A stretch of 64,000 nucleotides of DNA from Bacteroidota bacterium (GTDB lineage Bacteria; Bacteroidota; Bacteroidia; 2-12-FULL-35-15). This document shows positions 1 to 64,000 of this stretch, one piece after another. Within the stretch, counting starts at the first letter, position 1, and each line of letters starts with the position of its first letter. Below the pieces are notes generated by a model. That model searched no databases, was not told where the DNA came from, and saw only the letters and a program-made list of their open reading frames with translations. Where the stretch lies: contig CANNHN010000002.1 in NCBI GenBank assembly GCA_947504725.1, positions 62,001-126,000 of the forward strand, written 5' to 3'. A program made the translations under genes and the position numbers.

Positions 1-24
1 CACACTGAGCGTAGTCGAAGTGTG
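1..24. repeat. REP-like palindrome, family B
   Basis: Short imperfect palindrome with 6-base ends (cacact/agtgtg). It contains the core gagcgtagtcgaag, which recurs at 38286-38355 and 40454-40478 and, in a diverged form, at 36604-36669 and 61834-61870. All copies lie between genes. The left end may continue outside the window. Confidence 0.6.
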
Positions 25-42
25 TTTACGAAGAATAAACTA

Positions 43-735
43 TTATTGACTTACTTCTTCAATTGTTGGATCTGCAGACGCAGGAACATCCACTTGGTCT
101 GCCGCACTATCTGGAGCTGCAGGTGATGCTTCTTCTTTTTTCCCAAAGAAACGTTTTTGATACAATATAATCATTGCTACTCCTGCGCTAATTGAGAAAT
201 CGGCAAAGTTAAAAACGGGGCTAAAAAACTCAAATGACTCATCTCCCCAAATAGGAAACCAAGAAGGAAAATACCCTCTAAAAATTGGGAAATAAAACAT
301 ATCGACAACATTTCCATACAACAAAGGAGCGTAACCGCCCTCTTCGGGCATAAATCGCGCTAATTCCATAGTGCTATCACTGAATAAAACACCATAAAAA
401 ACGCTATCAATAATATTTCCAAGTGCTCCAGCAAAAATCAAAGCGATACAAACTATGTACAATTTGTCTTCTTGTTTTTTTACCAAAGACCACAAATAAT
501 AAGCGATACCACAAACAGCAATAATTCTAAAAATGGTTAGAAACAACTTCCCATACTCTCCGCCCAACTCAAGTCCCCAAGCCATTCCTGGATTTTCAAT
601 AAAATGAATCATTGCCCAATCACCAGCCAATTGATAATCATTTCCGATACCTAATGTGAAATGAGTTTTCACATAGATTTTAATGATTTGATCAATCAAC
701 AAAATAATGAATACAATTATCAAAGGTTTTCTCAC
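43..735 (-). CDS. lspA: Lipoprotein signal peptidase (signal peptidase II)
   Basis: Inner-membrane aspartyl protease that removes the signal peptide from diacylglyceryl-prolipoproteins. The 230-residue protein has four hydrophobic segments and both family aspartates: GNIID (Asp110) and FNFAD (Asp179). The ~60-residue stretch between them is longer than in E. coli LspA; my recollection is that such an insertion is common in Bacteroidota. The last ~30 residues form an Ala/Pro/Asp-rich acidic tail outside the catalytic core. It lies downstream of ileS and the dksA-like gene, a common Bacteroidota order, but a terminator at 794-824 separates it from them, so it probably uses its own promoter at 759-766. 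Confidence 0.95.
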   Translation of the reverse strand: MRKPLIIVFIILLIDQIIKIYVKTHFTLGIGNDYQLAGDWAMIHFIENPGMAWGLELGGEYGKLFLTIFRIIAVCGIAYYLWSLVKKQEDKLYIVCIALIFAGALGNIIDSVFYGVLFSDSTMELARFMPEEGGYAPLLYGNVVDMFYFPIFRGYFPSWFPIWGDESFEFFSPVFNFADFSISAGVAMIILYQKRFFGKKEEASPAAPDSAADQVDVPASADPTIEEVSQ

Positions 736-758
736 AAAAATGATATTAAATTGGATTA

Positions 759-766
759 CAAAAGTA
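759..766 (-). promoter_or_regulatory. Bacteroidota -7 box for lspA
   Basis: On the minus strand this reads TACTTTTG, an exact TAnnTTTG match, 24 nt upstream of the lspA start codon. No clear -33 TTG was found at the expected distance, so this is moderate evidence only. Confidence 0.45.
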
Positions 767-793
767 AAAAATACTTGGCATAAAATAGTAATA

Positions 794-824
794 AAAAAAC
801 CAAGAGGTAAGCTCTTGGTTTTTT
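794..824 (-). terminator. Rho-independent terminator after the dksA-like gene
   Basis: A 13-bp perfect stem (aaaaaaccaagag / ctcttggtttttt) closes a 5-nt loop and is flanked by A/T runs on both sides. It lies 20 bp downstream of the dksA-like stop codon and would end the ileS-dksA transcript. Confidence 0.85.
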
Positions 825-844
825 ATGAAAACAAAGTAATTGTA

Positions 845-1804
845 TTAACGATTTTGCTCCAATTTAGCTTCAATCGCTAATGTAGCGTGAGGAACACTTC
901 TCAAACGTTCTTTAGAAATCAATTTTCCTGTCGCTCTGCAAATTCCGTACATTTTATTTTCGATACGAATTAATGCATTTTGAAGGTTTTGAATGAATTT
1001 TTCTTGACGACTCGCTAAATGAGCTGTTTCTTCTTTCGACAAAACATCTGAACCATCTTCCAACAATTTGAATGTAGGAGAAGTATCATCCGTTCCATGA
1101 TCATCTTTATGAGAAAGTGTACTCTTTAATAATTCGTAATCTTTTTGTGCTTCTCCAAGTTTTTTAAGAATCAATTCTTTGAATTCTTTCAATTCATTAT
1201 CAGAGTATCGCGTACGAGTATCTGTATTGATATGTGGCTTAGGAGCAGGACCCATTGGTCTGCGTATAGAAGGTGTTTTGTATTCAACAATCATTGGTGC
1301 TTCATCAGAACTATAATCATCGTCCGTTACAAACTCGCGTGACTTTTTCTTAGATACTGGTTCAGCTTTTTTAACAACAGGAACAGGTTTTGTTACTACT
1401 GCTTTAGCAACAGGCTTCGCAACTACTTTAGCAACAGGTTTTACAGGCGCTTTTTTCGCAACTGGCTTAGCAACTTTTTTCGCTACTACTTTTTTAGGAG
1501 CTACTTTCTTTACTACCTTTTTTGCAACAACTTTCTTAGCAACCTTTTTAACAACTTTTTTAGGCGCAACTTTCTTAGCTACTTTTTTAGCAACAACCTT
1601 TTTAGCTGGTTTAGCTGCTTTTTTAGGAGCTGCTTTCTTTACTACCTTTTTTGCTACTGCTTTTTTAGCTGGTTTGCTTGCTTTCTTTGCAGGTTTAGCA
1701 GCTTTTTTAGGAGCAGCTTTCTTTGCAGGCTTTTTTGCTGCCGCTTTTTTTGCAGGTTTAGCACCCTTCTTAGCTGGTTTACCTTTTTGCGCTTTTTTAG
1801 CCAT
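845..1804 (-). CDS. TraR/DksA-family protein with a long histone-like Lys/Ala tail
   Basis: 319 residues in two parts. Residues 1-150 are almost entirely Lys, Ala, Pro and Val in KKxAPKK/AKK repeats, like histone H1 or AlgP tails, and probably bind nucleic acid. Residues ~200-319 match the TraR/DksA family: a coiled coil (~202-275), then YGICRATGKLISKERL and a C-terminal helix. Of the four zinc-binding cysteines of classical DksA only the first (Cys289) remains; the others are replaced by Ala and other residues, so zinc binding is unlikely. It lies 13 bp after ileS and is probably cotranscribed. The likely role is modulating RNA polymerase or organising DNA; the exact function is inferred. 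Confidence 0.85.
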   Translation of the reverse strand: MAKKAQKGKPAKKGAKPAKKAAAKKPAKKAAPKKAAKPAKKASKPAKKAVAKKVVKKAAPKKAAKPAKKVVAKKVAKKVAPKKVVKKVAKKVVAKKVVKKVAPKKVVAKKVAKPVAKKAPVKPVAKVVAKPVAKAVVTKPVPVVKKAEPVSKKKSREFVTDDDYSSDEAPMIVEYKTPSIRRPMGPAPKPHINTDTRTRYSDNELKEFKELILKKLGEAQKDYELLKSTLSHKDDHGTDDTSPTFKLLEDGSDVLSKEETAHLASRQEKFIQNLQNALIRIENKMYGICRATGKLISKERLRSVPHATLAIEAKLEQNR

Positions 1805-1817
1805 TTGTATTTTGTAT

Positions 1818-4800
1818 TTAGTTAAGTAGTTTTGTTATTGCTATCATCGTTTTAATCTCTTCATCCAGTTCTATCTCAGAGCCTTTTGTAGCCTCCACAG
1901 AATCAACTAGTTCGAGCGATGATGCCAAAATTTCCGCGCAAATATAGTCCAAATTATTATTGATGGCTGAATTTATAGCAGAATTTCTCTGAATTTTCAC
2001 GTCTATGCGGTCTGTAACGTCCAAATTACTGTCCTTTCGGAGGTTTTGGATACGGTTTACTAACTCCCTAGCTAGCCCTTCCTCGCGCAACACTTCTGAA
2101 ATTGTAACATCCAGAGCTACAGTTAGTTGACCAAAATTGGCCACTTTCCATCCTGGAATGTCTACAGGTATGATTTCCACGTCTTCCGTCTCCAAAACAA
2201 TCACTTCACCCTCAATTTTCATCTCAAAATTTCCTGTTTTTTCAATTCCAGAGATAATTGCTGGTCCATTTTCGTTGGCAAAAGTCTGAACCGACTTCAT
2301 ATGCTTTCCACATTTTTTCCCGAGCGTTTTGAAATTCAATTTTAGATTCTTTACAATTTGCGTGTGCGACTCATCTACCAAATCCAAACTTTTCACATTC
2401 ACTTCCGAAAGAATCAAATCTTTTACCGCTTCAATTTTTGCTTTATACGAATCATCCAAAACCGGAATCTGAATTTTTTGCAATGGTTGACGCACTCGAA
2501 TGTTTTCCTTTTTGCGAATAGATAAAACCATCGAAGAAATTTTTTGCGCCAACTCCATACGTTCTTCTAAATCTTTATCAATTAAGAATGTATCCGAAAC
2601 AGGGAAATCACTCAAGTGAATGGATTGAGATTTATCACGACCAGTTATTGAGTTTAAATCTGTAAACAATCTATCCATGAAGAATGGTGCAATCGGAGCG
2701 GAAAGCTGTGCGATTACTTCTAAACAACGATACAAAGTTTGATACGCTGCAATTTTATCTTGCGAATAATCGCCCTTCCAAAATCTTCTTCTACACAAAC
2801 GTACATACCAATTACTCAAATGTTCATCTACAAAACTTTCAATATATCTTCCAGCACGATGTGGTTCGTAATCTGAATACGCTTCATCAACTTTTTTAAT
2901 CAATGTATTTAATTCCGAAATAATCCAACGATCAATTTCTGCACGTTCCAACATTGGAATTTCTCCTTCTGAATAATTGAAATTATCCACGTTCGCATAC
3001 AATGAGAAAAATGAATACGTATTGTGAAGTGTTCCGAAAAATTTACGTTGTACTTCAGCAATTCCTTCTAAATCAAATTTTAAATTATCCCAAGGAGCTG
3101 CATTGGTAATCATATACCAGCGTGTAGCATCCGGACCGTATTTCTCAATCGTTTCGAATGGGTCAACCGCATTGCCCAAACGCTTACTCATTTTCTGTCC
3201 GTTTTTATCCAACACCAATCCATTGCTAACAACATTTTTGAAAGCAACAGAATCAAAACACATGGTTGAAATCGCATGCAATGTAAAAAACCAACCACGT
3301 GTTTGATCAACTCCTTCTGCGATAAAATCTGCAGGGAAATATTTTTTCTGATCAATTAATTCTTTATTCTCAAACGGATAATGCAATTGCGCATACGGCA
3401 TTGCTCCTGAATCAAACCAAACGTCAATTAAATCCGGTTCACGGAAAAGCTTTTTGCCATTGCGTTCCAGAACAATGTTATCTGCGTACGGTTTATGTAA
3501 ATCAAATGTGTTGTAATTCGTTTCGGACATATCACCTGCAGTAAATTTCGCAAGCGGATTTTCTGTCATTGCTTTTTTCGCAACTGCATTTTCAATTTCT
3601 TTTTTCAAATCTTCAACCGAACCAATAATAATTTGCTCTGATTTATCTTCACTTGTCCAGATAGGAATTGGAATTCCCCAAAAGCGTGAACGTGATAAAT
3701 TCCAGTCGTTCAAGTTTTCCAGCCAGTTTCCAAAACGGCCAGTACCAGTTGATTCAGGCTTCCAGTTGATTGTTTTGTTCAAAGCAATCATTCTGTCTTT
3801 GTAATCAGTAGTTTTGATAAACCATGAATCCAGTGGATAATACAAAACAGGTTTATCAGTTCTCCAGCAATGCGGATAACTGTGTTCGTAGGTTTCTTTT
3901 TTGAAAAGTTTTCCTTCTTCTTGTAATTTTAAAACGATGCGTTCGTCAACACTTAAATATGCTTTCAGCTCTTTAATTTTTCCTGCAGCTTCTAATATTT
4001 GTTTTTGATTTTTGAATTCTGCTTCTTTTTCTGCATCCGTTAAATATGCTTCTTTCACATATTCTTCACCATACAAAAATGTTCCGTCTTTTACTTCAGG
4101 TAAAAATTTCCCACGTTTGTCAACCAGTGTTAACGAACCAATTCCATTTTGTTTCGCCACTCTAAAATCGTCCGCACCAAAGCTAGGCGCAATATGTACG
4201 ATACCCGTTCCATCTTCTGTTGTAACGAAATCACCAATGATAACTTTGAACACATCACCATCTGTTGGTTGTTCGAATGGTAAAAGTTGTTTATATGAGA
4301 TTCCTGATAAATCAGAACCTTTGAATTCAGAAACTATTTGAAATGGAATTGCTTTGTCTCCCGCTTTGTAATCTTCAAACTTCAATTCTTTATTTTTTTC
4401 AGGAAAATGTTTTCCAACTAATTCTTTTGCTAGAACTACATTTGTAATCGTATGAGAAAATGGATTAAATGTTTTTACTAAAACATACTCAATGTTCTTT
4501 CCAACCGCCAAAGCTGTATTAGAAGGCAACGTCCAAGGAGTTGTCGTCCAAGCCAAAAAGTAAACGTCTCCCTCTAACTTTAAACTTTCCAACTTTGAAC
4601 TTTGAACTGCTTTAAACATCGCAACTGCAGTTCTATCCTTCACATCTTTATAACATCCCGGTTGATTCAATTCGTGAGAAGAAAGTCCCGTTCCAGCAGC
4701 AGGAGAATACGGTTGAATTGTAAATCCTTTATAGATAGAACCTTTATCATGTAAATTCTTCAACAACCACCAAACGCTTTCAATGTACTTATTATCGTAA

Positions 4801-5252
4801 GTGATATACGGATGTTCCATATCCACCCAATAGCCCATTTTTGCTGTTACATCCGCCCACACATCGGTGTATTTCATTACATCTTTGCGACAGGCAATGT
4901 TGTATTCTTCAACAGTAATTTTTTTACCGATGTCTTCCTTTGTAATCCCTAAAGTCTTCTCAACGCTTAATTCTATTGGTAATCCATGCGTATCCCATCC
5001 TGCTTTCCGTTTTACTTGAAATCCTTTTTGTGTTTTGTAGCGACAAAAAATATCTTTGATAGAACGCGCCATTACGTGGTGAATACCAGGTAATCCGTTG
5101 GCGCTAGGCGGACCTTCATAAAAAACAAAAGGTGGTTTTCCTTCACGCGAAGTGATGGATTTTTCAAAAGTATGTTGTTCGTCCCAGGTTTTTTGAACGT
5201 CTTTTGCCGTTTGCGAAAGGTTAAGACCTGTATATGTTTTATAGTTTGTCAT
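1818..5252 (-). CDS. ileS: Isoleucyl-tRNA synthetase
   Basis: Class I aminoacyl-tRNA synthetase that charges tRNA-Ile in the cytoplasm. The 1144 residues fit the longer, eukaryote-like IleRS type. The HIGH-type motif appears as GLPGIHH (residues 53-59) after the conserved GPPSANG, the editing domain occupies roughly residues 200-450, and the KMSKS loop is KMSKR (about 687-691). The C-terminal half carries the anticodon-binding helical domain. No zinc-finger tail is obvious. It heads the ileS-dksA transcript. If it is of the eukaryote-like type, reduced sensitivity to mupirocin would be expected from family knowledge. Confidence 0.97.
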   Translation of the reverse strand: MTNYKTYTGLNLSQTAKDVQKTWDEQHTFEKSITSREGKPPFVFYEGPPSANGLPGIHHVMARSIKDIFCRYKTQKGFQVKRKAGWDTHGLPIELSVEKTLGITKEDIGKKITVEEYNIACRKDVMKYTDVWADVTAKMGYWVDMEHPYITYDNKYIESVWWLLKNLHDKGSIYKGFTIQPYSPAAGTGLSSHELNQPGCYKDVKDRTAVAMFKAVQSSKLESLKLEGDVYFLAWTTTPWTLPSNTALAVGKNIEYVLVKTFNPFSHTITNVVLAKELVGKHFPEKNKELKFEDYKAGDKAIPFQIVSEFKGSDLSGISYKQLLPFEQPTDGDVFKVIIGDFVTTEDGTGIVHIAPSFGADDFRVAKQNGIGSLTLVDKRGKFLPEVKDGTFLYGEEYVKEAYLTDAEKEAEFKNQKQILEAAGKIKELKAYLSVDERIVLKLQEEGKLFKKETYEHSYPHCWRTDKPVLYYPLDSWFIKTTDYKDRMIALNKTINWKPESTGTGRFGNWLENLNDWNLSRSRFWGIPIPIWTSEDKSEQIIIGSVEDLKKEIENAVAKKAMTENPLAKFTAGDMSETNYNTFDLHKPYADNIVLERNGKKLFREPDLIDVWFDSGAMPYAQLHYPFENKELIDQKKYFPADFIAEGVDQTRGWFFTLHAISTMCFDSVAFKNVVSNGLVLDKNGQKMSKRLGNAVDPFETIEKYGPDATRWYMITNAAPWDNLKFDLEGIAEVQRKFFGTLHNTYSFFSLYANVDNFNYSEGEIPMLERAEIDRWIISELNTLIKKVDEAYSDYEPHRAGRYIESFVDEHLSNWYVRLCRRRFWKGDYSQDKIAAYQTLYRCLEVIAQLSAPIAPFFMDRLFTDLNSITGRDKSQSIHLSDFPVSDTFLIDKDLEERMELAQKISSMVLSIRKKENIRVRQPLQKIQIPVLDDSYKAKIEAVKDLILSEVNVKSLDLVDESHTQIVKNLKLNFKTLGKKCGKHMKSVQTFANENGPAIISGIEKTGNFEMKIEGEVIVLETEDVEIIPVDIPGWKVANFGQLTVALDVTISEVLREEGLARELVNRIQNLRKDSNLDVTDRIDVKIQRNSAINSAINNNLDYICAEILASSLELVDSVEATKGSEIELDEEIKTMIAITKLLN

Positions 5253-5304
5253 AATTTTAAACGCGTAGTGTTACATCTTCCATTTTCCATCATACATCAT
5301 CCAT

Positions 5305-5721
5305 CTATATAGTAGCAATCACTTTTAGCTCAATAGCTATTGGTGTTGGCAAACAGTTAATTTCAATGGTTGTTCGGCAAGGTTGATTGTCTTTGAACCA
5401 TTCAGCATATACTTTATTGTAAATAGCGAAATCATCTTTCATGTTTGTCAAAAAGACTTGTACATCTACAATATTATCCCAACTGCTACCTGAGTCTTCC
5501 AAAATCCATTTGATGTTTTGAAACACAGATTTACATTGCGTTTCTATATCATAAGAAATTATATTTCCTTTATCATCCAACTCTACTCCAGGAATTTTTT
5601 TGCTACCGCGTTCACGCGGGCCAACTCCTGAAAGGAATAATAAATTGCCAACCTTACGAGCATGCGGATATGCTCCAACTGGCTCGGGTGCTTTGCTTGA
5701 ATTTATTCTATCTTCTGCCAT
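5305..5721 (-). CDS. RidA/YjgF-family protein, 2-aminomuconate deaminase-like
   Basis: 138 residues from the ATG at 5721. The RidA fold is recognisable from the PVGAYPHARKVGNLLFLSGVG start and the CRTTIEI...IELKVIATI end, which includes the conserved arginine that grips carboxylated substrates. The GPRERGSKKIPGVELD stretch resembles the 2-aminomuconate deaminase subgroup. RidA proteins hydrolyse reactive enamine/imine intermediates; no kynurenine or aromatic-degradation genes are adjacent, so the substrate is open. The frame stays open upstream to 5802, but that extension (CCYLPFKALHLQS) is unlike the family, and a -33/-7 promoter at 5746-5776 lies inside it, so the shorter start was chosen. 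Confidence 0.88.
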   Translation of the reverse strand: MAEDRINSSKAPEPVGAYPHARKVGNLLFLSGVGPRERGSKKIPGVELDDKGNIISYDIETQCKSVFQNIKWILEDSGSSWDNIVDVQVFLTNMKDDFAIYNKVYAEWFKDNQPCRTTIEINCLPTPIAIELKVIATI

Positions 5722-5745
5722 TTTTTGTTTTAATAAAAAGGATTG

Positions 5746-5776
5746 CAAATGTAAGGCTTTGAAGGGTAAATAACAA
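5746..5776 (-). promoter_or_regulatory. Bacteroidota-type promoter for the RidA gene
   Basis: On the minus strand, -7 box TACATTTG (5746-5753) and -33 TTG (5774-5776) are separated by 20 bp, the spacing expected for the Bacteroidota primary sigma factor. The -7 box lies 24 nt upstream of the ATG at 5721, so it fixes that start. Confidence 0.7.
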
Positions 5777-5933
5777 CAGTTATATAAACTCGTGATTGTC
5801 ATCTAAAAAATATAATGTATTTTAGCTTTTAATCGTAGCACAGAAAAGAACTTGCGTTATTATTCTTCAGCTTAACAATGTTATTCACATTGGCTAAAAC
5901 ATAAAATCAAAATTTGTAAAACATACAATCATT

Positions 5934-7217
5934 ATGAAAAAACAACTTCTCTATTTGTGTCTTAGTGTAGTTTTATATCCTGCTTTTATTCAAGCTCAGG
6001 ATACAATCTACCAAAAGAATGGTAGCGTAATTATTGGAAAAGTAATAGAGCTTTCCGAAGATGAAATTAGGTATAAACGGGCTGGAATGGAAGACGGTCC
6101 TCTATTTGTCGAGAAAAAGAAAAATCTTGAATCCATCCATTATAGAAATGGATCGAAAGATGTTTTCACTACCTCCAGTTCCACTCCTGCCGTTTCAAAA
6201 GTTACTGCAACATCGAAGGAGACCATAAAACCCCGTTATGTGTTAACACTAAAAGACGCAACAAAATTGAAAGGAACACTTAAAAAGGATGGCACTAGGG
6301 AAATTATATTTGTAGATGACAATCTTGGGGAGCAGACCATAAATCGGAATATTATTGCAAATCTTGAACGAGAATATGGAAACGAAGAATGGATTGTTAC
6401 TCTAAAAGATGGAATGAAAATTTCAGGGAAAATTATAGCAAAAAGTGAAAATGAAACAGTTATTCAAACAAAAAACCTAGGTATCGTAAAAGTCAACACC
6501 GAAAAAATAAAAACTATCAATCCAATTGACGGAACTATAGATAAAACGGGGAGAGTCTATTTTAAAAATCCAACTTGTGGCCTATACTTTCTTGCCCCAA
6601 CAGCTATTCCTCTTAAAAAAGGAGAAGGTTATTATCATAATTTTTATGGACTTGGTAATGAATTTTGCTATGCAATTAATAATAATGCAGCTATTGGTGG
6701 AGGACTTATTGGACCACTGGGAGTGTTCTTAACGGCCAAAGTATCTAAATCAGTTAATGACTTTGCTCATGTTGGAGGGGGAGTGTATGTTGGGAACTCC
6801 ATTTTCCCGATTGTAAGAGGATCTAATTTCGGAATAGCACTTGGGTATTGCTCATTTACAGTTGGAGACATAGATAGAAATTTAACAGCAACAGTTGCCC
6901 ATGGGTTTATCAACAATCAAAATTCAACTGATTTCATGAGCCTACCATTGATTCAACTTAGCGGAACGTTTCGAGTTGCCAAAAAGCTATCAATCGTTTC
7001 CGAGAACTGGTTTGTACCACTACAAGATCCTAACATTAAAGGGTCATCCGATTATGAACCATTTATTTCTTACGGATGCAGAATCTTGAGTAGACGCGGA
7101 AGCTTTGATATCGGATTTCTAAACACACCTACTTTTTGGGAAAACAACTTACTAATTGGAATCCCCTATATAGGATTTGTAAAACGCTTTGGAAAAACAG
7201 ATGACGATGAAGATTAA
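5934..7217 (+). CDS. Secreted protein of unknown function with SH3-like repeats and a possible barrel
   Basis: 427 residues with a clear signal peptide (cut after about residue 21, IQA-QD). Residues ~22-200 hold about three short all-beta repeats of the type KDGxxxxGxIxxxxxxxIxxxxxxxGxxxVxxxxI, resembling bacterial SH3/Sm-like units. Residues ~205-427 are Gly- and aromatic-rich with alternating hydrophobics (for example NNNAAIGGGLIG, FAHVGGGVYVGN), which suggests a small outer-membrane beta-barrel. The acidic end DDDED is not a T9SS sorting domain. Its stop lies 11 bp from the convergent TPR operon. I do not recognise a named family; an outer-membrane location is an inference. Confidence 0.75.
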   Translation: MKKQLLYLCLSVVLYPAFIQAQDTIYQKNGSVIIGKVIELSEDEIRYKRAGMEDGPLFVEKKKNLESIHYRNGSKDVFTTSSSTPAVSKVTATSKETIKPRYVLTLKDATKLKGTLKKDGTREIIFVDDNLGEQTINRNIIANLEREYGNEEWIVTLKDGMKISGKIIAKSENETVIQTKNLGIVKVNTEKIKTINPIDGTIDKTGRVYFKNPTCGLYFLAPTAIPLKKGEGYYHNFYGLGNEFCYAINNNAAIGGGLIGPLGVFLTAKVSKSVNDFAHVGGGVYVGNSIFPIVRGSNFGIALGYCSFTVGDIDRNLTATVAHGFINNQNSTDFMSLPLIQLSGTFRVAKKLSIVSENWFVPLQDPNIKGSSDYEPFISYGCRILSRRGSFDIGFLNTPTFWENNLLIGIPYIGFVKRFGKTDDDED

Positions 7218-7228
7218 ATAAAGAATAT

Positions 7229-8716
7229 TTATTTTTTTCGGAGACGGTCGAGTGTTTTCTCAATATACGAATCGGTTGGCAATAGTGATTGTTGTATTCT
7301 TCTAGCATAGAAAATACTATCTATAATTTCACGTTGCTTTTCTTCAACAATATTTTTTTGTTCTTCCATTTCCTTCTTTTGCAACTCAACCGTATTTTTC
7401 TGTTCTTCAATTATATTTTTTTGTTTTTTAGTTGTTTGTAAAGAGCGGAAAACAAATGCAGAAAATATAAGAACCAGCAACAAGCCTAAAATCACAAACA
7501 CAATTATTATATTCTGTTTTCTATTGTGTTCTTCTGAAAGCACCTGTTGGTTTTCTAATTCTTTTTTATGTTCAGCATTTGCGATCGCTTCCTTCATTTC
7601 GAAATCAAAGGTCATCTCATTTTGGATGGTTTGATTTTTTGTTTCTTCGTTATTTAAACTATCACGGTAGAGTATAAAATTTTTGTGATTTTCAAATGCC
7701 CCTTTATAATTTCCAATAATGCTATCCATTTGAAAATAGGCGATATAAGCATTTTTAATACATTCTTTATTCCCAATTTGCTTGGACAATTCAATTGCTT
7801 TGTTTAGGTATTTTCTTGCTTCTGCATAATTTTTCAGTCCAATATTGGCCTCGCCTAGATTTCCATAACAAACAGCTATCCCTGATTTGTTTTCAATTTC
7901 TTCAAAAAATTCCATTGATTTGGCATAACATTTTAATGCATCATCATACTTGCCATCCAATTGATAAATTAATCCAATATTGATTCTGAGGTTTGCTAAA
8001 TCTATTTTGTTTCCAAGTTCTTCATTCAGTTTTTGAGATATCAAATAGTTTTTAAGTGCTACTTTAAAATCATTTTGTGTCGCATAGACATTTCCCACGC
8101 TCAAGTAGCATCTAGCTTGCCCGCTTTTGTCTCCAATGTCTTTATATATTTTCAAAGAAGAATTAATATTTTTTAAAGCTTCTGAGTAATTGGATTGATT
8201 TAAATATATTGTACCAATGTTTCTATAGGTACTTGCCTCGCCTCTTTTGTTTCCTATTTCAAGGTATATTTTTAAAGTTGAAAAATAGTACTTAAGTGCT
8301 TCAGGGTATTTTCCTAAGCTTTGATAGTTGGAGCCTAAACTATTATTTATTCCAGCAATTCCAAGCTGATCTCCAAGTTTTGTATAAATTGCTAGAGCCT
8401 CTTGATTATATTTAAGTGCTGCAGAATAATTGCTTTTGTCTTCCTCAAAATAACCTTTAAGCATATACGATTTCGCTAAGCCTTTCTGGAAGTTAATTTT
8501 TTCAGCTAATTCAAACGCTTGCGTCAAATAAGTGCTGGCTTTCTCGACATCAACAAACTCGTATTCTAAAAAGAGGTTATTTAAAATATTAACTTTAGTT
8601 GTATCGGGGATGTTTGTTTTGAGAACATTCAACAGGGAGTCTGTTTTTGGTTCTAGACTGAAACAAAAGTTTGAAAATAAAACAAATGCGACAAACAGGT
8701 AATATAATTTTTTCAT
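7229..8716 (-). CDS. TPR-TM-coiled-coil protein, third gene of a paralogous operon, no output domain
   Basis: 495 residues: signal peptide (1-~20), about eight Bacteroidota-type TPRs (~25-345; units such as YSEALKNINSSLKIYKDIGD), one membrane span (~402-424), then a Gln/Lys/Glu coiled coil. It ends with IIDSIFYARRIQQSLLP plus about 15 residues. That motif is the linker preceding the PP2C/SpoIIE domain in full-length homologues such as the gene at 50947, but no phosphatase domain follows. The ATG lies 2 bp after the stop of the upstream paralogue, so translation is probably coupled. It would sense through periplasmic TPRs and signal through the cytoplasmic helix, perhaps by pairing with a full-length partner; this is inference. 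Confidence 0.85.
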   Translation of the reverse strand: MKKLYYLFVAFVLFSNFCFSLEPKTDSLLNVLKTNIPDTTKVNILNNLFLEYEFVDVEKASTYLTQAFELAEKINFQKGLAKSYMLKGYFEEDKSNYSAALKYNQEALAIYTKLGDQLGIAGINNSLGSNYQSLGKYPEALKYYFSTLKIYLEIGNKRGEASTYRNIGTIYLNQSNYSEALKNINSSLKIYKDIGDKSGQARCYLSVGNVYATQNDFKVALKNYLISQKLNEELGNKIDLANLRINIGLIYQLDGKYDDALKCYAKSMEFFEEIENKSGIAVCYGNLGEANIGLKNYAEARKYLNKAIELSKQIGNKECIKNAYIAYFQMDSIIGNYKGAFENHKNFILYRDSLNNEETKNQTIQNEMTFDFEMKEAIANAEHKKELENQQVLSEEHNRKQNIIIVFVILGLLLVLIFSAFVFRSLQTTKKQKNIIEEQKNTVELQKKEMEEQKNIVEEKQREIIDSIFYARRIQQSLLPTDSYIEKTLDRLRKK

Positions 8717-8718
8717 TT

Positions 8719-10329
8719 CTATTTTTTTAATCGATTCAAATTTTTCTCAATGTACTTCTCAGTAGGCAATAATGATTGCTGAATTCTTCTGGCATACGTT
8801 ATACTATCAATAATCGATTTCTGATGCTCGTCAACTATTTGTTTTTGAAGTTCAACTTCTTTTTTCTGTATTTCTACTAAATCTTTTTGCTGCTCAATTA
8901 TTGTTTTCTGCTTACGAGTCAATCGGAGTGAACGAAAAACAAAACTAGCAAAAATGATGACAAGCAAAAGTCCTATAATTACAAAAATTAAAATTGTTTT
9001 TTGTTTTCTACTTTTTTCATCCGATAATAATTCTTGATTTTCTAATTCTTTTTTGTGCTCAGCCGTAGCTACAGCCTCCTTTTTATCAAAATCATATGTC
9101 ATTTGACTTTGCATAGTTTTATTTCGCGTTTCTTCGTTGATTATACTATCATTATAAAGAATGTACATCTTATGATTTTCAAAAGCGCCTTTGTAATTGC
9201 CACGAGCACTATCTAAAAGGCACATTTTTTCATAGGCATAAGAAATAAATTCTTTGTGCCCAATTTCAATAGCAAGATTTTTACCCTTTAAAATATATTC
9301 CTCAGAAATAGATATTTTATTTTGAATTAACATAATTATACCAATGTTTGTATAATTAACTGACATTTTAGATTTATTACCTATCTCTTTAGAAACCTCT
9401 AATGCTTCTTGCAAATATTTCAATGCTTCAGAATAATTTTTAAGCTCGAAATATACATTTCCAATATTGCCTAAAGTACTAGCTATTAAATTTTTATCGC
9501 CAAGTGACTGCTTAAGCTTTAAAGCTATTTTATAATTGTAAAGCGCTAAATAAAACTGTCTTTTCCCCTCATAGATAGTCCCAATATTATTTCTGGCTTG
9601 TGCTATAGAATTAACATTTTTAATGGATTCACCTAAGTGTAATGACTTATAATAAAATTTAAGTGCTTCGTTAAAATTATTTTGGTTGCTATAAATCATC
9701 CCTATGCCCAACCAAGAGTTTGCGATTCCTTCTTTATCTCCTATCTCCTCCCTTAGTTTCAAAGAATTAAAATGATTGTTTAAAGCCTCGGAGTAATTAC
9801 CCAACGCTTCATAAGCGATTGCAATGTTTAAATAGGCTTCTGCTGAGCCGTATTTATCTCCTATTGATTCTGCTGTTTTCAACGAGAGTAAATGATATTT
9901 AATTGCTTCTCTATAGTTTGATTGGTTATGCAGAACTACGCCAATATTGTTGTAAGCACGGGCAATGTCTTCCCGATCATTACTTTTCATGGAAACACCA
10001 AGGCTACTAAAATAACTTTTGAGAGCATTTGGATAATCACTTAAATCTCCATACAAAAAACCGAATAGATTATACGTTTTAGATAATCCTTTGCTATAAT
10101 CTATTGATTTTCCAATTTCTAACGCCTGCCATAGCGATTTTTTTGCTTTATCAATATCGGTGTATTCATACGCAAGAAACAATTGATTAAGAGCATTCAC
10201 TTTAATTGTGTCAGCTTTTGTAGACTTTAAAACGGCTAATAGTGAATCAATTTGAGAAGACTGAGAATGAGCAGAGACTTCACAAAAGAGAAATAAACAA
10301 ATTAAAATATTTCTAAAATCTAATTTCAA
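8719..10329 (-). CDS. TPR-TM-coiled-coil protein, second gene of a paralogous operon, no output domain
   Basis: 536 residues with the same layout as its neighbours: signal peptide, about nine TPRs (~25-390), membrane span (~442-464), coiled coil, and an end at SIIDSITYARRIQQSLLP followed by YIEKNLNRLKK. The start is a TTG whose last two bases overlap the TGA stop of the upstream gene (TTGA), and the signal peptide begins immediately after it, so translational coupling is likely. It is close in sequence to the first gene, especially at the C-terminus, which points to recent tandem duplication. No phosphatase, kinase or cyclase domain is present. Confidence 0.85.
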   Translation of the reverse strand: MKLDFRNILICLFLFCEVSAHSQSSQIDSLLAVLKSTKADTIKVNALNQLFLAYEYTDIDKAKKSLWQALEIGKSIDYSKGLSKTYNLFGFLYGDLSDYPNALKSYFSSLGVSMKSNDREDIARAYNNIGVVLHNQSNYREAIKYHLLSLKTAESIGDKYGSAEAYLNIAIAYEALGNYSEALNNHFNSLKLREEIGDKEGIANSWLGIGMIYSNQNNFNEALKFYYKSLHLGESIKNVNSIAQARNNIGTIYEGKRQFYLALYNYKIALKLKQSLGDKNLIASTLGNIGNVYFELKNYSEALKYLQEALEVSKEIGNKSKMSVNYTNIGIIMLIQNKISISEEYILKGKNLAIEIGHKEFISYAYEKMCLLDSARGNYKGAFENHKMYILYNDSIINEETRNKTMQSQMTYDFDKKEAVATAEHKKELENQELLSDEKSRKQKTILIFVIIGLLLVIIFASFVFRSLRLTRKQKTIIEQQKDLVEIQKKEVELQKQIVDEHQKSIIDSITYARRIQQSLLPTEKYIEKNLNRLKK

Positions 10330-11984
10330 CTTATTTTTTTTAAACGATTTAAATTTTTCTCAATATACTTTTCTGTTGGCAAAAGTGATTGCTGAATTCT
10401 TCTAGCATACGTAATGCTATCAATAATGGATTTTTGATGCTCTTCAACAATTTGTTTTTGAAGCTCAACTTCTGCCTTTTGACTTTCTACTTGCCATTTT
10501 TGAATTTCAATAACGTCCTTTTGTTTCCTTGTAATTCGCAAAGTTCGAAATATAAATCCAGCAAATAAGAGTACCAAAAACAATCCAGCAATAACAAATA
10601 CTATTATCAGTTTTTGTTTTCTACTTTTTTCATCCGCCAAAACTTCTTGATTTTCTAATTCTTTTTTATGCTCTGCAATTGCTACCGCTTCCTTCTTTTC
10701 AAAATCATATGTCATTTGACTTTGAATAGTTTTTTTACGAGTTTCTTCATTATCTAAACTATCACGATATAGAACATATTGTATATGGTTTTCATACGCA
10801 CCTTTATAATTGCCTACTGCACTATCACGACTCATTAATCCAAGGTACGTGTCTTTCAAGCAGTCCTTGTAACCAATTTTTTTTGACAAGTCTCTAGCTT
10901 TGATAAGAAATATTCCAGCATCATTAAATTTTTTAAGTTTATAATATATGTTTCCAATATTATTATAAGAACTTGCTATCCCTGACTTATTACCCAATTC
11001 TTCTTTTATTTTTAATGAAGCAAAATAATTTTCAAGCGCTTTATTGAGAAGTGCAACTTTTAATTGCTGATTTTTTTCAATATCCGCTTGAGAATCATAC
11101 ACATTTCCAATATTATTGAATGAAAAAGCAATGCCAGAATTATACTTTATTTCTTCATATATTTTTAATGATGAAGAATAGTTCTTTAATGCTTCCTCAT
11201 AATCTCCTTGTCTGGAATTTACTATCCCTATATTATTAAATGCAGAAGCTATTCCTTTTTTATGACCAATCTCCTGCTCTATTTTAAGAGCTGCATAATA
11301 ATTTGATAATGCTTCTTTATAATTATTTTGAGAGTAATACACTCTTCCTATACCGCTGTAGGAGGAAGCGAGTCCACCCTTATCATCCATCTTTTCTCGT
11401 ATTTTTAACGCAGAAAGATGCATTTTTAAAGCTTCCGGATAATTTCCTTGTGAATAAAACACATTGGCAATATTATAAGACGCTGAAGAAATTCCTTTCT
11501 TGTCATTTGCATCTTTATAAAACTGCAAAGAAGCTGAATAATTTTTTATTGCTTCCGGATAACTTCCTTGAGCAAAATAAACATTCCCCAAACTATTGTA
11601 TGAATCTGCCACTCCAGCTAAATCGCCACCGAGAATCGTTTTTCTGATATTTAAGGATAACGTATAGTTTTTTATGGCTGTAGCGTAGTCGCCTTTGTCT
11701 TCTGCAAAGTACCCTAAATGCAAATATGTAATTCCGAGTCCCTCCTTGTATTTGATTTTTTGCGCTAAGTCGATTGCTTTCGCTAAACAATCTTTTGCTT
11801 TTTCATCATCCGAAAATTCATACTCCAAAAATAAATTATTATACGTATTTACTTTTGCTGTATCCTCCTTTGCTGAATTTAAAAAACGTAATAGGGAATC
11901 TAATTTTGATGCTTGTCCAAATACGACAGTTTGAAAAACGTAAAATAAAGCGATGAAAAGAATATGTTTACTATTTTTAATCAA
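10326..11984 (-). CDS. TPR-TM-coiled-coil protein, first gene of a paralogous operon, no output domain
   Basis: 552 residues: signal peptide cut near VVFGQ, about nine or ten TPRs (~22-410; repeats such as YPEALKMHLSALKIREKMDD), membrane span (~456-478), coiled coil, and an end at SIIDSITYARRIQQSLLP...NRLKKIS. A TTG start is used; no ATG is available before the signal peptide. A -7 box (TATATTTG, 12013-12020) lies 28 nt upstream, so this gene heads the three-gene transcript. As in the other two copies, the protein stops where a SpoIIE-like phosphatase would start, with no remnant of one downstream. Confidence 0.85.
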   Translation of the reverse strand: MIKNSKHILFIALFYVFQTVVFGQASKLDSLLRFLNSAKEDTAKVNTYNNLFLEYEFSDDEKAKDCLAKAIDLAQKIKYKEGLGITYLHLGYFAEDKGDYATAIKNYTLSLNIRKTILGGDLAGVADSYNSLGNVYFAQGSYPEAIKNYSASLQFYKDANDKKGISSASYNIANVFYSQGNYPEALKMHLSALKIREKMDDKGGLASSYSGIGRVYYSQNNYKEALSNYYAALKIEQEIGHKKGIASAFNNIGIVNSRQGDYEEALKNYSSSLKIYEEIKYNSGIAFSFNNIGNVYDSQADIEKNQQLKVALLNKALENYFASLKIKEELGNKSGIASSYNNIGNIYYKLKKFNDAGIFLIKARDLSKKIGYKDCLKDTYLGLMSRDSAVGNYKGAYENHIQYVLYRDSLDNEETRKKTIQSQMTYDFEKKEAVAIAEHKKELENQEVLADEKSRKQKLIIVFVIAGLFLVLLFAGFIFRTLRITRKQKDVIEIQKWQVESQKAEVELQKQIVEEHQKSIIDSITYARRIQQSLLPTEKYIEKNLNRLKKIS

Positions 11985-12012
11985 TGGAGTTGTTATATTA
12001 CGATGTCCTCTT

Positions 12013-12020
12013 CAAATATA
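12013..12020 (-). promoter_or_regulatory. -7 box for the TPR operon
   Basis: The minus strand reads TATATTTG, an exact TAnnTTTG match, 28 nt upstream of the first TTG start of the three-gene operon. No well-spaced -33 TTG was seen. Confidence 0.4.
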
Positions 12021-12173
12021 AACAATTTATAGTTGAGCGCTAACCACCAACCGATTGCTTTTAAACCCTTCATTTAAACTCATTATTAATGCTTTAGCTT
12101 CAATTTAAGCTACTATTCTTCTTGTTTTTATGCAAATATTGTATCATATTTGTTACTACCTAAACCTCACTAT

Positions 12174-14558
12174 ATGCTACTCTCAAAAAAATATATAGGT
12201 GTCTTTGTTTTGCTCTTCTTGTGTTTTGGCACAAACTTCATCTATTCACAAAACAAGACTGCCTCTTTTTCAAAAAATTTAAATCCTGAAGGAGAACGCA
12301 ATATCCTTGAAGATCAATCTCAATGGAAAGAAGTTGAAAGCGAACGAAAAATATTCTCTAGTACTTTCATAACTCCTGATGGCAGAATCATTATGCATTA
12401 CAGCAAACTGCCCGTGAATTATTATAACTCAAGCGGGATATTAGTTCCTGTTAATCTGAAACCTAGTTTTTCTTCGAAAGGATTATCTGCAACCAATCAA
12501 CCAAATGAAGTATCTGTTTTATCTAACGGAGCTGTTGAAATAACTACAAATGATAATTCTAAAATTGTATTTTCTAAAAATTGTAAAATAAATGGAACTG
12601 AAATTATTCCCTCAGAATTAAAACAAGATGGAGTTAATGTTACAATGGTAACAGGCATTTCAGGTGTTTCTAAAACATTTGAATTTCGTTACAACAGCTT
12701 AAAATATAATTATGTTTTGAATACTCCTCTTGCTTCAGTTACTTCTGATTTTATTATTGAAGAAGAAATTGAAATGCCAGAAAATTCAAAACTTACTCCC
12801 GATGCTAAATATGGAAATCAAGAAGAAAGAGGCTGGTTGGGTGCATTGCAAGTTCTTTCGGCAACTGGAAAAGAATTAGGAACTATGCGAGGTGCTGTTT
12901 GTTATGACGCAAATAATAACTTTATTACTGCTGCCTATAAATTTGAAACTGTTGGAGGAAAACAAAAAATAAAAATTATTGTTCCGAATGCTTGGATAAG
13001 CGACCCAAGCAGAGTCTATCCAATCACTATTGATCCTTTAGTAACTGGACCTACTGCGACTTACACCGGACCACTCATTCCATCTTGTATTTTTCCAGCT
13101 ACTGATTCGGATAGTATTTTAGTAACCATCCCTGCACAAGTTTCTGTCACTGGATTTTTTGTAAGTGGAAGTTTTTATGCTAGCCCATTTTCCACAGCAA
13201 TTATGAATCATGGTGCAATGTTTTTTAGAACTAGTTGCAGCAGCTCTACTTCATTTACAACTACTGGAGCTGTTGGAACATCACCAGGAACAGCATATCT
13301 TACAGCTTACGATTTAAAAAGCCCATTGTTATGTTGTAAACCACAATCATGTGTAGCTCAAACTTTATATTTATCAATGCACATTTCTCGCACTGTTGGT
13401 GGCACAGGATGCAATACAACCTATGTTTACCACGATCCGTTTGGCGGTTATCCTTTTAGTGCTTACGTGGAAGGACATACGATTGAAGGTTACGGCCCCC
13501 TGTGGAATGTTACGCCAAATAGCATTTGTTCGAACGTTTGTACACTAACAGGAACCGTATATATTCGTTATGGTGTTCCACCATTTACCATTACACATCC
13601 TTGGATGGCTACACCTGTAACCGTAGGAACACCAACTGGTTGTTCGTCTGCAACAACACCAAAAACAATTACGCTTACCATTCCTAGTTGCCCTTGGACA
13701 TGTGATACCATTTCTATTTTATCAGTTCCACCGCCTACCGTTACGGACGCTTGCGGAAATGTTATGGCAGCACCTTCACCAAAAATAATTACAATTAAAG
13801 AAGTCCCAGAAGTTATTGCATCACCAAACCCACTAACAACGTGTTCTGGTGATCCATTTAACATCACGCTTACACCTTGCATTGGAACTAGTGTTGTGAG
13901 TTGGAGTGGAAATTCTACGAGCGGTACAGGCACAACAATCAATCAAACAATTGTAAACACAAGTACTTCTGTCTTAACAACCACTTATCAAGTTTCCGCA
14001 ATCAACAATACCTGTCAATCAGATACCATAACAGTTGTTGTAAATACAAACCCTCTGCCTATCGGAAGTTTTACAGCTACACCACAACCTGTAATAATTA
14101 ATACCCCCTTATTGTTTACAGATAATACAACTGTAATTGGCGGAAGTGCAAGTATTTGGAATTGGACTTTTGGTGATGGCTTTTTTGATTTTAATCAAAA
14201 CCCTACTCACTCTTATTCTGTTCCAGGAACGTATATGGTTTGTTTGGCGATGCAAACATCAGACGGATGCTTGGATACTGTTTGTCAGGAAATAAATGTT
14301 ATTCCAGCTGAAATAATATTACCAAACGTAGTTACACCAAATGGAGACAACATCAATGAAATACTTTATTTCAAATACCTCGAATATTTTGGAACAAATA
14401 TTTTAAAAGTTTACGATCGTTGGGGACAAGAGGTTTATAAGAAAGAAAATTACACGAATGATTGGACGCCAAACAATGTTTCGGATGGAACCTATTATTA
14501 TATTCTCACGGTACAAAACGAAGATAACTATACAGGTTTCTTGCAGGTAATAAAATAA
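12174..14558 (+). CDS. Large secreted PKD-domain protein with type B T9SS sorting domain
   Basis: 794 residues from the ATG at 12174; an in-frame TTG at 12150 is possible, but the signal peptide (LLSKKYIGVFVLLFLCFG) fits the ATG. The N-terminal ~270 residues are a non-repetitive beta-rich region. The centre is Thr/Ser/Pro/Cys-rich, with many paired cysteines as in extracellular adhesins. A PKD domain (~635-715; WTFGDG...HSYSVPGTYMV) is followed by a gliding-motility type C-terminal domain (~720-794; PNVVTPNGDNINE, VYDRWGQEVY, DGTYYYILTV), the type B signal for export through T9SS. It is probably a cell-surface or released adhesin; the substrate is unknown. Confidence 0.88.
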   Translation: MLLSKKYIGVFVLLFLCFGTNFIYSQNKTASFSKNLNPEGERNILEDQSQWKEVESERKIFSSTFITPDGRIIMHYSKLPVNYYNSSGILVPVNLKPSFSSKGLSATNQPNEVSVLSNGAVEITTNDNSKIVFSKNCKINGTEIIPSELKQDGVNVTMVTGISGVSKTFEFRYNSLKYNYVLNTPLASVTSDFIIEEEIEMPENSKLTPDAKYGNQEERGWLGALQVLSATGKELGTMRGAVCYDANNNFITAAYKFETVGGKQKIKIIVPNAWISDPSRVYPITIDPLVTGPTATYTGPLIPSCIFPATDSDSILVTIPAQVSVTGFFVSGSFYASPFSTAIMNHGAMFFRTSCSSSTSFTTTGAVGTSPGTAYLTAYDLKSPLLCCKPQSCVAQTLYLSMHISRTVGGTGCNTTYVYHDPFGGYPFSAYVEGHTIEGYGPLWNVTPNSICSNVCTLTGTVYIRYGVPPFTITHPWMATPVTVGTPTGCSSATTPKTITLTIPSCPWTCDTISILSVPPPTVTDACGNVMAAPSPKIITIKEVPEVIASPNPLTTCSGDPFNITLTPCIGTSVVSWSGNSTSGTGTTINQTIVNTSTSVLTTTYQVSAINNTCQSDTITVVVNTNPLPIGSFTATPQPVIINTPLLFTDNTTVIGGSASIWNWTFGDGFFDFNQNPTHSYSVPGTYMVCLAMQTSDGCLDTVCQEINVIPAEIILPNVVTPNGDNINEILYFKYLEYFGTNILKVYDRWGQEVYKKENYTNDWTPNNVSDGTYYYILTVQNEDNYTGFLQVIK

Positions 14559-14601
14559 TACTCATACCTTCACGGAGCATTTCTTAAAATAGTGCATCCC
14601 T

Positions 14602-15342
14602 ATGATTTCAATTTTAAATATTCTTTCAGGTGCCTTAATTCTTGTGCTCTTGCTTTTTATATATAAATATCTCGAAACATTTTGGTCCTTTAAACTTGCA
14701 AAACCTCACAAATGGGAAGAGGCAATAAAAAACAAGCTTGTTTCTGAGAATCTAAAATTATTAGAGAGAAATTACTTTGATAAAATTCGCTTTTATAATT
14801 TTTGGTTACAAATACAACGAATAAAAAGAGATCATATCGCGGGAGATTTTGCAGAACTAGGAGTGCACAAAGGCGAGACTGCAAAAATTATTTATGAAAT
14901 GGATACAAATCGAAAACTCCATCTGTTCGATACCTTTGAAGGATTTAATTCACAGGACTTACTTCACGAGAATAAACAAGGTGGAAAGTATACCACTAAA
15001 GAGTTTTCTGATACCAGTTTAGAATACGTTAAAAAAGAAATTGATGGAGGAGAGATGGTTGCATATTATCCTGGATATTTTCCACGTACAGCTAGTGGTT
15101 TAGAGAATGCCACTTTTTCTTTCGTTCATTTAGATGCGGATTTATATTTACCGACTATAGAAGGACTAAAATTCTTTTATCCTAAATTATCTAAAGGTGG
15201 TGTAATCATTATTCACGATTATAACCACAACTGGGATGGAATAAAAAAAGCACTGGATGAGTTTTTACCAACTATCCCAGAAACATTGATTGAGTTACCT
15301 GACTGGAAAGGAAGTGTAATGATTATAAAAAATTCAAAATAA
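14602..15342 (+). CDS. TylF/MycF-type SAM-dependent methyltransferase
   Basis: 246 residues. An N-terminal membrane segment (residues 3-22) precedes a Rossmann methyltransferase of the macrocin O-methyltransferase family: SAM loop GDFAELGVHKGET (81-93), LFDTFEGF, DADLY (178-182) and HDYNH (205-209), the last two matching the family's metal-binding region. Family members methylate sugar hydroxyls; here the target could be an envelope glycan, which is inference. The stop codon abuts that of the convergent SDR gene with no spacer, so the two genes are independent. Confidence 0.88.
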   Translation: MISILNILSGALILVLLLFIYKYLETFWSFKLAKPHKWEEAIKNKLVSENLKLLERNYFDKIRFYNFWLQIQRIKRDHIAGDFAELGVHKGETAKIIYEMDTNRKLHLFDTFEGFNSQDLLHENKQGGKYTTKEFSDTSLEYVKKEIDGGEMVAYYPGYFPRTASGLENATFSFVHLDADLYLPTIEGLKFFYPKLSKGGVIIIHDYNHNWDGIKKALDEFLPTIPETLIELPDWKGSVMIIKNSK

Positions 15343-16332
15343 CTACAAATATTTATTTTCGATAAACCAACCTTGTGCTTCTTTTACACCAACTTCAATA
15401 GGTGTTTGTGGCATCTTTAATTCTTCCATTGCTTTTTTCGGACTAAAATAATGGCCATCACACGCAATCTGTGCAAGGTTAAGTGTAAGTTTTGGTGGCT
15501 TTCCAGTAATCGCAGCTGCAACTGTTCCCAACCATCCAATAAATAACAATAGAAATCTTGGAACAACAAATTTTGGAAGTTTGGTTTGTCCAAGTGCTCC
15601 TGCAATTCTTTTTACAGCATTTATATAAGTAATGTTTTCTCCGCCTAAAATATATGCTTCTCCTGATCTGCCCATCGTCATTGCGTTACAAATGCCAACT
15701 GCAACATCTTTTACATATACCCAATTTTTTCCTCCAGAAGAGTAGCCCGGCAACTCTCCTTTTGCAATAGCGATAATCATTGCTCCGGAGCTGGGTTTCG
15801 AATCGTAGGGACCAATCATAAACGTTGGACATACCACAACAGCATCCAATCCTTTATCTTTTACGGCAGCAAGAACTTTCTCTTGTCCAAGTTTTTTACT
15901 CTCGATGTAATCTACTTTATATTTTGCGGATTTATATGCTGAGGTTTCGTTTCCTGGATTATCAATTGTGCCATAACCAAATGAACTTGCACTCCCAACA
16001 TGAACCAAACGTTTTATTTTATTTTGCAACACAGCTTCAACTGCATTTTCTGCTCCTTCAACATTAATTTTAAAATATTTAGCACCGCGTGTTGGCCACA
16101 TGTCTGTAATGGCTGCAACATTAATAAAATAATCGCACCCTTTTGACAACTCAATTAATTGTGCTTTGTTGGTAATGTTCCCTTCTACAATTTCAATAGG
16201 CAACCCTTTTAGTGTAATGGGTTGACTTGGACCAAATACCAAAACTCTCACTTCATATTTTCTTGCAAGTAATTCGCGAACGATATTACTTCCTAAAACT
16301 CCATCTGGACCAGTTACAAAAACCTTACTCAT
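15343..16332 (-). CDS. Extended SDR, NAD(P)-dependent epimerase/dihydroflavonol reductase-like
   Basis: 329 residues with the nucleotide-binding TGPDGVLG loop (7-14), a variant of TGxxGxxG, the active-site serines in HVGSASSFGYG (~111-121), and the catalytic YIESK (Tyr142, Lys146). The overall order is that of the dihydroflavonol-4-reductase/3-beta-HSD branch of extended SDRs. A hydrophobic patch near residues 250-272 (FLLLFIGWLGTVAAA) may touch the membrane, as in sterol or lipid dehydrogenases. The substrate cannot be named from sequence. A -7 box lies at 16352-16359. Confidence 0.88.
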   Translation of the reverse strand: MSKVFVTGPDGVLGSNIVRELLARKYEVRVLVFGPSQPITLKGLPIEIVEGNITNKAQLIELSKGCDYFINVAAITDMWPTRGAKYFKINVEGAENAVEAVLQNKIKRLVHVGSASSFGYGTIDNPGNETSAYKSAKYKVDYIESKKLGQEKVLAAVKDKGLDAVVVCPTFMIGPYDSKPSSGAMIIAIAKGELPGYSSGGKNWVYVKDVAVGICNAMTMGRSGEAYILGGENITYINAVKRIAGALGQTKLPKFVVPRFLLLFIGWLGTVAAAITGKPPKLTLNLAQIACDGHYFSPKKAMEELKMPQTPIEVGVKEAQGWFIENKYL

Positions 16333-16351
16333 AGTATTAATATTTTTTTTA

Positions 16352-16359
16352 CAAAGATA
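16352..16359 (-). promoter_or_regulatory. -7 box for the SDR gene
   Basis: The minus strand reads TATCTTTG, an exact TAnnTTTG match, 19 nt upstream of the ATG. No correctly spaced -33 element was seen. Confidence 0.4.
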
Positions 16360-16370
16360 CTATTTTGCAA

Positions 16371-16450
16371 TGTCCTTCCGACCGAAGCGGAGGAATCTAA
16401 CAAAATATGGACAGAAAATTTTAGATTTCTCCACTTCGGTCGAAATGACA
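16371..16450. repeat. REP-like palindromic element, family D
   Basis: Two ~28-bp arms (16371-16398 and 16423-16450), largely complementary around cgaccgaag/cttcggtcg and ggaatct/agatttc, enclose an A/T-rich centre. The element sits between the SDR and CHAT genes and is richer in G+C than its surroundings. No open frame crosses it. Confidence 0.65.
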
Positions 16451-16483
16451 AACAATAATCATTTCATTAAAAGGAAGAGCGAA

Positions 16484-19400
16484 CTATTTCCCAACCATCA
16501 CAAACGCCCCCCAATAATAAGGGTCAGGAAATTTTTCCTTTAATTTAAGTTGTGCTGTGCGAAATGCTTTTTGTCGATTTTCAGCTGATGGATCTTTTAT
16601 CCACTCACGATAAAAATTACTCATTAATTCTTGTGTAGCAAAATCATCTACTACCCACAAACTCATCACTACCGATTTTGCTCCGGCAACCATGAATGCA
16701 CGTTGTAAACCATAAACACCTTGACTGTTTTTCATTTCTCCTAAACCTGTTTCGCATGCAGACAAAACAACCAAATCGGTTTGCGTTAAATTCATGTTAG
16801 CCGCTTCGTATGCCCTTAAAATTCCATCATCCATTGTATTGTCTACCATCGAGTCTCTAGCAATGGCTGCTGAGCCTGCCATCATTAATCCCGAACGCAA
16901 CAATGGATTTTCTTTTGCTATTGCTGCTTGCATTCCCATCACCACGCTTGCATTGTCGTCAACATCTTGTAAAAAGAATCCATGTGTTGCAATGTGCAAA
17001 ATTTTTGGATTTTGAATTTTTTTAATCGCTTCTTCTGTTGCCTCAGCTTGCAAGTGTTCGCGTACATTCCAATTTTTTGATTTCAAAATTTTTGTAATCG
17101 AATCGGCTTCAATTTTTGTTCCTGGCAACTCTGCTAAGTTTGAGAATCCATAACGAGAAAGTGGCTCGGAAGATTTTACTTCAACCGTAGAAGCAATAAA
17201 ATCATAATCAGGATAAGAAAATATTTCAGCCGTTTTAGAAGTGGATGTTGTTACAGTTTCAATTAAATCTTGAGAGTTGGTTAACAATACAATGTTTGCT
17301 TCTTCAATCAAGTATTTTTTTGTCTCCGAATTTTTTAAGGTGTAAATATTTATTTGCTGATAAACGCCATCTGGAGAAAAATAAATTTTCTTAGCACTTC
17401 CGATAGCTTGTCTCAAAGGCTTCCAAAGTGCATCGTAAGAGGTTTCATCACTTGCTTTTGTTTTAATTAAACTACGATACGATGTAGCAATTTTTGTTTC
17501 TAAATCATTTCCGTTTTTTATAAAAACAAAGTTTGGAGCTTTACAAGTTTTATCAATTATCATCGCTGAATAATAAACAGAATCTGTCCAACGTCCTTTT
17601 GTATAAAACTCCGTACGAACCATTTCTACAACGCATTCATCTGCTTTTAATTTTTGCTGTATGTCTTTCCAGGATTTAGCTTCCTCTTTCTTTTTGACAG
17701 AAATATTTGAAACAGAAGTGATTTTTTGTTCTAATTCATTCGCTTGTTTTTCCATTGCAGGTAAATCAACCCCTATTTCCGCTAAATCTTCCGAAGTCAA
17801 TCTATACTGTTGTAAAATAGTTTCACGAAGCTTTAATAGCTCTTCGTAATCTTCTTTTAATTTTTTATTTCCACTTTCGGCAACTTGAATTTTCACTTTC
17901 CCTGTTTCCTTTAGAAGAAGTGATTTTATCACCAGCTGATTATCATACATCCGTTCAACCAAGTCATTGTTATCCTCATTCGGAAACTCCGTTTTCAACT
18001 GAATGACAAAGGAGTTAAATGTTTCAAAAGCATTACTCACTCTGAAATAGAAATCTGTTTTTTCTTTTTCTCCTAGTGAAGGGAAATAGGTTTCAATTAA
18101 AAATAAAAATCCTTTTATAGAATTGAGATAATGTTTTTTTGATTCAACAAATTTTCCGCTTTCACGATACACTTCTGCTAAATTATATTCCATATCGATA
18201 TAATCGTAATGATGCTCACCTAATTTATTTTTAAGGATTTCCATCGACTTTATGATTAAAGGAATTGCTTGATCATTTTTATTCATCATCCTGTAAGTAC
18301 CAGCTAATCCGCCTAAGTAGATTGCATACTTATCACTATTTTCTCCAACCGATTCTTTCGCTAAGCGCAAACATTCCTCATACGTTTCTTTTGCTTTTTC
18401 TATTTTCCCGGTTGCTTTATATACATAGGCAAGGTTGTTTAAACAATTTGCATAAAAACGATGTTTCTCCCCCAGAATTTTTTTATAAATAATCCCGCAT
18501 TCTAAAAAATGTTTTTCGGCATCTTCATAATATCCAACTTCTGATTCTAATAAAGCCAAATTATTTAAAGCGTTTGCATAATTCGGATGATCAGTACCCA
18601 ATAATTTTTTACGAAGTTCTATCACTTCCATAAAGGCATTGGCTGCATCTTGCGTTCGCCCCATCGTGCGATACAACTCACCCAAGTTGTTTACGGGATT
18701 TGTATAATCAGGGTGATTGGTTTTGCTTTGAAACTTGTAGATGTCAATTGCTTTTTTATATGAAACTTCTGCTTCGGAATATTTTCCGATTGCTTTTTGA
18801 ACCAACGCTAAATTGTTTAAAGAAGTTGCAATTGATAAAGAATTTTCGGGAGCTGTTTTAACTGCTTCCATCAATGCAGGCTCAGCTCTTTCATAATCGC
18901 CCATTGTACGATACAGTTCTCCTAAATTATTTTGGAGTGTATTGATTTGTGATTTGTCTTTATTTGCAGCTTTAAAATAATTTAATAAGGCTACAAATAT
19001 TTCTTCTGCTTTATCATATTTACCTTGTCCTTGATAAACAATTCCAATTGAGCCCAAAGCACCTAAATAATCAGTACTTTCATTTCCCAATATTTCTTTG
19101 TAAAAATTAACGGCTGCGGCCATCATTCCTTCAGCATCATTGTAACGAGCCATATCAATATACAAAGAAGCAAGTGTATAAAAACACCGGGTATAATCAA
19201 CACTACTTTGCCCGAACGCCTCCGATAAAACTGGCAACGATTTTATATACAAAGGTTCCGCTTCTGCATATCTTCCTTGCTCTTTATAACAACCTGCCAA
19301 ATTAAAAAGTGCCAGCGCATAATGATATTCGTTTTCTCCCAGACTCGCTTTGGCTTTTTCAGTAGCCATTAAAAAGTAATTGCCCGCTTCTTCGTATTCT

Positions 19401-19627
19401 TCAGTATTATAATAAACCGACCCACAAGTATTTAGAAACTCGACCAATAATGTATCATCTTTTATTTTATCAATCTTTGGAATTAAGTCGGCAATTAATT
19501 TTTTGGCAACATCAAATTTATCATGATAATAAGCAGTATCCACGTCCTCAATTTGTTTTCTATAGTTTTGAGAAACAGCAGCAAATGAAATGCTGAAAAG
19601 AAAAATTAAGAGGACGTACTTTTTCAT
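16484..19627 (-). CDS. Exported TPR protein with CHAT (caspase-like) protease domain
   Basis: 1047 residues: signal peptide (~1-19), about a dozen kinesin-light-chain-like TPRs (~25-500; units such as YEDAEKHFLECGIIYKKILGEKH), a helical linker, then a C-terminal CHAT domain (~700-1047). The peptidase dyad is present: His882 in HIATHGFF and Cys958 in LSACETG, followed by the conserved GLQRAFMVAGAKSVVMSLW. CHAT proteases are caspase relatives; in well-known cases a TPR partner controls the protease and cleaves a second protein, but most Bacteroidota copies are uncharacterised. The signal peptide places this one in the periplasm or beyond, unlike cytoplasmic defence CHATs. No candidate substrate gene is adjacent. 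Confidence 0.9.
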   Translation of the reverse strand: MKKYVLLIFLFSISFAAVSQNYRKQIEDVDTAYYHDKFDVAKKLIADLIPKIDKIKDDTLLVEFLNTCGSVYYNTEEYEEAGNYFLMATEKAKASLGENEYHYALALFNLAGCYKEQGRYAEAEPLYIKSLPVLSEAFGQSSVDYTRCFYTLASLYIDMARYNDAEGMMAAAVNFYKEILGNESTDYLGALGSIGIVYQGQGKYDKAEEIFVALLNYFKAANKDKSQINTLQNNLGELYRTMGDYERAEPALMEAVKTAPENSLSIATSLNNLALVQKAIGKYSEAEVSYKKAIDIYKFQSKTNHPDYTNPVNNLGELYRTMGRTQDAANAFMEVIELRKKLLGTDHPNYANALNNLALLESEVGYYEDAEKHFLECGIIYKKILGEKHRFYANCLNNLAYVYKATGKIEKAKETYEECLRLAKESVGENSDKYAIYLGGLAGTYRMMNKNDQAIPLIIKSMEILKNKLGEHHYDYIDMEYNLAEVYRESGKFVESKKHYLNSIKGFLFLIETYFPSLGEKEKTDFYFRVSNAFETFNSFVIQLKTEFPNEDNNDLVERMYDNQLVIKSLLLKETGKVKIQVAESGNKKLKEDYEELLKLRETILQQYRLTSEDLAEIGVDLPAMEKQANELEQKITSVSNISVKKKEEAKSWKDIQQKLKADECVVEMVRTEFYTKGRWTDSVYYSAMIIDKTCKAPNFVFIKNGNDLETKIATSYRSLIKTKASDETSYDALWKPLRQAIGSAKKIYFSPDGVYQQINIYTLKNSETKKYLIEEANIVLLTNSQDLIETVTTSTSKTAEIFSYPDYDFIASTVEVKSSEPLSRYGFSNLAELPGTKIEADSITKILKSKNWNVREHLQAEATEEAIKKIQNPKILHIATHGFFLQDVDDNASVVMGMQAAIAKENPLLRSGLMMAGSAAIARDSMVDNTMDDGILRAYEAANMNLTQTDLVVLSACETGLGEMKNSQGVYGLQRAFMVAGAKSVVMSLWVVDDFATQELMSNFYREWIKDPSAENRQKAFRTAQLKLKEKFPDPYYWGAFVMVGK

Positions 19628-19652
19628 CAGTACAAAAATAGGACAAAAAATA

Positions 19653-19764
19653 GGAACGCAGATTTAATATGATTTTTATGATTTAAAATCTTAATTTTTT
19701 AGCATAAATAACACAACCCCTTTATCCTAATTTTTTCATAATGATCATAATAAATCTGCGTTCC
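19653..19764. repeat. Palindromic element with 14-bp perfect termini
   Basis: Perfect 14-bp inverted repeats ggaacgcagattta (19653-19666) and taaatctgcgttcc (19751-19764) bound an 84-bp A/T-rich centre that shows further imperfect symmetry (tatgat / atcata). It lies just upstream of the CHAT gene start. It could be a REP- or MITE-like element; there is no transposase and no obvious target duplication. Confidence 0.65.
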
Positions 19765-19801
19765 CATTGAATCTAAAACTGGGGCTTTGCAGCTAAATCA
19801 A

Positions 19802-20503
19802 TCAACTAATTGTCAAAAGCAAATTAGTAACGGAGCCTTCTGTTTCTTTATGATAAATATAAGTAGGAAGTTCTGTTTTGTGCATGGAAGAACCTGTTTT
19901 TAAAACACGATCGTATAAATCCGAATCTTCACCGAGGAGTATATTATTAAATCCTTTTAAATGAGACATCAATTCTTTTTCGATAAAAAATGTTCCTCCA
20001 ACTTCGCAATTATCCAAATGAATCTGTTTAGAAGAATTAAATCGATCAGGAACGAAAGGGCTACCGATTACTTTCAATCCTCCAGATAAAAATTTCAACT
20101 CTGGATTCTCTAAAAGAATTTTTTTTCTTGATTCTAAATGAGAACTTTCGTATTCGTCATCCGAATCCAAAAAGGTAAAAAATGAACCTTTTGCTAATTG
20201 AATTCCTGTGTTTTTAGACTCTGCCGCGCCTTTATTACTCTGCTTTAGATATTTAATATTCTTATGGTCCTGCAACAATTTATTTATTTCCAAACGCGTA
20301 TCGTCAATACTTCCATCATCAATAACAATGGCCTCCCAATCAGTTTCAGTTTGTGATATTAGAGAATTGATAGCACGAACAATTGTGGCCTTCCGGTTGT
20401 AAGTAGCAATTATCACAGAAAAAAACGGAGCCTTTTCTGAATTTTCAGATACCTTTTTCAAAGGAACTAACTTCATTCTGTTTTTGTTATTGTAATACAT
20501 CAA
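19802..20503 (-). CDS. Family 2 glycosyltransferase
   Basis: 233 residues with a GT-A fold: SVIIATYNR (29-37), the nucleotide-sugar aspartates VIDDGS (61-65) and the DxD-type metal site FLDSDDEY (111-118). It is a single compact cytoplasmic domain with no membrane segment. GT2 enzymes transfer sugars from nucleotide donors during glycan synthesis; the acceptor is unknown and no polysaccharide cluster surrounds it. The start could also be the ATG at 20476 (MKLVPLKK), which would drop nine residues; the longer form is given. Confidence 0.88.
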   Translation of the reverse strand: MMYYNNKNRMKLVPLKKVSENSEKAPFFSVIIATYNRKATIVRAINSLISQTETDWEAIVIDDGSIDDTRLEINKLLQDHKNIKYLKQSNKGAAESKNTGIQLAKGSFFTFLDSDDEYESSHLESRKKILLENPELKFLSGGLKVIGSPFVPDRFNSSKQIHLDNCEVGGTFFIEKELMSHLKGFNNILLGEDSDLYDRVLKTGSSMHKTELPTYIYHKETEGSVTNLLLTIS

Positions 20504-20623
20504 TTATACTAACAAGTTAATCCCTTTTTTGTTTTGCTAAAACATTAATAATTACATGGCTATTAACAACCCAATGTTTATAACATATGCCTCTAAAGTA
20601 GTAACCAAACTACATATTTGCCG

Positions 20624-20631
20624 TAATTTTG
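20624..20631 (+). promoter_or_regulatory. -7 box for the small conserved gene
   Basis: TAATTTTG is an exact TAnnTTTG match, 15 nt upstream of the ATG at 20647. The very short leader is typical of Bacteroidota. The -33 element is not clear. Confidence 0.4.
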
Positions 20632-20646
20632 TAAAAGATAAACAAT

Positions 20647-20919
20647 ATGGAAAATCGCGCACATTTATTAAACAAGTATTTTGCTAAGGAAGACATCGGT
20701 GGTGTTCCCAGCATCAATGATTTACGTGAAAGAGAATTTAATGGTGAGCCATTAACCTTGAAAGAAAAACAAGCATTGGTGAATTTTGACAAGTTCCGCT
20801 TGGATGTGTTGAATGCTCAAACAGACGATATGGCGTTTCACAAACGTTACCAAGAATTACAAGTAATGGCGAATCTTGGTGATTTTACAGAGTTTTTAAA
20901 AGAGAAATATTTTTTGTAA
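20647..20919 (+). CDS. Conserved small protein of unknown function
   Basis: 90 residues, charged and predicted mostly helical, with no signal peptide, membrane segment, cysteine pair or known catalytic motif. It begins MENRAHLLNKYF and ends LKEKYFL. It has its own -7 box (20624) and a strong terminator (20941-20977), so it is a single-gene transcript, which argues that it is a genuine gene. I believe similar short proteins occur in other Bacteroidota but cannot name a family. A cytoplasmic location is likely. Confidence 0.75.
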   Translation: MENRAHLLNKYFAKEDIGGVPSINDLREREFNGEPLTLKEKQALVNFDKFRLDVLNAQTDDMAFHKRYQELQVMANLGDFTEFLKEKYFL

Positions 20920-20940
20920 ACACACAAACATTCTTAAACA

Positions 20941-20977
20941 AAAAATCCCGTTACGATTATTCGCAACGGGATTTTTT
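20941..20977. terminator. Bidirectional terminator between convergent genes
   Basis: Stem aaaaatcccgtt / aacgggattttt, at least 12 bp, extended through one mismatch (acg/cgc). It is flanked by A and T runs and sits between the small gene (+) and the S74-domain gene (-), so it can serve both strands. Confidence 0.9.
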
Positions 20978-21007
20978 GTCTTTATACTTTGTACCTGATA
21001 CTTGATA

Positions 21008-23548
21008 CTATTTCTGTTTCACCATTTTCTTTGTTTCAAAAACTTTTCCATCAACAACTAAAGTGTAAGTATAAATTCCATTGCTTAAATCCTGAGCAAA
21101 TACATTTAAACTTCCTTTTCCTTTTTCAGTTAACTCTACTGATTGTATTAACTTACCTTGAATGTTATAAAACAACATTTGTGCTTTCACAACATTATCT
21201 GGTAAAAAATAATTAATTGTAGATTGCTCCGCAAAAGGATTTGGTGTGTTTTGCTCAAGAACAATATTCTGTCCGTCTTTCAATTCAACATCAATGGACG
21301 AAGTTCCATTTGTGATATTCATTGAGCGATTATTACAGCATTCGTTAACAGCATTTTCCAATATAGTTAAACGATAGTCCTGAATAGAATCATTATTTCT
21401 TAACGCACTAATAACAGAATCTTTGCTAACTAAATTCTCTTGTTGCTCTTGCATTCCTTTGATTAAAATTGCCGTAAAAGCTTGATAATTTAATGTCTTG
21501 AAATTAAAAGCCGCGGAAACTACTGCACCAGATGAATCGTATTCTACTGGTTTTAAAACGTCTCCAACCAATTCAGGTAAAATAGCTTCAACTTCTTGGG
21601 CAATTAATCCGTATTGTCTTCTATCGCTTAGCCCCATAGTTGGATAAGTTGATGTTTTAAAATCAAAAGTCTTGGGATTTAATTGTTGGATGATGGAAAG
21701 TGCATTGCTTATACTATCAATATTCTCCTTCATATTAATATCCGATGGGCCATAAGTGCCAGAAATAAAAACATTACCTAAAAAATAACCAGCCCAGTCA
21801 TTTGCGCCAGCCCCACCTGCTTGACCATAAACCGCAATATTAGAAATTGTAGCACCACCAGTTTGAGCATAAACACCATAATTTGTTCCAGCGGTTGTAC
21901 CATTGGATAGAAACTGTCCTCCATAATTTTCTATTGTTGCTCCTTGAACAAATGTTTTTATACCCCAAGCACGGGGTGCAGAACTTTGAGCGACTCCATT
22001 AAAAGCATAAGCTTCAATAGGCGAACCAGTAACATTACTTAATACTCCCCAGAGGATGCCTGCATTTGAGCTTGCATTTCCTTTAATCGCTGCGGTTGTT
22101 GAAGATCCATTTGTTCCTTGCCCAAAAACGCCAATTTGGTTCGCTGAACCAAGAACACCGCTATAAGCCGAAATCCCATAATCATCTCCAATGAAATTTC
22201 CTCCATACCCATTTGGATCAAAATTAAATGATTGGATACCAATACTCCCTACATTACCTGAATTCTCAACAACATAAAGCTTTGCATTAGGTGTACAAGA
22301 TGTTCCGATACCTACATTGTTATTTGTTGTCCCTTGTCCAGAAAATACAAAATTATTATTGTTCAAAGGAATTTCCCAGTTTGTTGCCAAAGGATTAGGT
22401 GTTACAGAAGCACATATATTTCCTAATGTTGTTGCATTATTTACAGGAACATAAATAACGTCACCAAGTAAATTCACGGAAAGTACTCCTGTACCTGGAT
22501 TTGCAATCGGTAAAGTGTTGGATGCTAAATCACGAAGTCTTAATCCACTCAATACCACATTCCCAGGTATAGTCGGATTAAATCCATTAACTCCCGCATC
22601 TATCTCAAGCTTGTTTTGTGGTCCATTTAGAACCACATCATTTGATAAGCCAATACCTACATTAACAGCATTATTTCCAAGAATCATTTTTCCATTTGAA
22701 TTTACAGTTGATTGGTAACCAATTGCAGAAGCATTAGTAAAGTTTGTCCCGCTCATATTTGTTGCAGTTCCCACTAGTGTATTGTTGCTCCCTATAATAT
22801 TTGTCATTCCTGCACTTCGCCCTAAAAACACATTATTATTTCCAGTAGTAGAATTTGGCCCACTTTGATCTCCTAAATACGTATTGAAACTCCCTGTCGT
22901 ATTTGCATCACCAGAAGTATTTCCAACAAACGTGTTCATTTCTCCATTTAAAGTAGCAAAACCACTTCGAAAGCCAACAAATGTATTTTGTCTTGCAGTA
23001 GTATTTGATTGCCCCGCCATACTTCCAACAAATACATTTCTATTTCCTGAAATATTATTCAATCCTGAATTCATTCCCATAAATGTATTGTCGAATGCCA
23101 AAATAGTAGTAACTGCTGAACCTGAATTACTTCCAACGTATGTATTTCTTGTTGCAGTAGTATTATTAGTTCCTGAATTAAAACCAATAAATGTATTATT
23201 TGCCGCATTTAAATTTGAAGCACCAGCATTGTTTCCCACGAAAGTATTCTGTAAGCCAGTACCAATTGTATTCGTTCCTGCATTTGCTCCAACAAAAATA
23301 TTTGTAGCACTTCCTGCTGTTCCACGCCAAATCGTGCGCGCTCCACCAATCATGAAAGCGCTGTTTGTAGTTACAAAATCGAGATTGCCTCCATTCAACT
23401 GTAAAAGTTGTGTAGGTGTTAATGTGCCAATCCCAACATTCCCTAATGGAGGGAAAATATTTTGCGACAAGCTATTTTTGCTACTCAGAAAAATAAATAG
23501 TAGCATAAAAATTTTTACCCCTTTTATTGTTATTGGCTTTTTTGTCAT
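21008..23548 (-). CDS. T9SS-exported fibre-like protein with S74 intramolecular chaperone domain
   Basis: 846 residues: signal peptide; a beta-roll region (~50-285) of repeats such as NTFVGNNAGASN and NVFLGRSAGMTN, like YadA/phage-fibre heads; a middle beta-rich region; an S74 endosialidase-type chaperone domain starting at SDINMKENI (Ser602, Lys607), with the conserved RRQYGLIAQEVEAILPELV; a short coiled coil (~725-755); and a type A T9SS sorting domain at the end (TPNPFAE..., GIYTYTLVVDGK...KKMVKQK). In phage tail spikes this chaperone trimerises the fibre and then cuts itself off at the Ser of the S-D-x-x-x-K motif. A trimeric surface fibre is inferred. It lies 15 bp downstream of the T9SS gene at 23564 and is probably cotranscribed. 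Confidence 0.88.
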   Translation of the reverse strand: MTKKPITIKGVKIFMLLFIFLSSKNSLSQNIFPPLGNVGIGTLTPTQLLQLNGGNLDFVTTNSAFMIGGARTIWRGTAGSATNIFVGANAGTNTIGTGLQNTFVGNNAGASNLNAANNTFIGFNSGTNNTTATRNTYVGSNSGSAVTTILAFDNTFMGMNSGLNNISGNRNVFVGSMAGQSNTTARQNTFVGFRSGFATLNGEMNTFVGNTSGDANTTGSFNTYLGDQSGPNSTTGNNNVFLGRSAGMTNIIGSNNTLVGTATNMSGTNFTNASAIGYQSTVNSNGKMILGNNAVNVGIGLSNDVVLNGPQNKLEIDAGVNGFNPTIPGNVVLSGLRLRDLASNTLPIANPGTGVLSVNLLGDVIYVPVNNATTLGNICASVTPNPLATNWEIPLNNNNFVFSGQGTTNNNVGIGTSCTPNAKLYVVENSGNVGSIGIQSFNFDPNGYGGNFIGDDYGISAYSGVLGSANQIGVFGQGTNGSSTTAAIKGNASSNAGILWGVLSNVTGSPIEAYAFNGVAQSSAPRAWGIKTFVQGATIENYGGQFLSNGTTAGTNYGVYAQTGGATISNIAVYGQAGGAGANDWAGYFLGNVFISGTYGPSDINMKENIDSISNALSIIQQLNPKTFDFKTSTYPTMGLSDRRQYGLIAQEVEAILPELVGDVLKPVEYDSSGAVVSAAFNFKTLNYQAFTAILIKGMQEQQENLVSKDSVISALRNNDSIQDYRLTILENAVNECCNNRSMNITNGTSSIDVELKDGQNIVLEQNTPNPFAEQSTINYFLPDNVVKAQMLFYNIQGKLIQSVELTEKGKGSLNVFAQDLSNGIYTYTLVVDGKVFETKKMVKQK

Positions 23549-23563
23549 CAGAGTTTATATTTT

Positions 23564-24535
23564 TTAAAGTTTAATTAATGTTTGACTGATTATATTGTTA
23601 TCCTTTTTATAAATTGTAAAAATGTACATTCCTTTTGAAAGATCAGATAAATCTAACTCATATTGATCAGAACATTTAATCTCACAGGTCTTTATAATTT
23701 GTCCTAAGGCATTAGAGATGATAATTTTATCAATGGCTTCTTTATCTTTTAAAATAACAAAATTTGTGAATGGATTTGGAAATATAGAAATTGCTTTTTC
23801 GTTTACAATTATATCGTTAAGACTTGTATAAATGTAATTGTATGAAAACACAGAATCAGTTGATACACATATATCGTCAATATAATAATAAGCACTACAT
23901 CCTGTGCCATTAATTTGTATTGAATCAGTTGCTGAAAAGAATTTTCCTAAATGCATATATGAGTAGCTTGAATCGGCCGTAAAAGAGCCTTTTAATCTTG
24001 TCCACATCAACGTATCCGTAATAATTGAATCAGAGTATACCTGTGCACAATTACATATGGGAGATGGATTACTGATATCATATTGAGTAGAAGAAAATAA
24101 GACACCCAATTTATTAATTCCACAATAATTTGTGGGATTTGCTTGTCCCGCAAGTGATACCTTGAAACTGATAAAATACTTAAACCCAACTTGAAGTGGA
24201 GTAAGAAGTTCCACGCCAATGTGCTCAGAGTATACGGACCCACTCATTTTTGCTATAATACCTGCATAGGCATTCCCAGAAGCAGGGCTTCTGTAACCAA
24301 AATAATTGTATGGAACTGAAACACTTGGAAATGAAATAGGTGCACAAGAATTAAAATAATCAGGTGTATTAAGTGTTGGATAAAAATTTGTTGATCTGTG
24401 AATTTGAGAAAGAAAATTAGGACATGTATCGTATAATTCAAAACTCGGATTCGGCACAAGGTTAATTTGAGAAAAAGAAATTAAAGACGAAGAAAAAAGA
24501 AGACAAAAAAGAAAAAATTTAAGTGCTTGCTTCAT
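23564..24535 (-). CDS. T9SS-exported protein with NPSFE-type beta-sandwich domain
   Basis: 323 residues with a signal peptide (cut near ISFSQ). The mature part opens with LVPNPSFELYDTCP, a motif that in Bacteroidota begins a carbohydrate-binding-like jelly-roll domain often found in OmpA-type surface proteins; the domain runs to about residue 225 (YYIDDICV). The last ~75 residues form a type A T9SS sorting domain (ISIFPNPFTN, ISNALGQII, LSKGMYIFTI). No catalytic motif is visible, so a binding or structural role at the cell surface is most likely. First gene of a two-gene operon with the S74 protein. Confidence 0.85.
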   Translation of the reverse strand: MKQALKFFLFCLLFSSSLISFSQINLVPNPSFELYDTCPNFLSQIHRSTNFYPTLNTPDYFNSCAPISFPSVSVPYNYFGYRSPASGNAYAGIIAKMSGSVYSEHIGVELLTPLQVGFKYFISFKVSLAGQANPTNYCGINKLGVLFSSTQYDISNPSPICNCAQVYSDSIITDTLMWTRLKGSFTADSSYSYMHLGKFFSATDSIQINGTGCSAYYYIDDICVSTDSVFSYNYIYTSLNDIIVNEKAISIFPNPFTNFVILKDKEAIDKIIISNALGQIIKTCEIKCSDQYELDLSDLSKGMYIFTIYKKDNNIISQTLIKL

Positions 24536-24656
24536 AGGAAAAAATATTTAACTACAATAAAGATATAACAATAAATGAGAAAAGCAAATTGTACAATTGC
24601 TTTATCCAGTTTGCTCTTGCTTTATAATCGAAAAGAAAAAAGTATTTTTACGCTGA

Positions 24657-27164
24657 ATGACCAAACACGATTTCCCGATAAACGAAATAATCCCTGACTT
24701 AAAAGTCAAGTTCGAAAAAGAGCCCGTGATTATTTTGCAAGCGCCTCCGGGTGCAGGAAAGTCTACCATCCTTCCTTTGGAATTTTTAAATGAAAACTGG
24801 TTGGAGGGTAAGAAAATAATTATGCTGGAGCCAAGAAGATTGGCAACCCGCTCCGTAGCAACCCGAATGGCGTCCTTGTTAAATCAGTCTGTCGGAGAAA
24901 CTATTGGTTATCGAATCCGTTTCGAAAATAAAATTTCAAAGAATACAAAAATTGAAGTTGTAACGGAAGGAATTTTAACCCGTATGTTGCAAAATGACAA
25001 TGCACTTGATAATGTCGGATTAATTATTTTTGATGAATTTCATGAGCGCAGTTTAAATGCCGATTTAGCTTTGGCATTGTGTTATCAAGTACAGCAAGTG
25101 TTGCGAAATGATTTGAGAATTTTAATTATGTCGGCAACGTTAGATGGCGCAAAATTATCATCACTCCTGAACAACGCTCCGATATTAACTTCTGAAGGCC
25201 GACAATATCCTGTGAGTGTTCAATATTTGAATACAGATGAAAAAGTATATCTGCATTTACGAATGGCAAACGCTATCAAAAAAACATTGCGCGAAAACAA
25301 AGGTGATATTCTAGCATTTCTTCCAGGCGCTGGAGAAATTTTAAGAACACAACAACTTTTAGAAGAAGAGAATTCTGAAATATCTGTTCAACCTTTGTAT
25401 GGAGATTTATCACAACAAAAACAACAAGAAGCAATTTTGCCAAATGTAAATGGAAAACGGAAAGTAGTCTTAGCAACTTCCATTGCCGAAACATCGTTAA
25501 CCATTGAAGGGATTACTGTAGTGATTGATTGCGGTTATGCACGTTCACCACGCTTTGATATTCAAACAGGATTAACGCGATTGGAAACTATAAAAGTCAC
25601 CAAAGATGCAGCAGACCAAAGAACTGGAAGAGCAGGAAGATTAGGTCCGGGGACCTGTTACCGACTTTGGAGTGAAGGGGCACACATTCAACTTATCCCA
25701 AATCGTAAACCAGAAATTTTAGAAGCAGATTTAGCTCCTTTGATGTTGGAATTAAGTCAGTGGGGAATCCAAAATATGAATGAATTGCTTTGGTTAACAC
25801 CTCCGCCAGCCGCTGCAGTTTCGCAAGCAAAAGAATTGTTGAATCAATTAGGTGCTTTACAAAACAACAAAATTACTGCTCGCGGAAAAGAGATGTTGCA
25901 AATGCCAACACATCCTCGTTTGGCTCACATGTTAATTGAAGCAAAACATTTTTTCAAAAACAAACCGAAAGAAAATTTTATCGCCTTAGCAACAGATATT
26001 GCCGCCATCCTCGAAGAGCGCGATCCACTGCACAAAGAAAGCGGTGCAGATTTATCATTGCGAATCGAATTACTCAGAAAACACAGAGCTGGTGAAAGAG
26101 TAAATGCTGATAGAAGAGTATTGGATAGAATAGAACGACTCGCACAATCGTGGAGAAAACTTTTACGAATAGAAGTTGACAACACCGCTCCGAACATTTT
26201 CAACATCGGTAAACTACTTGCTACAGCTTATCCTGAGCGCATCGCAAAACGCATTGACAAATCTTTACGCTACCGTTTAGCAAATGGAAGAATTGTAAAA
26301 TTAAATGAAACAGATGCATTGGCTCAAGAAGAATGGTTAGCCGTTGCACATTTGGATGCAGGAACAAACGATGGGAAAATATTTTTAGCTGCTGCGTTTG
26401 ATTCAAATGATCTTTTTGAATTAGCCGATGAACGCCAAACCATTAGCTGGGATAAAGAAAGAGGAATGATCGTTGGCGCAATTGAAAAACGTGTTGGAAA
26501 TCTAATTCTGGAAACAAAAGCAATTACAAAAATTGATGATGCTCAACGCATACAATTGCTATGTGATGTGATTCGTGAAAACGGATTGAAAATGTTAAAT
26601 TGGAACGAATCGCAAGAAGATTTTCAAGCAAGAGTATTAAGTTTACGTGTTTGGCGACCAAATGATAACTGGCCAGACATTTCAAACGAACATCTTTTAG
26701 AAACTTTGGAAGAATGGCTTTCCCCCTATCTCATCAAAATAAATAAACTGAGTGAATTGCAAAAATTAGATCTTTCGCAAATTCTACATTCTATTCTACC
26801 TTGGGAGCTTTCTCAAAAAATAGATAAACTTGCTCCATCAAAAATGGAAGTTCCAACCGGCTCTATGATTAAACTTTCCTATTTTAACGATGGAAGTAAA
26901 ATAGAGATGGCTGTTCGATTGCAAGAAGTGTTTGGATTGTTTGAAACACCTACAGTAAACGAAGGGAAAAACAAGATCTTAATGCATTTGCTTTCACCAG
27001 GCTATAAGCCTGTTCAAATAACTCAAGATTTAAACAGTTTTTGGCAAAAAACGTATTTTGAAGTTCGAAAAGAATTGCTTTCACGCTATCCAAAACACCA
27101 TTGGCCAGAAAATCCATTAACCGCAGAAGCCATGCGGGGACCGAAGAAAAGGAATAGGCAGTAG
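24657..27164 (+). CDS. hrpB: ATP-dependent helicase HrpB
   Basis: 835 residues, the usual HrpB length. DExH helicase motifs in order: Walker A APPGAGKST (29-37), Walker B DEFH (126-129), SAT (159-161), LATSIAETSLTIEGI and QRTGRAGR (motif VI). It is followed by the winged-helix/ratchet region and the HrpB-specific C-terminal domain ending PKHHWPENPLTAEA...GPKKRN, a recognisable family signature. It is a cytoplasmic putative RNA helicase of poorly known cellular role. It is transcribed alone; downstream lies a repeat-rich gap. Confidence 0.95.
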   Translation: MTKHDFPINEIIPDLKVKFEKEPVIILQAPPGAGKSTILPLEFLNENWLEGKKIIMLEPRRLATRSVATRMASLLNQSVGETIGYRIRFENKISKNTKIEVVTEGILTRMLQNDNALDNVGLIIFDEFHERSLNADLALALCYQVQQVLRNDLRILIMSATLDGAKLSSLLNNAPILTSEGRQYPVSVQYLNTDEKVYLHLRMANAIKKTLRENKGDILAFLPGAGEILRTQQLLEEENSEISVQPLYGDLSQQKQQEAILPNVNGKRKVVLATSIAETSLTIEGITVVIDCGYARSPRFDIQTGLTRLETIKVTKDAADQRTGRAGRLGPGTCYRLWSEGAHIQLIPNRKPEILEADLAPLMLELSQWGIQNMNELLWLTPPPAAAVSQAKELLNQLGALQNNKITARGKEMLQMPTHPRLAHMLIEAKHFFKNKPKENFIALATDIAAILEERDPLHKESGADLSLRIELLRKHRAGERVNADRRVLDRIERLAQSWRKLLRIEVDNTAPNIFNIGKLLATAYPERIAKRIDKSLRYRLANGRIVKLNETDALAQEEWLAVAHLDAGTNDGKIFLAAAFDSNDLFELADERQTISWDKERGMIVGAIEKRVGNLILETKAITKIDDAQRIQLLCDVIRENGLKMLNWNESQEDFQARVLSLRVWRPNDNWPDISNEHLLETLEEWLSPYLIKINKLSELQKLDLSQILHSILPWELSQKIDKLAPSKMEVPTGSMIKLSYFNDGSKIEMAVRLQEVFGLFETPTVNEGKNKILMHLLSPGYKPVQITQDLNSFWQKTYFEVRKELLSRYPKHHWPENPLTAEAMRGPKKRNRQ

Positions 27165-27184
27165 ACAGTAGGCAGTAGACAATT
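27147..27184 (+). repeat. Short direct repeats at the 3' end of hrpB
   Basis: Overlapping copies of the units ggcagtagac and agtaggcag run across the hrpB stop codon and about 20 bp beyond. Such low-complexity tracts are common between Bacteroidota genes. No function is visible. Confidence 0.4.
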
Positions 27185-27214
27185 AAAAAAACTAGAACAA
27201 ATCCCTCATGCGGA

Positions 27215-27320
27215 GCGTCATTGCGAGTCCCGCTCCCGATGGCTATCGGGATTCGCGGGATGTGGCAATCTCGCGAATCTAACATCCAAAGAGATTGCTT
27301 CACTTCGCTCGCAATGACGC
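27215..27320. repeat. REP-like nested palindrome, family C
   Basis: Outer 13-bp arms gcgtcattgcgag (27215-27227) and ctcgcaatgacgc (27308-27320) are perfectly complementary. Inside lie a small hairpin cccgat/atcggg (27235-27250) and a second pair gcaatctc (27265-27272) / gagattgc (27291-27298). It is far richer in G+C than its flanks and lies between hrpB and the M16 genes. It is probably a dispersed intergenic repeat. Confidence 0.75.
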
Positions 27321-27432
27321 TTCGGGAAGAAATGTCTGCCATTCAAACTATCTGACTACCACCCATAAATCAGTACCTTTTTTTACGAAAATTTATCTTA
27401 TTTTTAGAAAAATTTAAAACCCCATTTATATA

Positions 27433-28758
27433 ATGAAGTTGAATTCCATTTTATTGCCGTGTTTGCTTTTGGGAAGCAGTGTTTTATCTGCTCAAACCGT
27501 AAAATCAAGCAATGTAAAGTTTACACAATACGATATGCCGAATGGCATGCATGTTATTTTGCATGAAGACCATTCCACACCTATTGTTGCAGTTACAGTA
27601 TTGTACCATGTTGGTTCAAAAAATGAAGACCCAACTCGCACAGGATTTGCTCACTTTTTCGAGCATTTAATGTTTGAAGGGTCGGATAATATCAAACGTG
27701 GAGAATACATGAAACTAGTCCAAAATTCTGGCGGAGTGATGAATGCAAATACTTCTTTTGATAGAACATTTTATTTCGAGATATTGCCTAGTAATCAATT
27801 GGAGCTTGGCTTGTGGATGGAAGCAGAACGTATGCTACAATTAAAAGTAGATTCGGTTGGTGTAGAAACTCAACGTAAAGTTGTGAAAGAAGAATTGAAG
27901 CAACGTAACGAAAACACACCTTATGGTTCCATTTTAAATGAAGCATTCGGGCATGCGTATACTGTTCATCCTTACCGCTGGACTCCGGGAGGTTCTCCTG
28001 AGTATATTAATAAAGCAGCGCTTTCCGAGTTCATCGATTTTTATAAAACATTTTATGTTCCAAACAATGCAACACTTTCCATTGCAGGAGATATTAATAT
28101 TGCTCAAACAAAAATTCTGATTGAAAAATATTATGGAAGCATTCCAAAAGGAACAAAGGCAATTCCTCGCCCAACCGCTGTAGAACCAATTAAAACAGCG
28201 GAAGTACGCGATACGGTTTTTGACAACATTCAATTACCTGCTGTTGTAATGGCATACCACACGCCTGCGCAAGGAACACCAGATTATTATGCTATGAATA
28301 TGTTAGCAACCGTTTTATCGCAAGGAAAAAGTTCACGCATGCAAAAATCAATTGTCGACAAACAACAAAAAGCAGTTTTTGCTGGCGCATTTCCGTTGCC
28401 TTCAGAAGATCCAGGATTGGCTTTAATGTTTGGTGTTGCGAACATGGGTGTTTCTCCAACTGACTTAGAAGCTGCAATGGATGTTGAATTTGCTAGAGTT
28501 AAAAATGAATTGATTTCTGAAGACGAATACCAAAAATTACGCAATCAAACAGAAAACGATTTTGTGAGTGGGAACTTGAAAATGGCTGGTATTGCCGAAA
28601 ACTTAGCAAACTATTATGTATACTATAAAGATGCGAATTTGATCAATACAGAAATCAGTCGCTACATGAAAGTAACACGTGAAGACATACAAAAAGCGGC
28701 ACAAAAATATCTTAACAAAGAAAATCGTGTGGTGTTGTACTATTTGCCGAAGCAATAA
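27433..28758 (+). CDS. M16-family zinc metalloprotease, catalytic subunit
   Basis: 441 residues: signal peptide (cut near LSAQ), then the inverted zinc motif HFFEH (74-78) with the distal glutamate in VVKEELKQR about 76 residues on, all required for M16 catalysis. Two homologous halves are present, as usual. M16 enzymes (PqqL/mitochondrial processing peptidase type) degrade or process peptides; with a signal peptide this one acts in the periplasm. The next gene is an M16 protein without zinc ligands, the classic heterodimer arrangement. The pair is separated by 46 bp and is probably one transcript. Confidence 0.93.
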   Translation: MKLNSILLPCLLLGSSVLSAQTVKSSNVKFTQYDMPNGMHVILHEDHSTPIVAVTVLYHVGSKNEDPTRTGFAHFFEHLMFEGSDNIKRGEYMKLVQNSGGVMNANTSFDRTFYFEILPSNQLELGLWMEAERMLQLKVDSVGVETQRKVVKEELKQRNENTPYGSILNEAFGHAYTVHPYRWTPGGSPEYINKAALSEFIDFYKTFYVPNNATLSIAGDINIAQTKILIEKYYGSIPKGTKAIPRPTAVEPIKTAEVRDTVFDNIQLPAVVMAYHTPAQGTPDYYAMNMLATVLSQGKSSRMQKSIVDKQQKAVFAGAFPLPSEDPGLALMFGVANMGVSPTDLEAAMDVEFARVKNELISEDEYQKLRNQTENDFVSGNLKMAGIAENLANYYVYYKDANLINTEISRYMKVTREDIQKAAQKYLNKENRVVLYYLPKQ

Positions 28759-28804
28759 AGAAAATTTGGAAATTTGGAAATTTGAAAATTAAAAAAATAG
28801 CGTC

Positions 28805-30895
28805 ATGATTAAAAAAATAATATTCTCAATAGCAACTCTTTTACTTTTCACATCTGCTTTTGCACAAAAAGGAGATAAGAAATTGGATAGAAGTATTCGT
28901 CCAGTTGCAGCGCCAGCGCCTGGAATCAAATTGGGCGATATTCAATCCTTTGTATTGCCAAATGGATTGAAAGTGTTTGTGGTGGAAAACCATAAACAAG
29001 CAACAGTAGCTTATTCTATTGCATTAGACATAAAACCAGCATTAGAAAATGATGCTGTTGGAACAGCAGATGTCACTAGCCAACTGATGACGAGTGGAAC
29101 AAAAAACAAAACAAAAGATCAGTTAGATAACGATATCGATTTTATTGGTGCTACATTATCTGCCAATCCAAAAGGGCTGTATGCCGCTTCTTTAAAAAAG
29201 CAACAAACAAAATTATTGGAATTAATGTCTGAAGTATTATTGAATCCAAATTTCAAACAAGAAGAATTGGAAAAAATAAAAACACAAACATTATCTGGGC
29301 TCGCTCAAGAAAAAGATGATCCAGATGCGATTTCAAACAATGTGAAAGCTGCTTTAAATTTTGGGAAAGATCATCCTTATGGAGAACTAACAACAGAGGA
29401 AAGTGTTTCTAAAATCACATTAGAAAAATGCAATGCGTATTACCAAACCTATTTCCGTCCGAATGTAGCCTACATGGCAATTGTTGGAGATGTGACATTA
29501 GCAGAAGTTAAACCTTTGATTGAAAAATATTTTGGCAGTTGGCAAAAAGCAGATGTTGTTTCTACAAGCTATACTATGCCAACCGCTCCTTCAAAAACAA
29601 GAGTAGCTGTTGTAAATAAAGCTGGAGCTGTTCAATCGGTAATCAATGTTACTTATCCTGTTGATTTAAAATTAAACAGCGATGATGCAATCAAAGCTAA
29701 AGTAATGAACACCATTTTAGGTGCAGGTTTCTCTTCTCGTTTATTTGTAAATCTTCGCGAAAAACACGGTTATACATATGGTTCTTATTCTTCTTTGAAT
29801 AACGATGAGTTAGTAAGTGAATTCAGCGCCTATGCCAAAGTAAGAAACGCAGTTACCGATAGCTCCGTAATTGAAATTATGGCTGAGTTAAATCGTTTGC
29901 GCACCGAAAAAGTTTCACAAGAAGAATTAGATGGAATCAAAAATTTTCTAACTGGAAATTTTGCTATCTCTTTGGAAGATCCAGCAACCATTGCTCGTTT
30001 TGCAATCAATACAGAATTGTATAAACTGCCGAAAGATTATTATGCAAACTATTTAAAAAACTTAGCAGCAGTTACTTCAGATGACGTATATGCGATGGCA
30101 CAAAAATATATTCTTCCCGAAAATGCTACCATTTTTGTGGTTGGCGACAAAGAAGAGCTTTCTAAAAAATTGGCACCTTTCAGCGCAACAAAAACTATTG
30201 AATTTTACGACATCTCTGGAAATGCTGTTGCAGCAGTTGCAAAACCAATTCCTGCTGGTGTAACTCCAAAAACTGTTGTAGCAGATTATGTAAAAACAAT
30301 TGGTGGTGCAAAAGCATTGATGAAAGTGAAAGATGTTTCTACAAAAATGAATACCAAGTTTCAGGGAATGGATATCAGCATCACTACTAGTCAAAAAGCC
30401 CCAAACAAATATTCAATGGCTGTAAAAATGGGAGAAATGGTAATTCAAAAAGAAGTGTACGATGGAAAAGTTGGAAAACAACAAAGCATGCAAGGGAAAA
30501 AAGATTTAGAAGGTGACGGGTTAGATGATATCAAAGCACAAGCAACTATGAATCTTGAAATGAATTATGAAAAATTAGGTTATAAGCTTAGTTTGAAAGG
30601 AATTGAAGCGGTTAATGGAAAAGATGCATACATGATGGAAGTGGTAAGCCCCAAAGGCAAAAAAGCAACGGAATGGTACGATGTTGAAAGTAAATTGAAA
30701 GTGAGAACTTCTCAAACAACTACTTCTGAAATGGGACCAATAACCAACACGACTGATATTTTGGAATATAAAGAAGTAGATGGAATTAAATTCCCAAGCG
30801 TTATTTCTATCAGTGGAGCAATGTCAATGAAATTAACTGCCGAAAGCATTAACGTAAATAAAGGTGTTGCTGATAGTGAGTTTACAATTAAGTAA
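28805..30895 (+). CDS. M16-family inactive partner subunit with C-terminal LolA-like domain
   Basis: 696 residues with a signal peptide (cut near AFAQ). Aligned with its neighbour, the zinc site GFAHFFEHLM reads GTADVTSQLM (86-95): all three residues of HxxEH are lost, so it cannot bind zinc. The R/Y motif of the partner subunit (FSSRLFVNLREKHGYTYG) is intact, as in regulatory M16 subunits. After residue ~495 there is an extra all-beta domain (MKVKDVSTKM..., YDVESKLKVR, YKEVDGIKFPSVI) that resembles LolA/outer-membrane-lipoprotein-sorting-like folds. It probably forms a heterodimer with the upstream active subunit. Confidence 0.9.
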   Translation: MIKKIIFSIATLLLFTSAFAQKGDKKLDRSIRPVAAPAPGIKLGDIQSFVLPNGLKVFVVENHKQATVAYSIALDIKPALENDAVGTADVTSQLMTSGTKNKTKDQLDNDIDFIGATLSANPKGLYAASLKKQQTKLLELMSEVLLNPNFKQEELEKIKTQTLSGLAQEKDDPDAISNNVKAALNFGKDHPYGELTTEESVSKITLEKCNAYYQTYFRPNVAYMAIVGDVTLAEVKPLIEKYFGSWQKADVVSTSYTMPTAPSKTRVAVVNKAGAVQSVINVTYPVDLKLNSDDAIKAKVMNTILGAGFSSRLFVNLREKHGYTYGSYSSLNNDELVSEFSAYAKVRNAVTDSSVIEIMAELNRLRTEKVSQEELDGIKNFLTGNFAISLEDPATIARFAINTELYKLPKDYYANYLKNLAAVTSDDVYAMAQKYILPENATIFVVGDKEELSKKLAPFSATKTIEFYDISGNAVAAVAKPIPAGVTPKTVVADYVKTIGGAKALMKVKDVSTKMNTKFQGMDISITTSQKAPNKYSMAVKMGEMVIQKEVYDGKVGKQQSMQGKKDLEGDGLDDIKAQATMNLEMNYEKLGYKLSLKGIEAVNGKDAYMMEVVSPKGKKATEWYDVESKLKVRTSQTTTSEMGPITNTTDILEYKEVDGIKFPSVISISGAMSMKLTAESINVNKGVADSEFTIK

Positions 30896-31011
30896 ATAAT
30901 GTTCCGACTGCTTAAATCTTCAATATTTATATTTTGACAGATACTAGGAACCAATTATTTTCGTTGAATCGAGGCCAATTTTAGGCTAAAAAATATATTT
31001 TAAATGCAGAG

Positions 31012-31038
31012 GCAACCCTATAAAACCTTTTACGTCTA
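31012..31038 (+). promoter_or_regulatory. Putative ECF-type promoter upstream of the sigma gene
   Basis: gcaacc (31012-31017), 15 bp, then cgtcta (31033-31038). The same pair with the same 15-bp spacing occurs at 32782-32808 before the PorP-like gene. An AAC -35 core with a CGTC -10 core is the general form of ECF sigma promoters, so autoregulation by the downstream sigma factor is inferred. Confidence 0.6.
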
Positions 31039-31083
31039 TATACTTAGAAGAGAGGTGTCTTTAGCTATCGAAGCGCTCTATTT

Positions 31084-31650
31084 ATGAATGAAACCGACAT
31101 CATTAAAGGTTGTTTAAAGAATGATCGTGCAAGCCAAAAAGCTTTGTACGAACAGTTTTACAGTAAGATGTTAGGTATTTGTTTACGCTACTCCAAAAGT
31201 AGCGATGAAGCTAAAGACATTCTCCACGAAGGGTTTATGAAAGTGTTTGATAGTCTGAAGAATTTTAAATCTACAGGCTCATTCGAAGGTTGGATCAGAC
31301 GAATTATGGTGAACACCTCCATAGATCATTTGAGAAAAAATAAACAGAATTACCTTATTGTAAGTACTGTTTATGCCAACGAAAAAGCAAGTAACGTAGC
31401 AGAAGAAATTAGTGATGATGATTTAGCGCTGCACATTGATAAAGAAGAAATTTTAAGAGCAGTGCAAGAATTAACACCCGCTTATCGAACCGTTTTTAAT
31501 TTGTATGTAATTGAAGAATACACGCACAAAGAGATAGCCGAATTGCTTGATATTAGTGAAGGAACCTCTAAATCAAACCTTTCGAAAGCAAAATTTAACT
31601 TGAGAAAAAACTTGATGCATCACATAAAACCAATTGTTAATGGAAAATAA
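31084..31650 (+). CDS. ECF-type RNA polymerase sigma factor
   Basis: 188 residues with sigma-70 region 2 (~25-90; KDILHEGFMKVFDSLKNF, SFEGWIRRIMVNTSIDHLRK) and region 4 (~125-180; LTPAYRTVFNLYVIEEYTHKEIAELL then the recognition helix ISEGTSKSNLSKAKFNLRKNL). There is no region 1 or 3, so it is an ECF (group 4) factor. The next gene overlaps it by 11 bp and encodes a one-span membrane protein in the position of an anti-sigma factor. A promoter motif shared with the PorP-like gene suggests a regulon that includes type IX secretion; in Porphyromonas gingivalis the ECF factor SigP controls T9SS genes. Confidence 0.93.
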   Translation: MNETDIIKGCLKNDRASQKALYEQFYSKMLGICLRYSKSSDEAKDILHEGFMKVFDSLKNFKSTGSFEGWIRRIMVNTSIDHLRKNKQNYLIVSTVYANEKASNVAEEISDDDLALHIDKEEILRAVQELTPAYRTVFNLYVIEEYTHKEIAELLDISEGTSKSNLSKAKFNLRKNLMHHIKPIVNGK

Positions 31651-32359
31651 TACTCCTCCAAGTAAACTTGATGAAACCATAAAGGACAACTTAAGCACGT
31701 ATGATGCTAAGTATGATTCTGGCGACTGGGCTCGTATGGAGCGCATGCTAGATGCTACGCCTAAATCTATGGCTCCAAAAGGAACATACAATATGGCTAT
31801 TATTATTGGTGGAATTGTGCTAGTTGGAGGTTTTGCTATTTACAAAGGTGTTACTTCTTCTAAAACTACGACTACAGATACTGTAACAGAAACTCCTGTT
31901 ACACCAATTCAAAACAAAATTGAAGCAGCTCCAAAACCTGCTCCACCAGTTGTTGTTACAAATACAATTACAACAACTCCTCCAGTTGTAAAAGCAGAGC
32001 AAATTGTTGTTCCTGTTGTTAAAGCTACTGTTCCTGAAGTGAAAAACACCGTTGCTGTAATAGATACGAAGACAAAAGTTGTTGCCGAAAAAATAAAAAA
32101 GGATACTAAAACAAAGGTTAATGATTCAGACATTAACAAAAATCAAAAAGTGACTGTAATGGGCAACGAGCCTATTTTTGGTGATATGATTGACTCCTCA
32201 AAAGGAATTGTTAGAGAAACTAAAGAAAAAGAAAGTACCAAAAAAGAAGCTGTTAAAAAGGGAACAAGCAGCAATATTGGTTACGGAAGTTTGCTAAACT
32301 TAAATGCCGACAGTATCCGCAAACAAAAGGAACGGATGGTTAAGGATACTGTTAAATAA
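31640..32359 (+). CDS. Single-span membrane protein coupled to the sigma factor, possible anti-sigma factor
   Basis: 239 residues from the ATG at 31640, which overlaps the end of the sigma gene. Residues 1-50 are cytoplasmic and include YDAKYDSGDWARMERMLD, a motif I associate with the protein that follows ECF factors in Bacteroidota. One membrane span (~52-68) is followed by a long Pro/Thr/Val/Lys-rich low-complexity periplasmic region. No zinc-binding HxxxCxxC anti-sigma motif is present, so it is not a ZAS-type anti-sigma factor. Position, overlap and topology suggest it holds or senses for the sigma factor; the function is inferred. A terminator at 32381-32408 ends the operon. Confidence 0.8.
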   Translation: MENNTPPSKLDETIKDNLSTYDAKYDSGDWARMERMLDATPKSMAPKGTYNMAIIIGGIVLVGGFAIYKGVTSSKTTTTDTVTETPVTPIQNKIEAAPKPAPPVVVTNTITTTPPVVKAEQIVVPVVKATVPEVKNTVAVIDTKTKVVAEKIKKDTKTKVNDSDINKNQKVTVMGNEPIFGDMIDSSKGIVRETKEKESTKKEAVKKGTSSNIGYGSLLNLNADSIRKQKERMVKDTVK

Positions 32360-32380
32360 GATATACAACATCTCCATATT

Positions 32381-32408
32381 AAACCGCCCTACTCAATTGG
32401 GGCGGTTT
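32381..32408 (+). terminator. Rho-independent terminator of the sigma operon
   Basis: Stem aaaccgccc / gggcggttt (9 bp) with a 10-nt loop, followed by a T run, 21 bp after the stop codon. Confidence 0.88.
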
Positions 32409-32410
32409 TT

Positions 32411-32760
32411 TATACCCTCATCAGTCACGCGTCAAGAGAAACAAGTTATCCTTTCGGAGTCGCGCGTGGACGTCCACGAAAAGTGCGAACCACAAGTTTC
32501 GTGGCACCCAAGCGCTGACCATTTGCGGGTAAAACGAAAGCTTGGGGTTGGTTGAAGTTTATCCAGAGCGTAGTCGTGGGATGGTCGCTTTTTCTTTGGT
32601 TCTTTCTTTTGGAGAATCAAAAGAAAGAACGAAAAAACTTACGAAGCCTTAACGTCTAGGCTAACAGTAATGTTTATTATTCGCGTGTGGCTAATTGCGT
32701 TCACGACCTCTAATGAGGAGATTCCGTGTCGTGGCACGGAATGACGTTCCATAAAATTTT
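32411..32760. repeat. Non-coding gap of dispersed-repeat material
   Basis: No credible gene is seen here. It holds a 14-bp perfect palindrome cgtggacgtccacg (32465-32478), a 12-bp inverted repeat gttctttctttt / aaaagaaagaac with an 8-nt loop (32599-32630), and a family A palindrome attccgtg / cacggaat (32721-32742). The family A copy matches, in reverse orientation, the one at 40492-40530. G+C is higher than in the flanking genes. Confidence 0.6.
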
Positions 32761-32781
32761 TATAAAAAACCTTTTTTCCAG

Positions 32782-32808
32782 GCAACCCTTCCCAACTACC
32801 TCCGTCTT
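32782..32808 (+). promoter_or_regulatory. Putative ECF-type promoter of the PorP-like gene
   Basis: gcaacc (32782-32787), 15 bp, cgtctt (32803-32808), 28 nt upstream of the ATG at 32837. It matches the motif before the sigma gene at 31012-31038 in both elements and in spacing, and the bases around the elements (ggcaaccc, cgtct-at) are also shared. Confidence 0.6.
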
Positions 32809-32836
32809 ATTATTAGAAACGACAAAATCGTGCCCC

Positions 32837-33793
32837 ATGAAAAAAAGCTACTTATTATTTATATTGTTTTCACTAAGCTTGATAACTTATAAGTCCGCAA
32901 AAGCACAAGACCCTATTTTTACTCAATTCTATGCAAACCCTCTTTACCTTAACCCTGCTCTAGCTGGTTCAAACATCTGTCCACGTGTAGCCATAAATTA
33001 CAGAAACCAATGGCCTAATATTTCTGGAACCTATGTTACAACTAGTGCTTCTATTGATAGATATATTTTCGGAATAAAAAGCGGAATTGGATTACTAGTA
33101 ACGAATGACAATGCTGGAAACGGAACATTAAAAACAACCAATATTAGTGCTATCTATTCCAAACAAATTCAAATCAATCGTAATTTTTCTGTGAATGCTG
33201 GTTTGCAAGCAACTTACGGACAGAAATCCCTCGATTGGAGTAAATTGACTTTCGGAGATATGATTGATGAACGCAGAGGATTTGTGAAATATACCGAAGA
33301 AGTACCGGGGAAAAACCAACGCTCATATGTAGATTTTTCTGCTGGAGCAGTAATGTTTAGCAAATATGTTTTTGTGGGTTTTGCGGCACATCACTTAACT
33401 CAACCAAACGAAGGATTAATACATGACAGTAAATTGCCTGTAAAATTTACTGGTCATGCCGGAGCTACAATACCTGTTGGATCAAAAAGTAGCGAAACAA
33501 GCGTTTCACCTAATATTTTATACCAACAACAACAAGATTTTCGACAATTAAATTTGGGAGTTTATGTAACTAAAGGTTCTTTAGTTGGAGGATTGTGGTA
33601 TCGTAATCAAGATTCATTTATTCTTTTGGTGGGTTTTACACATGGTGTTTTTAAAGCTGGATATAGTTATGATGTTACCGTTTCGAAATTGACAAACGCA
33701 ACTGCAGGTTCACATGAGATTTCTGTCGGCATGAATTTTGGTTGTAAAAAACCACGACCGAAGTATCGTCCAAGTACATGTCCGAGTTTTTAA
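32837..33793 (+). CDS. PorP/SprF-family type IX secretion outer-membrane protein
   Basis: 318 residues from the ATG at 32837; the frame is open further upstream, but the signal peptide (KKSYLLFILFSLSLITYKSAKAQ) and the promoter at 32782 fix this start. The mature N-terminus DPIFTQFYANPLYLNPALAGS is the PorP/SprF signature, followed by a barrel of Gly/aromatic strands (GIGLLVTNDNAG, FVGFAAHHLTQP, KAGYSYDVTVSKL). Members bind PorE-type anchors or help to export and attach specific T9SS adhesins such as SprB. No large partner adhesin is adjacent, so its cargo could be any of the T9SS proteins in this window. Confidence 0.92.
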   Translation: MKKSYLLFILFSLSLITYKSAKAQDPIFTQFYANPLYLNPALAGSNICPRVAINYRNQWPNISGTYVTTSASIDRYIFGIKSGIGLLVTNDNAGNGTLKTTNISAIYSKQIQINRNFSVNAGLQATYGQKSLDWSKLTFGDMIDERRGFVKYTEEVPGKNQRSYVDFSAGAVMFSKYVFVGFAAHHLTQPNEGLIHDSKLPVKFTGHAGATIPVGSKSSETSVSPNILYQQQQDFRQLNLGVYVTKGSLVGGLWYRNQDSFILLVGFTHGVFKAGYSYDVTVSKLTNATAGSHEISVGMNFGCKKPRPKYRPSTCPSF

Positions 33794-33815
33794 AAGGGAA
33801 CGTTCTTAATTTTTT

Positions 33816-33995
33816 AAATCCTGAAGTAAGAGAGCAGGATTTGTTTCAGACCGTAAGGTGGAGCTAAGGGAAAGAGAGCCCGAAGCTTCATCTGAAAGTC
33901 AACCCGCACAACGGGATTGTTTGTGATGATTGATTGTTAATCAATTATTATTAGTTTAGAGGGTAGAGAAGCTCCACAGTTGTGGGGCTTTCTGC
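33816..33995 (+). ncRNA. Candidate structured RNA, class not recognised
   Basis: Five consecutive stems follow the PorP-like gene. P1: aaatcctg / caggattt (33816-33842). P2: tttcaga / tctgaaa enclosing tggagct / agcttca (one G-T pair) and ggg / ccc (33844-33897). P3: cccg / cggg (33903-33915). P4: attgatt / aatcaat (33929-33945). P5: a G/C-rich hairpin ending in gctttctgctttta (33964-33999), which looks like a terminator on this strand. No open frame crosses it. It may be an independent small RNA or a structured 3' UTR. Confidence 0.5.
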
Positions 33996-34025
33996 TTTTA
34001 ATGAAGGGTATAATTACGGAGAAAT

Positions 34026-34052
34026 CTCCCTCTCCTTTGGAGAGGGCCGGGG
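34026..34052. repeat. Short REP-like hairpin
   Basis: ccctctcc / ggagaggg around a 3-nt centre, followed by a G-rich run, just past the stop codon of the convergent OmpA-like gene. This is a common kind of intergenic hairpin in Bacteroidota genomes. It could double as a transcription end for the minus-strand gene. Confidence 0.5.
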
Positions 34053-34058
34053 GGAAGT

Positions 34059-35678
34059 CTAATTCCCCAAATAACTAATCTTAAATACCGTTCTTCTGTT
34101 TTGCTTATGTTCGGCATCGGAACACTCCACTCCATTAACACATTTATTGGTTAATTGACTTTCACCAAATCCTTTCGCAGTTAAACGTTTTTTATCGATT
34201 CCTTTTGTTGCAATATATTCCATTGCGGTGGTTGCTCTTTTTTGCGACAGCTCCATGTTGTACTCATCACTTGCAACAGCATCGGTATGTGCTTGTACTT
34301 CTATCACTAATTTCGGATTTCCATTCAATGCTTCTATCGCTTTTGCCAAAACAACTTCCGCTTCAGGCAAAATATCAAACGAGCCTGATGGATAGTAAAT
34401 GTTTTCGATAATCACCATTTCTGATTTGTCTTTCGAAAGTTTTAATGCTTTCAACCAAGGATCGATTGCGGAAATTTTTATCAATTGCGTTCTATCACTT
34501 GGCAACAATGTATATTTAAAATAACCCGCAGGATTGCGCATCAACTCTTTTATAATTTTTCCGTTTTCATCTGTTATCAAAATTTTATTTTCTGCAATGT
34601 TTTTTGATTCGGCACTATCTGTTTTAATAGTGTAATCCTCCCTAGGAGTTAATTTAGCGAACAAGAACGCACCAAAGGCATCTGTTTTTTTACTCGACAG
34701 AGCTTCTCCTTTCCCGTTCAACAATGTAACTGTAATGTTAGAAAGCGGAGTTTTACTTTCGTTGGATGATATTAATCTTCCTTTAATGTCAACCAACAAA
34801 GGTGCATCATCCAAAGTCATTAAACTCATTGTTGAATAGTCAGAAGGAAGAATTTGAAATTTAAATTTTTGATTCCCAACATCCGAAGAAGTTAATACTG
34901 CATTCCCATTTTCATCGGCAATAATGAACTTCAATTTTTTTGCAAGTGGCGTATCTGTTACATCCATCGTTAAAAAATATCCTTGGTCGTATGGTAAATT
35001 TTCAAACTTAAATCTTCCATCTGGATCTGTTTTCGAAACAAAAAAGATTTCACCTTTTTCATTCACCAAATAAACTTCACGGTTTTGGAAAGGTGATTTT
35101 CCATCATCCGATAAAATTTTTCCAGCAAACGTTACTTTCACTTTCGAATCGTTAATTAAGCGGCCTACTTTAATAATTTTCGTAGAAGTGTTGTGATAAA
35201 TGTCCGAAACTTCAATGTCGATTTTACGAACATCGCCTTTTAGAGGAACGTGGTATTTAAATTCGGGATTAAGTTCATTCGCATTGTACTTCGCTAACAC
35301 ACCGTTAATTTTTATGAATTCAATCTGACTTTTATCTTTTACATATCCTTCAATAATCACGTCAATTTGATTGTCGAAAACGTTAATGAAATTATTCATA
35401 TCAATTTGAGGATATTCAATTTTGATATCAGGAGTATCGCTTTCACGATTCATTTCATACAATTTCTGTTTGGTATCGGTCAATAATTTTTCTGTCTCCG
35501 GGTTTTTAGAAATACTAACTGCACTCGAAAAATCTTTTATCGCTTCCTTGTAATTATTTGATTCCAAATAACATTTTGCTCGGGAACTGAATACGTCAGC
35601 ATTCTTATCATCAAGTTTTATATAGTTCGTAAAATCATTTATAGCACTTTGGTATTTACTAGTTTTAATAGCAATCAT
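34059..35678 (-). CDS. OmpA-family protein, C-terminal part of a frameshifted TPR-OmpA gene
   Basis: 539 residues as read here. It starts inside a TPR (YQSAINDFTNYIKLDDKNADVF...), continues with three or four carboxypeptidase-regulatory-like beta domains (~185-400; GKILSDDGKSPFQNREVYLVNEKGE, then a related unit) and ends with an OmpA peptidoglycan-binding domain (~425-539; VQAHTDAVAS with the Asp, QNRRTVFKI with the Arg). It has no signal peptide of its own, which an outer-membrane-associated protein needs. The missing N-terminal part is the gene just upstream; restoring one base at 35721-35723 joins them into a single 822-residue protein. Confidence 0.85.
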   Translation of the reverse strand: MIAIKTSKYQSAINDFTNYIKLDDKNADVFSSRAKCYLESNNYKEAIKDFSSAVSISKNPETEKLLTDTKQKLYEMNRESDTPDIKIEYPQIDMNNFINVFDNQIDVIIEGYVKDKSQIEFIKINGVLAKYNANELNPEFKYHVPLKGDVRKIDIEVSDIYHNTSTKIIKVGRLINDSKVKVTFAGKILSDDGKSPFQNREVYLVNEKGEIFFVSKTDPDGRFKFENLPYDQGYFLTMDVTDTPLAKKLKFIIADENGNAVLTSSDVGNQKFKFQILPSDYSTMSLMTLDDAPLLVDIKGRLISSNESKTPLSNITVTLLNGKGEALSSKKTDAFGAFLFAKLTPREDYTIKTDSAESKNIAENKILITDENGKIIKELMRNPAGYFKYTLLPSDRTQLIKISAIDPWLKALKLSKDKSEMVIIENIYYPSGSFDILPEAEVVLAKAIEALNGNPKLVIEVQAHTDAVASDEYNMELSQKRATTAMEYIATKGIDKKRLTAKGFGESQLTNKCVNGVECSDAEHKQNRRTVFKISYLGN

Positions 35679-36526
35679 AGCACGTTGGTAAATGCACTCT
35701 TTATCCTTGCATTCATCGACAAAGCTTTATCTAAATCATCTGTTGCTGGACCAAAATCATTTTTAAGGAAATGAGGAAAACTTCTATAATAGTAAACACG
35801 ATAGTTCTGAGGGAGAATAGAATCTTTCACATCAATCTTTACAGCTGTTGTATAATTTTTTATCACATCATCATACATTTTTGCTTTTGTTTGAGCCATT
35901 GCCAAATTGGTATAATAAGGCTTAAACATCGGCTGGTTCTTTTCTGTCAACCCATTCATGATAGTAACCGCACGTTGGTATTCGGTTACAGCAACAGCAT
36001 AGTCTTTCAAACTATCCTTGCTCATTCCTTTTAAATAATGTAATCGGTGGTTGTATTGATTTTTTGCAAGAGCCGCGTCACAAGTTGCCAAAGCATCCGC
36101 AAACTTTTTTGTATTGATTAAACACCAAGCTTTTTGTTCGAATGCTTCAATATTATCTTTATCATCTTCCAGCACCCTGTCCACATCAAACAAAGCTTGC
36201 GGCCACTTTCCTATACTTATTTTTAAGGCTGCTGCTTTTAAATATAATTTTTCGTCCTTTTTAATATTCAAGGCATTGTCATAATCGGCAATTGCTTTTT
36301 CAAGTTCTTTTTTAGTTTCATATGCTTTCCCTCGCTCAATCATCACCTCATCATCTTTGGGTTTTAATTCGAGCGCTTTTGTAAAAAGTGCAATTGCTTC
36401 ATCTGTCTTCCCATCTTTAGCGGCATCTTTTCCTTGAGAAAACAATTTGCCTGCACTTTGAGAAAAAGAGTTGATTGTTCCAGAAAGAAATAGAATAAAA
36501 AAGAATAAACGGAGTGTTTGTTTCAT
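35675..36526 (-). CDS. TPR protein, N-terminal part of a frameshifted TPR-OmpA gene
   Basis: 283 residues: signal peptide (cut near INSFSQ) and about six TPRs (~25-270). The last ~13 residues (MNARIKSAFTNVL) have no TPR character. In the alternative frame the DNA there encodes AFVDECKDKECIYQRAM, which continues directly into the TPR of the downstream gene. The two frames overlap as ATGA. The parsimonious reading is one gene with a one-base deletion in an AAA run (TTT on the coding strand). Translational coupling of two separate proteins is possible but would leave the OmpA part without a signal peptide. Confidence 0.85.
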   Translation of the reverse strand: MKQTLRLFFFILFLSGTINSFSQSAGKLFSQGKDAAKDGKTDEAIALFTKALELKPKDDEVMIERGKAYETKKELEKAIADYDNALNIKKDEKLYLKAAALKISIGKWPQALFDVDRVLEDDKDNIEAFEQKAWCLINTKKFADALATCDAALAKNQYNHRLHYLKGMSKDSLKDYAVAVTEYQRAVTIMNGLTEKNQPMFKPYYTNLAMAQTKAKMYDDVIKNYTTAVKIDVKDSILPQNYRVYYYRSFPHFLKNDFGPATDDLDKALSMNARIKSAFTNVL

Positions 36527-36603
36527 TTAGCTAAATTAAAACATTTTGGGGAATTGGAAAGAATCTCAAAATGAGACGATACTTCAAATAAGCAGAATAC
36601 TTG

Positions 36604-36669
36604 TGTCAGTTCGAGCGGAGTCGAGAACAGAGCAAGACATCTCGCCCTTCGACTCCGCTCAGGGTGACG
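36604..36669. repeat. REP-like palindrome, family B
   Basis: Arms of about 21 bp around gttcgagcggagtcgag (from 36605) and cttcgactccgctcagg (from 36648) are complementary with few mismatches and enclose an A/T-richer loop. It lies between glyS and the TPR-OmpA gene, downstream of glyS on the minus strand, where it could also act as a transcript end. Confidence 0.65.
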
Positions 36670-36692
36670 GCTCGATGTGACTTTGCATAATC

Positions 36693-38237
36693 TTATTGCA
36701 AACTCATCAAAGCCTTCTTAAAACTCACTTTATCATCCACAATTTTTACAAGCGCATCAATGCTTACACGGTCTTGTGTCATCGTATCACGGTGGCGAAT
36801 GGTAACCGTATTATCTTCTAAAGATTGATGATCAACCGTAATACAAAATGGAGTTCCTATTGCATCTTGTCTGCGATAACGTTTTCCGATTGTATCTTTT
36901 TCATCATACGTTGTTGCATGGTCGAATTTTAATAGATCTAAAATTTCACGTGCTTTTTCTGGCAGACCGTCTTTCTTTAATAAAGGAAGAACAGCTACTT
37001 TTATCGGAGCTAAAAATGCAGGAAGATTTAAAGCTGTACGGATTGTTCCATCTTCCAACTTCTCTTCCACAAATGCTTTGCTCATTACTGCCAAAAACAA
37101 TCTATCCAATCCAACAGAAGTTTCCACTACATAAGGAACATAATTCTGATTCAACTCCGGATCAAAGTATTGTAATTTTTTTCCTGAATGTTGTTCATGT
37201 GCTTTTAAATCGAAATCGGTACGAGAGTGAATTCCTTCCAATTCTTTAAACCCAAACGGAAAATTAAATTCAATATCACAAGCCGCATTTGCATAGTGTG
37301 CTAATTTAATATGATCGTGAAAGCGGTAATTTACTTCTCCGAAACCCAATGAATTATGCCACTTCATACGAGCAGCTTTCCAATGATGATACCATTCCAT
37401 TTCTGTTCCTGGTCTCACAAAAAATTGCATTTCCATTTGTTCGAACTCACGCATGCGGAATATAAACTGACGAGCAACAATTTCGTTACGGAATGCTTTT
37501 CCGGTTTGTGCAATACCAAACGGAATTTTCATTCTTCCGGATTTCTGCACATTCAAAAAGTTCACAAAAATTCCTTGAGCCGTTTCTGGACGTAAATAAA
37601 TTGTATTGGAATCTTCACTAACTGCGCCCATCGAAGTGCTGAACATCAAATTGAACTGACGAACTTCTGTCCAGTTTTTAGAACCAGAAATCGGACAAAC
37701 AATTTCGCAATCGATAATGATTTGACGAACTCCTTCTAAATCATTTTTCTCTAAAGCATCTTTGAACTTTGCAAGAATAGCATCTGCTTTAGCTTGATTT
37801 TCCAACACACGAGCATTGGTAGCACGAAATTGTGCTTCATCAAACGCATCGCCAAAACGCTCTTTTGCTTTATCAACTTCTTTCTGAATTTTCCCTTCAA
37901 TCTTAGCCACATGATCTTCAATCAACACATCCGCACGGTATCTTTTTTTACTGTCTTTATTATCAATCAATGGATCGTTAAAAGCATCAACGTGTCCAGA
38001 TGCTTTCCATGTTGTAGGATGCATAAAAATAGCAGCATCAATTCCCACAATGTTTTCGTGCATTTGCACCATTGCTTTCCACCAGTATTCGCGTAAGTTC
38101 TTTTTTAACTCCGCACCCATTTGTCCGTAATCATAAACAGCACTTAGGCCATCATAAATTTCGGAGCTCTGAAAAATAAACCCATACTCTTTAGAATGGG
38201 AAATAATGTTTTTAAAAATGTCTTCTTGATTTGCCAT
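36693..38237 (-). CDS. glyS: Glycyl-tRNA synthetase (single-chain type)
   Basis: Class II enzyme that charges tRNA-Gly. 514 residues, the single-chain homodimeric type found in eukaryotes and many bacteria rather than the two-subunit GlyQS. Visible motifs: WKASGHVDAFNDPL near the N-terminus, YLRPETAQGIFVNF, motif 2 region FGIAQTGKAFRNEI...FRMREFEQMEMQFF, motif 3 VVETSVGLDRL, and a C-terminal anticodon-binding domain beginning APIKVAVLPLLKKDGL. An insertion rich in Lys/Asp at ~100-185 sits between the first two motifs. It is transcribed alone and flanked on both sides by REP-like palindromes. Confidence 0.97.
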   Translation of the reverse strand: MANQEDIFKNIISHSKEYGFIFQSSEIYDGLSAVYDYGQMGAELKKNLREYWWKAMVQMHENIVGIDAAIFMHPTTWKASGHVDAFNDPLIDNKDSKKRYRADVLIEDHVAKIEGKIQKEVDKAKERFGDAFDEAQFRATNARVLENQAKADAILAKFKDALEKNDLEGVRQIIIDCEIVCPISGSKNWTEVRQFNLMFSTSMGAVSEDSNTIYLRPETAQGIFVNFLNVQKSGRMKIPFGIAQTGKAFRNEIVARQFIFRMREFEQMEMQFFVRPGTEMEWYHHWKAARMKWHNSLGFGEVNYRFHDHIKLAHYANAACDIEFNFPFGFKELEGIHSRTDFDLKAHEQHSGKKLQYFDPELNQNYVPYVVETSVGLDRLFLAVMSKAFVEEKLEDGTIRTALNLPAFLAPIKVAVLPLLKKDGLPEKAREILDLLKFDHATTYDEKDTIGKRYRRQDAIGTPFCITVDHQSLEDNTVTIRHRDTMTQDRVSIDALVKIVDDKVSFKKALMSLQ

Positions 38238-38285
38238 AACGGGTGTAAAAATAGGAAATTAATTGATATTCACTCCTAACTATAA

Positions 38286-38355
38286 ACACTTCGACTACGC
38301 TCAGTGTGACGTTTACAGAGCCAGTTTCCTCCGTCATGCTGAGCATAGTCGAAGC
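38286..38355. repeat. Paired REP-like units, family B
   Basis: Two units in opposite orientation: acttcgactacgctcagtgt (from 38288) and cgtcatgctgagcatagtcg (from 38332). They are largely complementary and could fold into one long hairpin. They lie in the gap between the divergent glyS and DUF3109 genes. Confidence 0.65.
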
Positions 38356-38389
38356 ATAAGCGCTGAAATCAAAATCCCATTAAAATCTG

Positions 38390-38397
38390 TACATTTG
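38390..38397 (+). promoter_or_regulatory. -7 box for the DUF3109 gene
   Basis: TACATTTG is an exact TAnnTTTG match, 34 nt upstream of the ATG. No well-spaced -33 TTG is present. Confidence 0.4.
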
Positions 38398-38431
38398 TTC
38401 TCATTAATACTTAATATAAGTTCACCTATAC

Positions 38432-38995
38432 ATGATAGCAATAGACAATACCATCGTTTCCGAACATTTATTAGAGAAAAAATTTGTGTGTGATTTAAAT
38501 GCTTGCAAAGGAGAATGCTGTGTACAGGGCGAATCCGGAGCACCACTGGAAGAAGAAGAAATTGCGATTTTAGAAGATGTATGGGATGAGGTGAAACCTT
38601 ATTTACCGAAAGATGGCGTGAAAGCCATTGAAAAACAAGGCGTTTTTGTGATTGATAGTGATGGTGATTATACAACACCATTGGTGAAAGGAAAACATTG
38701 TGCCTTTACGATTTTTGATGATGGCATTGCTAAATGCGGTATTGAGCAAGCGTATTACGACAAAAAAATCACCTGGAAAAAGCCTATCTCTTGCCATTTA
38801 TATCCAGTACGTATTACTAAATACAAAGATTACGAGGCCGTGAACTATCATAAATGGGATATCTGCAAGCCTGCCTGCGAGTGTGGGGCAAAATTAGATG
38901 TACCAGTATATAAGTTCTTAAAAGAGCCGTTAATCCGTAAGTTTGGCAAGGATTGGTATAAACAATTGGAGTTAGCTGATAAATTGAGGAAATAG
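38432..38995 (+). CDS. DUF3109-family cysteine-rich protein
   Basis: 187 residues with a cysteine pattern typical of DUF3109: FVCDLNACKGECCVQG (Cys20, 25, 29, 30), then KHCAFTIFDDGIAKCGIEQAYY, SCHLYPVRI and CKPACECG. The arrangement resembles YkgJ-like metal or Fe-S-binding proteins, so a bound metal is likely. It has no signal peptide and is cytoplasmic. The cellular role is unknown. It is a single gene between glyS and the ribonucleotide reductase genes. Confidence 0.9.
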   Translation: MIAIDNTIVSEHLLEKKFVCDLNACKGECCVQGESGAPLEEEEIAILEDVWDEVKPYLPKDGVKAIEKQGVFVIDSDGDYTTPLVKGKHCAFTIFDDGIAKCGIEQAYYDKKITWKKPISCHLYPVRITKYKDYEAVNYHKWDICKPACECGAKLDVPVYKFLKEPLIRKFGKDWYKQLELADKLRK

Positions 38996-39480
38996 TTCTT
39001 TAAAAAATCTGATTTCGATATCTTATCCAGGAAATCTGAAATTCCAAATTTTCATGATTAAGGCAAAGCCTCCTCTCTAAACATATTTATTTATAGGCAT
39101 TTCGGGCTACATCCCCCGAAACATCAGTATTTCTAATTGTGATTAATTTTCGGATACTGCAAATTTTTTCCCCATTAATTTTCAGTTTTTTTCACTTCAA
39201 ACTTAAAAGGCTGTTTTTTAATACATTGGTTAATTCTTAACATTCGTCTGTTAATTTCGCGTGTTTATAACTTCAGTCAAATGTTAATTCAATGCACTTG
39301 ACACATCCCTTTTTTTTACCAAAATTTGTACACCTTTAATTCAATAAGCAATACTTTACAATGTAGCTCAAAAAGAAAGCAATAGCTTTCAGGGGTCTTT
39401 TGCCCTCTAAACGAAAGTGTTGAAGAGAATAAAAGACTGATGATCAAAATATTACACATTATTTAAACGAATATACATTT
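38996..39480 (+). other. Long leader region upstream of nrdB
   Basis: 485 bp with no gene. A 7-bp hairpin tttcggg / cccgaaa lies at 39100-39121. At 39375-39418 two stems compete for the same strand: gaaagc (39375-39380) pairs with gctttc (39385-39390), or gctttc pairs with gaaagt (39413-39418) enclosing aggg / ccct. No NrdR box, cobalamin riboswitch or classical terminator was recognised. Confidence 0.45.
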
Positions 39481-40449
39481 ATGAACGAAGAACCAATACT
39501 AAAAGAGAATAAAGACCGCTTCGTTCTATTCCCGATTAAACACAACAACATTTGGGAGATGTACAAAAAAGCAGAAGCTAGCTTTTGGACTGCTGAAGAA
39601 ATTGATTTAAATCCAGACTTACAAGATTGGGATAATAAGTTAAATGATGATGAAAAACATTTCATCAAACATGTTCTTGCATTTTTTGCTGCCAGCGATG
39701 GTATCGTAAACGAAAACTTGGCTGTGAACTTTATGAATGAAGTTCAATATCCTGAAGCGCGCTGCTTCTACGGTTTTCAAATTATGATGGAAAACATTCA
39801 CTCTGAAACATATTCTTTATTAATCGACTCCTATATTAAAGATCCGCAAGAAAAAGATCGCTTATTTCATTCTATCGATACATTGCCATGTGTTGGAAAA
39901 AAAGCTGAATGGGCTATTAAATGGATCGGTAACGGAACTTTCGCAGAACGACTTATTGCTTTTGCTGCAGTAGAAGGTATTTTCTTCTCCGGAAGTTTCT
40001 GCTCCATTTTCTGGTTAAAAAAACGCGGATTAATGCCCGGACTTACTTTCTCTAACGAACTCATTTCGCGTGATGAAGGATTGCATTGCGATTTCGCTTG
40101 TCTCTTGTATTCTGAATTAACGAATCAATTGCCAAAGGAAAGAGTAACTGCTATCATTAAAAATGCAGTTGAGATTGAAAAAGAATTTGTTTCTGATGCT
40201 TTACCTGTAGGTTTAATTGGTATGAATGCTGATTTGATGTGTCAATACATCGAGTTTGTTGCCGACCGATTACTAGTTGCGCTTGGATGTGATAAAGCAT
40301 ACAATGCAACTTGCCCATTCGACTTTATGGAATTAATTTCTTTACAAGGAAAAACAAATTTCTTCGAAAAACGTGTCGCTGAATACCAGAAAGCTGGGGT
40401 GATGGGCAAAAAAGAAGACAATGTGTTTAAACTAGACGAGGACTTTTAG
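39481..40449 (+). CDS. nrdB: Class Ia ribonucleotide reductase, small (radical) subunit
   Basis: 322 residues. It carries the di-iron centre and tyrosyl radical needed to reduce ribonucleotides aerobically. Ligands are visible: Asp42 in EEIDLNPD, and Glu104, His107 and radical Tyr111 in ENIHSETY, which matches the E115-H118-Y122 spacing of the E. coli protein; the second-half ligands fall in the [10 protein letters not shown] and RDEGLHCDF motifs. It is closest to the eukaryote-like NrdB type. nrdA follows 221 bp downstream in the same direction, with a repeat-containing gap between them, so the two may be cotranscribed. Confidence 0.95.
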
Positions 40450-40453
40450 CGTG

Positions 40454-40530
40454 CCCTTCGACTACGCTCAGGGTGACGCCTGACTTAGAACCGTCATCCC
40501 GTGCCACGACACGGGATCTCATGATGAGGA
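40454..40530. repeat. REP-like palindromes, families B and A, between nrdB and nrdA
   Basis: A family B unit (ccttcgactacgctcagg core, 40454-40478) is followed by a family A hairpin atcccgtg / cacgggat with a 6-nt loop (40496-40517) and trailing ctcatgatgagg. The family A unit matches the reverse complement of 32707-32746. If nrdB and nrdA are one transcript, the hairpins would sit inside it and could alter stability or subunit ratio. Confidence 0.65.
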
Positions 40531-40670
40531 CGCAATGAAAATTAAAAGAATAAGAATTAAAAACAACAAAGATTAAATTATCTGCCGAGTGCGTAAACAA
40601 AGCAGATAATCATTACAAACAAAACAGTACTACTAAGCTATTAACTAACTACTCAAACAAACTCTCATTT

Positions 40671-43139
40671 ATGTACGTAATCAAAAGAGATGGCAATCGC
40701 GAATCAGTAAAATTTGACAAAGTAACAGCTCGTATCCAAAAACTTTGCTACGGTTTGGACCCTATTCACGTAACTCCTATCAATGTTGCCATGAAGGTGA
40801 TTGAAGGAATTTACGAAGGTGTTACAACCAGCGAATTGGATAACCTAGCTGCTGAAACTGCTGCTTCGCTTACCACAAAACACCCCGACTATGCGCTATT
40901 GGCGTCTCGCATAGCAGTGTCTAACTTGCACAAAAACACGAACAAGTCGTTTTCGAAAACGATGGAAGCGTTGTACAATTATATTGATCCGAAAACTGGA
41001 AAGAAAGCTCCTTTAATTGCTGACGATGTTCACGAAATTATTCAAAAGAATGCTCAGGAATTAGACTCTACAATTATTTACGATCGTGATTTCGGTTACG
41101 ATTATTTTGGTTTCAAAACATTGGAACGTTCGTATTTATTAAAATTGAACGGACAAGTTGCTGAACGCCCGCAACACATGGTAATGCGCGTAGCTGTTGG
41201 AATTCACAAAGACGATATCGCTTCTGCAATTGAAACCTATAACTTAATGTCGGAACGTTGGTTTACGCACGCTACTCCAACATTATTTAACGCTGGAACT
41301 CCTAAACCTCAAATGTCGTCTTGCTTTTTATTGACTGTAAAAGACGATAGCATCGATGGTATTTATGATACATTAAAATCATGCGCTAAAATTTCACAAA
41401 GCGCTGGTGGAATCGGATTGAGCATTCACAACATCCGTGCTACGGGTTCTTACATCCGTGGAACAAATGGTACTTCAAACGGTATCATTCCAATGTTGCG
41501 TGTATTCAACGATACTGCTCGTTATGTTGATCAAGGTGGTGGAAAACGCAAAGGTTCTTTCGCTATTTACTTGGAGCCTTGGCATGCTGATATTTATGAA
41601 TTCTTAGACTTGCGTAAAAACACAGGTAAAGAAGAAGCACGTGCACGTGATTTGTTCACAGCAATGTGGACTCCAGATTTATTCATGAAACGTGTAGAAG
41701 AAAACAGCACATGGAGTTTATTCTGTCCGAACGAAGCACCAGGATTAGCTGATTGTTGGGGAGCTGAATTCGAAGCACTTTATACTCGCTACGAACAAGA
41801 AGGCAAAGCACGCAAAACAATTCAAGCACGTGAACTTTGGACAGCTATCATCGATTCACAAATTGAAACTGGTAATCCATATATGTTGTACAAAGATGCT
41901 TGTAACTCAAAAAGCAATCAACAAAATTTGGGAACGATCAAGTCGTCAAACTTGTGTACCGAAATTATTGAATACACTGCTCCAGACGAAATCGCAGTTT
42001 GTAACTTGGCTTCTATCGCATTGCCTCGCTTTGTGGAAGATGGAAAATTTGATCACCAAAAATTATTCGACATCACGTATGTGATTACGAAAAACTTAAA
42101 TAAAATCATCGACCGCAATTATTATCCGGTTGCTGAAGCACGTAATTCTAACATGCGTCACCGTCCGATTGGAATTGGCGTACAAGGATTAGCAGATGCA
42201 TTCATCTTGATGCGTTTCCCTTTCGATTCTCCTGAAGCAGTTCAGTTGAACAAAGAAATTCATGAGACGATTTATTATGCATCTATGACTGCATCAAAAG
42301 ATCTTTCGAAAAAAGATGGTCCTTATGAATCATATCCTGGTTCACCAGTATCAAAAGGAATTTTCCAATTTGATATGTGGAATGTAACACCATCTCCACG
42401 TTGGGAATGGGATATTTTAAAAGAAGAAGTAAAAACACACGGTGTACGCAACTCCTTATTGTTAGCCCCAATGCCAACAGCTTCTACTTCTCAAATTTTA
42501 GGAAACAACGAGTGTTTTGAACCATACACTTCTAACATTTATTCACGCAGAGTATTGTCTGGAGAGTTTGTAATTGTAAACAAACACTTATTGAAAGACT
42601 TAGTGAAACTTGGTATCTGGAACGATTCATTGAAAAACAAAATCATTATTGCAAATGGTTCTGTACAAAACATTGCTGAAATTCCTGAAAACGTAAAAGC
42701 ATTATACAAAACAGTTTGGGAAATTTCTCAAAAGGTAATCATCAACATGGCTGCTGACCGTGGAGCATACATCTGTCAGTCACAATCGTTGAACTTGTTT
42801 GTACAAGATGCAAATTTCGCGAAACTTTCTTCTATGCACTTCTACGGATGGAAAGCAGGATTAAAAACTGGGATGTATTACTTACGTACAAAAGCTGCTG
42901 CAGATGCAATTAAATTTACTGCAGATGCTGCTGCTGCAAAAGAATTACCAGAAGGAACAACGGTTGTTGCAACAGAAGTATTAGGCAACGAAGATGTTTT
43001 AATCATGGAACGTCAACAACAAATTTCTGCTGAGCGTCAAGCAATTTTAGAAGCAGAAGCAATTAAAGCTGCTGAAGTTGCTGCACAAATCACTTGTTCA
43101 ATTGATAACAAGGATGATTGTGAAGCTTGCGGAAGTTAA
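40671..43139 (+). CDS. nrdA: Class Ia ribonucleotide reductase, large (catalytic) subunit
   Basis: 822 residues. Residues 1-~95 form an ATP-cone ([17 protein letters not shown]), the dATP-sensing activity switch. The catalytic barrel shows the active-site cysteines in MSSCFLL, NLCTEI and CNLASI and the NxCxE-type motif around [10 protein letters not shown]. The C-terminal tail ends DDCEACGS, a CxxC pair that shuttles reducing equivalents from thioredoxin. Between ~760 and 810 there is an Ala/Glu-rich linker. With NrdB it supplies deoxyribonucleotides. A strong terminator follows at 43158-43195. Confidence 0.96.
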
Positions 43140-43157
43140 AAAGTTAATAATAAATAG

Positions 43158-43195
43158 AAAAAAAGCCCCGATTAAATTTAATCGGGGCTTTTTTT
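43158..43195. terminator. Strong bidirectional terminator after nrdA
   Basis: A 38-bp perfect palindrome: arms aaaaaaagccccgattaaa and its complement, with A and T runs at the ends. It sits between nrdA (+) and the ATPase-TPR gene (-) and can end both transcripts. Confidence 0.93.
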
Positions 43196-43215
43196 ATTAT
43201 TAGTAATACATAGTG

Positions 43216-44859
43216 TTACTCAGAGCTATCAATATAAATTTCTTCAATATCCAATCCATATTTTATCATCATATTTATGAATCGTTCTTCGTTCTTATAT
43301 TTCTCATAAACATCTTTAGCAGTATTTAATTCTTTTGTTTTAATCCCCTTTGATAACGCTATATTTAAGTTTAAATAAAACTCTTCTTCCTTGTTCTCTG
43401 ACGAATATATTTCCGCCAATGTCCCGAAATACATTGAATCATTTGAATTTATTTCAATCGCTTTATATATATCTGAGTATGCTTTTTTATTTTCACCTCT
43501 ACTTCTATAAAAATCTGCTCTACTATTTAAAACTCTATCGTCATTAGCATTTATATTTTCTAAAAAAAATGTTAGAATAGACTCAGCATCATTAAGCCTC
43601 TCTTGTCTTTTAAAAAGAAAATATTTTCCTAAATAAGAATATGAATTAGAGGGATCTATTTCAATTGCCTTATTACAATAATCTAAAGATAATTGATCAT
43701 TATTTCTGAGAATCCTGTATATCGTTCCTAAATTAGCGTTTGCATACCAGTCATTAGGGTCTAATTCTAAAACTATCTTAAAGTCATGGATAGCTTTTTC
43801 ATAGTTTTTAAGTCCGAAATAAATAAATGCTCGTTGTAAAAAATACTCAAACTTAGTTGAATCCAAGTCAATTGCCTTATCTAAGTGCTGTATTTTTTTT
43901 GATACATCCTCTTCTTCTTTAGATTTATTGAATTCCTTTTCAGCATTTCTTTTGTTTCGAAAAATTTCTATTTCCTCAGGGAGAATAAAATTTTTTGTTA
44001 AAATATCGAATAGATTTAAATAATCTTTTGAGATAGATACGCCCTTTTCTTCGTAATCATAACCAATCAAAGCTCTTTCATCTTCTTCGAGACGTCTATC
44101 TGAATGAATAATTGAAATATCAAACTCTTTTAATCCAAGATATTTTTTAAATTCCTCTTTTCTCTTATTTAATATTAAAATCTCTTTCCCTTTATCATTT
44201 GGAGTATCAGTAAAAGGTAATCTGGTTAAAACAAAATTAACTTTAGGAGTCTCCCCAAATAATGAGTTTGATTCATCAAGTAAATTTTTAATTATTTTTT
44301 TACTGCCGAAAATATTTTCTTGATTGTTTGCCGCAAAAACAACAACTTCCTCGGCTAATACCCTTAAAGTTATCCCTGCAATGTCTGTAATTCCCGTTCT
44401 AGAATCTATTAATAAAAAATCGGGATTAAACTCTTTTTTAATTTTGTTTTTCAAGTCTAAGAAAAAATTTACTCCTTGGGCTTCTTCACTATAAAACATA
44501 TCAGACCATTTTATCATGGAAAGTTTTTTCCAATAATCTTGGGTCTCAATATTTCCGGCCGAAATGAAATTAATCGGCTCAAATACTTTATTTGCAGGAT
44601 TAAGCGTAACGGAGTACTCTTTTATTGTATTTGGTACAATTCCTTCACAAGAAAATTTATGTATGTAATCTACAATTCCTTTTTCTATTTTAGCCTGCTT
44701 AGAATAATTTTTAAACTTGAATTGCAATCCTGGCGCTTCAAGATCAAAATCTAAAACACAAACTTTTTTGTTGTATTCGGATAACCTTATAGCAACATTG
44801 CTAAGAGCCAATGATCTCCCGACCCCGCCCTTATATGAATAAAATGTTATCGTTCTCAT
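43216..44859 (-). CDS. KGGVGR-type ParA/MinD-like ATPase fused to TPRs
   Basis: 547 residues. Residues 1-~290 form a SIMIBI P-loop ATPase: deviant Walker A YKGGVGRS (9-16), where the signature Lys10 is kept but the P-loop lysine is Arg15; VLDFDLEAPG (35-44) and LIDSRTGITD (150-159) complete the site. Residues ~325-530 hold five or six TPRs (YEKAIHDFKIVLELDPNDWYANANLGTIY). KGGVGR ATPases with TPRs are known from bacterial conflict and signalling loci rather than from plasmid partition; no parB-like gene or parS site is seen here. It is the third gene of a cassette with an XRE regulator and a DUF6932-like protein, 19 bp after the regulator. The function is unproven. Confidence 0.88.
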   Translation of the reverse strand: MRTITFYSYKGGVGRSLALSNVAIRLSEYNKKVCVLDFDLEAPGLQFKFKNYSKQAKIEKGIVDYIHKFSCEGIVPNTIKEYSVTLNPANKVFEPINFISAGNIETQDYWKKLSMIKWSDMFYSEEAQGVNFFLDLKNKIKKEFNPDFLLIDSRTGITDIAGITLRVLAEEVVVFAANNQENIFGSKKIIKNLLDESNSLFGETPKVNFVLTRLPFTDTPNDKGKEILILNKRKEEFKKYLGLKEFDISIIHSDRRLEEDERALIGYDYEEKGVSISKDYLNLFDILTKNFILPEEIEIFRNKRNAEKEFNKSKEEEDVSKKIQHLDKAIDLDSTKFEYFLQRAFIYFGLKNYEKAIHDFKIVLELDPNDWYANANLGTIYRILRNNDQLSLDYCNKAIEIDPSNSYSYLGKYFLFKRQERLNDAESILTFFLENINANDDRVLNSRADFYRSRGENKKAYSDIYKAIEINSNDSMYFGTLAEIYSSENKEEEFYLNLNIALSKGIKTKELNTAKDVYEKYKNEERFINMMIKYGLDIEEIYIDSSE

Positions 44860-44878
44860 ATTATATATATTTAATTTT

Positions 44879-45400
44879 TTAGCGTGCTAAACAAAAGCCA
44901 GACGCTTTAACATGTTGAGATGCTACTTTAACTTTTTCTAATGAAATGTTTTCCGGATAATCAAAACTTTTTCCATTTAAAATTAAAATTCTCTCGAAAT
45001 AAAATTTCAAATTTAAAGCCATCGCGACTTCAATAACCTTTGATAAAGAAGCCGTTTCGTAATCAGTTGCTTCGTATCTTTGGATTTGTTGCTCTTTCAA
45101 TCCAAGTTTCTCTCCCAAACTTTTATGTGTTAAATCTTGAGCAAGTCTCGCGGATACCAATATATCAGAAATGTTTTCTAATGACACAGGCTTCTTACAA
45201 AAAAACTTTCCTGACACTAAAGATTCGTATGTGTCAATTTGTTCTTCTAAGTCTTTAATTAGACCTCCAAAAGAATTTATCCCAAGTCTATATTTAGCAG
45301 AGTTTTTATTAGTCGTCTCTACCTCAAATTCTTTCAAAGCATCTTTTAACTCTACTAATTTTCTTCGAGTAGATTCGGCTTGTTTGTGATTTTTTATCAT
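44879..45400 (-). CDS. XRE-family regulator with N-terminal helical domain (antitoxin-like)
   Basis: 173 residues. The N-terminal ~65 are helical (MIKNHKQAESTRRKL...LEEQIDTYESLVSG), resembling the front part of HigA-type antitoxins. A Cro/C1 helix-turn-helix follows (~78-132; LTHKSLGEKLGLKEQQIQRYEATDY), then a ~40-residue tail. It starts 2 bp after the stop of the nucleotidyltransferase-like gene, as in toxin-antitoxin pairs. The likely operators are the 18-bp palindrome at 45919-45960, which covers the cassette -33 box, and the related half-site at 45851-45868. Autorepression is inferred from that layout. Confidence 0.88.
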   Translation of the reverse strand: MIKNHKQAESTRRKLVELKDALKEFEVETTNKNSAKYRLGINSFGGLIKDLEEQIDTYESLVSGKFFCKKPVSLENISDILVSARLAQDLTHKSLGEKLGLKEQQIQRYEATDYETASLSKVIEVAMALNLKFYFERILILNGKSFDYPENISLEKVKVASQHVKASGFCLAR

Positions 45401-45402
45401 GG

Positions 45403-45847
45403 CTAATGAATTTTAATTTTTATAATTCCTTTAGGAAGATCAGTCTCTTTATCTAATTGAAAATAATTAATAAAGAACGTCTTCCCTTTAATAGATTTAA
45501 AATGTGCTGGAAGTATATCCATATTATATTTTTGTTGTTGCTCTTCCTTAGAAGCAAATAATATTGGAGCCATTAGTTCTGCATGATCATATATGTCTTC
45601 TCCATTTTCATCTTCATCCTCCCAGCAGACGTCAATATCGTTGGGTAACTCTTTACTCGTAACATAACTACCATCAACATATATAGCCTTGCAATGAAAT
45701 TTTTTTAATAAATCAATTACTTTAAGAAGATTAGCAAACAACATTTGTCGTTTAGTATTATATGCGAACCTCTCTTTTACTTCATCAATTGTAGTAAGAT
45801 GCTCCCCTGGGGGGTAGATTTCCGGAAGGTTCGAATTCAGGGATCAT
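45403..45847 (-). CDS. DUF6932-like nucleotidyltransferase-fold protein, frame broken in a poly-C tract
   Basis: The natural start is the ATG at 45847 (MIPEFEPSGNLPP), which has the N-terminus I expect for the family. After 13 codons a run of six C (45809-45814 on the plus strand, as G) shifts the frame and a stop follows at residue 21. Removing one C restores a 147-residue protein that continues GEHLTTIDEVKERF and carries DGSYVTSKELPNDIDVCW, a GS...DxD nucleotidyltransferase site (Gly59-Ser60, Asp70, Asp72). As written, only an internal ATG at 45744 gives a 113-residue form lacking 34 N-terminal residues. It is the first gene of the cassette and the probable toxin partner of the XRE protein; that role is inferred. 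Confidence 0.75.
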
Positions 45848-45850
45848 TAA

Positions 45851-45868
45851 AACAAAAATGTTGTGTTA
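45851..45868. promoter_or_regulatory. Putative operator half-site in the cassette leader
   Basis: aacaaaaatgttgtgtta is an 18-bp exact direct copy of 45934-45951, placed 4 bp upstream of the first start codon of the cassette. A protein bound here could block translation or elongation; it is most likely a second binding site for the XRE regulator. Confidence 0.6.
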
Positions 45869-45894
45869 GTTCTAATTATTAGAGTTTTCATACA

Positions 45895-45926
45895 CAAATT
45901 TAAGAACTTATTATGATAAATACAAA
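45895..45926 (-). promoter_or_regulatory. Bacteroidota-type promoter of the ATPase cassette
   Basis: On the minus strand, -33 TTTG (45923-45926) and -7 TAAATTTG (45895-45902) are separated by 20 bp. The expected transcript start is about 40 nt upstream of the ATG at 45847. The -33 box lies inside the left arm of the palindrome at 45919-45960. Confidence 0.65.
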
Positions 45927-45960
45927 ATAACACAACAAAAATGTTGTGTTATTTTGTATT
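45919..45960. promoter_or_regulatory. 18-bp perfect palindrome, putative operator
   Basis: Arms aatacaaaataacacaac (45919-45936) and gttgtgttattttgtatt (45943-45960) are perfectly complementary around aaaaat. The core aacacaac / gttgtgtt is partly repeated at 45851-45868. Overlap with the -33 box suggests an XRE operator; there is no flanking T run to favour a terminator for the cassette. Confidence 0.65.
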
Positions 45961-46048
45961 ATACTAAAAACCAACAACTTGCGCTTGCTGTATCTTTATC
46001 CATATTCACAGGATAAAACACTAAATTAGTATTCCTAAACAAACACCC

Positions 46049-46885
46049 ATGAAAAAACTACTACTCCAAATTTCCGTTTTTGCAACAACAATTTCATTCG
46101 CACAAACTGCAACAAACAGCCCCGGCTCCGCAACAAACACCATGTGTGCATTTGCATATAGCAGCACCGTAGGTTACAGTCCACTTGCCAATGTTTTGGC
46201 TTCGGACAATGTGTATGCATTTGTAACACATTGTGATTGCTGTGATCAAAACACACAATGTTTAACAGTAAGTGATTTTGGTTTTGCTATTCCTGCAGGA
46301 GCAGTAATTGATGGAATTGTTTTGGATGTAGAAAAAAGAAGAACACCGGGAGGAAGTTCTGGAATTGTAGAAGACAATGGATTACAAATTATGAAAGGTG
46401 GCGTTTTAGTTGGTCCAAATAAAAGTCAGTACGGGATAGATTGGCCATTAACAGATACGTATGTAAGTTATGGTTCCTCCACAGATTTATGGGGAACAAC
46501 CTGGACACCAGCAGACATCAACGCTTCAGACTTTGGTGTTTCATTGGCGTCTATCTCTTATATATGTGGCGCAAGTGTGACTACAGGAATTGATCATGTG
46601 CGTATGACTGTTTATTATTCTACAGCAACTGGTATTTCAGAAAAAGCAGAAGGTAGCGGAAGAATTCTTTCTTATCCAAACCCTGTTGTATCGGGCAATT
46701 CAATTACATTCATCAACATCACTAAAATAGAACAAATTACTATCACAGATATTTTAGGTAAAGAACTATTCAAAGGTTCATCCGATAAAAACACGGTCGT
46801 ACTTCCAAAAATGAACAGCGGTGTGTATTTCTACAGCATCGTAAATGATGGAACTAATTATACAGGAAAAATTACGGTAGAGTAA
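46049..46885 (+). CDS. Small secreted T9SS cargo protein
   Basis: 278 residues: signal peptide (cut near ISFAQ), a ~180-residue beta-rich domain with Cys-rich stretches (VTHCDCCDQNTQC), and a type A T9SS sorting domain (~205-278; ILSYPNPVV, ITDILGKELFKG, SGVYFYSIVNDG...GKITVE). No catalytic motif is recognised. It runs divergently from the ATPase cassette and is not part of it. The cysteine cluster suggests disulphides in the exported protein. A terminator follows at 46958-46993. Confidence 0.82.
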   Translation: MKKLLLQISVFATTISFAQTATNSPGSATNTMCAFAYSSTVGYSPLANVLASDNVYAFVTHCDCCDQNTQCLTVSDFGFAIPAGAVIDGIVLDVEKRRTPGGSSGIVEDNGLQIMKGGVLVGPNKSQYGIDWPLTDTYVSYGSSTDLWGTTWTPADINASDFGVSLASISYICGASVTTGIDHVRMTVYYSTATGISEKAEGSGRILSYPNPVVSGNSITFINITKIEQITITDILGKELFKGSSDKNTVVLPKMNSGVYFYSIVNDGTNYTGKITVE

Positions 46886-46894
46886 AATTATGAA

Positions 46895-46938
46895 GTCACA
46901 ATTTGTGACGGAACAAATCTTAAGATTCCAATTTGGAA
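46895..46938. repeat. Two adjacent short perfect palindromes
   Basis: gtcacaa / ttgtgac (46895-46909) and attccaa / ttggaat (46924-46938), each with a one-base centre, lie in the short gap after the T9SS gene. They may be remnants of a repeat element. No function is assigned. Confidence 0.45.
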
Positions 46939-46957
46939 TTTTAAGATAAAGGGGAAA

Positions 46958-46993
46958 TAAAAAAGTCCAGACAAATAAATGTCTGGACTTTTT
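46958..46993. terminator. Bidirectional terminator between convergent T9SS genes
   Basis: A 15-bp perfect stem (aaaaaagtccagaca and its complement) with a 6-nt loop, A-rich before and T-rich after. It serves the + gene ending at 46885 and the - gene ending at 47012. Confidence 0.93.
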
Positions 46994-47011
46994 TAATAAT
47001 GTATTTACTTC

Positions 47012-48121
47012 CTATTTAATCACGTTAAACTTACTTGCAACAACTGTGTTTCCAACAGTTAATTTTACAAAATAAGATCCGTTTGATAAAGTAGAATTAT
47101 CAATTTTGATTGTATGAGTTCCTGCTGTTTTGTTTCCTGTTTCTATTGTAGAAACTAAACTTCCAACAATGTTGTAAACTTCTACAGTAACCATTTCTTC
47201 AGAAATTAATTTGAAAGATACAGTTGCAGCATCTACAGAAGGATTTGGGAAAACAGATAATTCAAATTTGTTTTTATCAATTGAATTTACTCCCAAAGGA
47301 TCAGACAATTCGTAAGCGAATAAAGAAAGTCCTTGATTCATTCCACCAATTGTTTTTTGTCCAGATACAAATGAATTCGTGATAAACAATCCACCTGCTA
47401 ATCCTCCACCAACTCCACCTGCTAAATCAACATTGGTATCATGCGTCAATCCAGTCATAACTCCTGCAATTGTTAATTGAACTAAAGTAGCACCAGATAC
47501 AGCATCTTGATCATACGCCCATAAATATGGACCGCCAGCAGAATATGGATCGTATGCCATTCCATAAATTCCAGCTAGACCATGTGTTGAAGCTGCAATC
47601 GTTGATAATGTAGTCCCAGACAAACTTACTGCATTAATATCAGATCCATAAGCACCAGTCCAGAACCCACCAGCACCTGCATTCAAAGTTGGATCATAGG
47701 TTAAGTATCTACAAGCTGGAACAGATGTACTAATTGTACTCATCAATGTTTTAGTAACTGGATTTACTTGGTAAATGTTTGATGCTGCAGTTCCCATGTA
47801 TAAAGAAGTACCATCTGTTGTGATGCTTCTTGCACCTGTAATTCCAGGGATAGTAAAAGAGCTTGTCACAACACCCGCTGCATTAGCAGTGAATATTGAA
47901 TCATTTCCCCATTTAGAAACCCAAAATTCAGTTCCTGTCCACAAAGTTCCAGCTAGTCCCAATGCAATAGAAGTTGGATTAACATCTAATTGAATGGTCC
48001 ATAATGCTCTATCAGGTGTAGATGCATAAGTTGAAGGAGTTGGAGCAACTTCACTTTGTTGTGCAAAAGAACTTGCAGAAACAACAAGCAAAGACATAAT
48101 TACGTGTAATTTTTTTATCAT
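47012..48121 (-). CDS. T9SS-exported beta-propeller-like protein
   Basis: 369 residues from the ATG at 48121; upstream in-frame codons precede the signal peptide (IKKLHVIMSLLVVSASSFAQQ) and are not used here. The mature part (~45-285) contains repeated blades of the kind GLAGTLWTGTEFWVSKWGND and ITTDGTSLYMGTAASNIYQVNP, suggesting a beta-propeller. A type A sorting domain closes the protein (~292-369; LSVFPNPSVD, VYNIVGSLVSTI, LSNGSYFVKLTVGN). No enzyme motif is seen. A -7 box lies at 48149-48156. Confidence 0.83.
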   Translation of the reverse strand: MIKKLHVIMSLLVVSASSFAQQSEVAPTPSTYASTPDRALWTIQLDVNPTSIALGLAGTLWTGTEFWVSKWGNDSIFTANAAGVVTSSFTIPGITGARSITTDGTSLYMGTAASNIYQVNPVTKTLMSTISTSVPACRYLTYDPTLNAGAGGFWTGAYGSDINAVSLSGTTLSTIAASTHGLAGIYGMAYDPYSAGGPYLWAYDQDAVSGATLVQLTIAGVMTGLTHDTNVDLAGGVGGGLAGGLFITNSFVSGQKTIGGMNQGLSLFAYELSDPLGVNSIDKNKFELSVFPNPSVDAATVSFKLISEEMVTVEVYNIVGSLVSTIETGNKTAGTHTIKIDNSTLSNGSYFVKLTVGNTVVASKFNVIK

Positions 48122-48148
48122 TTTTTTAGTTTTTAATGTTAGACAAAC

Positions 48149-48156
48149 CAAATATA
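48149..48156 (-). promoter_or_regulatory. -7 box for the propeller-like gene
   Basis: The minus strand reads TATATTTG, 27 nt upstream of the ATG at 48121, which supports that start over the longer open frame. Confidence 0.45.
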
Positions 48157-48250
48157 AGTTTTTATCCAACACGAATATATATACTGCCCTTTTTTATTCA
48201 AATTCTAAAGAAACAAACTTCAAAACATGCCAAATAAAGCAAGAAACAAT

Positions 48251-48258
48251 TAACTTTG
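48251..48258 (+). promoter_or_regulatory. -7 box for the T9SS gene at 48276
   Basis: TAACTTTG is an exact TAnnTTTG match, 17 nt upstream of the ATG, giving a very short leader. No -33 TTG is evident. Confidence 0.45.
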
Positions 48259-48275
48259 CGTATAATAAATACTCA

Positions 48276-49196
48276 ATGAAAAAAACTCAAGCGTTATTTG
48301 CATTTTCTGGATTGATATTATCAATAGTCGCATTCGGACAAAATGACAAGCAGCTATCATCACAAAAATTAATTTCGAAAGAAAAAAAAGAAATTCACTT
48401 AAACATACAAGATCGCCCAACAATTGTTGAACAACAATTTAAATTACCGATTGTATGTGATTCTTTAACTGCGATGACCTCCGCAGGGAATAATTACCAT
48501 GGCAACATGTTCGATATTTTAGTAGACAGTGTTTGTACTTTGGAAACATTCAGCGTGAGTGTTGATGCAGGAACTTGGAACATTGCTATTTTTTATAAAA
48601 CTGGAACATTTGTTGGTTTCGATACAACTGCAAGTGCATGGACTTTTTTAGATTCTGCAAATGTTGTTTCAACAACAACTGGGGCTGGAACGTTGTATAA
48701 GGTTCCTGTAAATTTAAACTTAGCTCTTTCACTTGGAACACATGCATTTTATATAACAGGCACAAAACCTACAATAACATTTAATTATACCAATGGCACA
48801 TCTGTTGGTACGGTTGTTTCTTCTGATAGCTATTTAACAATTTTTGAAGGTAATGGAGGCGGTTATCCTTTCGATGTTACATATAGCACTAGAGTTTTTA
48901 ATGGCAGAGCTTATTATTGTGCTGTAGTTCCATCAGGAATTGAAGACAATACGTTGGCATCATTTGATTTGTTTCCAAATCCAGCTAACCAATCTGTATC
49001 ATTAGATTTAACTGCATTTAATGGCAATGATGTTACAGTAAGTGTTTTAAACACGCTTGGTCAACGTTTACAATCAACAGCAGTTGTTGCAAATGGAACT
49101 CAAACATTAAACATTGAAGGCTATGCAGCTGGAATGTATTTTGTTCAAGTTGAAATGAATGGTAAAACATCTACTTCAAAATTAAGCATTAAGTAA
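48276..49196 (+). CDS. T9SS cargo protein of unknown function
   Basis: 306 residues: signal peptide (cut near VAFGQ), a beta-sandwich-like middle (~60-215; SAGNNYHGNMFDILVDSVCTLETFSV, then alternating hydrophobic strands) and a type A T9SS sorting domain (~225-306; FDLFPNPANQ, VLNTLGQRLQ, YAAGMYFVQVEMNGK). The segment GNMFDILV...FSVSVDAGTWNIAIFYKTG resembles domains found in many Bacteroidota secreted proteins, with no enzymatic residues evident. It is transcribed alone. Confidence 0.83.
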   Translation: MKKTQALFAFSGLILSIVAFGQNDKQLSSQKLISKEKKEIHLNIQDRPTIVEQQFKLPIVCDSLTAMTSAGNNYHGNMFDILVDSVCTLETFSVSVDAGTWNIAIFYKTGTFVGFDTTASAWTFLDSANVVSTTTGAGTLYKVPVNLNLALSLGTHAFYITGTKPTITFNYTNGTSVGTVVSSDSYLTIFEGNGGGYPFDVTYSTRVFNGRAYYCAVVPSGIEDNTLASFDLFPNPANQSVSLDLTAFNGNDVTVSVLNTLGQRLQSTAVVANGTQTLNIEGYAAGMYFVQVEMNGKTSTSKLSIK

Positions 49197-49329
49197 TTAT
49201 CTATATGAATAGTAAAAGAGCCGCTTTAGGGTGCCTCTTTTTAGTTTATACAAGTTGCTTTCTGTATTTTTATTCTACATTTGAAAGCATCCTTTTAAAG
49301 AGTATGCGTCTACTTATAAAACAGAATAT

Positions 49330-49995
49330 ATGAAAGAACAAACAACACATCGTAGAAGCTTCATCACAACACTAGTTGGTGGGGCAGCAGCATTTGGTTT
49401 ATCATCGGTACTAGCTCCATTAAAAACGCAAGCGCTAAACGCAACTCCTACTGGTGAAGCTGATGAAGCAGAAAAATGGTTTGCACAACTAGAAGGGAAA
49501 AAACACAAGATGGTATTTGATTGGCCAAAAGTGAACAATGGTGCAGCATTGAGTTGGGCATTAACATTAATGGATACTTACAACGAGATGGGGGTGAAAG
49601 ATGAAGAGATTGGAATTGTTTTGATTTTACGTTATGGCACTACACCACTTTCTATGGGTGACGTAGTGTGGAATAAATATGGATTTGGGAAACGAACAGA
49701 AGTAATTGATCCTGATACAAAAGTGTTTTCGAAACGAAACATTTATGCAAAATGCAAAACTGAAGACGATAATTGTTTTGAACTTTTTCAAAAACGCGGA
49801 GGACTGATTTGTGTTTGCAGTAAAGCCATCGATCATAGTGCCGAAGCATTAGCAGAAAAATTGAAGAAAGATAAAGAGGCTATGAAAAAAGAATTTGCAG
49901 AAAATGTTTTACCTGGAATAAAAAGAATGCCATCTGGAATTTGGGCATTAAATCGTGCGCAAGAATTGGGTTGTAAGGTTTGTGTTAGCGGTTAA
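49330..49995 (+). CDS. Tat-signal protein with possible DsrE-like fold
   Basis: 221 residues. The N-terminus [20 protein letters not shown] is a twin-arginine signal (RR then a hydrophobic stretch), so the protein should be exported folded through Tat. The mature part ([58 protein letters not shown]) has an alpha/beta pattern reminiscent of DsrE-type folds and cysteines near the end. Tat use often implies a cofactor, but none can be identified. rlmF follows 7 bp later, so the two are probably one transcript. Confidence 0.78.
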
Positions 49996-50002
49996 ACTAT
50001 TT

Positions 50003-50944
50003 ATGAAAGAAGAAAAGGAAAGTTTACACCCTCGCAACAAACATCGTACAAGTTATGATTTTAAGTCGCTGATTTCTTGTTGTCCCGAACTTGAAAAATT
50101 TGTTTTCGTAAACAAATACAACAACGAAACAATCGATTTTGCTAATCCGAAAGCCGTAAAATTTCTGAACAAAGCTTTACTAAAAAAATTTTATGCCATT
50201 TCTAACTGGGATATTCCTGCAAGCTATCTTTGCCCACCCATCCCCGGAAGGGCCGATTACATCCATTATATTGCTGATTTATTAGCAAGTTGTAACGAAA
50301 AAGAAATTCCAACAGGAAAATTTATTCGAATATTAGATATTGGTGTAGGAGCCAATTGTGTTTATCCATTAATTGGCAATTATGAATATGGTTGGAGTTT
50401 TGTTGGTTCTGATATTGATTCAATAGCAATAAATTCTGGGAAAAAAATTGCAGAATCAAATCCTAATTTAAAGAACATAGAACTTCGAAAACAAAATTCG
50501 GCTGAACATATTTTTAATGGAATTATTAAACCAGGTGAATTTTTTGATGCGACCGTTTGCAATCCTCCTTTTCACTCCTCGCAAGCTGAAGCGCAAGCAG
50601 GAGCTGTTCGTAAAGTAAAAAACTTAAGTGGAGGGAAAACCAAAAATCCTGTTTTAAATTTTGGCGGACAAAATGCAGAGCTTTGGTGCGATGGCGGAGA
50701 AAAAGAATTTATTTCTAAAATGATAAAAGAAAGCGTTGCATTTTCAGCGAATTGCCTTTGGTTTACATCACTTGTTTCGAAAAGTGAAAACCTACCAAGC
50801 ATCTATAATCAATTGGGAAATGCAAAAGCTGTAGAAGTTAAAACAATTGAAATGAAACAAGGAAATAAAATCAGTAGAATTATAGCTTGGACATTCCAAA
50901 ACACAACAGAACGAGGCGATTGGAAAACAAAAAGATTCAAGTAA
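50003..50944 (+). CDS. rlmF: 23S rRNA (adenine(1618)-N(6))-methyltransferase
   Basis: 313 residues from the ATG at 50003. An earlier in-frame start at 49955 overlaps the Tat gene and lacks family sequence, whereas [16 protein letters not shown] matches the RlmF N-terminus. A Rossmann fold with SAM loop [16 protein letters not shown] and the N6-adenine motif NPPFHSS is visible. It methylates A1618 of 23S rRNA in the cytoplasm, with S-adenosylmethionine as donor. It ends 2 bp from the convergent phosphatase gene. Confidence 0.93.
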
Positions 50945-50946
50945 TG

Positions 50947-53331
50947 TTAAACACGAATACCAAACACAAGCACATCGTCTACTTGCTCCAAACTTCCTTT
51001 CCAACTCTCAAATGTTTTATAAAAAACAACTTCTTGCTCTTTCATCGATTTCTCTTGTACAGATAAAAACATTTGTTGCATTTGTTTTTTCAAGAACTTT
51101 CTTCCGTTGGGACCGCCAAATTGATCTGAATATCCATCACTAAAAACATACAACGTGTCACCCTTTTTAAGTTCGAGTTCATGATTCGTAAATGGTGGTT
51201 TACTATCCGTAAAATTAATTCCAGCAGGAAATAAATCTGCTTTTATCTCTTTCACTGCTCCATCACAGATTATATATAACGGATTAAATGCACCTGCGTA
51301 TTGCACTGTTTTGAAATTTGTGTCAAAATATAACAAAGCGATATCTATCCCATCCTTCGTTTCCATTTCGCTTTTTTGATGTAGCGATTTGATAACATGA
51401 TCTCTTAATTCGTCTAATATTTTTGCCGGAGAAATAGAGCTCTTTTCGTTTATTATTTCATTCAAAAACGCATTCCCTAGCATACTCATAAATCCAGCAG
51501 GAACACCATGACCTGTACAATCTGCTACAGCAAGATATAATCCATCCTTTGTTTCTTTATAAAAGTAGAAATCTCCACTAACAATTTCTTTCGGTTTGTA
51601 TAATACAAAAAAATCTCTCAATTTTTTTGACATCTCTTCTTTTGGAACTAGAATGGCGTCTTGAATTGTTTTAGCATATAAAATACTGTCTGTGATGTCT
51701 TTGTTTTTTTTGCGAATTTTTTCTTCATTCGATTTTTTTCTTGTGATATCACGGCAAATTCCAGAGTTTCTAACTAATATTCCGTTTTCATCAAAGATGG
51801 GAGATGATTTCTCCGCAATCCATTTTATCTCCCCATCCAAAACAATACGATATTCTATATCATATGGGATACCAGCATCAATTTTAACATTTGCTGCTTT
51901 GACAAGCGCTAAATCATCTTTGTGAACAACCACTTTTGAACTAAGTCCATCGTAGAAATATTGTTGTGACAACCCAAGAATAGAATGACAGTTTGCACTA
52001 ATATATTCGTATTTCTTTTCTACAATATTGTACAAATAAAAAACATCAGTTATAGTTTCAGTAATTTGTTTAAATTTTCGTTCACTTTGAGCAAGTGTTT
52101 CAAAGGCTGATTCAATTTTTTTATTCTTTTCATCCAATTCAAAATTGGATTTTTGTTTTTGCTTGTATCCTCTAAATAAAATAAGAAGCAAAACCAAAAC
52201 TAGTGCTGAGGCAACTAAAGAAGCGTTCCTTAACGTAGTTTGCTTTTCAGATTTTGCTTTCTCTTTTAAGATTTCAGCATCTTTCAAAAGTTGTTTTTGG
52301 ATATCCAACTCTTTTTCCAAGTCGTGCTTTAATCCTGAAAGATTGTAATCGTATTTTTTAGACTTAGCTAGAATAGAATCATTGAAAATAATTGCTTGCT
52401 GATAAAAATCATTTGAGTTTTTTATATCGCCTAAAGAGTAATATGAATAAGCAATACCCTTAGTAATGTCAAACATTAACTGAAAATTGTTTTTTTGAGT
52501 TCTTTCAACCTCATAAGCCCTTAATTGATATTCCAATCCTTTTTTAAAATCATTTAATCTTAAACTGTAATCATTCCCTAAAACATTGCATAAATAAGCA
52601 ATGTTTTCTATACTTCCAGACTTTTCAGCTATAGCCAACCCCTTAATTCTTAACTGCAACCCCTTGTTTTTTTCACCTAACAAATAATAAACACGTGATG
52701 TTTCGTTTAAAGAGGATGCGATTTCAGAATCCGATCCTTTCCTTTCACGAATTTCTAAACTTTCCAAATAATATTTTAATGCCTTTTTGTTATTCTCAGT
52801 TACACCCTCAAAAGCACCTTCGTATATATTTCCAATCGCGCTCAAAGCGTATGATGCCGAAACTTCATCTCCATTTTCTTTAGCAATTTGAAGACTCTTA
52901 GTATAATATTCTTCCGCCTTTACAGGATCGTGAGCTCTATAAATAAACCCAACATACCTGAATGCGCTAATGAGAATAGATTTGTCTGCCAACTCTTCCG
53001 CACTTTTGATCGACTTAATCAAATATGATAAAGCAACATCTTCTTTCCCGTCAAAAAAGTAAAAACGTCCAATGTCTAGTTGAGACAATGCAACACCTCT
53101 TTTGTAACCACTAACCTTAGATAAATCCAAAGCTTTAAAAGCAAAATAAACAGAATCGTGGATTTGATATAAGCGATGAAGCGCTCTAACTCTTACGCTG
53201 TCGCTTGTGGTGGAGAGTATAACCGACTGTAGTGAATCATTTTCATTTTGGATGGAAAAAGCATCCAATTGTAGAATAAGTGATAAAAAAATAACAAAAT
53301 ATGTGAAATGTTTTTTCAAAAAATAGCTCAT
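50947..53331 (-). CDS. TPR-TM-PAS-SpoIIE (PP2C-type) sensor phosphatase
   Basis: 794 residues: signal peptide/anchor, TPRs (~30-330), membrane span (~366-388), PAS domain (~410-525; FYLYNIVEKKYEYISANCHSILG, then the PAC end RNSGICRDITRKK), linker SILYAKTIQDAIL, and a complete SpoIIE-type PP2C domain (~560-794) with its metal-binding aspartates in IVSGDFYF, ADCTGHGVPAGF, FSDGYSDQFGG and QVDDVLVFG. It dephosphorylates a Ser/Thr phosphoprotein. The gene 14 bp upstream encodes a SiaC-like protein, a known kind of substrate for such phosphatases (SiaA-SiaC in Pseudomonas). It is the full-length version of the architecture truncated at 7229-11984. Confidence 0.93.
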   Translation of the reverse strand: MSYFLKKHFTYFVIFLSLILQLDAFSIQNENDSLQSVILSTTSDSVRVRALHRLYQIHDSVYFAFKALDLSKVSGYKRGVALSQLDIGRFYFFDGKEDVALSYLIKSIKSAEELADKSILISAFRYVGFIYRAHDPVKAEEYYTKSLQIAKENGDEVSASYALSAIGNIYEGAFEGVTENNKKALKYYLESLEIRERKGSDSEIASSLNETSRVYYLLGEKNKGLQLRIKGLAIAEKSGSIENIAYLCNVLGNDYSLRLNDFKKGLEYQLRAYEVERTQKNNFQLMFDITKGIAYSYYSLGDIKNSNDFYQQAIIFNDSILAKSKKYDYNLSGLKHDLEKELDIQKQLLKDAEILKEKAKSEKQTTLRNASLVASALVLVLLLILFRGYKQKQKSNFELDEKNKKIESAFETLAQSERKFKQITETITDVFYLYNIVEKKYEYISANCHSILGLSQQYFYDGLSSKVVVHKDDLALVKAANVKIDAGIPYDIEYRIVLDGEIKWIAEKSSPIFDENGILVRNSGICRDITRKKSNEEKIRKKNKDITDSILYAKTIQDAILVPKEEMSKKLRDFFVLYKPKEIVSGDFYFYKETKDGLYLAVADCTGHGVPAGFMSMLGNAFLNEIINEKSSISPAKILDELRDHVIKSLHQKSEMETKDGIDIALLYFDTNFKTVQYAGAFNPLYIICDGAVKEIKADLFPAGINFTDSKPPFTNHELELKKGDTLYVFSDGYSDQFGGPNGRKFLKKQMQQMFLSVQEKSMKEQEVVFYKTFESWKGSLEQVDDVLVFGIRV

Positions 53332-53345
53332 TAAATACGCGAAAA

Positions 53346-53723
53346 TTATTCTATTTCTACTCTTTCGATAGGGTAATTAATAATTTTTGAAATTCTGATG
53401 GCGTCATCGGCACTTTCATCATCACCTTCTTGATGATACCACTTAATGACTAATTTTTTGTTTTTTTGTTGAACATCTTTCGATTTTTCGAAAAAATAAA
53501 ATAGTAATTTAATAAAAATTGAATTGTAATAATCAAGCTGTAGCTCAATGGTGGTGGTTTCTTGAGGCGACTTCAAATATTCTTCAAGCCAAAAACTTAG
53601 TTTTTTATAAAACAAACTTATGTCATTTGAATATGCGCGGCCGATTATTTTCAGTGTCCCAGATGACGCGTTGAAATTTATCTCTGGTGTTTCGTTTGTT
53701 CTTTCAAGAATTAAATCATTCAT
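53346..53723 (-). CDS. SiaC-family (DUF1987) regulatory phosphoprotein
   Basis: 125 residues, a single SiaC/DUF1987 domain: ETPEINFNASSGTLKIIGRAYS at the start and the phosphosite segment LQLDYYNSIFIK in the middle. Ser68 lies where the family carries its phosphorylated Thr/Ser; I recall Thr68 in P. aeruginosa SiaC. There the SiaB kinase and SiaA phosphatase set its phosphorylation and thereby biofilm-related outputs. Here the phosphatase follows 14 bp downstream in the same operon, but no SiaB-type kinase is present in the window, so the kinase must be elsewhere. Cytoplasmic. Confidence 0.88.
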   Translation of the reverse strand: MNDLILERTNETPEINFNASSGTLKIIGRAYSNDISLFYKKLSFWLEEYLKSPQETTTIELQLDYYNSIFIKLLFYFFEKSKDVQQKNKKLVIKWYHQEGDDESADDAIRISKIINYPIERVEIE

Positions 53724-53891
53724 ATAAAATCGATTTAAAGATTATGAAAATTATCAAATCCAATAAAAAGGGAGTAGATATTATTTTAATGCCTTCAATT
53801 ATACTTTCCCAAAATCTGTGTCTAACAAATCATGCATTGTTAAAGATACAATATATTTGGTTTTAAAACAAAAAAACTGAACATGACAGCT

Positions 53892-55370
53892 TTATTTACA
53901 AGCAATACTTGCAGAGGCCTCGGGCATTGTTTTATAATGGTGATAGCGGTTTAGGATTTCTTTCACATATAAGTACGTTTCCTGTCCTCTACAATAACCA
54001 CACTTTACAATAGGGTCATTGTAAAAAAACGGGTTTGACTTTTGCAAAATCATGTTTTCTACATTTCCATTCCAAACATTTTTATTTTTCCCATACTTTC
54101 CAGCCAAGTTTCGAGAATCAATAACATGACCAAGCCCTGCATTGTATGAAGCCAACACAAATTTTATTCGTTCCTTTTTATCAGGAATGTACTTTTTCCA
54201 ATACCTATCTAGATCTACTATAAAACTTGTTCCCGCTTTTAAGCTTTGCTCAGCAGTAGCATCAATCGTATCCAAGCCATAATGTTTTGCTGTTGATGGA
54301 ATCAATTGCATAAATCCATTTGCTCCTGACCACGAACGAGCTGTTGGCGAAAAATGAGACTCTTGATAAATAAGTGAAGCCAGAAGCTGCCAATCCCAAT
54401 CGATTTTTTTACTGTATGTTTTTATCAAATCATCATACTCAGAAATAATTCCTCCTGAATGCGAAATGTATTTTCCTATACCATTTCCATGTGACTTTTT
54501 CTTTTTAAAATATTTCGCATATAATGCTGCGTTTTCTTCTGTGCGTTTTCGCTCATCTAACCAAACATTCAACGCATTAAGTAATTCGGGAGAATTTTTA
54601 CGAATGGCCCAAGCAATTTTTTGAGGAAAACTAATGGGTGTTTCCACATCCAAATTGGAAAAATAAGTTTGGTTGTTTAATGCCACATTTTCATCCGCAA
54701 TGGTGTAATCTATTTGTCCATTTGCTACCATGCTTATCAATTGCTCTGTATTAACTTCCCCTGGAGCTTCAATAACAATAATTTTTTCACCAATTTCTTC
54801 CGATAAACTTTTTAGTCGAGAATAAAACGATGAACCCTTTCGGACAAATATTTTTTTTCCGCTTAAGTCAACTGTACTTCGTATTAATTTATTGTCACGT
54901 TCTTTGACGGACATGTTTTCCCAGCCATCTGGTTTTCTTTGAACAAGAACTTGTTGAGCTAAAATAAAAGGAGAAGAAAAATCTACCAAAGCAGATCGTT
55001 CCTGTGTTACTGTCAAATTTGCTGCTAAAATATCTACTTCGCAGCCATTTAATTGATTGAAAATCGTATCTAAATTTTTTGCAATCACCATTTGGAGCTC
55101 AACTCCAATCGACTTAGCAAATAAACGTAACTGTTCGTATTCATATCCGAGTGAATCACCTTTATAAATATAAAAACTTGTAGACGAATTATCAGTAAGG
55201 GCAATTATTTTTCCACGTTTTTTTATTTCTGAAAGATCGTAGGTGTGAGTGGGCACAAGACTGCTTTGTGTATTTTGCTTGTTGCTTAATCGTGACAAGC
55301 TAATACAAACTATTCCTATTGTGATGAATAAGGAAAATATTATTTTATTTCGGTTATATGCAAAAGTCAT
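53892..55370 (-). CDS. MltF-type membrane-bound lytic transglycosylase
   Basis: 492 residues: N-terminal membrane anchor (~10-28), a periplasmic family 3 solute-binding domain (~45-275; GDSLGYEYEQLRLFAKSIGVELQMV, DFSSPFILAQQVLVQRK), and a lysozyme-like SLT domain (~300-460) with catalytic Glu337 in IYQESHFSPTARS and the GANGFMQLIPSTA motif. It cleaves the MurNAc-GlcNAc bond of peptidoglycan with formation of anhydro-MurNAc; in the family the first domain binds muropeptides and activates the second. An unusually good Shine-Dalgarno sequence (AAAGGAGG) lies 4 bp before the ATG, rare in this phylum, which may mean high or special translation. Confidence 0.92.
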   Translation of the reverse strand: MTFAYNRNKIIFSLFITIGIVCISLSRLSNKQNTQSSLVPTHTYDLSEIKKRGKIIALTDNSSTSFYIYKGDSLGYEYEQLRLFAKSIGVELQMVIAKNLDTIFNQLNGCEVDILAANLTVTQERSALVDFSSPFILAQQVLVQRKPDGWENMSVKERDNKLIRSTVDLSGKKIFVRKGSSFYSRLKSLSEEIGEKIIVIEAPGEVNTEQLISMVANGQIDYTIADENVALNNQTYFSNLDVETPISFPQKIAWAIRKNSPELLNALNVWLDERKRTEENAALYAKYFKKKKSHGNGIGKYISHSGGIISEYDDLIKTYSKKIDWDWQLLASLIYQESHFSPTARSWSGANGFMQLIPSTAKHYGLDTIDATAEQSLKAGTSFIVDLDRYWKKYIPDKKERIKFVLASYNAGLGHVIDSRNLAGKYGKNKNVWNGNVENMILQKSNPFFYNDPIVKCGYCRGQETYLYVKEILNRYHHYKTMPEASASIACK

Positions 55371-55446
55371 ATTCCCTCCTTTTATTAAAGAACGATAACT
55401 TGTCTACGGGAATAAAATGGGTTTGTTTCCTAAAAAGAGGAATATT

Positions 55447-55490
55447 ATTCGTTAGAAAGTTACAAAGAAGTACTTTCTAACGAATTTTTT
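55447..55490 (+). terminator. Terminator-like stem between divergent genes
   Basis: A 14-bp perfect stem attcgttagaaagt / actttctaacgaat (55447-55485) with an 11-nt loop, then a T run on the plus strand. Neither flanking gene ends here; both start outward. It may end a short unannotated transcript from ~55380-55440, or be a stray palindrome. Confidence 0.45.
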
Positions 55491-55589
55491 GACTGTTGTT
55501 AAGTGATTAGTTGATTAACAATTTTCCACAAGAGATTGTTTTTTTATTACATTTACTAATACATTCCCAGGATATCTAAAAATGCTATT

Positions 55590-56414
55590 ATGAAAAAAAA
55601 CCTGGTCCTTTTATCATTTATCCTTTCTACTGCAATTTCTTTTGCTCAAAAAGACAAAATTTATAAATCTTTTGAAGATGCATTTAGAAACCCTGCACAG
55701 GTTTATCGATTAAAAATAACGTTTAAAAATCTTGATACTATTCCCTCGGACATATACAAACTAGTTAATCTAGAAAAACTAGACCTTAGTAACAATCACT
55801 TAAAAACCGTTCCCGAATCGCTCTCTTCTCTTCCTAATTTGAAAGAACTGATTCTATTTCGAAACAGAATTGTTTCCTTGCCAGAGAATTTTGGAAAATT
55901 TAAAAAACTAGAACGCTGTATCTTAAGTAGCAACAAACTAAAGCAACTTCCTGCTAGCATCGGAAAAATAAAAACGCTAGTCGAACTATCTGTAAAAGAC
56001 AATTTGCTTACTTCTTTGCCAACTGAAATTTGCGAACTAATCAATTTGCAACAATTATTTTTATCCTTTAACGATTTAAAATCACTACCGGAAAATTTTG
56101 GGAATTTAGTTGCGCTCGAACAATTATACATTGGCGACAACGATTTACTAACACTCCCATTTTCACTTTCCAAACTGGTAAACATGAAATATTTTTATTT
56201 AGGGAGAAATGAATTGTCTGTTTTCCCTTCTGCAATTTGTAATATGACGAGATTAAAAGAATTAGATTTGTCGTATTGTGGCTCTATGGGCTTTTTTCCC
56301 GATTGCATGAAAAACATTAACCTATTGGATATTCTAATTATGGATTCCGGACAATTGTTGCCATTTCAACCTTCGCGCTTTCATAATCCATCTATAAAAA
56401 TTATTGAACGATAA
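55590..56414 (+). CDS. Secreted leucine-rich-repeat protein
   Basis: 274 residues: signal peptide (cut near ISFAQ), then about seven bacterial LRRs of ~23 residues (~45-240; for example LVNLEKLDLSNNHLKTVPESL, LVELSVKDNLLTSLPTEI), forming a curved solenoid for protein binding. The tail ends with SMGFFPDCMKNINLL and a short cap. No T9SS sorting domain is visible. The next gene begins directly at its stop codon (TAAATG), so they are an operon, though no functional link is obvious. Confidence 0.85.
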   Translation: MKKNLVLLSFILSTAISFAQKDKIYKSFEDAFRNPAQVYRLKITFKNLDTIPSDIYKLVNLEKLDLSNNHLKTVPESLSSLPNLKELILFRNRIVSLPENFGKFKKLERCILSSNKLKQLPASIGKIKTLVELSVKDNLLTSLPTEICELINLQQLFLSFNDLKSLPENFGNLVALEQLYIGDNDLLTLPFSLSKLVNMKYFYLGRNELSVFPSAICNMTRLKELDLSYCGSMGFFPDCMKNINLLDILIMDSGQLLPFQPSRFHNPSIKIIER

Positions 56415-56921
56415 ATGGTTATTCTAACTACGTCCCGACTTGAAATAATTGAAATTACGATTTCGGACACTCCTTTTATATTTGAATTATTAAATACTGC
56501 TTCGTGGAAAAAATTTATTGGTGACAGGGAAATAAAAACACAAGACGATGCAAAAAATTATATTGTCAACAAATTTATTCCAGCATATTCCACATGGTGG
56601 TTTGGATTTAGATTAGTGAGAATAAAGGAAAGTAAAACTCCGATTGGAATTTGTGGTTTGGTAAAACGTGATGCGCTAGAACACATTGATATTGGATTTG
56701 CATTTTTACCAGAATATGAAGGCAAGGGATATGGATTTGAGTCGGCTTCAGCAATAATGCAGCATGCTAAAACAGAGCTAGGAATAAAAACCATTGCTGG
56801 TATTACCAATTCGGATAATAAAAGTTCAATTGCTTTATTAGAAAAACTAGGATTGCATTTTCAAAAAATGATTCTACTTCCAGAAGAAACGGAAGAAATT
56901 ATGCTATTTATAACTCAATAA
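56415..56921 (+). CDS. GNAT-family N-acetyltransferase, RimJ/RimL-like
   Basis: 168 residues, a single GNAT domain: acetyl-CoA loop FLPEYEGKGYGFESA (the R/QxxGxG/A motif with KGYG) and the terminal strand KLGLHFQKMILLPEETEE. The start TSRLEIIEI and the HIDIGFAF segment match the RimJ/RimL subgroup, which acetylates N-termini or small amines. The substrate is unknown. The ATG follows the LRR stop codon without a gap, so translation is coupled. Cytoplasmic. Confidence 0.9.
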   Translation: MVILTTSRLEIIEITISDTPFIFELLNTASWKKFIGDREIKTQDDAKNYIVNKFIPAYSTWWFGFRLVRIKESKTPIGICGLVKRDALEHIDIGFAFLPEYEGKGYGFESASAIMQHAKTELGIKTIAGITNSDNKSSIALLEKLGLHFQKMILLPEETEEIMLFITQ

Positions 56922-56976
56922 TTGCTAATTTTAATTTTGGCAAACAAATTGTAATACACGCAACAAACTAAACTCA

Positions 56977-58218
56977 ATGAAAAACATTACTCTCGCACTA
57001 TTTCTACTTTTAAGCTTTTCTGCAGTATCTCAAAACATCGATTATGCAAACATTAAAGTAGATTACATTCGTTTACCACTTAAACCAGTGAGTAAAGATG
57101 TTGTAAATTATCAACCGCTGATTATCGCTGATTATCTACAAAAAATAGAACAGCAAAAAGCTGATCAGCAAGCAGCATCAGCAAAAGCGGAAGCTGATTA
57201 TCAGCAAGCATTAAAACAATACTGGTCCAAAAGAAACCAAGATTCCCTTTTATATGAAAACAGTTTAAATGTTTGGTTTCGTTTAACACCTCAGCAACAA
57301 GCGGTAACTCCACGTCCGCAAATGCCTTCATCTACCGTTCCAATTAAAGCAATCACGAATGAACTAGTTTTAGAAAAAACATTTAATCTTGATTTATTAG
57401 CATCTACAAATATTAAACTTGAAGGATTTTCGAAATTGCCAGAAAAAGCATTAATCATACAAATGAACCTTTCGGGGTTTGAAAAAGATGAAGCAAAAAG
57501 CACCACTCAAAAAAAACAAATAAAAAGAACTGACGGAAAAACAATCGACTCTACTGTATTTGTGTATCAATTTAATTACCGTCACATCATCAAATTAAAA
57601 ATCATTCAACCTGACGGAAAATTTTTAACGGATGAAGCATACGGTCCATCACTTGGCTTTTCGACATACTCTTCAAAGTTTTTTGCAAATCAAGTAGATT
57701 TAGATAATTATTGGAGAACAGCACAAGCAAGTGAAATAGGCAACACACAAGAAAAAATTGTGACTGACAACCTAAAATCAATCAACGAAATGATCAACAG
57801 CAATTACGGTTATGTACCACAAAGTCGTCAAGTTGTTGTTGGATATGTGAATGAGAAAAAATTATACGATGATTTTAAAGATGCCTTGAGCAATGCAAAA
57901 AATGCTTACGCGATAATTGGTAAAAAAGAAACGAATGCACAAGGACTAGATTATTTACAAAAAGCTGTTGCTACATGGGAAACAGCCATGAAAGAAAGCA
58001 ATCCTAGTAATAAAAAAGCGAGAGTTGACGAAGATGTAACAGAGTGTTTATTGATGGATTTATCAGAAGCTTATGTTTGGCTAAATGATTTTACCAAAGC
58101 ACAGGAATATTTAACCAAGTTGGATGCATTTAAATTATCGATGAAAGAAAAAAATATTAAAGCTGGCACGAAAGCATTTTTAACAGACCAAAGTATTAGA
58201 GTCGCGGCCAATAAATAA
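56977..58218 (+). CDS. Secreted protein of unknown function with TPR-like C-terminus
   Basis: 413 residues: signal peptide (cut near AVSQ), a Gln/Ala-rich coiled coil (~45-85), a beta-rich centre (~125-235; LEGFSKLPEKALIIQMNLSGFE, YRHIIKLKIIQPDGKFL), and a helical end (~295-410; AYAIIGKKETNAQGLDYLQKAVATWETAM, LLMDLSEAYVWLNDFTKAQEYL) that looks like two degenerate TPRs. No T9SS domain, enzyme motif or lipobox is seen, so a periplasmic protein is most likely. I do not recognise the family. It ends 1 bp from the convergent outer-membrane protein gene. Confidence 0.75.
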   Translation: MKNITLALFLLLSFSAVSQNIDYANIKVDYIRLPLKPVSKDVVNYQPLIIADYLQKIEQQKADQQAASAKAEADYQQALKQYWSKRNQDSLLYENSLNVWFRLTPQQQAVTPRPQMPSSTVPIKAITNELVLEKTFNLDLLASTNIKLEGFSKLPEKALIIQMNLSGFEKDEAKSTTQKKQIKRTDGKTIDSTVFVYQFNYRHIIKLKIIQPDGKFLTDEAYGPSLGFSTYSSKFFANQVDLDNYWRTAQASEIGNTQEKIVTDNLKSINEMINSNYGYVPQSRQVVVGYVNEKKLYDDFKDALSNAKNAYAIIGKKETNAQGLDYLQKAVATWETAMKESNPSNKKARVDEDVTECLLMDLSEAYVWLNDFTKAQEYLTKLDAFKLSMKEKNIKAGTKAFLTDQSIRVAANK

Positions 58219-58219
58219 T

Positions 58220-61200
58220 TTAAAAATAAGCTCGCACTTGCGCACCTCCTGTATGAATCACTTTTGTGCCTTCTGATTTACGACCATCATACGTCAAACT
58301 CAATTGCAAATTATTTGAGAGTGTTCGCTGATAAGCTACACCCCAAGTGACGTTCTGACCCGTTTTTAACGCATCTAACATTTCGAATGCAAGAGAAGTA
58401 TTTTGTGCGCCATTAAATTTGATTCGGATAAAATTCGCTTTCAAATTCAAACTTCCTTTTTGCAAAACATTGTACTTTATTTCGGCACCATAATCTTGCA
58501 ACTCTGCCTTTTGTCCACCAAATTCTAATCTATTCTTTTTCTCAGTATATCTATAAGAGACCGTTGCTCTGAAAGCAGTATTCGGTTGATAGTTTAATTT
58601 TGGCTCCGCTTCATAATATGTAATTGAATAATCACGTGAGGAAAAAAATTGCGAACTACTTTTTTTGATTCCATCTTTGTAAGCTAAATTCCAACTAAAT
58701 TCCTTACTCATGTTCCATCGCAATCGTGCTTCTTTAAAAACATTAAGCCTTGAATCAAATCCATTCACTAACAATGCCTTGTTTCGTGCATCTTGATATG
58801 TAAGATCCAACCCAAAAACTGGACTCAATTGATTGATGAATAAAGTATTTCTGAAAGATGAATTTAATGTCACCAATGTGCTATCATCCGTTTCAGCTAA
58901 AAAGGGATTGTACGCTTTTGATAAATCGGGCTCATTTGATTTTCTATCCACACGATATGACGCTTGATTTGAAAAACGTGCTATAAACTTTTTAAATCCC
59001 TTTTTGTTCGCCCACAATGCAGAAGGCTTTAAAGTAAGTGTCTGACTAAATTGATTGCTATACACTTTTATATAATCGTTTGTTGGAGTATATACTTTTA
59101 TATAATCAGCTGTATTTGCAAAAGTTGCAATTTCAAATTCATTCAATTCTTTTATCCCATTTTCGTTGTAATCATTCCACACATAAACACCTTGTCCAAC
59201 CGCTACTAGTATGTACGAAAATTCTTTTTTGACTTCAAGCCCCGAACCTATTTCATAAAACGTACTTGAATATATTAATCCTTTCCACAATCTGAAATTA
59301 TATTCAGCACGTGCAACTAGAGAATTGTCGGGCTTTTGAAACGTAAGTGTTGTATCTCTTATAGTTAATTTCCGATAAGCAGCGTTCAACTTTAATTGAT
59401 TGTTCGAATTTTTTATTAAATCTAAAAACCCTCCATAACTTTCTGCATATGTTGTTGTAACCAAAGCGGGTTCACCAGAATTGTTTCGCACTCCAAAATC
59501 TGTTCGATTTTTGTAATTAATACCATATCTGTTTTTTGTTGTGTCCGCATTTTGCATGTAGGCTTGCCATTCCCAAAATTGATAACTGTTTCCTAAAAGT
59601 GAATCTTTATTACTCAATGCAAATTTATTTTGCTCAAACTCATCTTTTAATCCAATTGTTAACCATTTTATTTTTTGCGACACTCCACTTTTATGGCGAT
59701 AAAAATTTGTGTTCGTTGTGCTAGCAGAATTTAACAAACTTCCATCATACTGAATTGAAAATCCTTTTTTAGTGAATACTAAATTTGCGACATGCTTGTT
59801 TGCATTGTATTTACTATCTTCCAAAAATGCATTGAATCGATAACCAATTGTTCCTGTCCCTTTTTTTGCCAATCCAATTGCCGCTCCAATTATGTGCTGA
59901 TCGGCTGTTTGCAAAATACCTCCTCTATTCCAATCACGCTCAAACTCTATACTTCTGTAACGCTCAATCGGAGAAAAATATTCTTGAACATATTCATAAT
60001 TTACATTCGTTAATAAAACCAATGGCGCAACTGTATCTACTTTACTAAATGGTTTCGCATTATCAAAATTTAATTTCAATCCAAAACCAACGTCATCTTT
60101 GGTATCTGCTCCCGAAAATGTATTAATGTCGTTTTTACTAATTACTCCTTCTAAAGACAACCTTGTGTTTTTATTAAAAGCATAATCAAAACCAGCAGTC
60201 ACCATTTGTTTTTGCTTTGGTGTTACCAATTGAATCACGGGTTCGTAATTTCCTTTTAAAGTATTTGTTAAAGTATCAGGCATCACCCATTGAAATACTT
60301 TTCCGTTCGCACTTGTAAGTACCTGAACATAATTCCCATTGCCTGCGCCTACATTACTATACGTTACACGAAAATGGGAGCTATCTAGAATGCCGTTTGT
60401 GACATACATTTTGGTAGGACTGTATACAAATATATTGGGAAACGTTTGTGTCCCAAATGATGAATCTGTTTTATAATACAATACTTCATCTGTATTAAAA
60501 GCAACGCTATCAAAACTTGGAGTAACCGCTAATGTTAAAGTATCACCAATTTCTGCTAATAATTTTTTTTGTTCGGGAGATAAATCCTGTTGCAAAGGTT
60601 GATTTTTACTGTCCTGCTCCGAATAGACATGCAAATGCAATTTCAATTTATTTTGTTCGTATTCATTTGCGAAATGTAAAAGAGAGCGAGCATAATTTTT
60701 ATCGGAATATTGAAACTCAACTACAATCCGTTTATCTTTTGTGATAAGTTGTTTAGCAGTAAATATAATTTCAGATGTATTGTAATTGATTACATAATCA
60801 TTCTCTTGTCCTCTATCCATAAGTCTTCCATCGATATATACTTTTTCTGTTCCAGATAAAATAATAATGAAAGGTTCGTTTTCTGCTCCACGTAATCTGT
60901 AAGGCCCTTGATTGTTTTCAACTCCTTGAACTTGATTCCTTGCAAATTTTCCGCGAGACACCGCAGCACTTAATCCTGTTTTATAAAGACCTTGTTTTTT
61001 CAAATCTTTATTCGCCACATTCGTTTTTTGAATCGTAGAGAAACTAACGCCTTGTGCTTTTTTATTAAAATTCATAAAATAGCCATAAGGTCGTGCCATC
61101 TGAAAATCTCCAGCAATCAATTTTGTGTTTTGATTAGAAAGTTGAATAAACACCTTGTCGAATTCCTGCAGCTGCTGCGTATTTCCATCGGGTTGAATAG

Positions 61201-61765
61201 GAATGTTGCTATCTGTTGCAGCCAAAAGTATATCTACATTATTATTTAAATGTCCCGATAATTGCAAATTCAAATTGGAGTTCACAACAACATCTTGATT
61301 ATTTCCAAATGAAATTCCTCTTGAAATACTTCCGCTTTTATTCAACCCATCCATTTTAAAAATATCATCGCTTTTCGACTCGATGTTATAACTAAATGGA
61401 TTTACCATTCCACTTAAATCCGGTTTTATTCTATTCGCATCTTTGTGTTTTGTTTCTGAAGAAAATAAATACGGAAAAGTTTTATATGACGACTGAAGGT
61501 TATCAAGCGAGATGTTTTGTTCCTTCATTTTTTTTGTATTCAAAATAATTAGGCCTTCCGCATGATTTATTTTGTAAAACGAAGTATCTAAGATTGCCCC
61601 AGAAGAAGAAGTCAGCTTAAAACTACCTGGAATTAAACTCAGCGTATCGAGTTTAATCGTGTCGGATATCATTGAAAGTTTTTTAATATGATTGTTCCCT
61701 GTATATTGCGCATAACCGCTTATACAAAAGAGAACAAAAATAAAAACTGTTATAATTTTACGCAC
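58220..61765 (-). CDS. Large outer-membrane beta-barrel-like protein of Bacteroidota
   Basis: About 1181 residues from a GTG at 61765; the signal peptide (RKIITVFIFVLFCISGYAQ) begins there, a second GTG lies at 61771, and the longer open frame reaches into REP-like sequence (61834-61870) that is not coding. The N-terminal half has a conserved block (LQLSGHLNNNVDILLAATDSN, IQLSNQNTKLIAGDFQM) and a second around YIDGRLMDRGQENDYVINYNTSEIIFT. The C-terminal ~600 residues alternate short aromatic/polar strands, as in large barrels, and end LTYDGRKSEGTKVIHTGGAQVRAYF, with a terminal aromatic as in outer-membrane proteins. The function is unknown; a link to gliding/secretion machinery is speculative. 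Confidence 0.8.
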   Translation of the reverse strand: MRKIITVFIFVLFCISGYAQYTGNNHIKKLSMISDTIKLDTLSLIPGSFKLTSSSGAILDTSFYKINHAEGLIILNTKKMKEQNISLDNLQSSYKTFPYLFSSETKHKDANRIKPDLSGMVNPFSYNIESKSDDIFKMDGLNKSGSISRGISFGNNQDVVVNSNLNLQLSGHLNNNVDILLAATDSNIPIQPDGNTQQLQEFDKVFIQLSNQNTKLIAGDFQMARPYGYFMNFNKKAQGVSFSTIQKTNVANKDLKKQGLYKTGLSAAVSRGKFARNQVQGVENNQGPYRLRGAENEPFIIILSGTEKVYIDGRLMDRGQENDYVINYNTSEIIFTAKQLITKDKRIVVEFQYSDKNYARSLLHFANEYEQNKLKLHLHVYSEQDSKNQPLQQDLSPEQKKLLAEIGDTLTLAVTPSFDSVAFNTDEVLYYKTDSSFGTQTFPNIFVYSPTKMYVTNGILDSSHFRVTYSNVGAGNGNYVQVLTSANGKVFQWVMPDTLTNTLKGNYEPVIQLVTPKQKQMVTAGFDYAFNKNTRLSLEGVISKNDINTFSGADTKDDVGFGLKLNFDNAKPFSKVDTVAPLVLLTNVNYEYVQEYFSPIERYRSIEFERDWNRGGILQTADQHIIGAAIGLAKKGTGTIGYRFNAFLEDSKYNANKHVANLVFTKKGFSIQYDGSLLNSASTTNTNFYRHKSGVSQKIKWLTIGLKDEFEQNKFALSNKDSLLGNSYQFWEWQAYMQNADTTKNRYGINYKNRTDFGVRNNSGEPALVTTTYAESYGGFLDLIKNSNNQLKLNAAYRKLTIRDTTLTFQKPDNSLVARAEYNFRLWKGLIYSSTFYEIGSGLEVKKEFSYILVAVGQGVYVWNDYNENGIKELNEFEIATFANTADYIKVYTPTNDYIKVYSNQFSQTLTLKPSALWANKKGFKKFIARFSNQASYRVDRKSNEPDLSKAYNPFLAETDDSTLVTLNSSFRNTLFINQLSPVFGLDLTYQDARNKALLVNGFDSRLNVFKEARLRWNMSKEFSWNLAYKDGIKKSSSQFFSSRDYSITYYEAEPKLNYQPNTAFRATVSYRYTEKKNRLEFGGQKAELQDYGAEIKYNVLQKGSLNLKANFIRIKFNGAQNTSLAFEMLDALKTGQNVTWGVAYQRTLSNNLQLSLTYDGRKSEGTKVIHTGGAQVRAYF

Positions 61766-61833
61766 GAACACAGAATTAAAAGTACAAATTAAGTACGAAC
61801 AAATAATGATTAAAGTAAGTATGGTTATCCTCT

Positions 61834-61870
61834 GCGTCATCCTGAGCATCCTGAGCATCCTGCGCTGAAG
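61834..61870. repeat. Degenerate REP-like unit, family B-related
   Basis: gcgtcatcctgagcatcctgagcatcctgcgctgaag contains a tandem 9-bp repeat (ctgagcatc) and the tcatcctgagc core of family B. It lies between the divergent outer-membrane gene and xth. Confidence 0.5.
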
Positions 61871-61957
61871 CAAACACAATCGAAAGAAAGGAGCAATGAA
61901 ACGTTAAAAGTATTTTTCATATTTTCGCATTCAATCTCTACATATATACGTTTTAAA

Positions 61958-62725
61958 ATGGCAAAAATTATAACCTACAACCTAAATGGCATTCGCTCAG
62001 CAATGAGTAAAGGCTTAATGGAATGGCTAAAAGCTGCAAATCCGGATATTCTATGTGTGCAGGAGCTCAAAGCAGAGCCGGGACAGCTGGATTTAACAGT
62101 TTTTGAAGCCGCTGGTTACCATCATTATTGGTATCCAGCACAAAAAAAAGGGTATAGCGGTGTGGCAATTTTCACAAAAAAGCAACCCAATCATGTAGAA
62201 TATGGCTGTGGTATTGCTGAATACGATTTTGAAGGACGAGTAATACGTGCAGATTTTGGAGATGTTTCTATCATGAGCGTTTACCATCCGAGCGGCAGCA
62301 GCGGGGAGGATAGACAAGCATTTAAAATAAAATGGTTATCCGATTTTCAAAAATACATTGATAAATTAAAGAACGAACGTCCAAAACTCATTATTTGCGG
62401 TGATTATAATATCTGTCACCAACCAATCGACATTCACAATCCGAAGAGCAACGCTAAAAGCAGCGGATTTCTGCCCGAGGAACGCGAATGGATTGACAAC
62501 TTCATGAAAAAAGGGTTTATTGATAGCTTTCGGCATTTTAACAAAGAGCCACACAACTACAGTTGGTGGAGCTTTAGGTTCAATTCTAGAGCAAAAAACT
62601 TGGGTTGGCGCATCGATTATAACTTGGTAAGCAGCAATTTGGAATCAAAAATGCTAAGAGCGGCTATCTTAGCAGAAGCGAAGCACTCCGACCACTGTCC
62701 AGTTGTTTTAGAGATTGACTTATAG
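61958..62725 (+). CDS. xth: Exodeoxyribonuclease III
   Basis: 255 residues of the EEP (exonuclease-endonuclease-phosphatase) fold. It is an AP endonuclease and 3' exonuclease for base-excision repair. Visible catalytic residues: the asparagine in YNLNGIRSA, Glu36 in VQELKAE, the Asp/Asn pair in CGDYNICH, and the C-terminal Asp-His in KHSDHCPVV. The WWSFRFNSRAKNLGWRIDY segment is typical of ExoA/XthA. It is a single cytoplasmic protein, transcribed divergently from the outer-membrane gene. Confidence 0.95.
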   Translation: MAKIITYNLNGIRSAMSKGLMEWLKAANPDILCVQELKAEPGQLDLTVFEAAGYHHYWYPAQKKGYSGVAIFTKKQPNHVEYGCGIAEYDFEGRVIRADFGDVSIMSVYHPSGSSGEDRQAFKIKWLSDFQKYIDKLKNERPKLIICGDYNICHQPIDIHNPKSNAKSSGFLPEEREWIDNFMKKGFIDSFRHFNKEPHNYSWWSFRFNSRAKNLGWRIDYNLVSSNLESKMLRAAILAEAKHSDHCPVVLEIDL

Positions 62726-62804
62726 AAAACCGCCATTCGTCATGACTTATTTGGTTTTTGAGCTAAAACTTTCTCAATTCATTATGAAATTTGCATAATA
62801 TATA

Positions 62805-62812
62805 TATATTTG
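62805..62812 (+). promoter_or_regulatory. -7 box for the peptide-binding lipoprotein gene
   Basis: TATATTTG is an exact TAnnTTTG match at the end of a TA-rich run, 33 nt upstream of the ATG at 62846. Confidence 0.45.
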
Positions 62813-62845
62813 TGCCTTAGAAAATCAATTATCTAAATATCTGAT

Positions 62846-64000
62846 ATGAAAAAAATTATTTACTCGTTATTTATTGCAGGATTATTTGCTTCTTGCGGTG
62901 ATGGAACTACTACAACAGGCGGTTCTCGCGAAGCTAAAGGTGGCGTTTTTTACGGAAGCGTTTTTAAAATGAACGAAGTGGAAGATTTCCGCAATCTTTA
63001 CCCTTTAAATATAACTGAAGTTACCTCTCATCGTATTGCTAATCAAGTATACGAAGGGCTTGTTAAGCTTTCACAAAGCGATTTAACTATTATTCCTGCT
63101 TTAGCAGAAAAATGGGAGAAAAATGCTGATGCAAGTCAGTGGACATTCCACCTACGTAAAGGTGTTAAATTTCACGATGAGCCTTGCTTTGCTGATGGAA
63201 AAGGACGCGAAGTAACTGCACAAGATTTTATTTATTGTTTCGAAAAACTTTGTTCTTCCAGCCCAGAAAACCAACAGTTTGGTAATACTTTCAAAGATCG
63301 TGTAGTTGGTGCTAACGAATATTTCCAATCAACGGTTGATAAAAAGCCTCTAGCTACTGGTGTTGCAGGGATAAAAGCAATTGACGATTACACAATTCAA
63401 ATTAACTTATTACACCCGTTTGCAGGATTCCTTAACATCTTAAGTACTCCTGGATGCTGGCTTTATCCGAAAGAAGCTTACGAAAAATATGGAGTGGATA
63501 TGCGAGTAAAATGTGTTGGTACTGGCCCTTTCCAAGTAAAAAGTATTAAAGAAGGAGAAGCTGTTATTTTAGAGCGCAACCCAAACTATTGGAATGTGGA
63601 TGAGCATGGTAACCAATTGCCTTACTTAGATGCTGTAAAATACACATTTATTAAAGAAAAAAAATCAGAATTGTTAGAATTTAAGAGAGGTAATCTGGAT
63701 ATGATTTTCCGTTTACCGATTGAAATGATTCCAGATATCTTAGGAGAACTTGGCAGTGCTAAAGAAGGAAATGCTCCTTTCGAAATGCAAGTTGTACCAG
63801 CTATGAGTACATTCTACTATGGTTTCCAGCACCAAAGCAATATCTTCGATAAAAAAGATGTTCGTTTAGCATTCAACTATTCTATTGATCGTGAAAAAAT
63901 TGTGAACTATACTTTGCAAGGTGAAGGCGTACCGGGAAATTACGGTATTGTTCCTCCAAGCTTTAAGTCTTACGATTCTAAATCATTAAAAGGATATAAT
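62846..64000 (+). CDS. Peptide-type ABC transporter substrate-binding lipoprotein (partial)
   Basis: 385 codons are visible and the frame is open to the window edge, so the 3' end is missing. It begins MKKIIYSLFIAGLFASCGDG: a lipoprotein signal with lipobox LFASC, processed by LspA. The mature part matches the SBP_bac_5 (DppA/OppA) family: NQVYEGLVKLSQSDLTIIPALAEKWEKN, WTFHLRKGVKFHDE, VTAQDFIYCFEKL, GTGPFQVKSIKEGEAVILERNPNYW, and DVRLAFNYSIDREKIV. It would deliver peptides to an ABC permease whose genes, if adjacent, lie beyond the window. Confidence 0.9.
   Translation, partial: MKKIIYSLFIAGLFASCGDGTTTTGGSREAKGGVFYGSVFKMNEVEDFRNLYPLNITEVTSHRIANQVYEGLVKLSQSDLTIIPALAEKWEKNADASQWTFHLRKGVKFHDEPCFADGKGREVTAQDFIYCFEKLCSSSPENQQFGNTFKDRVVGANEYFQSTVDKKPLATGVAGIKAIDDYTIQINLLHPFAGFLNILSTPGCWLYPKEAYEKYGVDMRVKCVGTGPFQVKSIKEGEAVILERNPNYWNVDEHGNQLPYLDAVKYTFIKEKKSELLEFKRGNLDMIFRLPIEMIPDILGELGSAKEGNAPFEMQVVPAMSTFYYGFQHQSNIFDKKDVRLAFNYSIDREKIVNYTLQGEGVPGNYGIVPPSFKSYDSKSLKGYN

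Follow-up and report, generated by a model that had tools for sequence, protein, structure and literature searches.

A conserved two-box promoter motif probably joins an ECF sigma factor operon, a PorP-family gene and type IX secretion operons in a Bacteroidota lineage

The same conserved two-box motif, GGCAACC and CGTCW at a distance of 14-15 nt, precedes an ECF sigma factor gene and genes of the type IX secretion system (T9SS) in a Bacteroidota genome, and this sigma factor therefore very probably turns on both. The sequence under study, hereafter the window, comprises 64,000 nt of a Bacteroidota bacterium (GCA_947504725.1, contig CANNHN010000002.1, positions 62,001-126,000 of the forward strand). 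Judging from sequence evidence, we consider it highly likely that one sigma factor (31084-31650) drives both promoters of the window as well as those of the gldK-N and ruvA-sprA operons, and that an anti-sigma factor restrains it.

An earlier, sequence-only reading of the window had noted the same motif with the same spacing before the sigma gene and a PorP-like gene, and this was confirmed: GCAACC-N15-CGTCT is present without mismatches at 31012-31037 and 32782-32807, both on the forward strand. The 64 kb contain no other exact match, where 0.01 would be expected, and not one of 100 shuffled sequences had two. The full block common to both sites is AGGCAACC-N14/15-CGTCT followed by TAT-like bases. 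Accordingly delimited, the ECF-type promoter of the sigma operon spans 31011-31037 (+; -35 box GGCAACC at 31011-31017, 15-nt spacer, -10 box CGTCT at 31033-31037) and ends 46 nt before the ATG at 31084, while that of the PorP gene spans 32781-32807 (+; GGCAACC at 32781-32787, 15-nt spacer, CGTCT at 32803-32807) and ends 29 nt before the ATG at 32837. Many ECF groups share AAC and CGTC cores. Since AAC-N16-CGTCT, a shorter core, was found 32 times when one mismatch was allowed, versus 31.4 expected, i.e. at chance frequency, it is the longer -35 block that carries the signal. It should be added that our literature search returned no paper naming the GGCAACC/CGTC motif.

The sigma factor (31084-31650, +, 188 aa) contains the Sigma70_r2 and r4_2 domains, both above gathering score (PF04542, 59.8 bits; PF08281, 60.5 bits), and scores 102.8 against TIGR02937 (cutoff 42.9); the two-box AAC/CGTC motif before its own gene also speaks for membership in the ECF group. 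Its score against NF058625, the PG0214-family equivalog, is 85.6 and thus under the cutoff of 130. The mRNA leader (31038-31083, +) is strongly conserved, relatives showing the pattern CGTAGAAGAGAGGTGTTTTTAGCT...AGCGCT. The next gene, which shares 11 nt with the sigma gene, encodes a 239-aa protein (31640-32359, +) that by architecture and position is the probable cognate anti-sigma factor: its N-terminal part holds a conserved motif (DETIKDNLSTYDAKYDSGDWARMERMLD), a single transmembrane segment follows, and beyond a variable linker the C-terminal block (GNEPIFGDMIDSSKG...NADSIRK) is conserved as well. A Pfam search with this protein gave no match, and neither a barrel nor any other domain was seen. 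A terminator-like repeat (ccgccc...gggcgg and a T run; 32384-32411, +), read by eye, lies 3' of the sigma/anti-sigma operon, and similar repeats occupy the terminator position in several relatives; the PorP gene should therefore need a promoter of its own. The PorP/SprF-family outer-membrane protein (32837-33793, +, 318 aa) is assigned by TIGR03519 (249.6 bits, cutoff 90.55) and PF11751 (212.3 bits, cutoff 22.3).

Between terminator and PorP promoter, region 32420-32770 holds a few hundred extra bases as compared with four related loci (L041-L044), which resemble an insertion of a repeat-rich element with the promoter left intact. On the other side, a TPR gene and a TPR/carboxypeptidase-regulatory/OmpA gene (34059-36526, -) run convergent to PorP; the latter shows some resemblance to PorE, far under the cutoff. 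This pair is also convergent in L040 and L041 and was not found in most relatives.

A scan of the genome collection with the sigma factor as query returned 59 loci. Nineteen of these, at 67-98% sigma identity, keep the order sigma, anti-sigma-like, PorP (L046 is without PorP at this place); all of the 19 but L056 carry the motif, with CGTCT or CGTCA as its -10 box, at 63-73 nt before the start of sigma. It also precedes PorP in nearly all close-clade genomes that keep PorP at the locus. The spacer sequence varies, and the DNA 5' of the -35 box is not conserved. The motif is found at the sigma gene in 18 of 18 close-clade genomes, in five other congeners and, at about 48-54% sigma identity, in several loci of Crocinitomicaceae type, which supports the autoregulation part of the earlier proposal; no PorP gene was seen near sigma in the flanking stretches examined of the Crocinitomicaceae-type loci.

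Several other features of these loci were recorded. An imperfect dyad at 31025-31056 (ACCTTTTACG...CGTAGAAGAGAGGT in relatives) spans the -10 box of the sigma promoter and is kept in close relatives, with traces even in relatives that are without the ECF motif (L293, L294, L296). An RNA structure or riboregulator at this dyad was considered and rejected, as compensatory pair changes are absent. In Bacteroidales sigma homologs, an inverted repeat (about GGTTTTACTG...CAGTAAAACC), which may be an operator or an RNA hairpin, takes the place of the GGCAACC/CGTC motif directly before the start codon (L070, L071, L075, L077-L081, L083, L085-L087). Furthermore, the anti-sigma-like proteins of L060, L064, L065 and L068 carry several tandem N-terminal anti-sigma motifs before the membrane helix.

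Scanning the genome was the check suggested for the earlier reading, and its outcome was favourable, as the motif precedes T9SS promoters. In the 3.4-Mb genome GGCAACC-N14/15-CGTCW has three matches: the sigma site, the PorP site and C3:58660. The last of these is 44 nt upstream of the HutG-like gene that opens the T9SS core operon (PorP-GldK-GldL-GldM-GldN-GldN), whose proteins, the HutG-like one excepted, score above curated cutoffs. With one mismatch, GGCAACT-N15-CGTCTT (C2:12807) is situated 13-14 nt before ruvA, which is followed by sprA/sov (2574 bits), the T9SS translocon. The motif is thus common to sigma, PorP, HutG-like/PorP/GldK-N and ruvA-sprA, as in a SigP-type regulon, and the earlier proposal that the sigma factor activates itself and part of the T9SS is supported as far as sequence can do so. 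The T9SS promoters inspected were those of the PorP paralogs, the gldK operon and ruvA-sprA. Allowing up to two mismatches in the own genome gave 42 sites versus 67 for the reversed control, i.e. no enrichment, and the analysis was therefore restricted to sites that are exact or have comparative support. Summed over 36 species of the genus, there were 89 matches to the pattern versus 26 to the reversed control (binomial p about 1e-9). Matches within the coding sequences of coaBC and the HutG-like gene look like coding conservation and were discarded as promoters.

Two arrangements of the motif outside these operons were observed. One copy lies between Ddl-like and PASTA-type genes in four species (L130, L135, L159 and, in the own genome, L186 at G000:C6:79048) and points against both genes, possibly giving an antisense RNA. 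At six loci (L167, L169, L171, L174, L179, L181) back-to-back copies, GGCAACC...CGTCW facing GGTTGC, resemble divergent ECF promoters, and some adjoin genes of secreted-looking proteins.

Comparison within the genus showed that motif and sigma factor changed together. In group A (sigma identity at least 76%) the motif stands at all 18 sigma genes and at ruvA in all 17 testable genomes. The five genomes of group B (67-71% identity) have it at sigma, once as GGCAACG, and one of the five has it at ruvA. In the 11 genomes of group C (56-73% identity) it is absent at both genes, and no PorP gene adjoins sigma in the seven loci read with flanks. Overall, where sigma has the motif the ruvA site is present in 18 of 22 species, and where sigma is without it the ruvA site is present in none of 12 (Fisher 3e-6, a value that ignores shared ancestry). 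Groups A and B keep SEGTSKSNL as the turn/recognition helix of region 4.2, and Crocinitomicaceae-type sigmas have SEGTSKSN or a close variant; in all 11 sigmas of group C it is altered (SEETSESNL, SEDTSESNL, SESTSKSNL and others). Such a co-change would be expected if this helix reads GGCAACC. Some distant Bacteroidales sigmas keep SEGTSKSNL and are without the GGCAACC/CGTC motif, and the motif is therefore not determined by the helix alone. In the Crocinitomicaceae-type and other distant genomes examined, ruvA was without the site.

These data also bear on who reads the motif. It could serve as a promoter for several ECF sigmas, the neighbouring one being one user among others and the T9SS regulon their joint output. 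The wide occurrence of AAC/CGTC cores among ECF groups would allow this, related sigmas in other Bacteroidota have similar AACC...CGTC/CATC/CGTT sites, and the own genome encodes a sigma paralog at 44% identity; the motif could be read by this or other ECF sigmas too. For Flavobacterium psychrophilum, the authors state that the SM6 promoters could be read by several sigmas (PMC9723704). We nevertheless regard this explanation as improbable, as the genome holds only three exact sites, and where sigma and ruvA are without the motif, the recognition helix of precisely the neighbouring sigma is changed.

Recognition by the neighbouring sigma being preferred, the extent of its regulon has to be weighed. 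The sigma factor might be autoregulated and control PorP, with the gldK-N and ruvA-sprA sites being chance or minor ones and no T9SS regulon existing. The gldK-operon site is indeed found in a minority of relatives, about seven. Moreover, among the 20 PorP paralogs of the own genome a separate site is seen only for that of the window; for the remaining 19, the best match in 400 nt upstream has four or more mismatches, and they were ruled out as direct targets. Against this stand the results of a weight matrix trained on the sigma and PorP sites alone. Of 33 loci it placed a ruvA site in 19, belonging to 17 distinct genomes; these sites lie at a distance of 14-78 nt from the start and score 11.9-27.5, compared to a shuffled 99th percentile of 5.6; genome G013 adds a further ruvA site to these. 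The ruvA and gldK-operon sites of the own genome score 20.9 and 21.0, respectively, and none of 30 shuffled copies of the window reached 20. With the ruvA site present in 17 of 17 clade genomes at such short distance, we judge the absence of a T9SS regulon to be quite improbable. That the repeated block is the site of a DNA-binding regulator, e.g. PorX or a repressor on the dyad 31025-31056, is very improbable: the dyad does overlap the -10 box at the sigma gene, and PorX, which one group reports to bind the porT and sigP promoters (PMC8265659), is encoded here, but a pair of boxes held 14-15 nt apart in one orientation and close to the start codons, with a spacer of free sequence, fits an ECF promoter, and the PorP promoters, as a control, have no comparable dyad.

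The sigma-driven regulon would then operate as follows. Free sigma factor would join RNA polymerase and read GGCAACC as the -35 and CGTCW as the -10 box. It would transcribe its own operon, including the overlapping anti-sigma gene, and the PorP/SprF-family gene about 0.5 kb past that operon. Elsewhere in the genome it would transcribe the T9SS core operon, HutG-like/PorP/GldK-GldL-GldM-GldN-GldN, and ruvA-sprA, the source of the outer-membrane translocon. The membrane-anchored protein of 31640-32359 would hold sigma in check as long as no envelope or secretion signal comes in. A PorX homolog (REC and PglZ domains) is encoded in the own genome, and by analogy with Porphyromonas gingivalis a PorX link is possible.

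ECF control of the T9SS has already been reported for two other Bacteroidota, and the system of the window is therefore a variant; its new elements are the defined motif, the probable anti-sigma factor and the PorP link. In P. gingivalis, SigP (PGN_0274) was reported to bind the porT, ruvA, porV and porP promoters (PMC4800418), to autoregulate (PMC7712824) and to take part in a feed-forward with PorX (PMC8265659). An autoregulating ECF sigma acting at porP and ruvA(-sov) is common to these accounts and to the reading proposed here, and both genomes encode PorX. The published SigP motif, C/T-AAA..., differs from GGCAACC/CGTC (PMC4800418); furthermore, no anti-sigma factor is named for SigP, while here the probable anti-sigma gene overlaps the sigma gene and is followed by PorP. 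The SM6 promoters of F. psychrophilum, with mapped starts and a CGT -10 box, drive an ECF/anti-sigma pair and, among T9SS genes, those for GldN, PorU and a homolog of a PorM/N-interacting protein (PMC9723704). Common to both are the CGT -10 box at T9SS genes and at an ECF/anti-sigma pair; the targets differ in the published selection, which is without PorP and ruvA-sprA, and a GGCAACC -35 box does not appear in the text of the paper (PMC9723704).

In Bacteroides, the anti-sigma factors Dma1/Dma2, acting with the ECF21 sigmas Das1/Das2, span both membranes by means of a fused barrel (PMC13088901). As there, sigma adjoins anti-sigma in the window, and one distant homolog (L065) shows a Dma-like layout with an outer-membrane barrel. 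In contrast, the anti-sigma factor of the window does not have the Das/Dma series of cytoplasmic domain, inner-membrane helix and C-terminal barrel: the barrel is missing, and a separate PorP barrel gene follows with a promoter of the same type. Proteins of the PorP/SprF family act as shuttles for type B cargo, and their genes usually lie directly 3' of the cargo gene (PMC12618676). The window resembles such type B CTD substrate pairs (PMC12618676, PMC9143113) in having the PorP/SprF gene directly 3' of a would-be partner, and differs in that this partner is the probable anti-sigma factor, not a secreted adhesin, and that the promoter is separate.

Because the anti-sigma factor occupies the usual place of a type B substrate before PorP, it is conceivable, albeit doubtful, that it monitors type IX secretion, its C-terminal part reaching the outer membrane and being handled like a type B cargo tail. 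The PorP/SprF shuttle or the T9SS would handle this tail and so pass the state of the apparatus straight to sigma. One hint is the conserved C-terminus after a variable linker. In Crocinitomicaceae-type anti-sigmas a PKD domain (Z 10-11) is followed by some 100 C-terminal residues, which match CHU_C at E 4e-4 to 5e-3 (17-21 bits, under the cutoff of 27) and TIGR04131 at 13-14 (under the cutoff of 35); PKD together with this weak type B T9SS signal-like domain is hinting at secretion-status sensing. The predicted C-terminal fold (pLDDT 85) gave Z 6.6-7.3 against the CTDs of NucA, RemZ, RemA and PorZ, which is the range of unrelated folds, and a Foldseek search with the domain had no match at E <=0.001.

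It is not settled how the quantity of T9SS machinery is adjusted in Bacteroidota: for the SigP of P. gingivalis there is no agreed motif, and for the mapped promoters of F. psychrophilum no proven sigma. The present lineage, which allows motif, sigma, probable anti-sigma, PorP and the motor and translocon operons to be read together, provides a testable promoter code, and, with it, a natural series of species in which sigma helix and promoter changed together.
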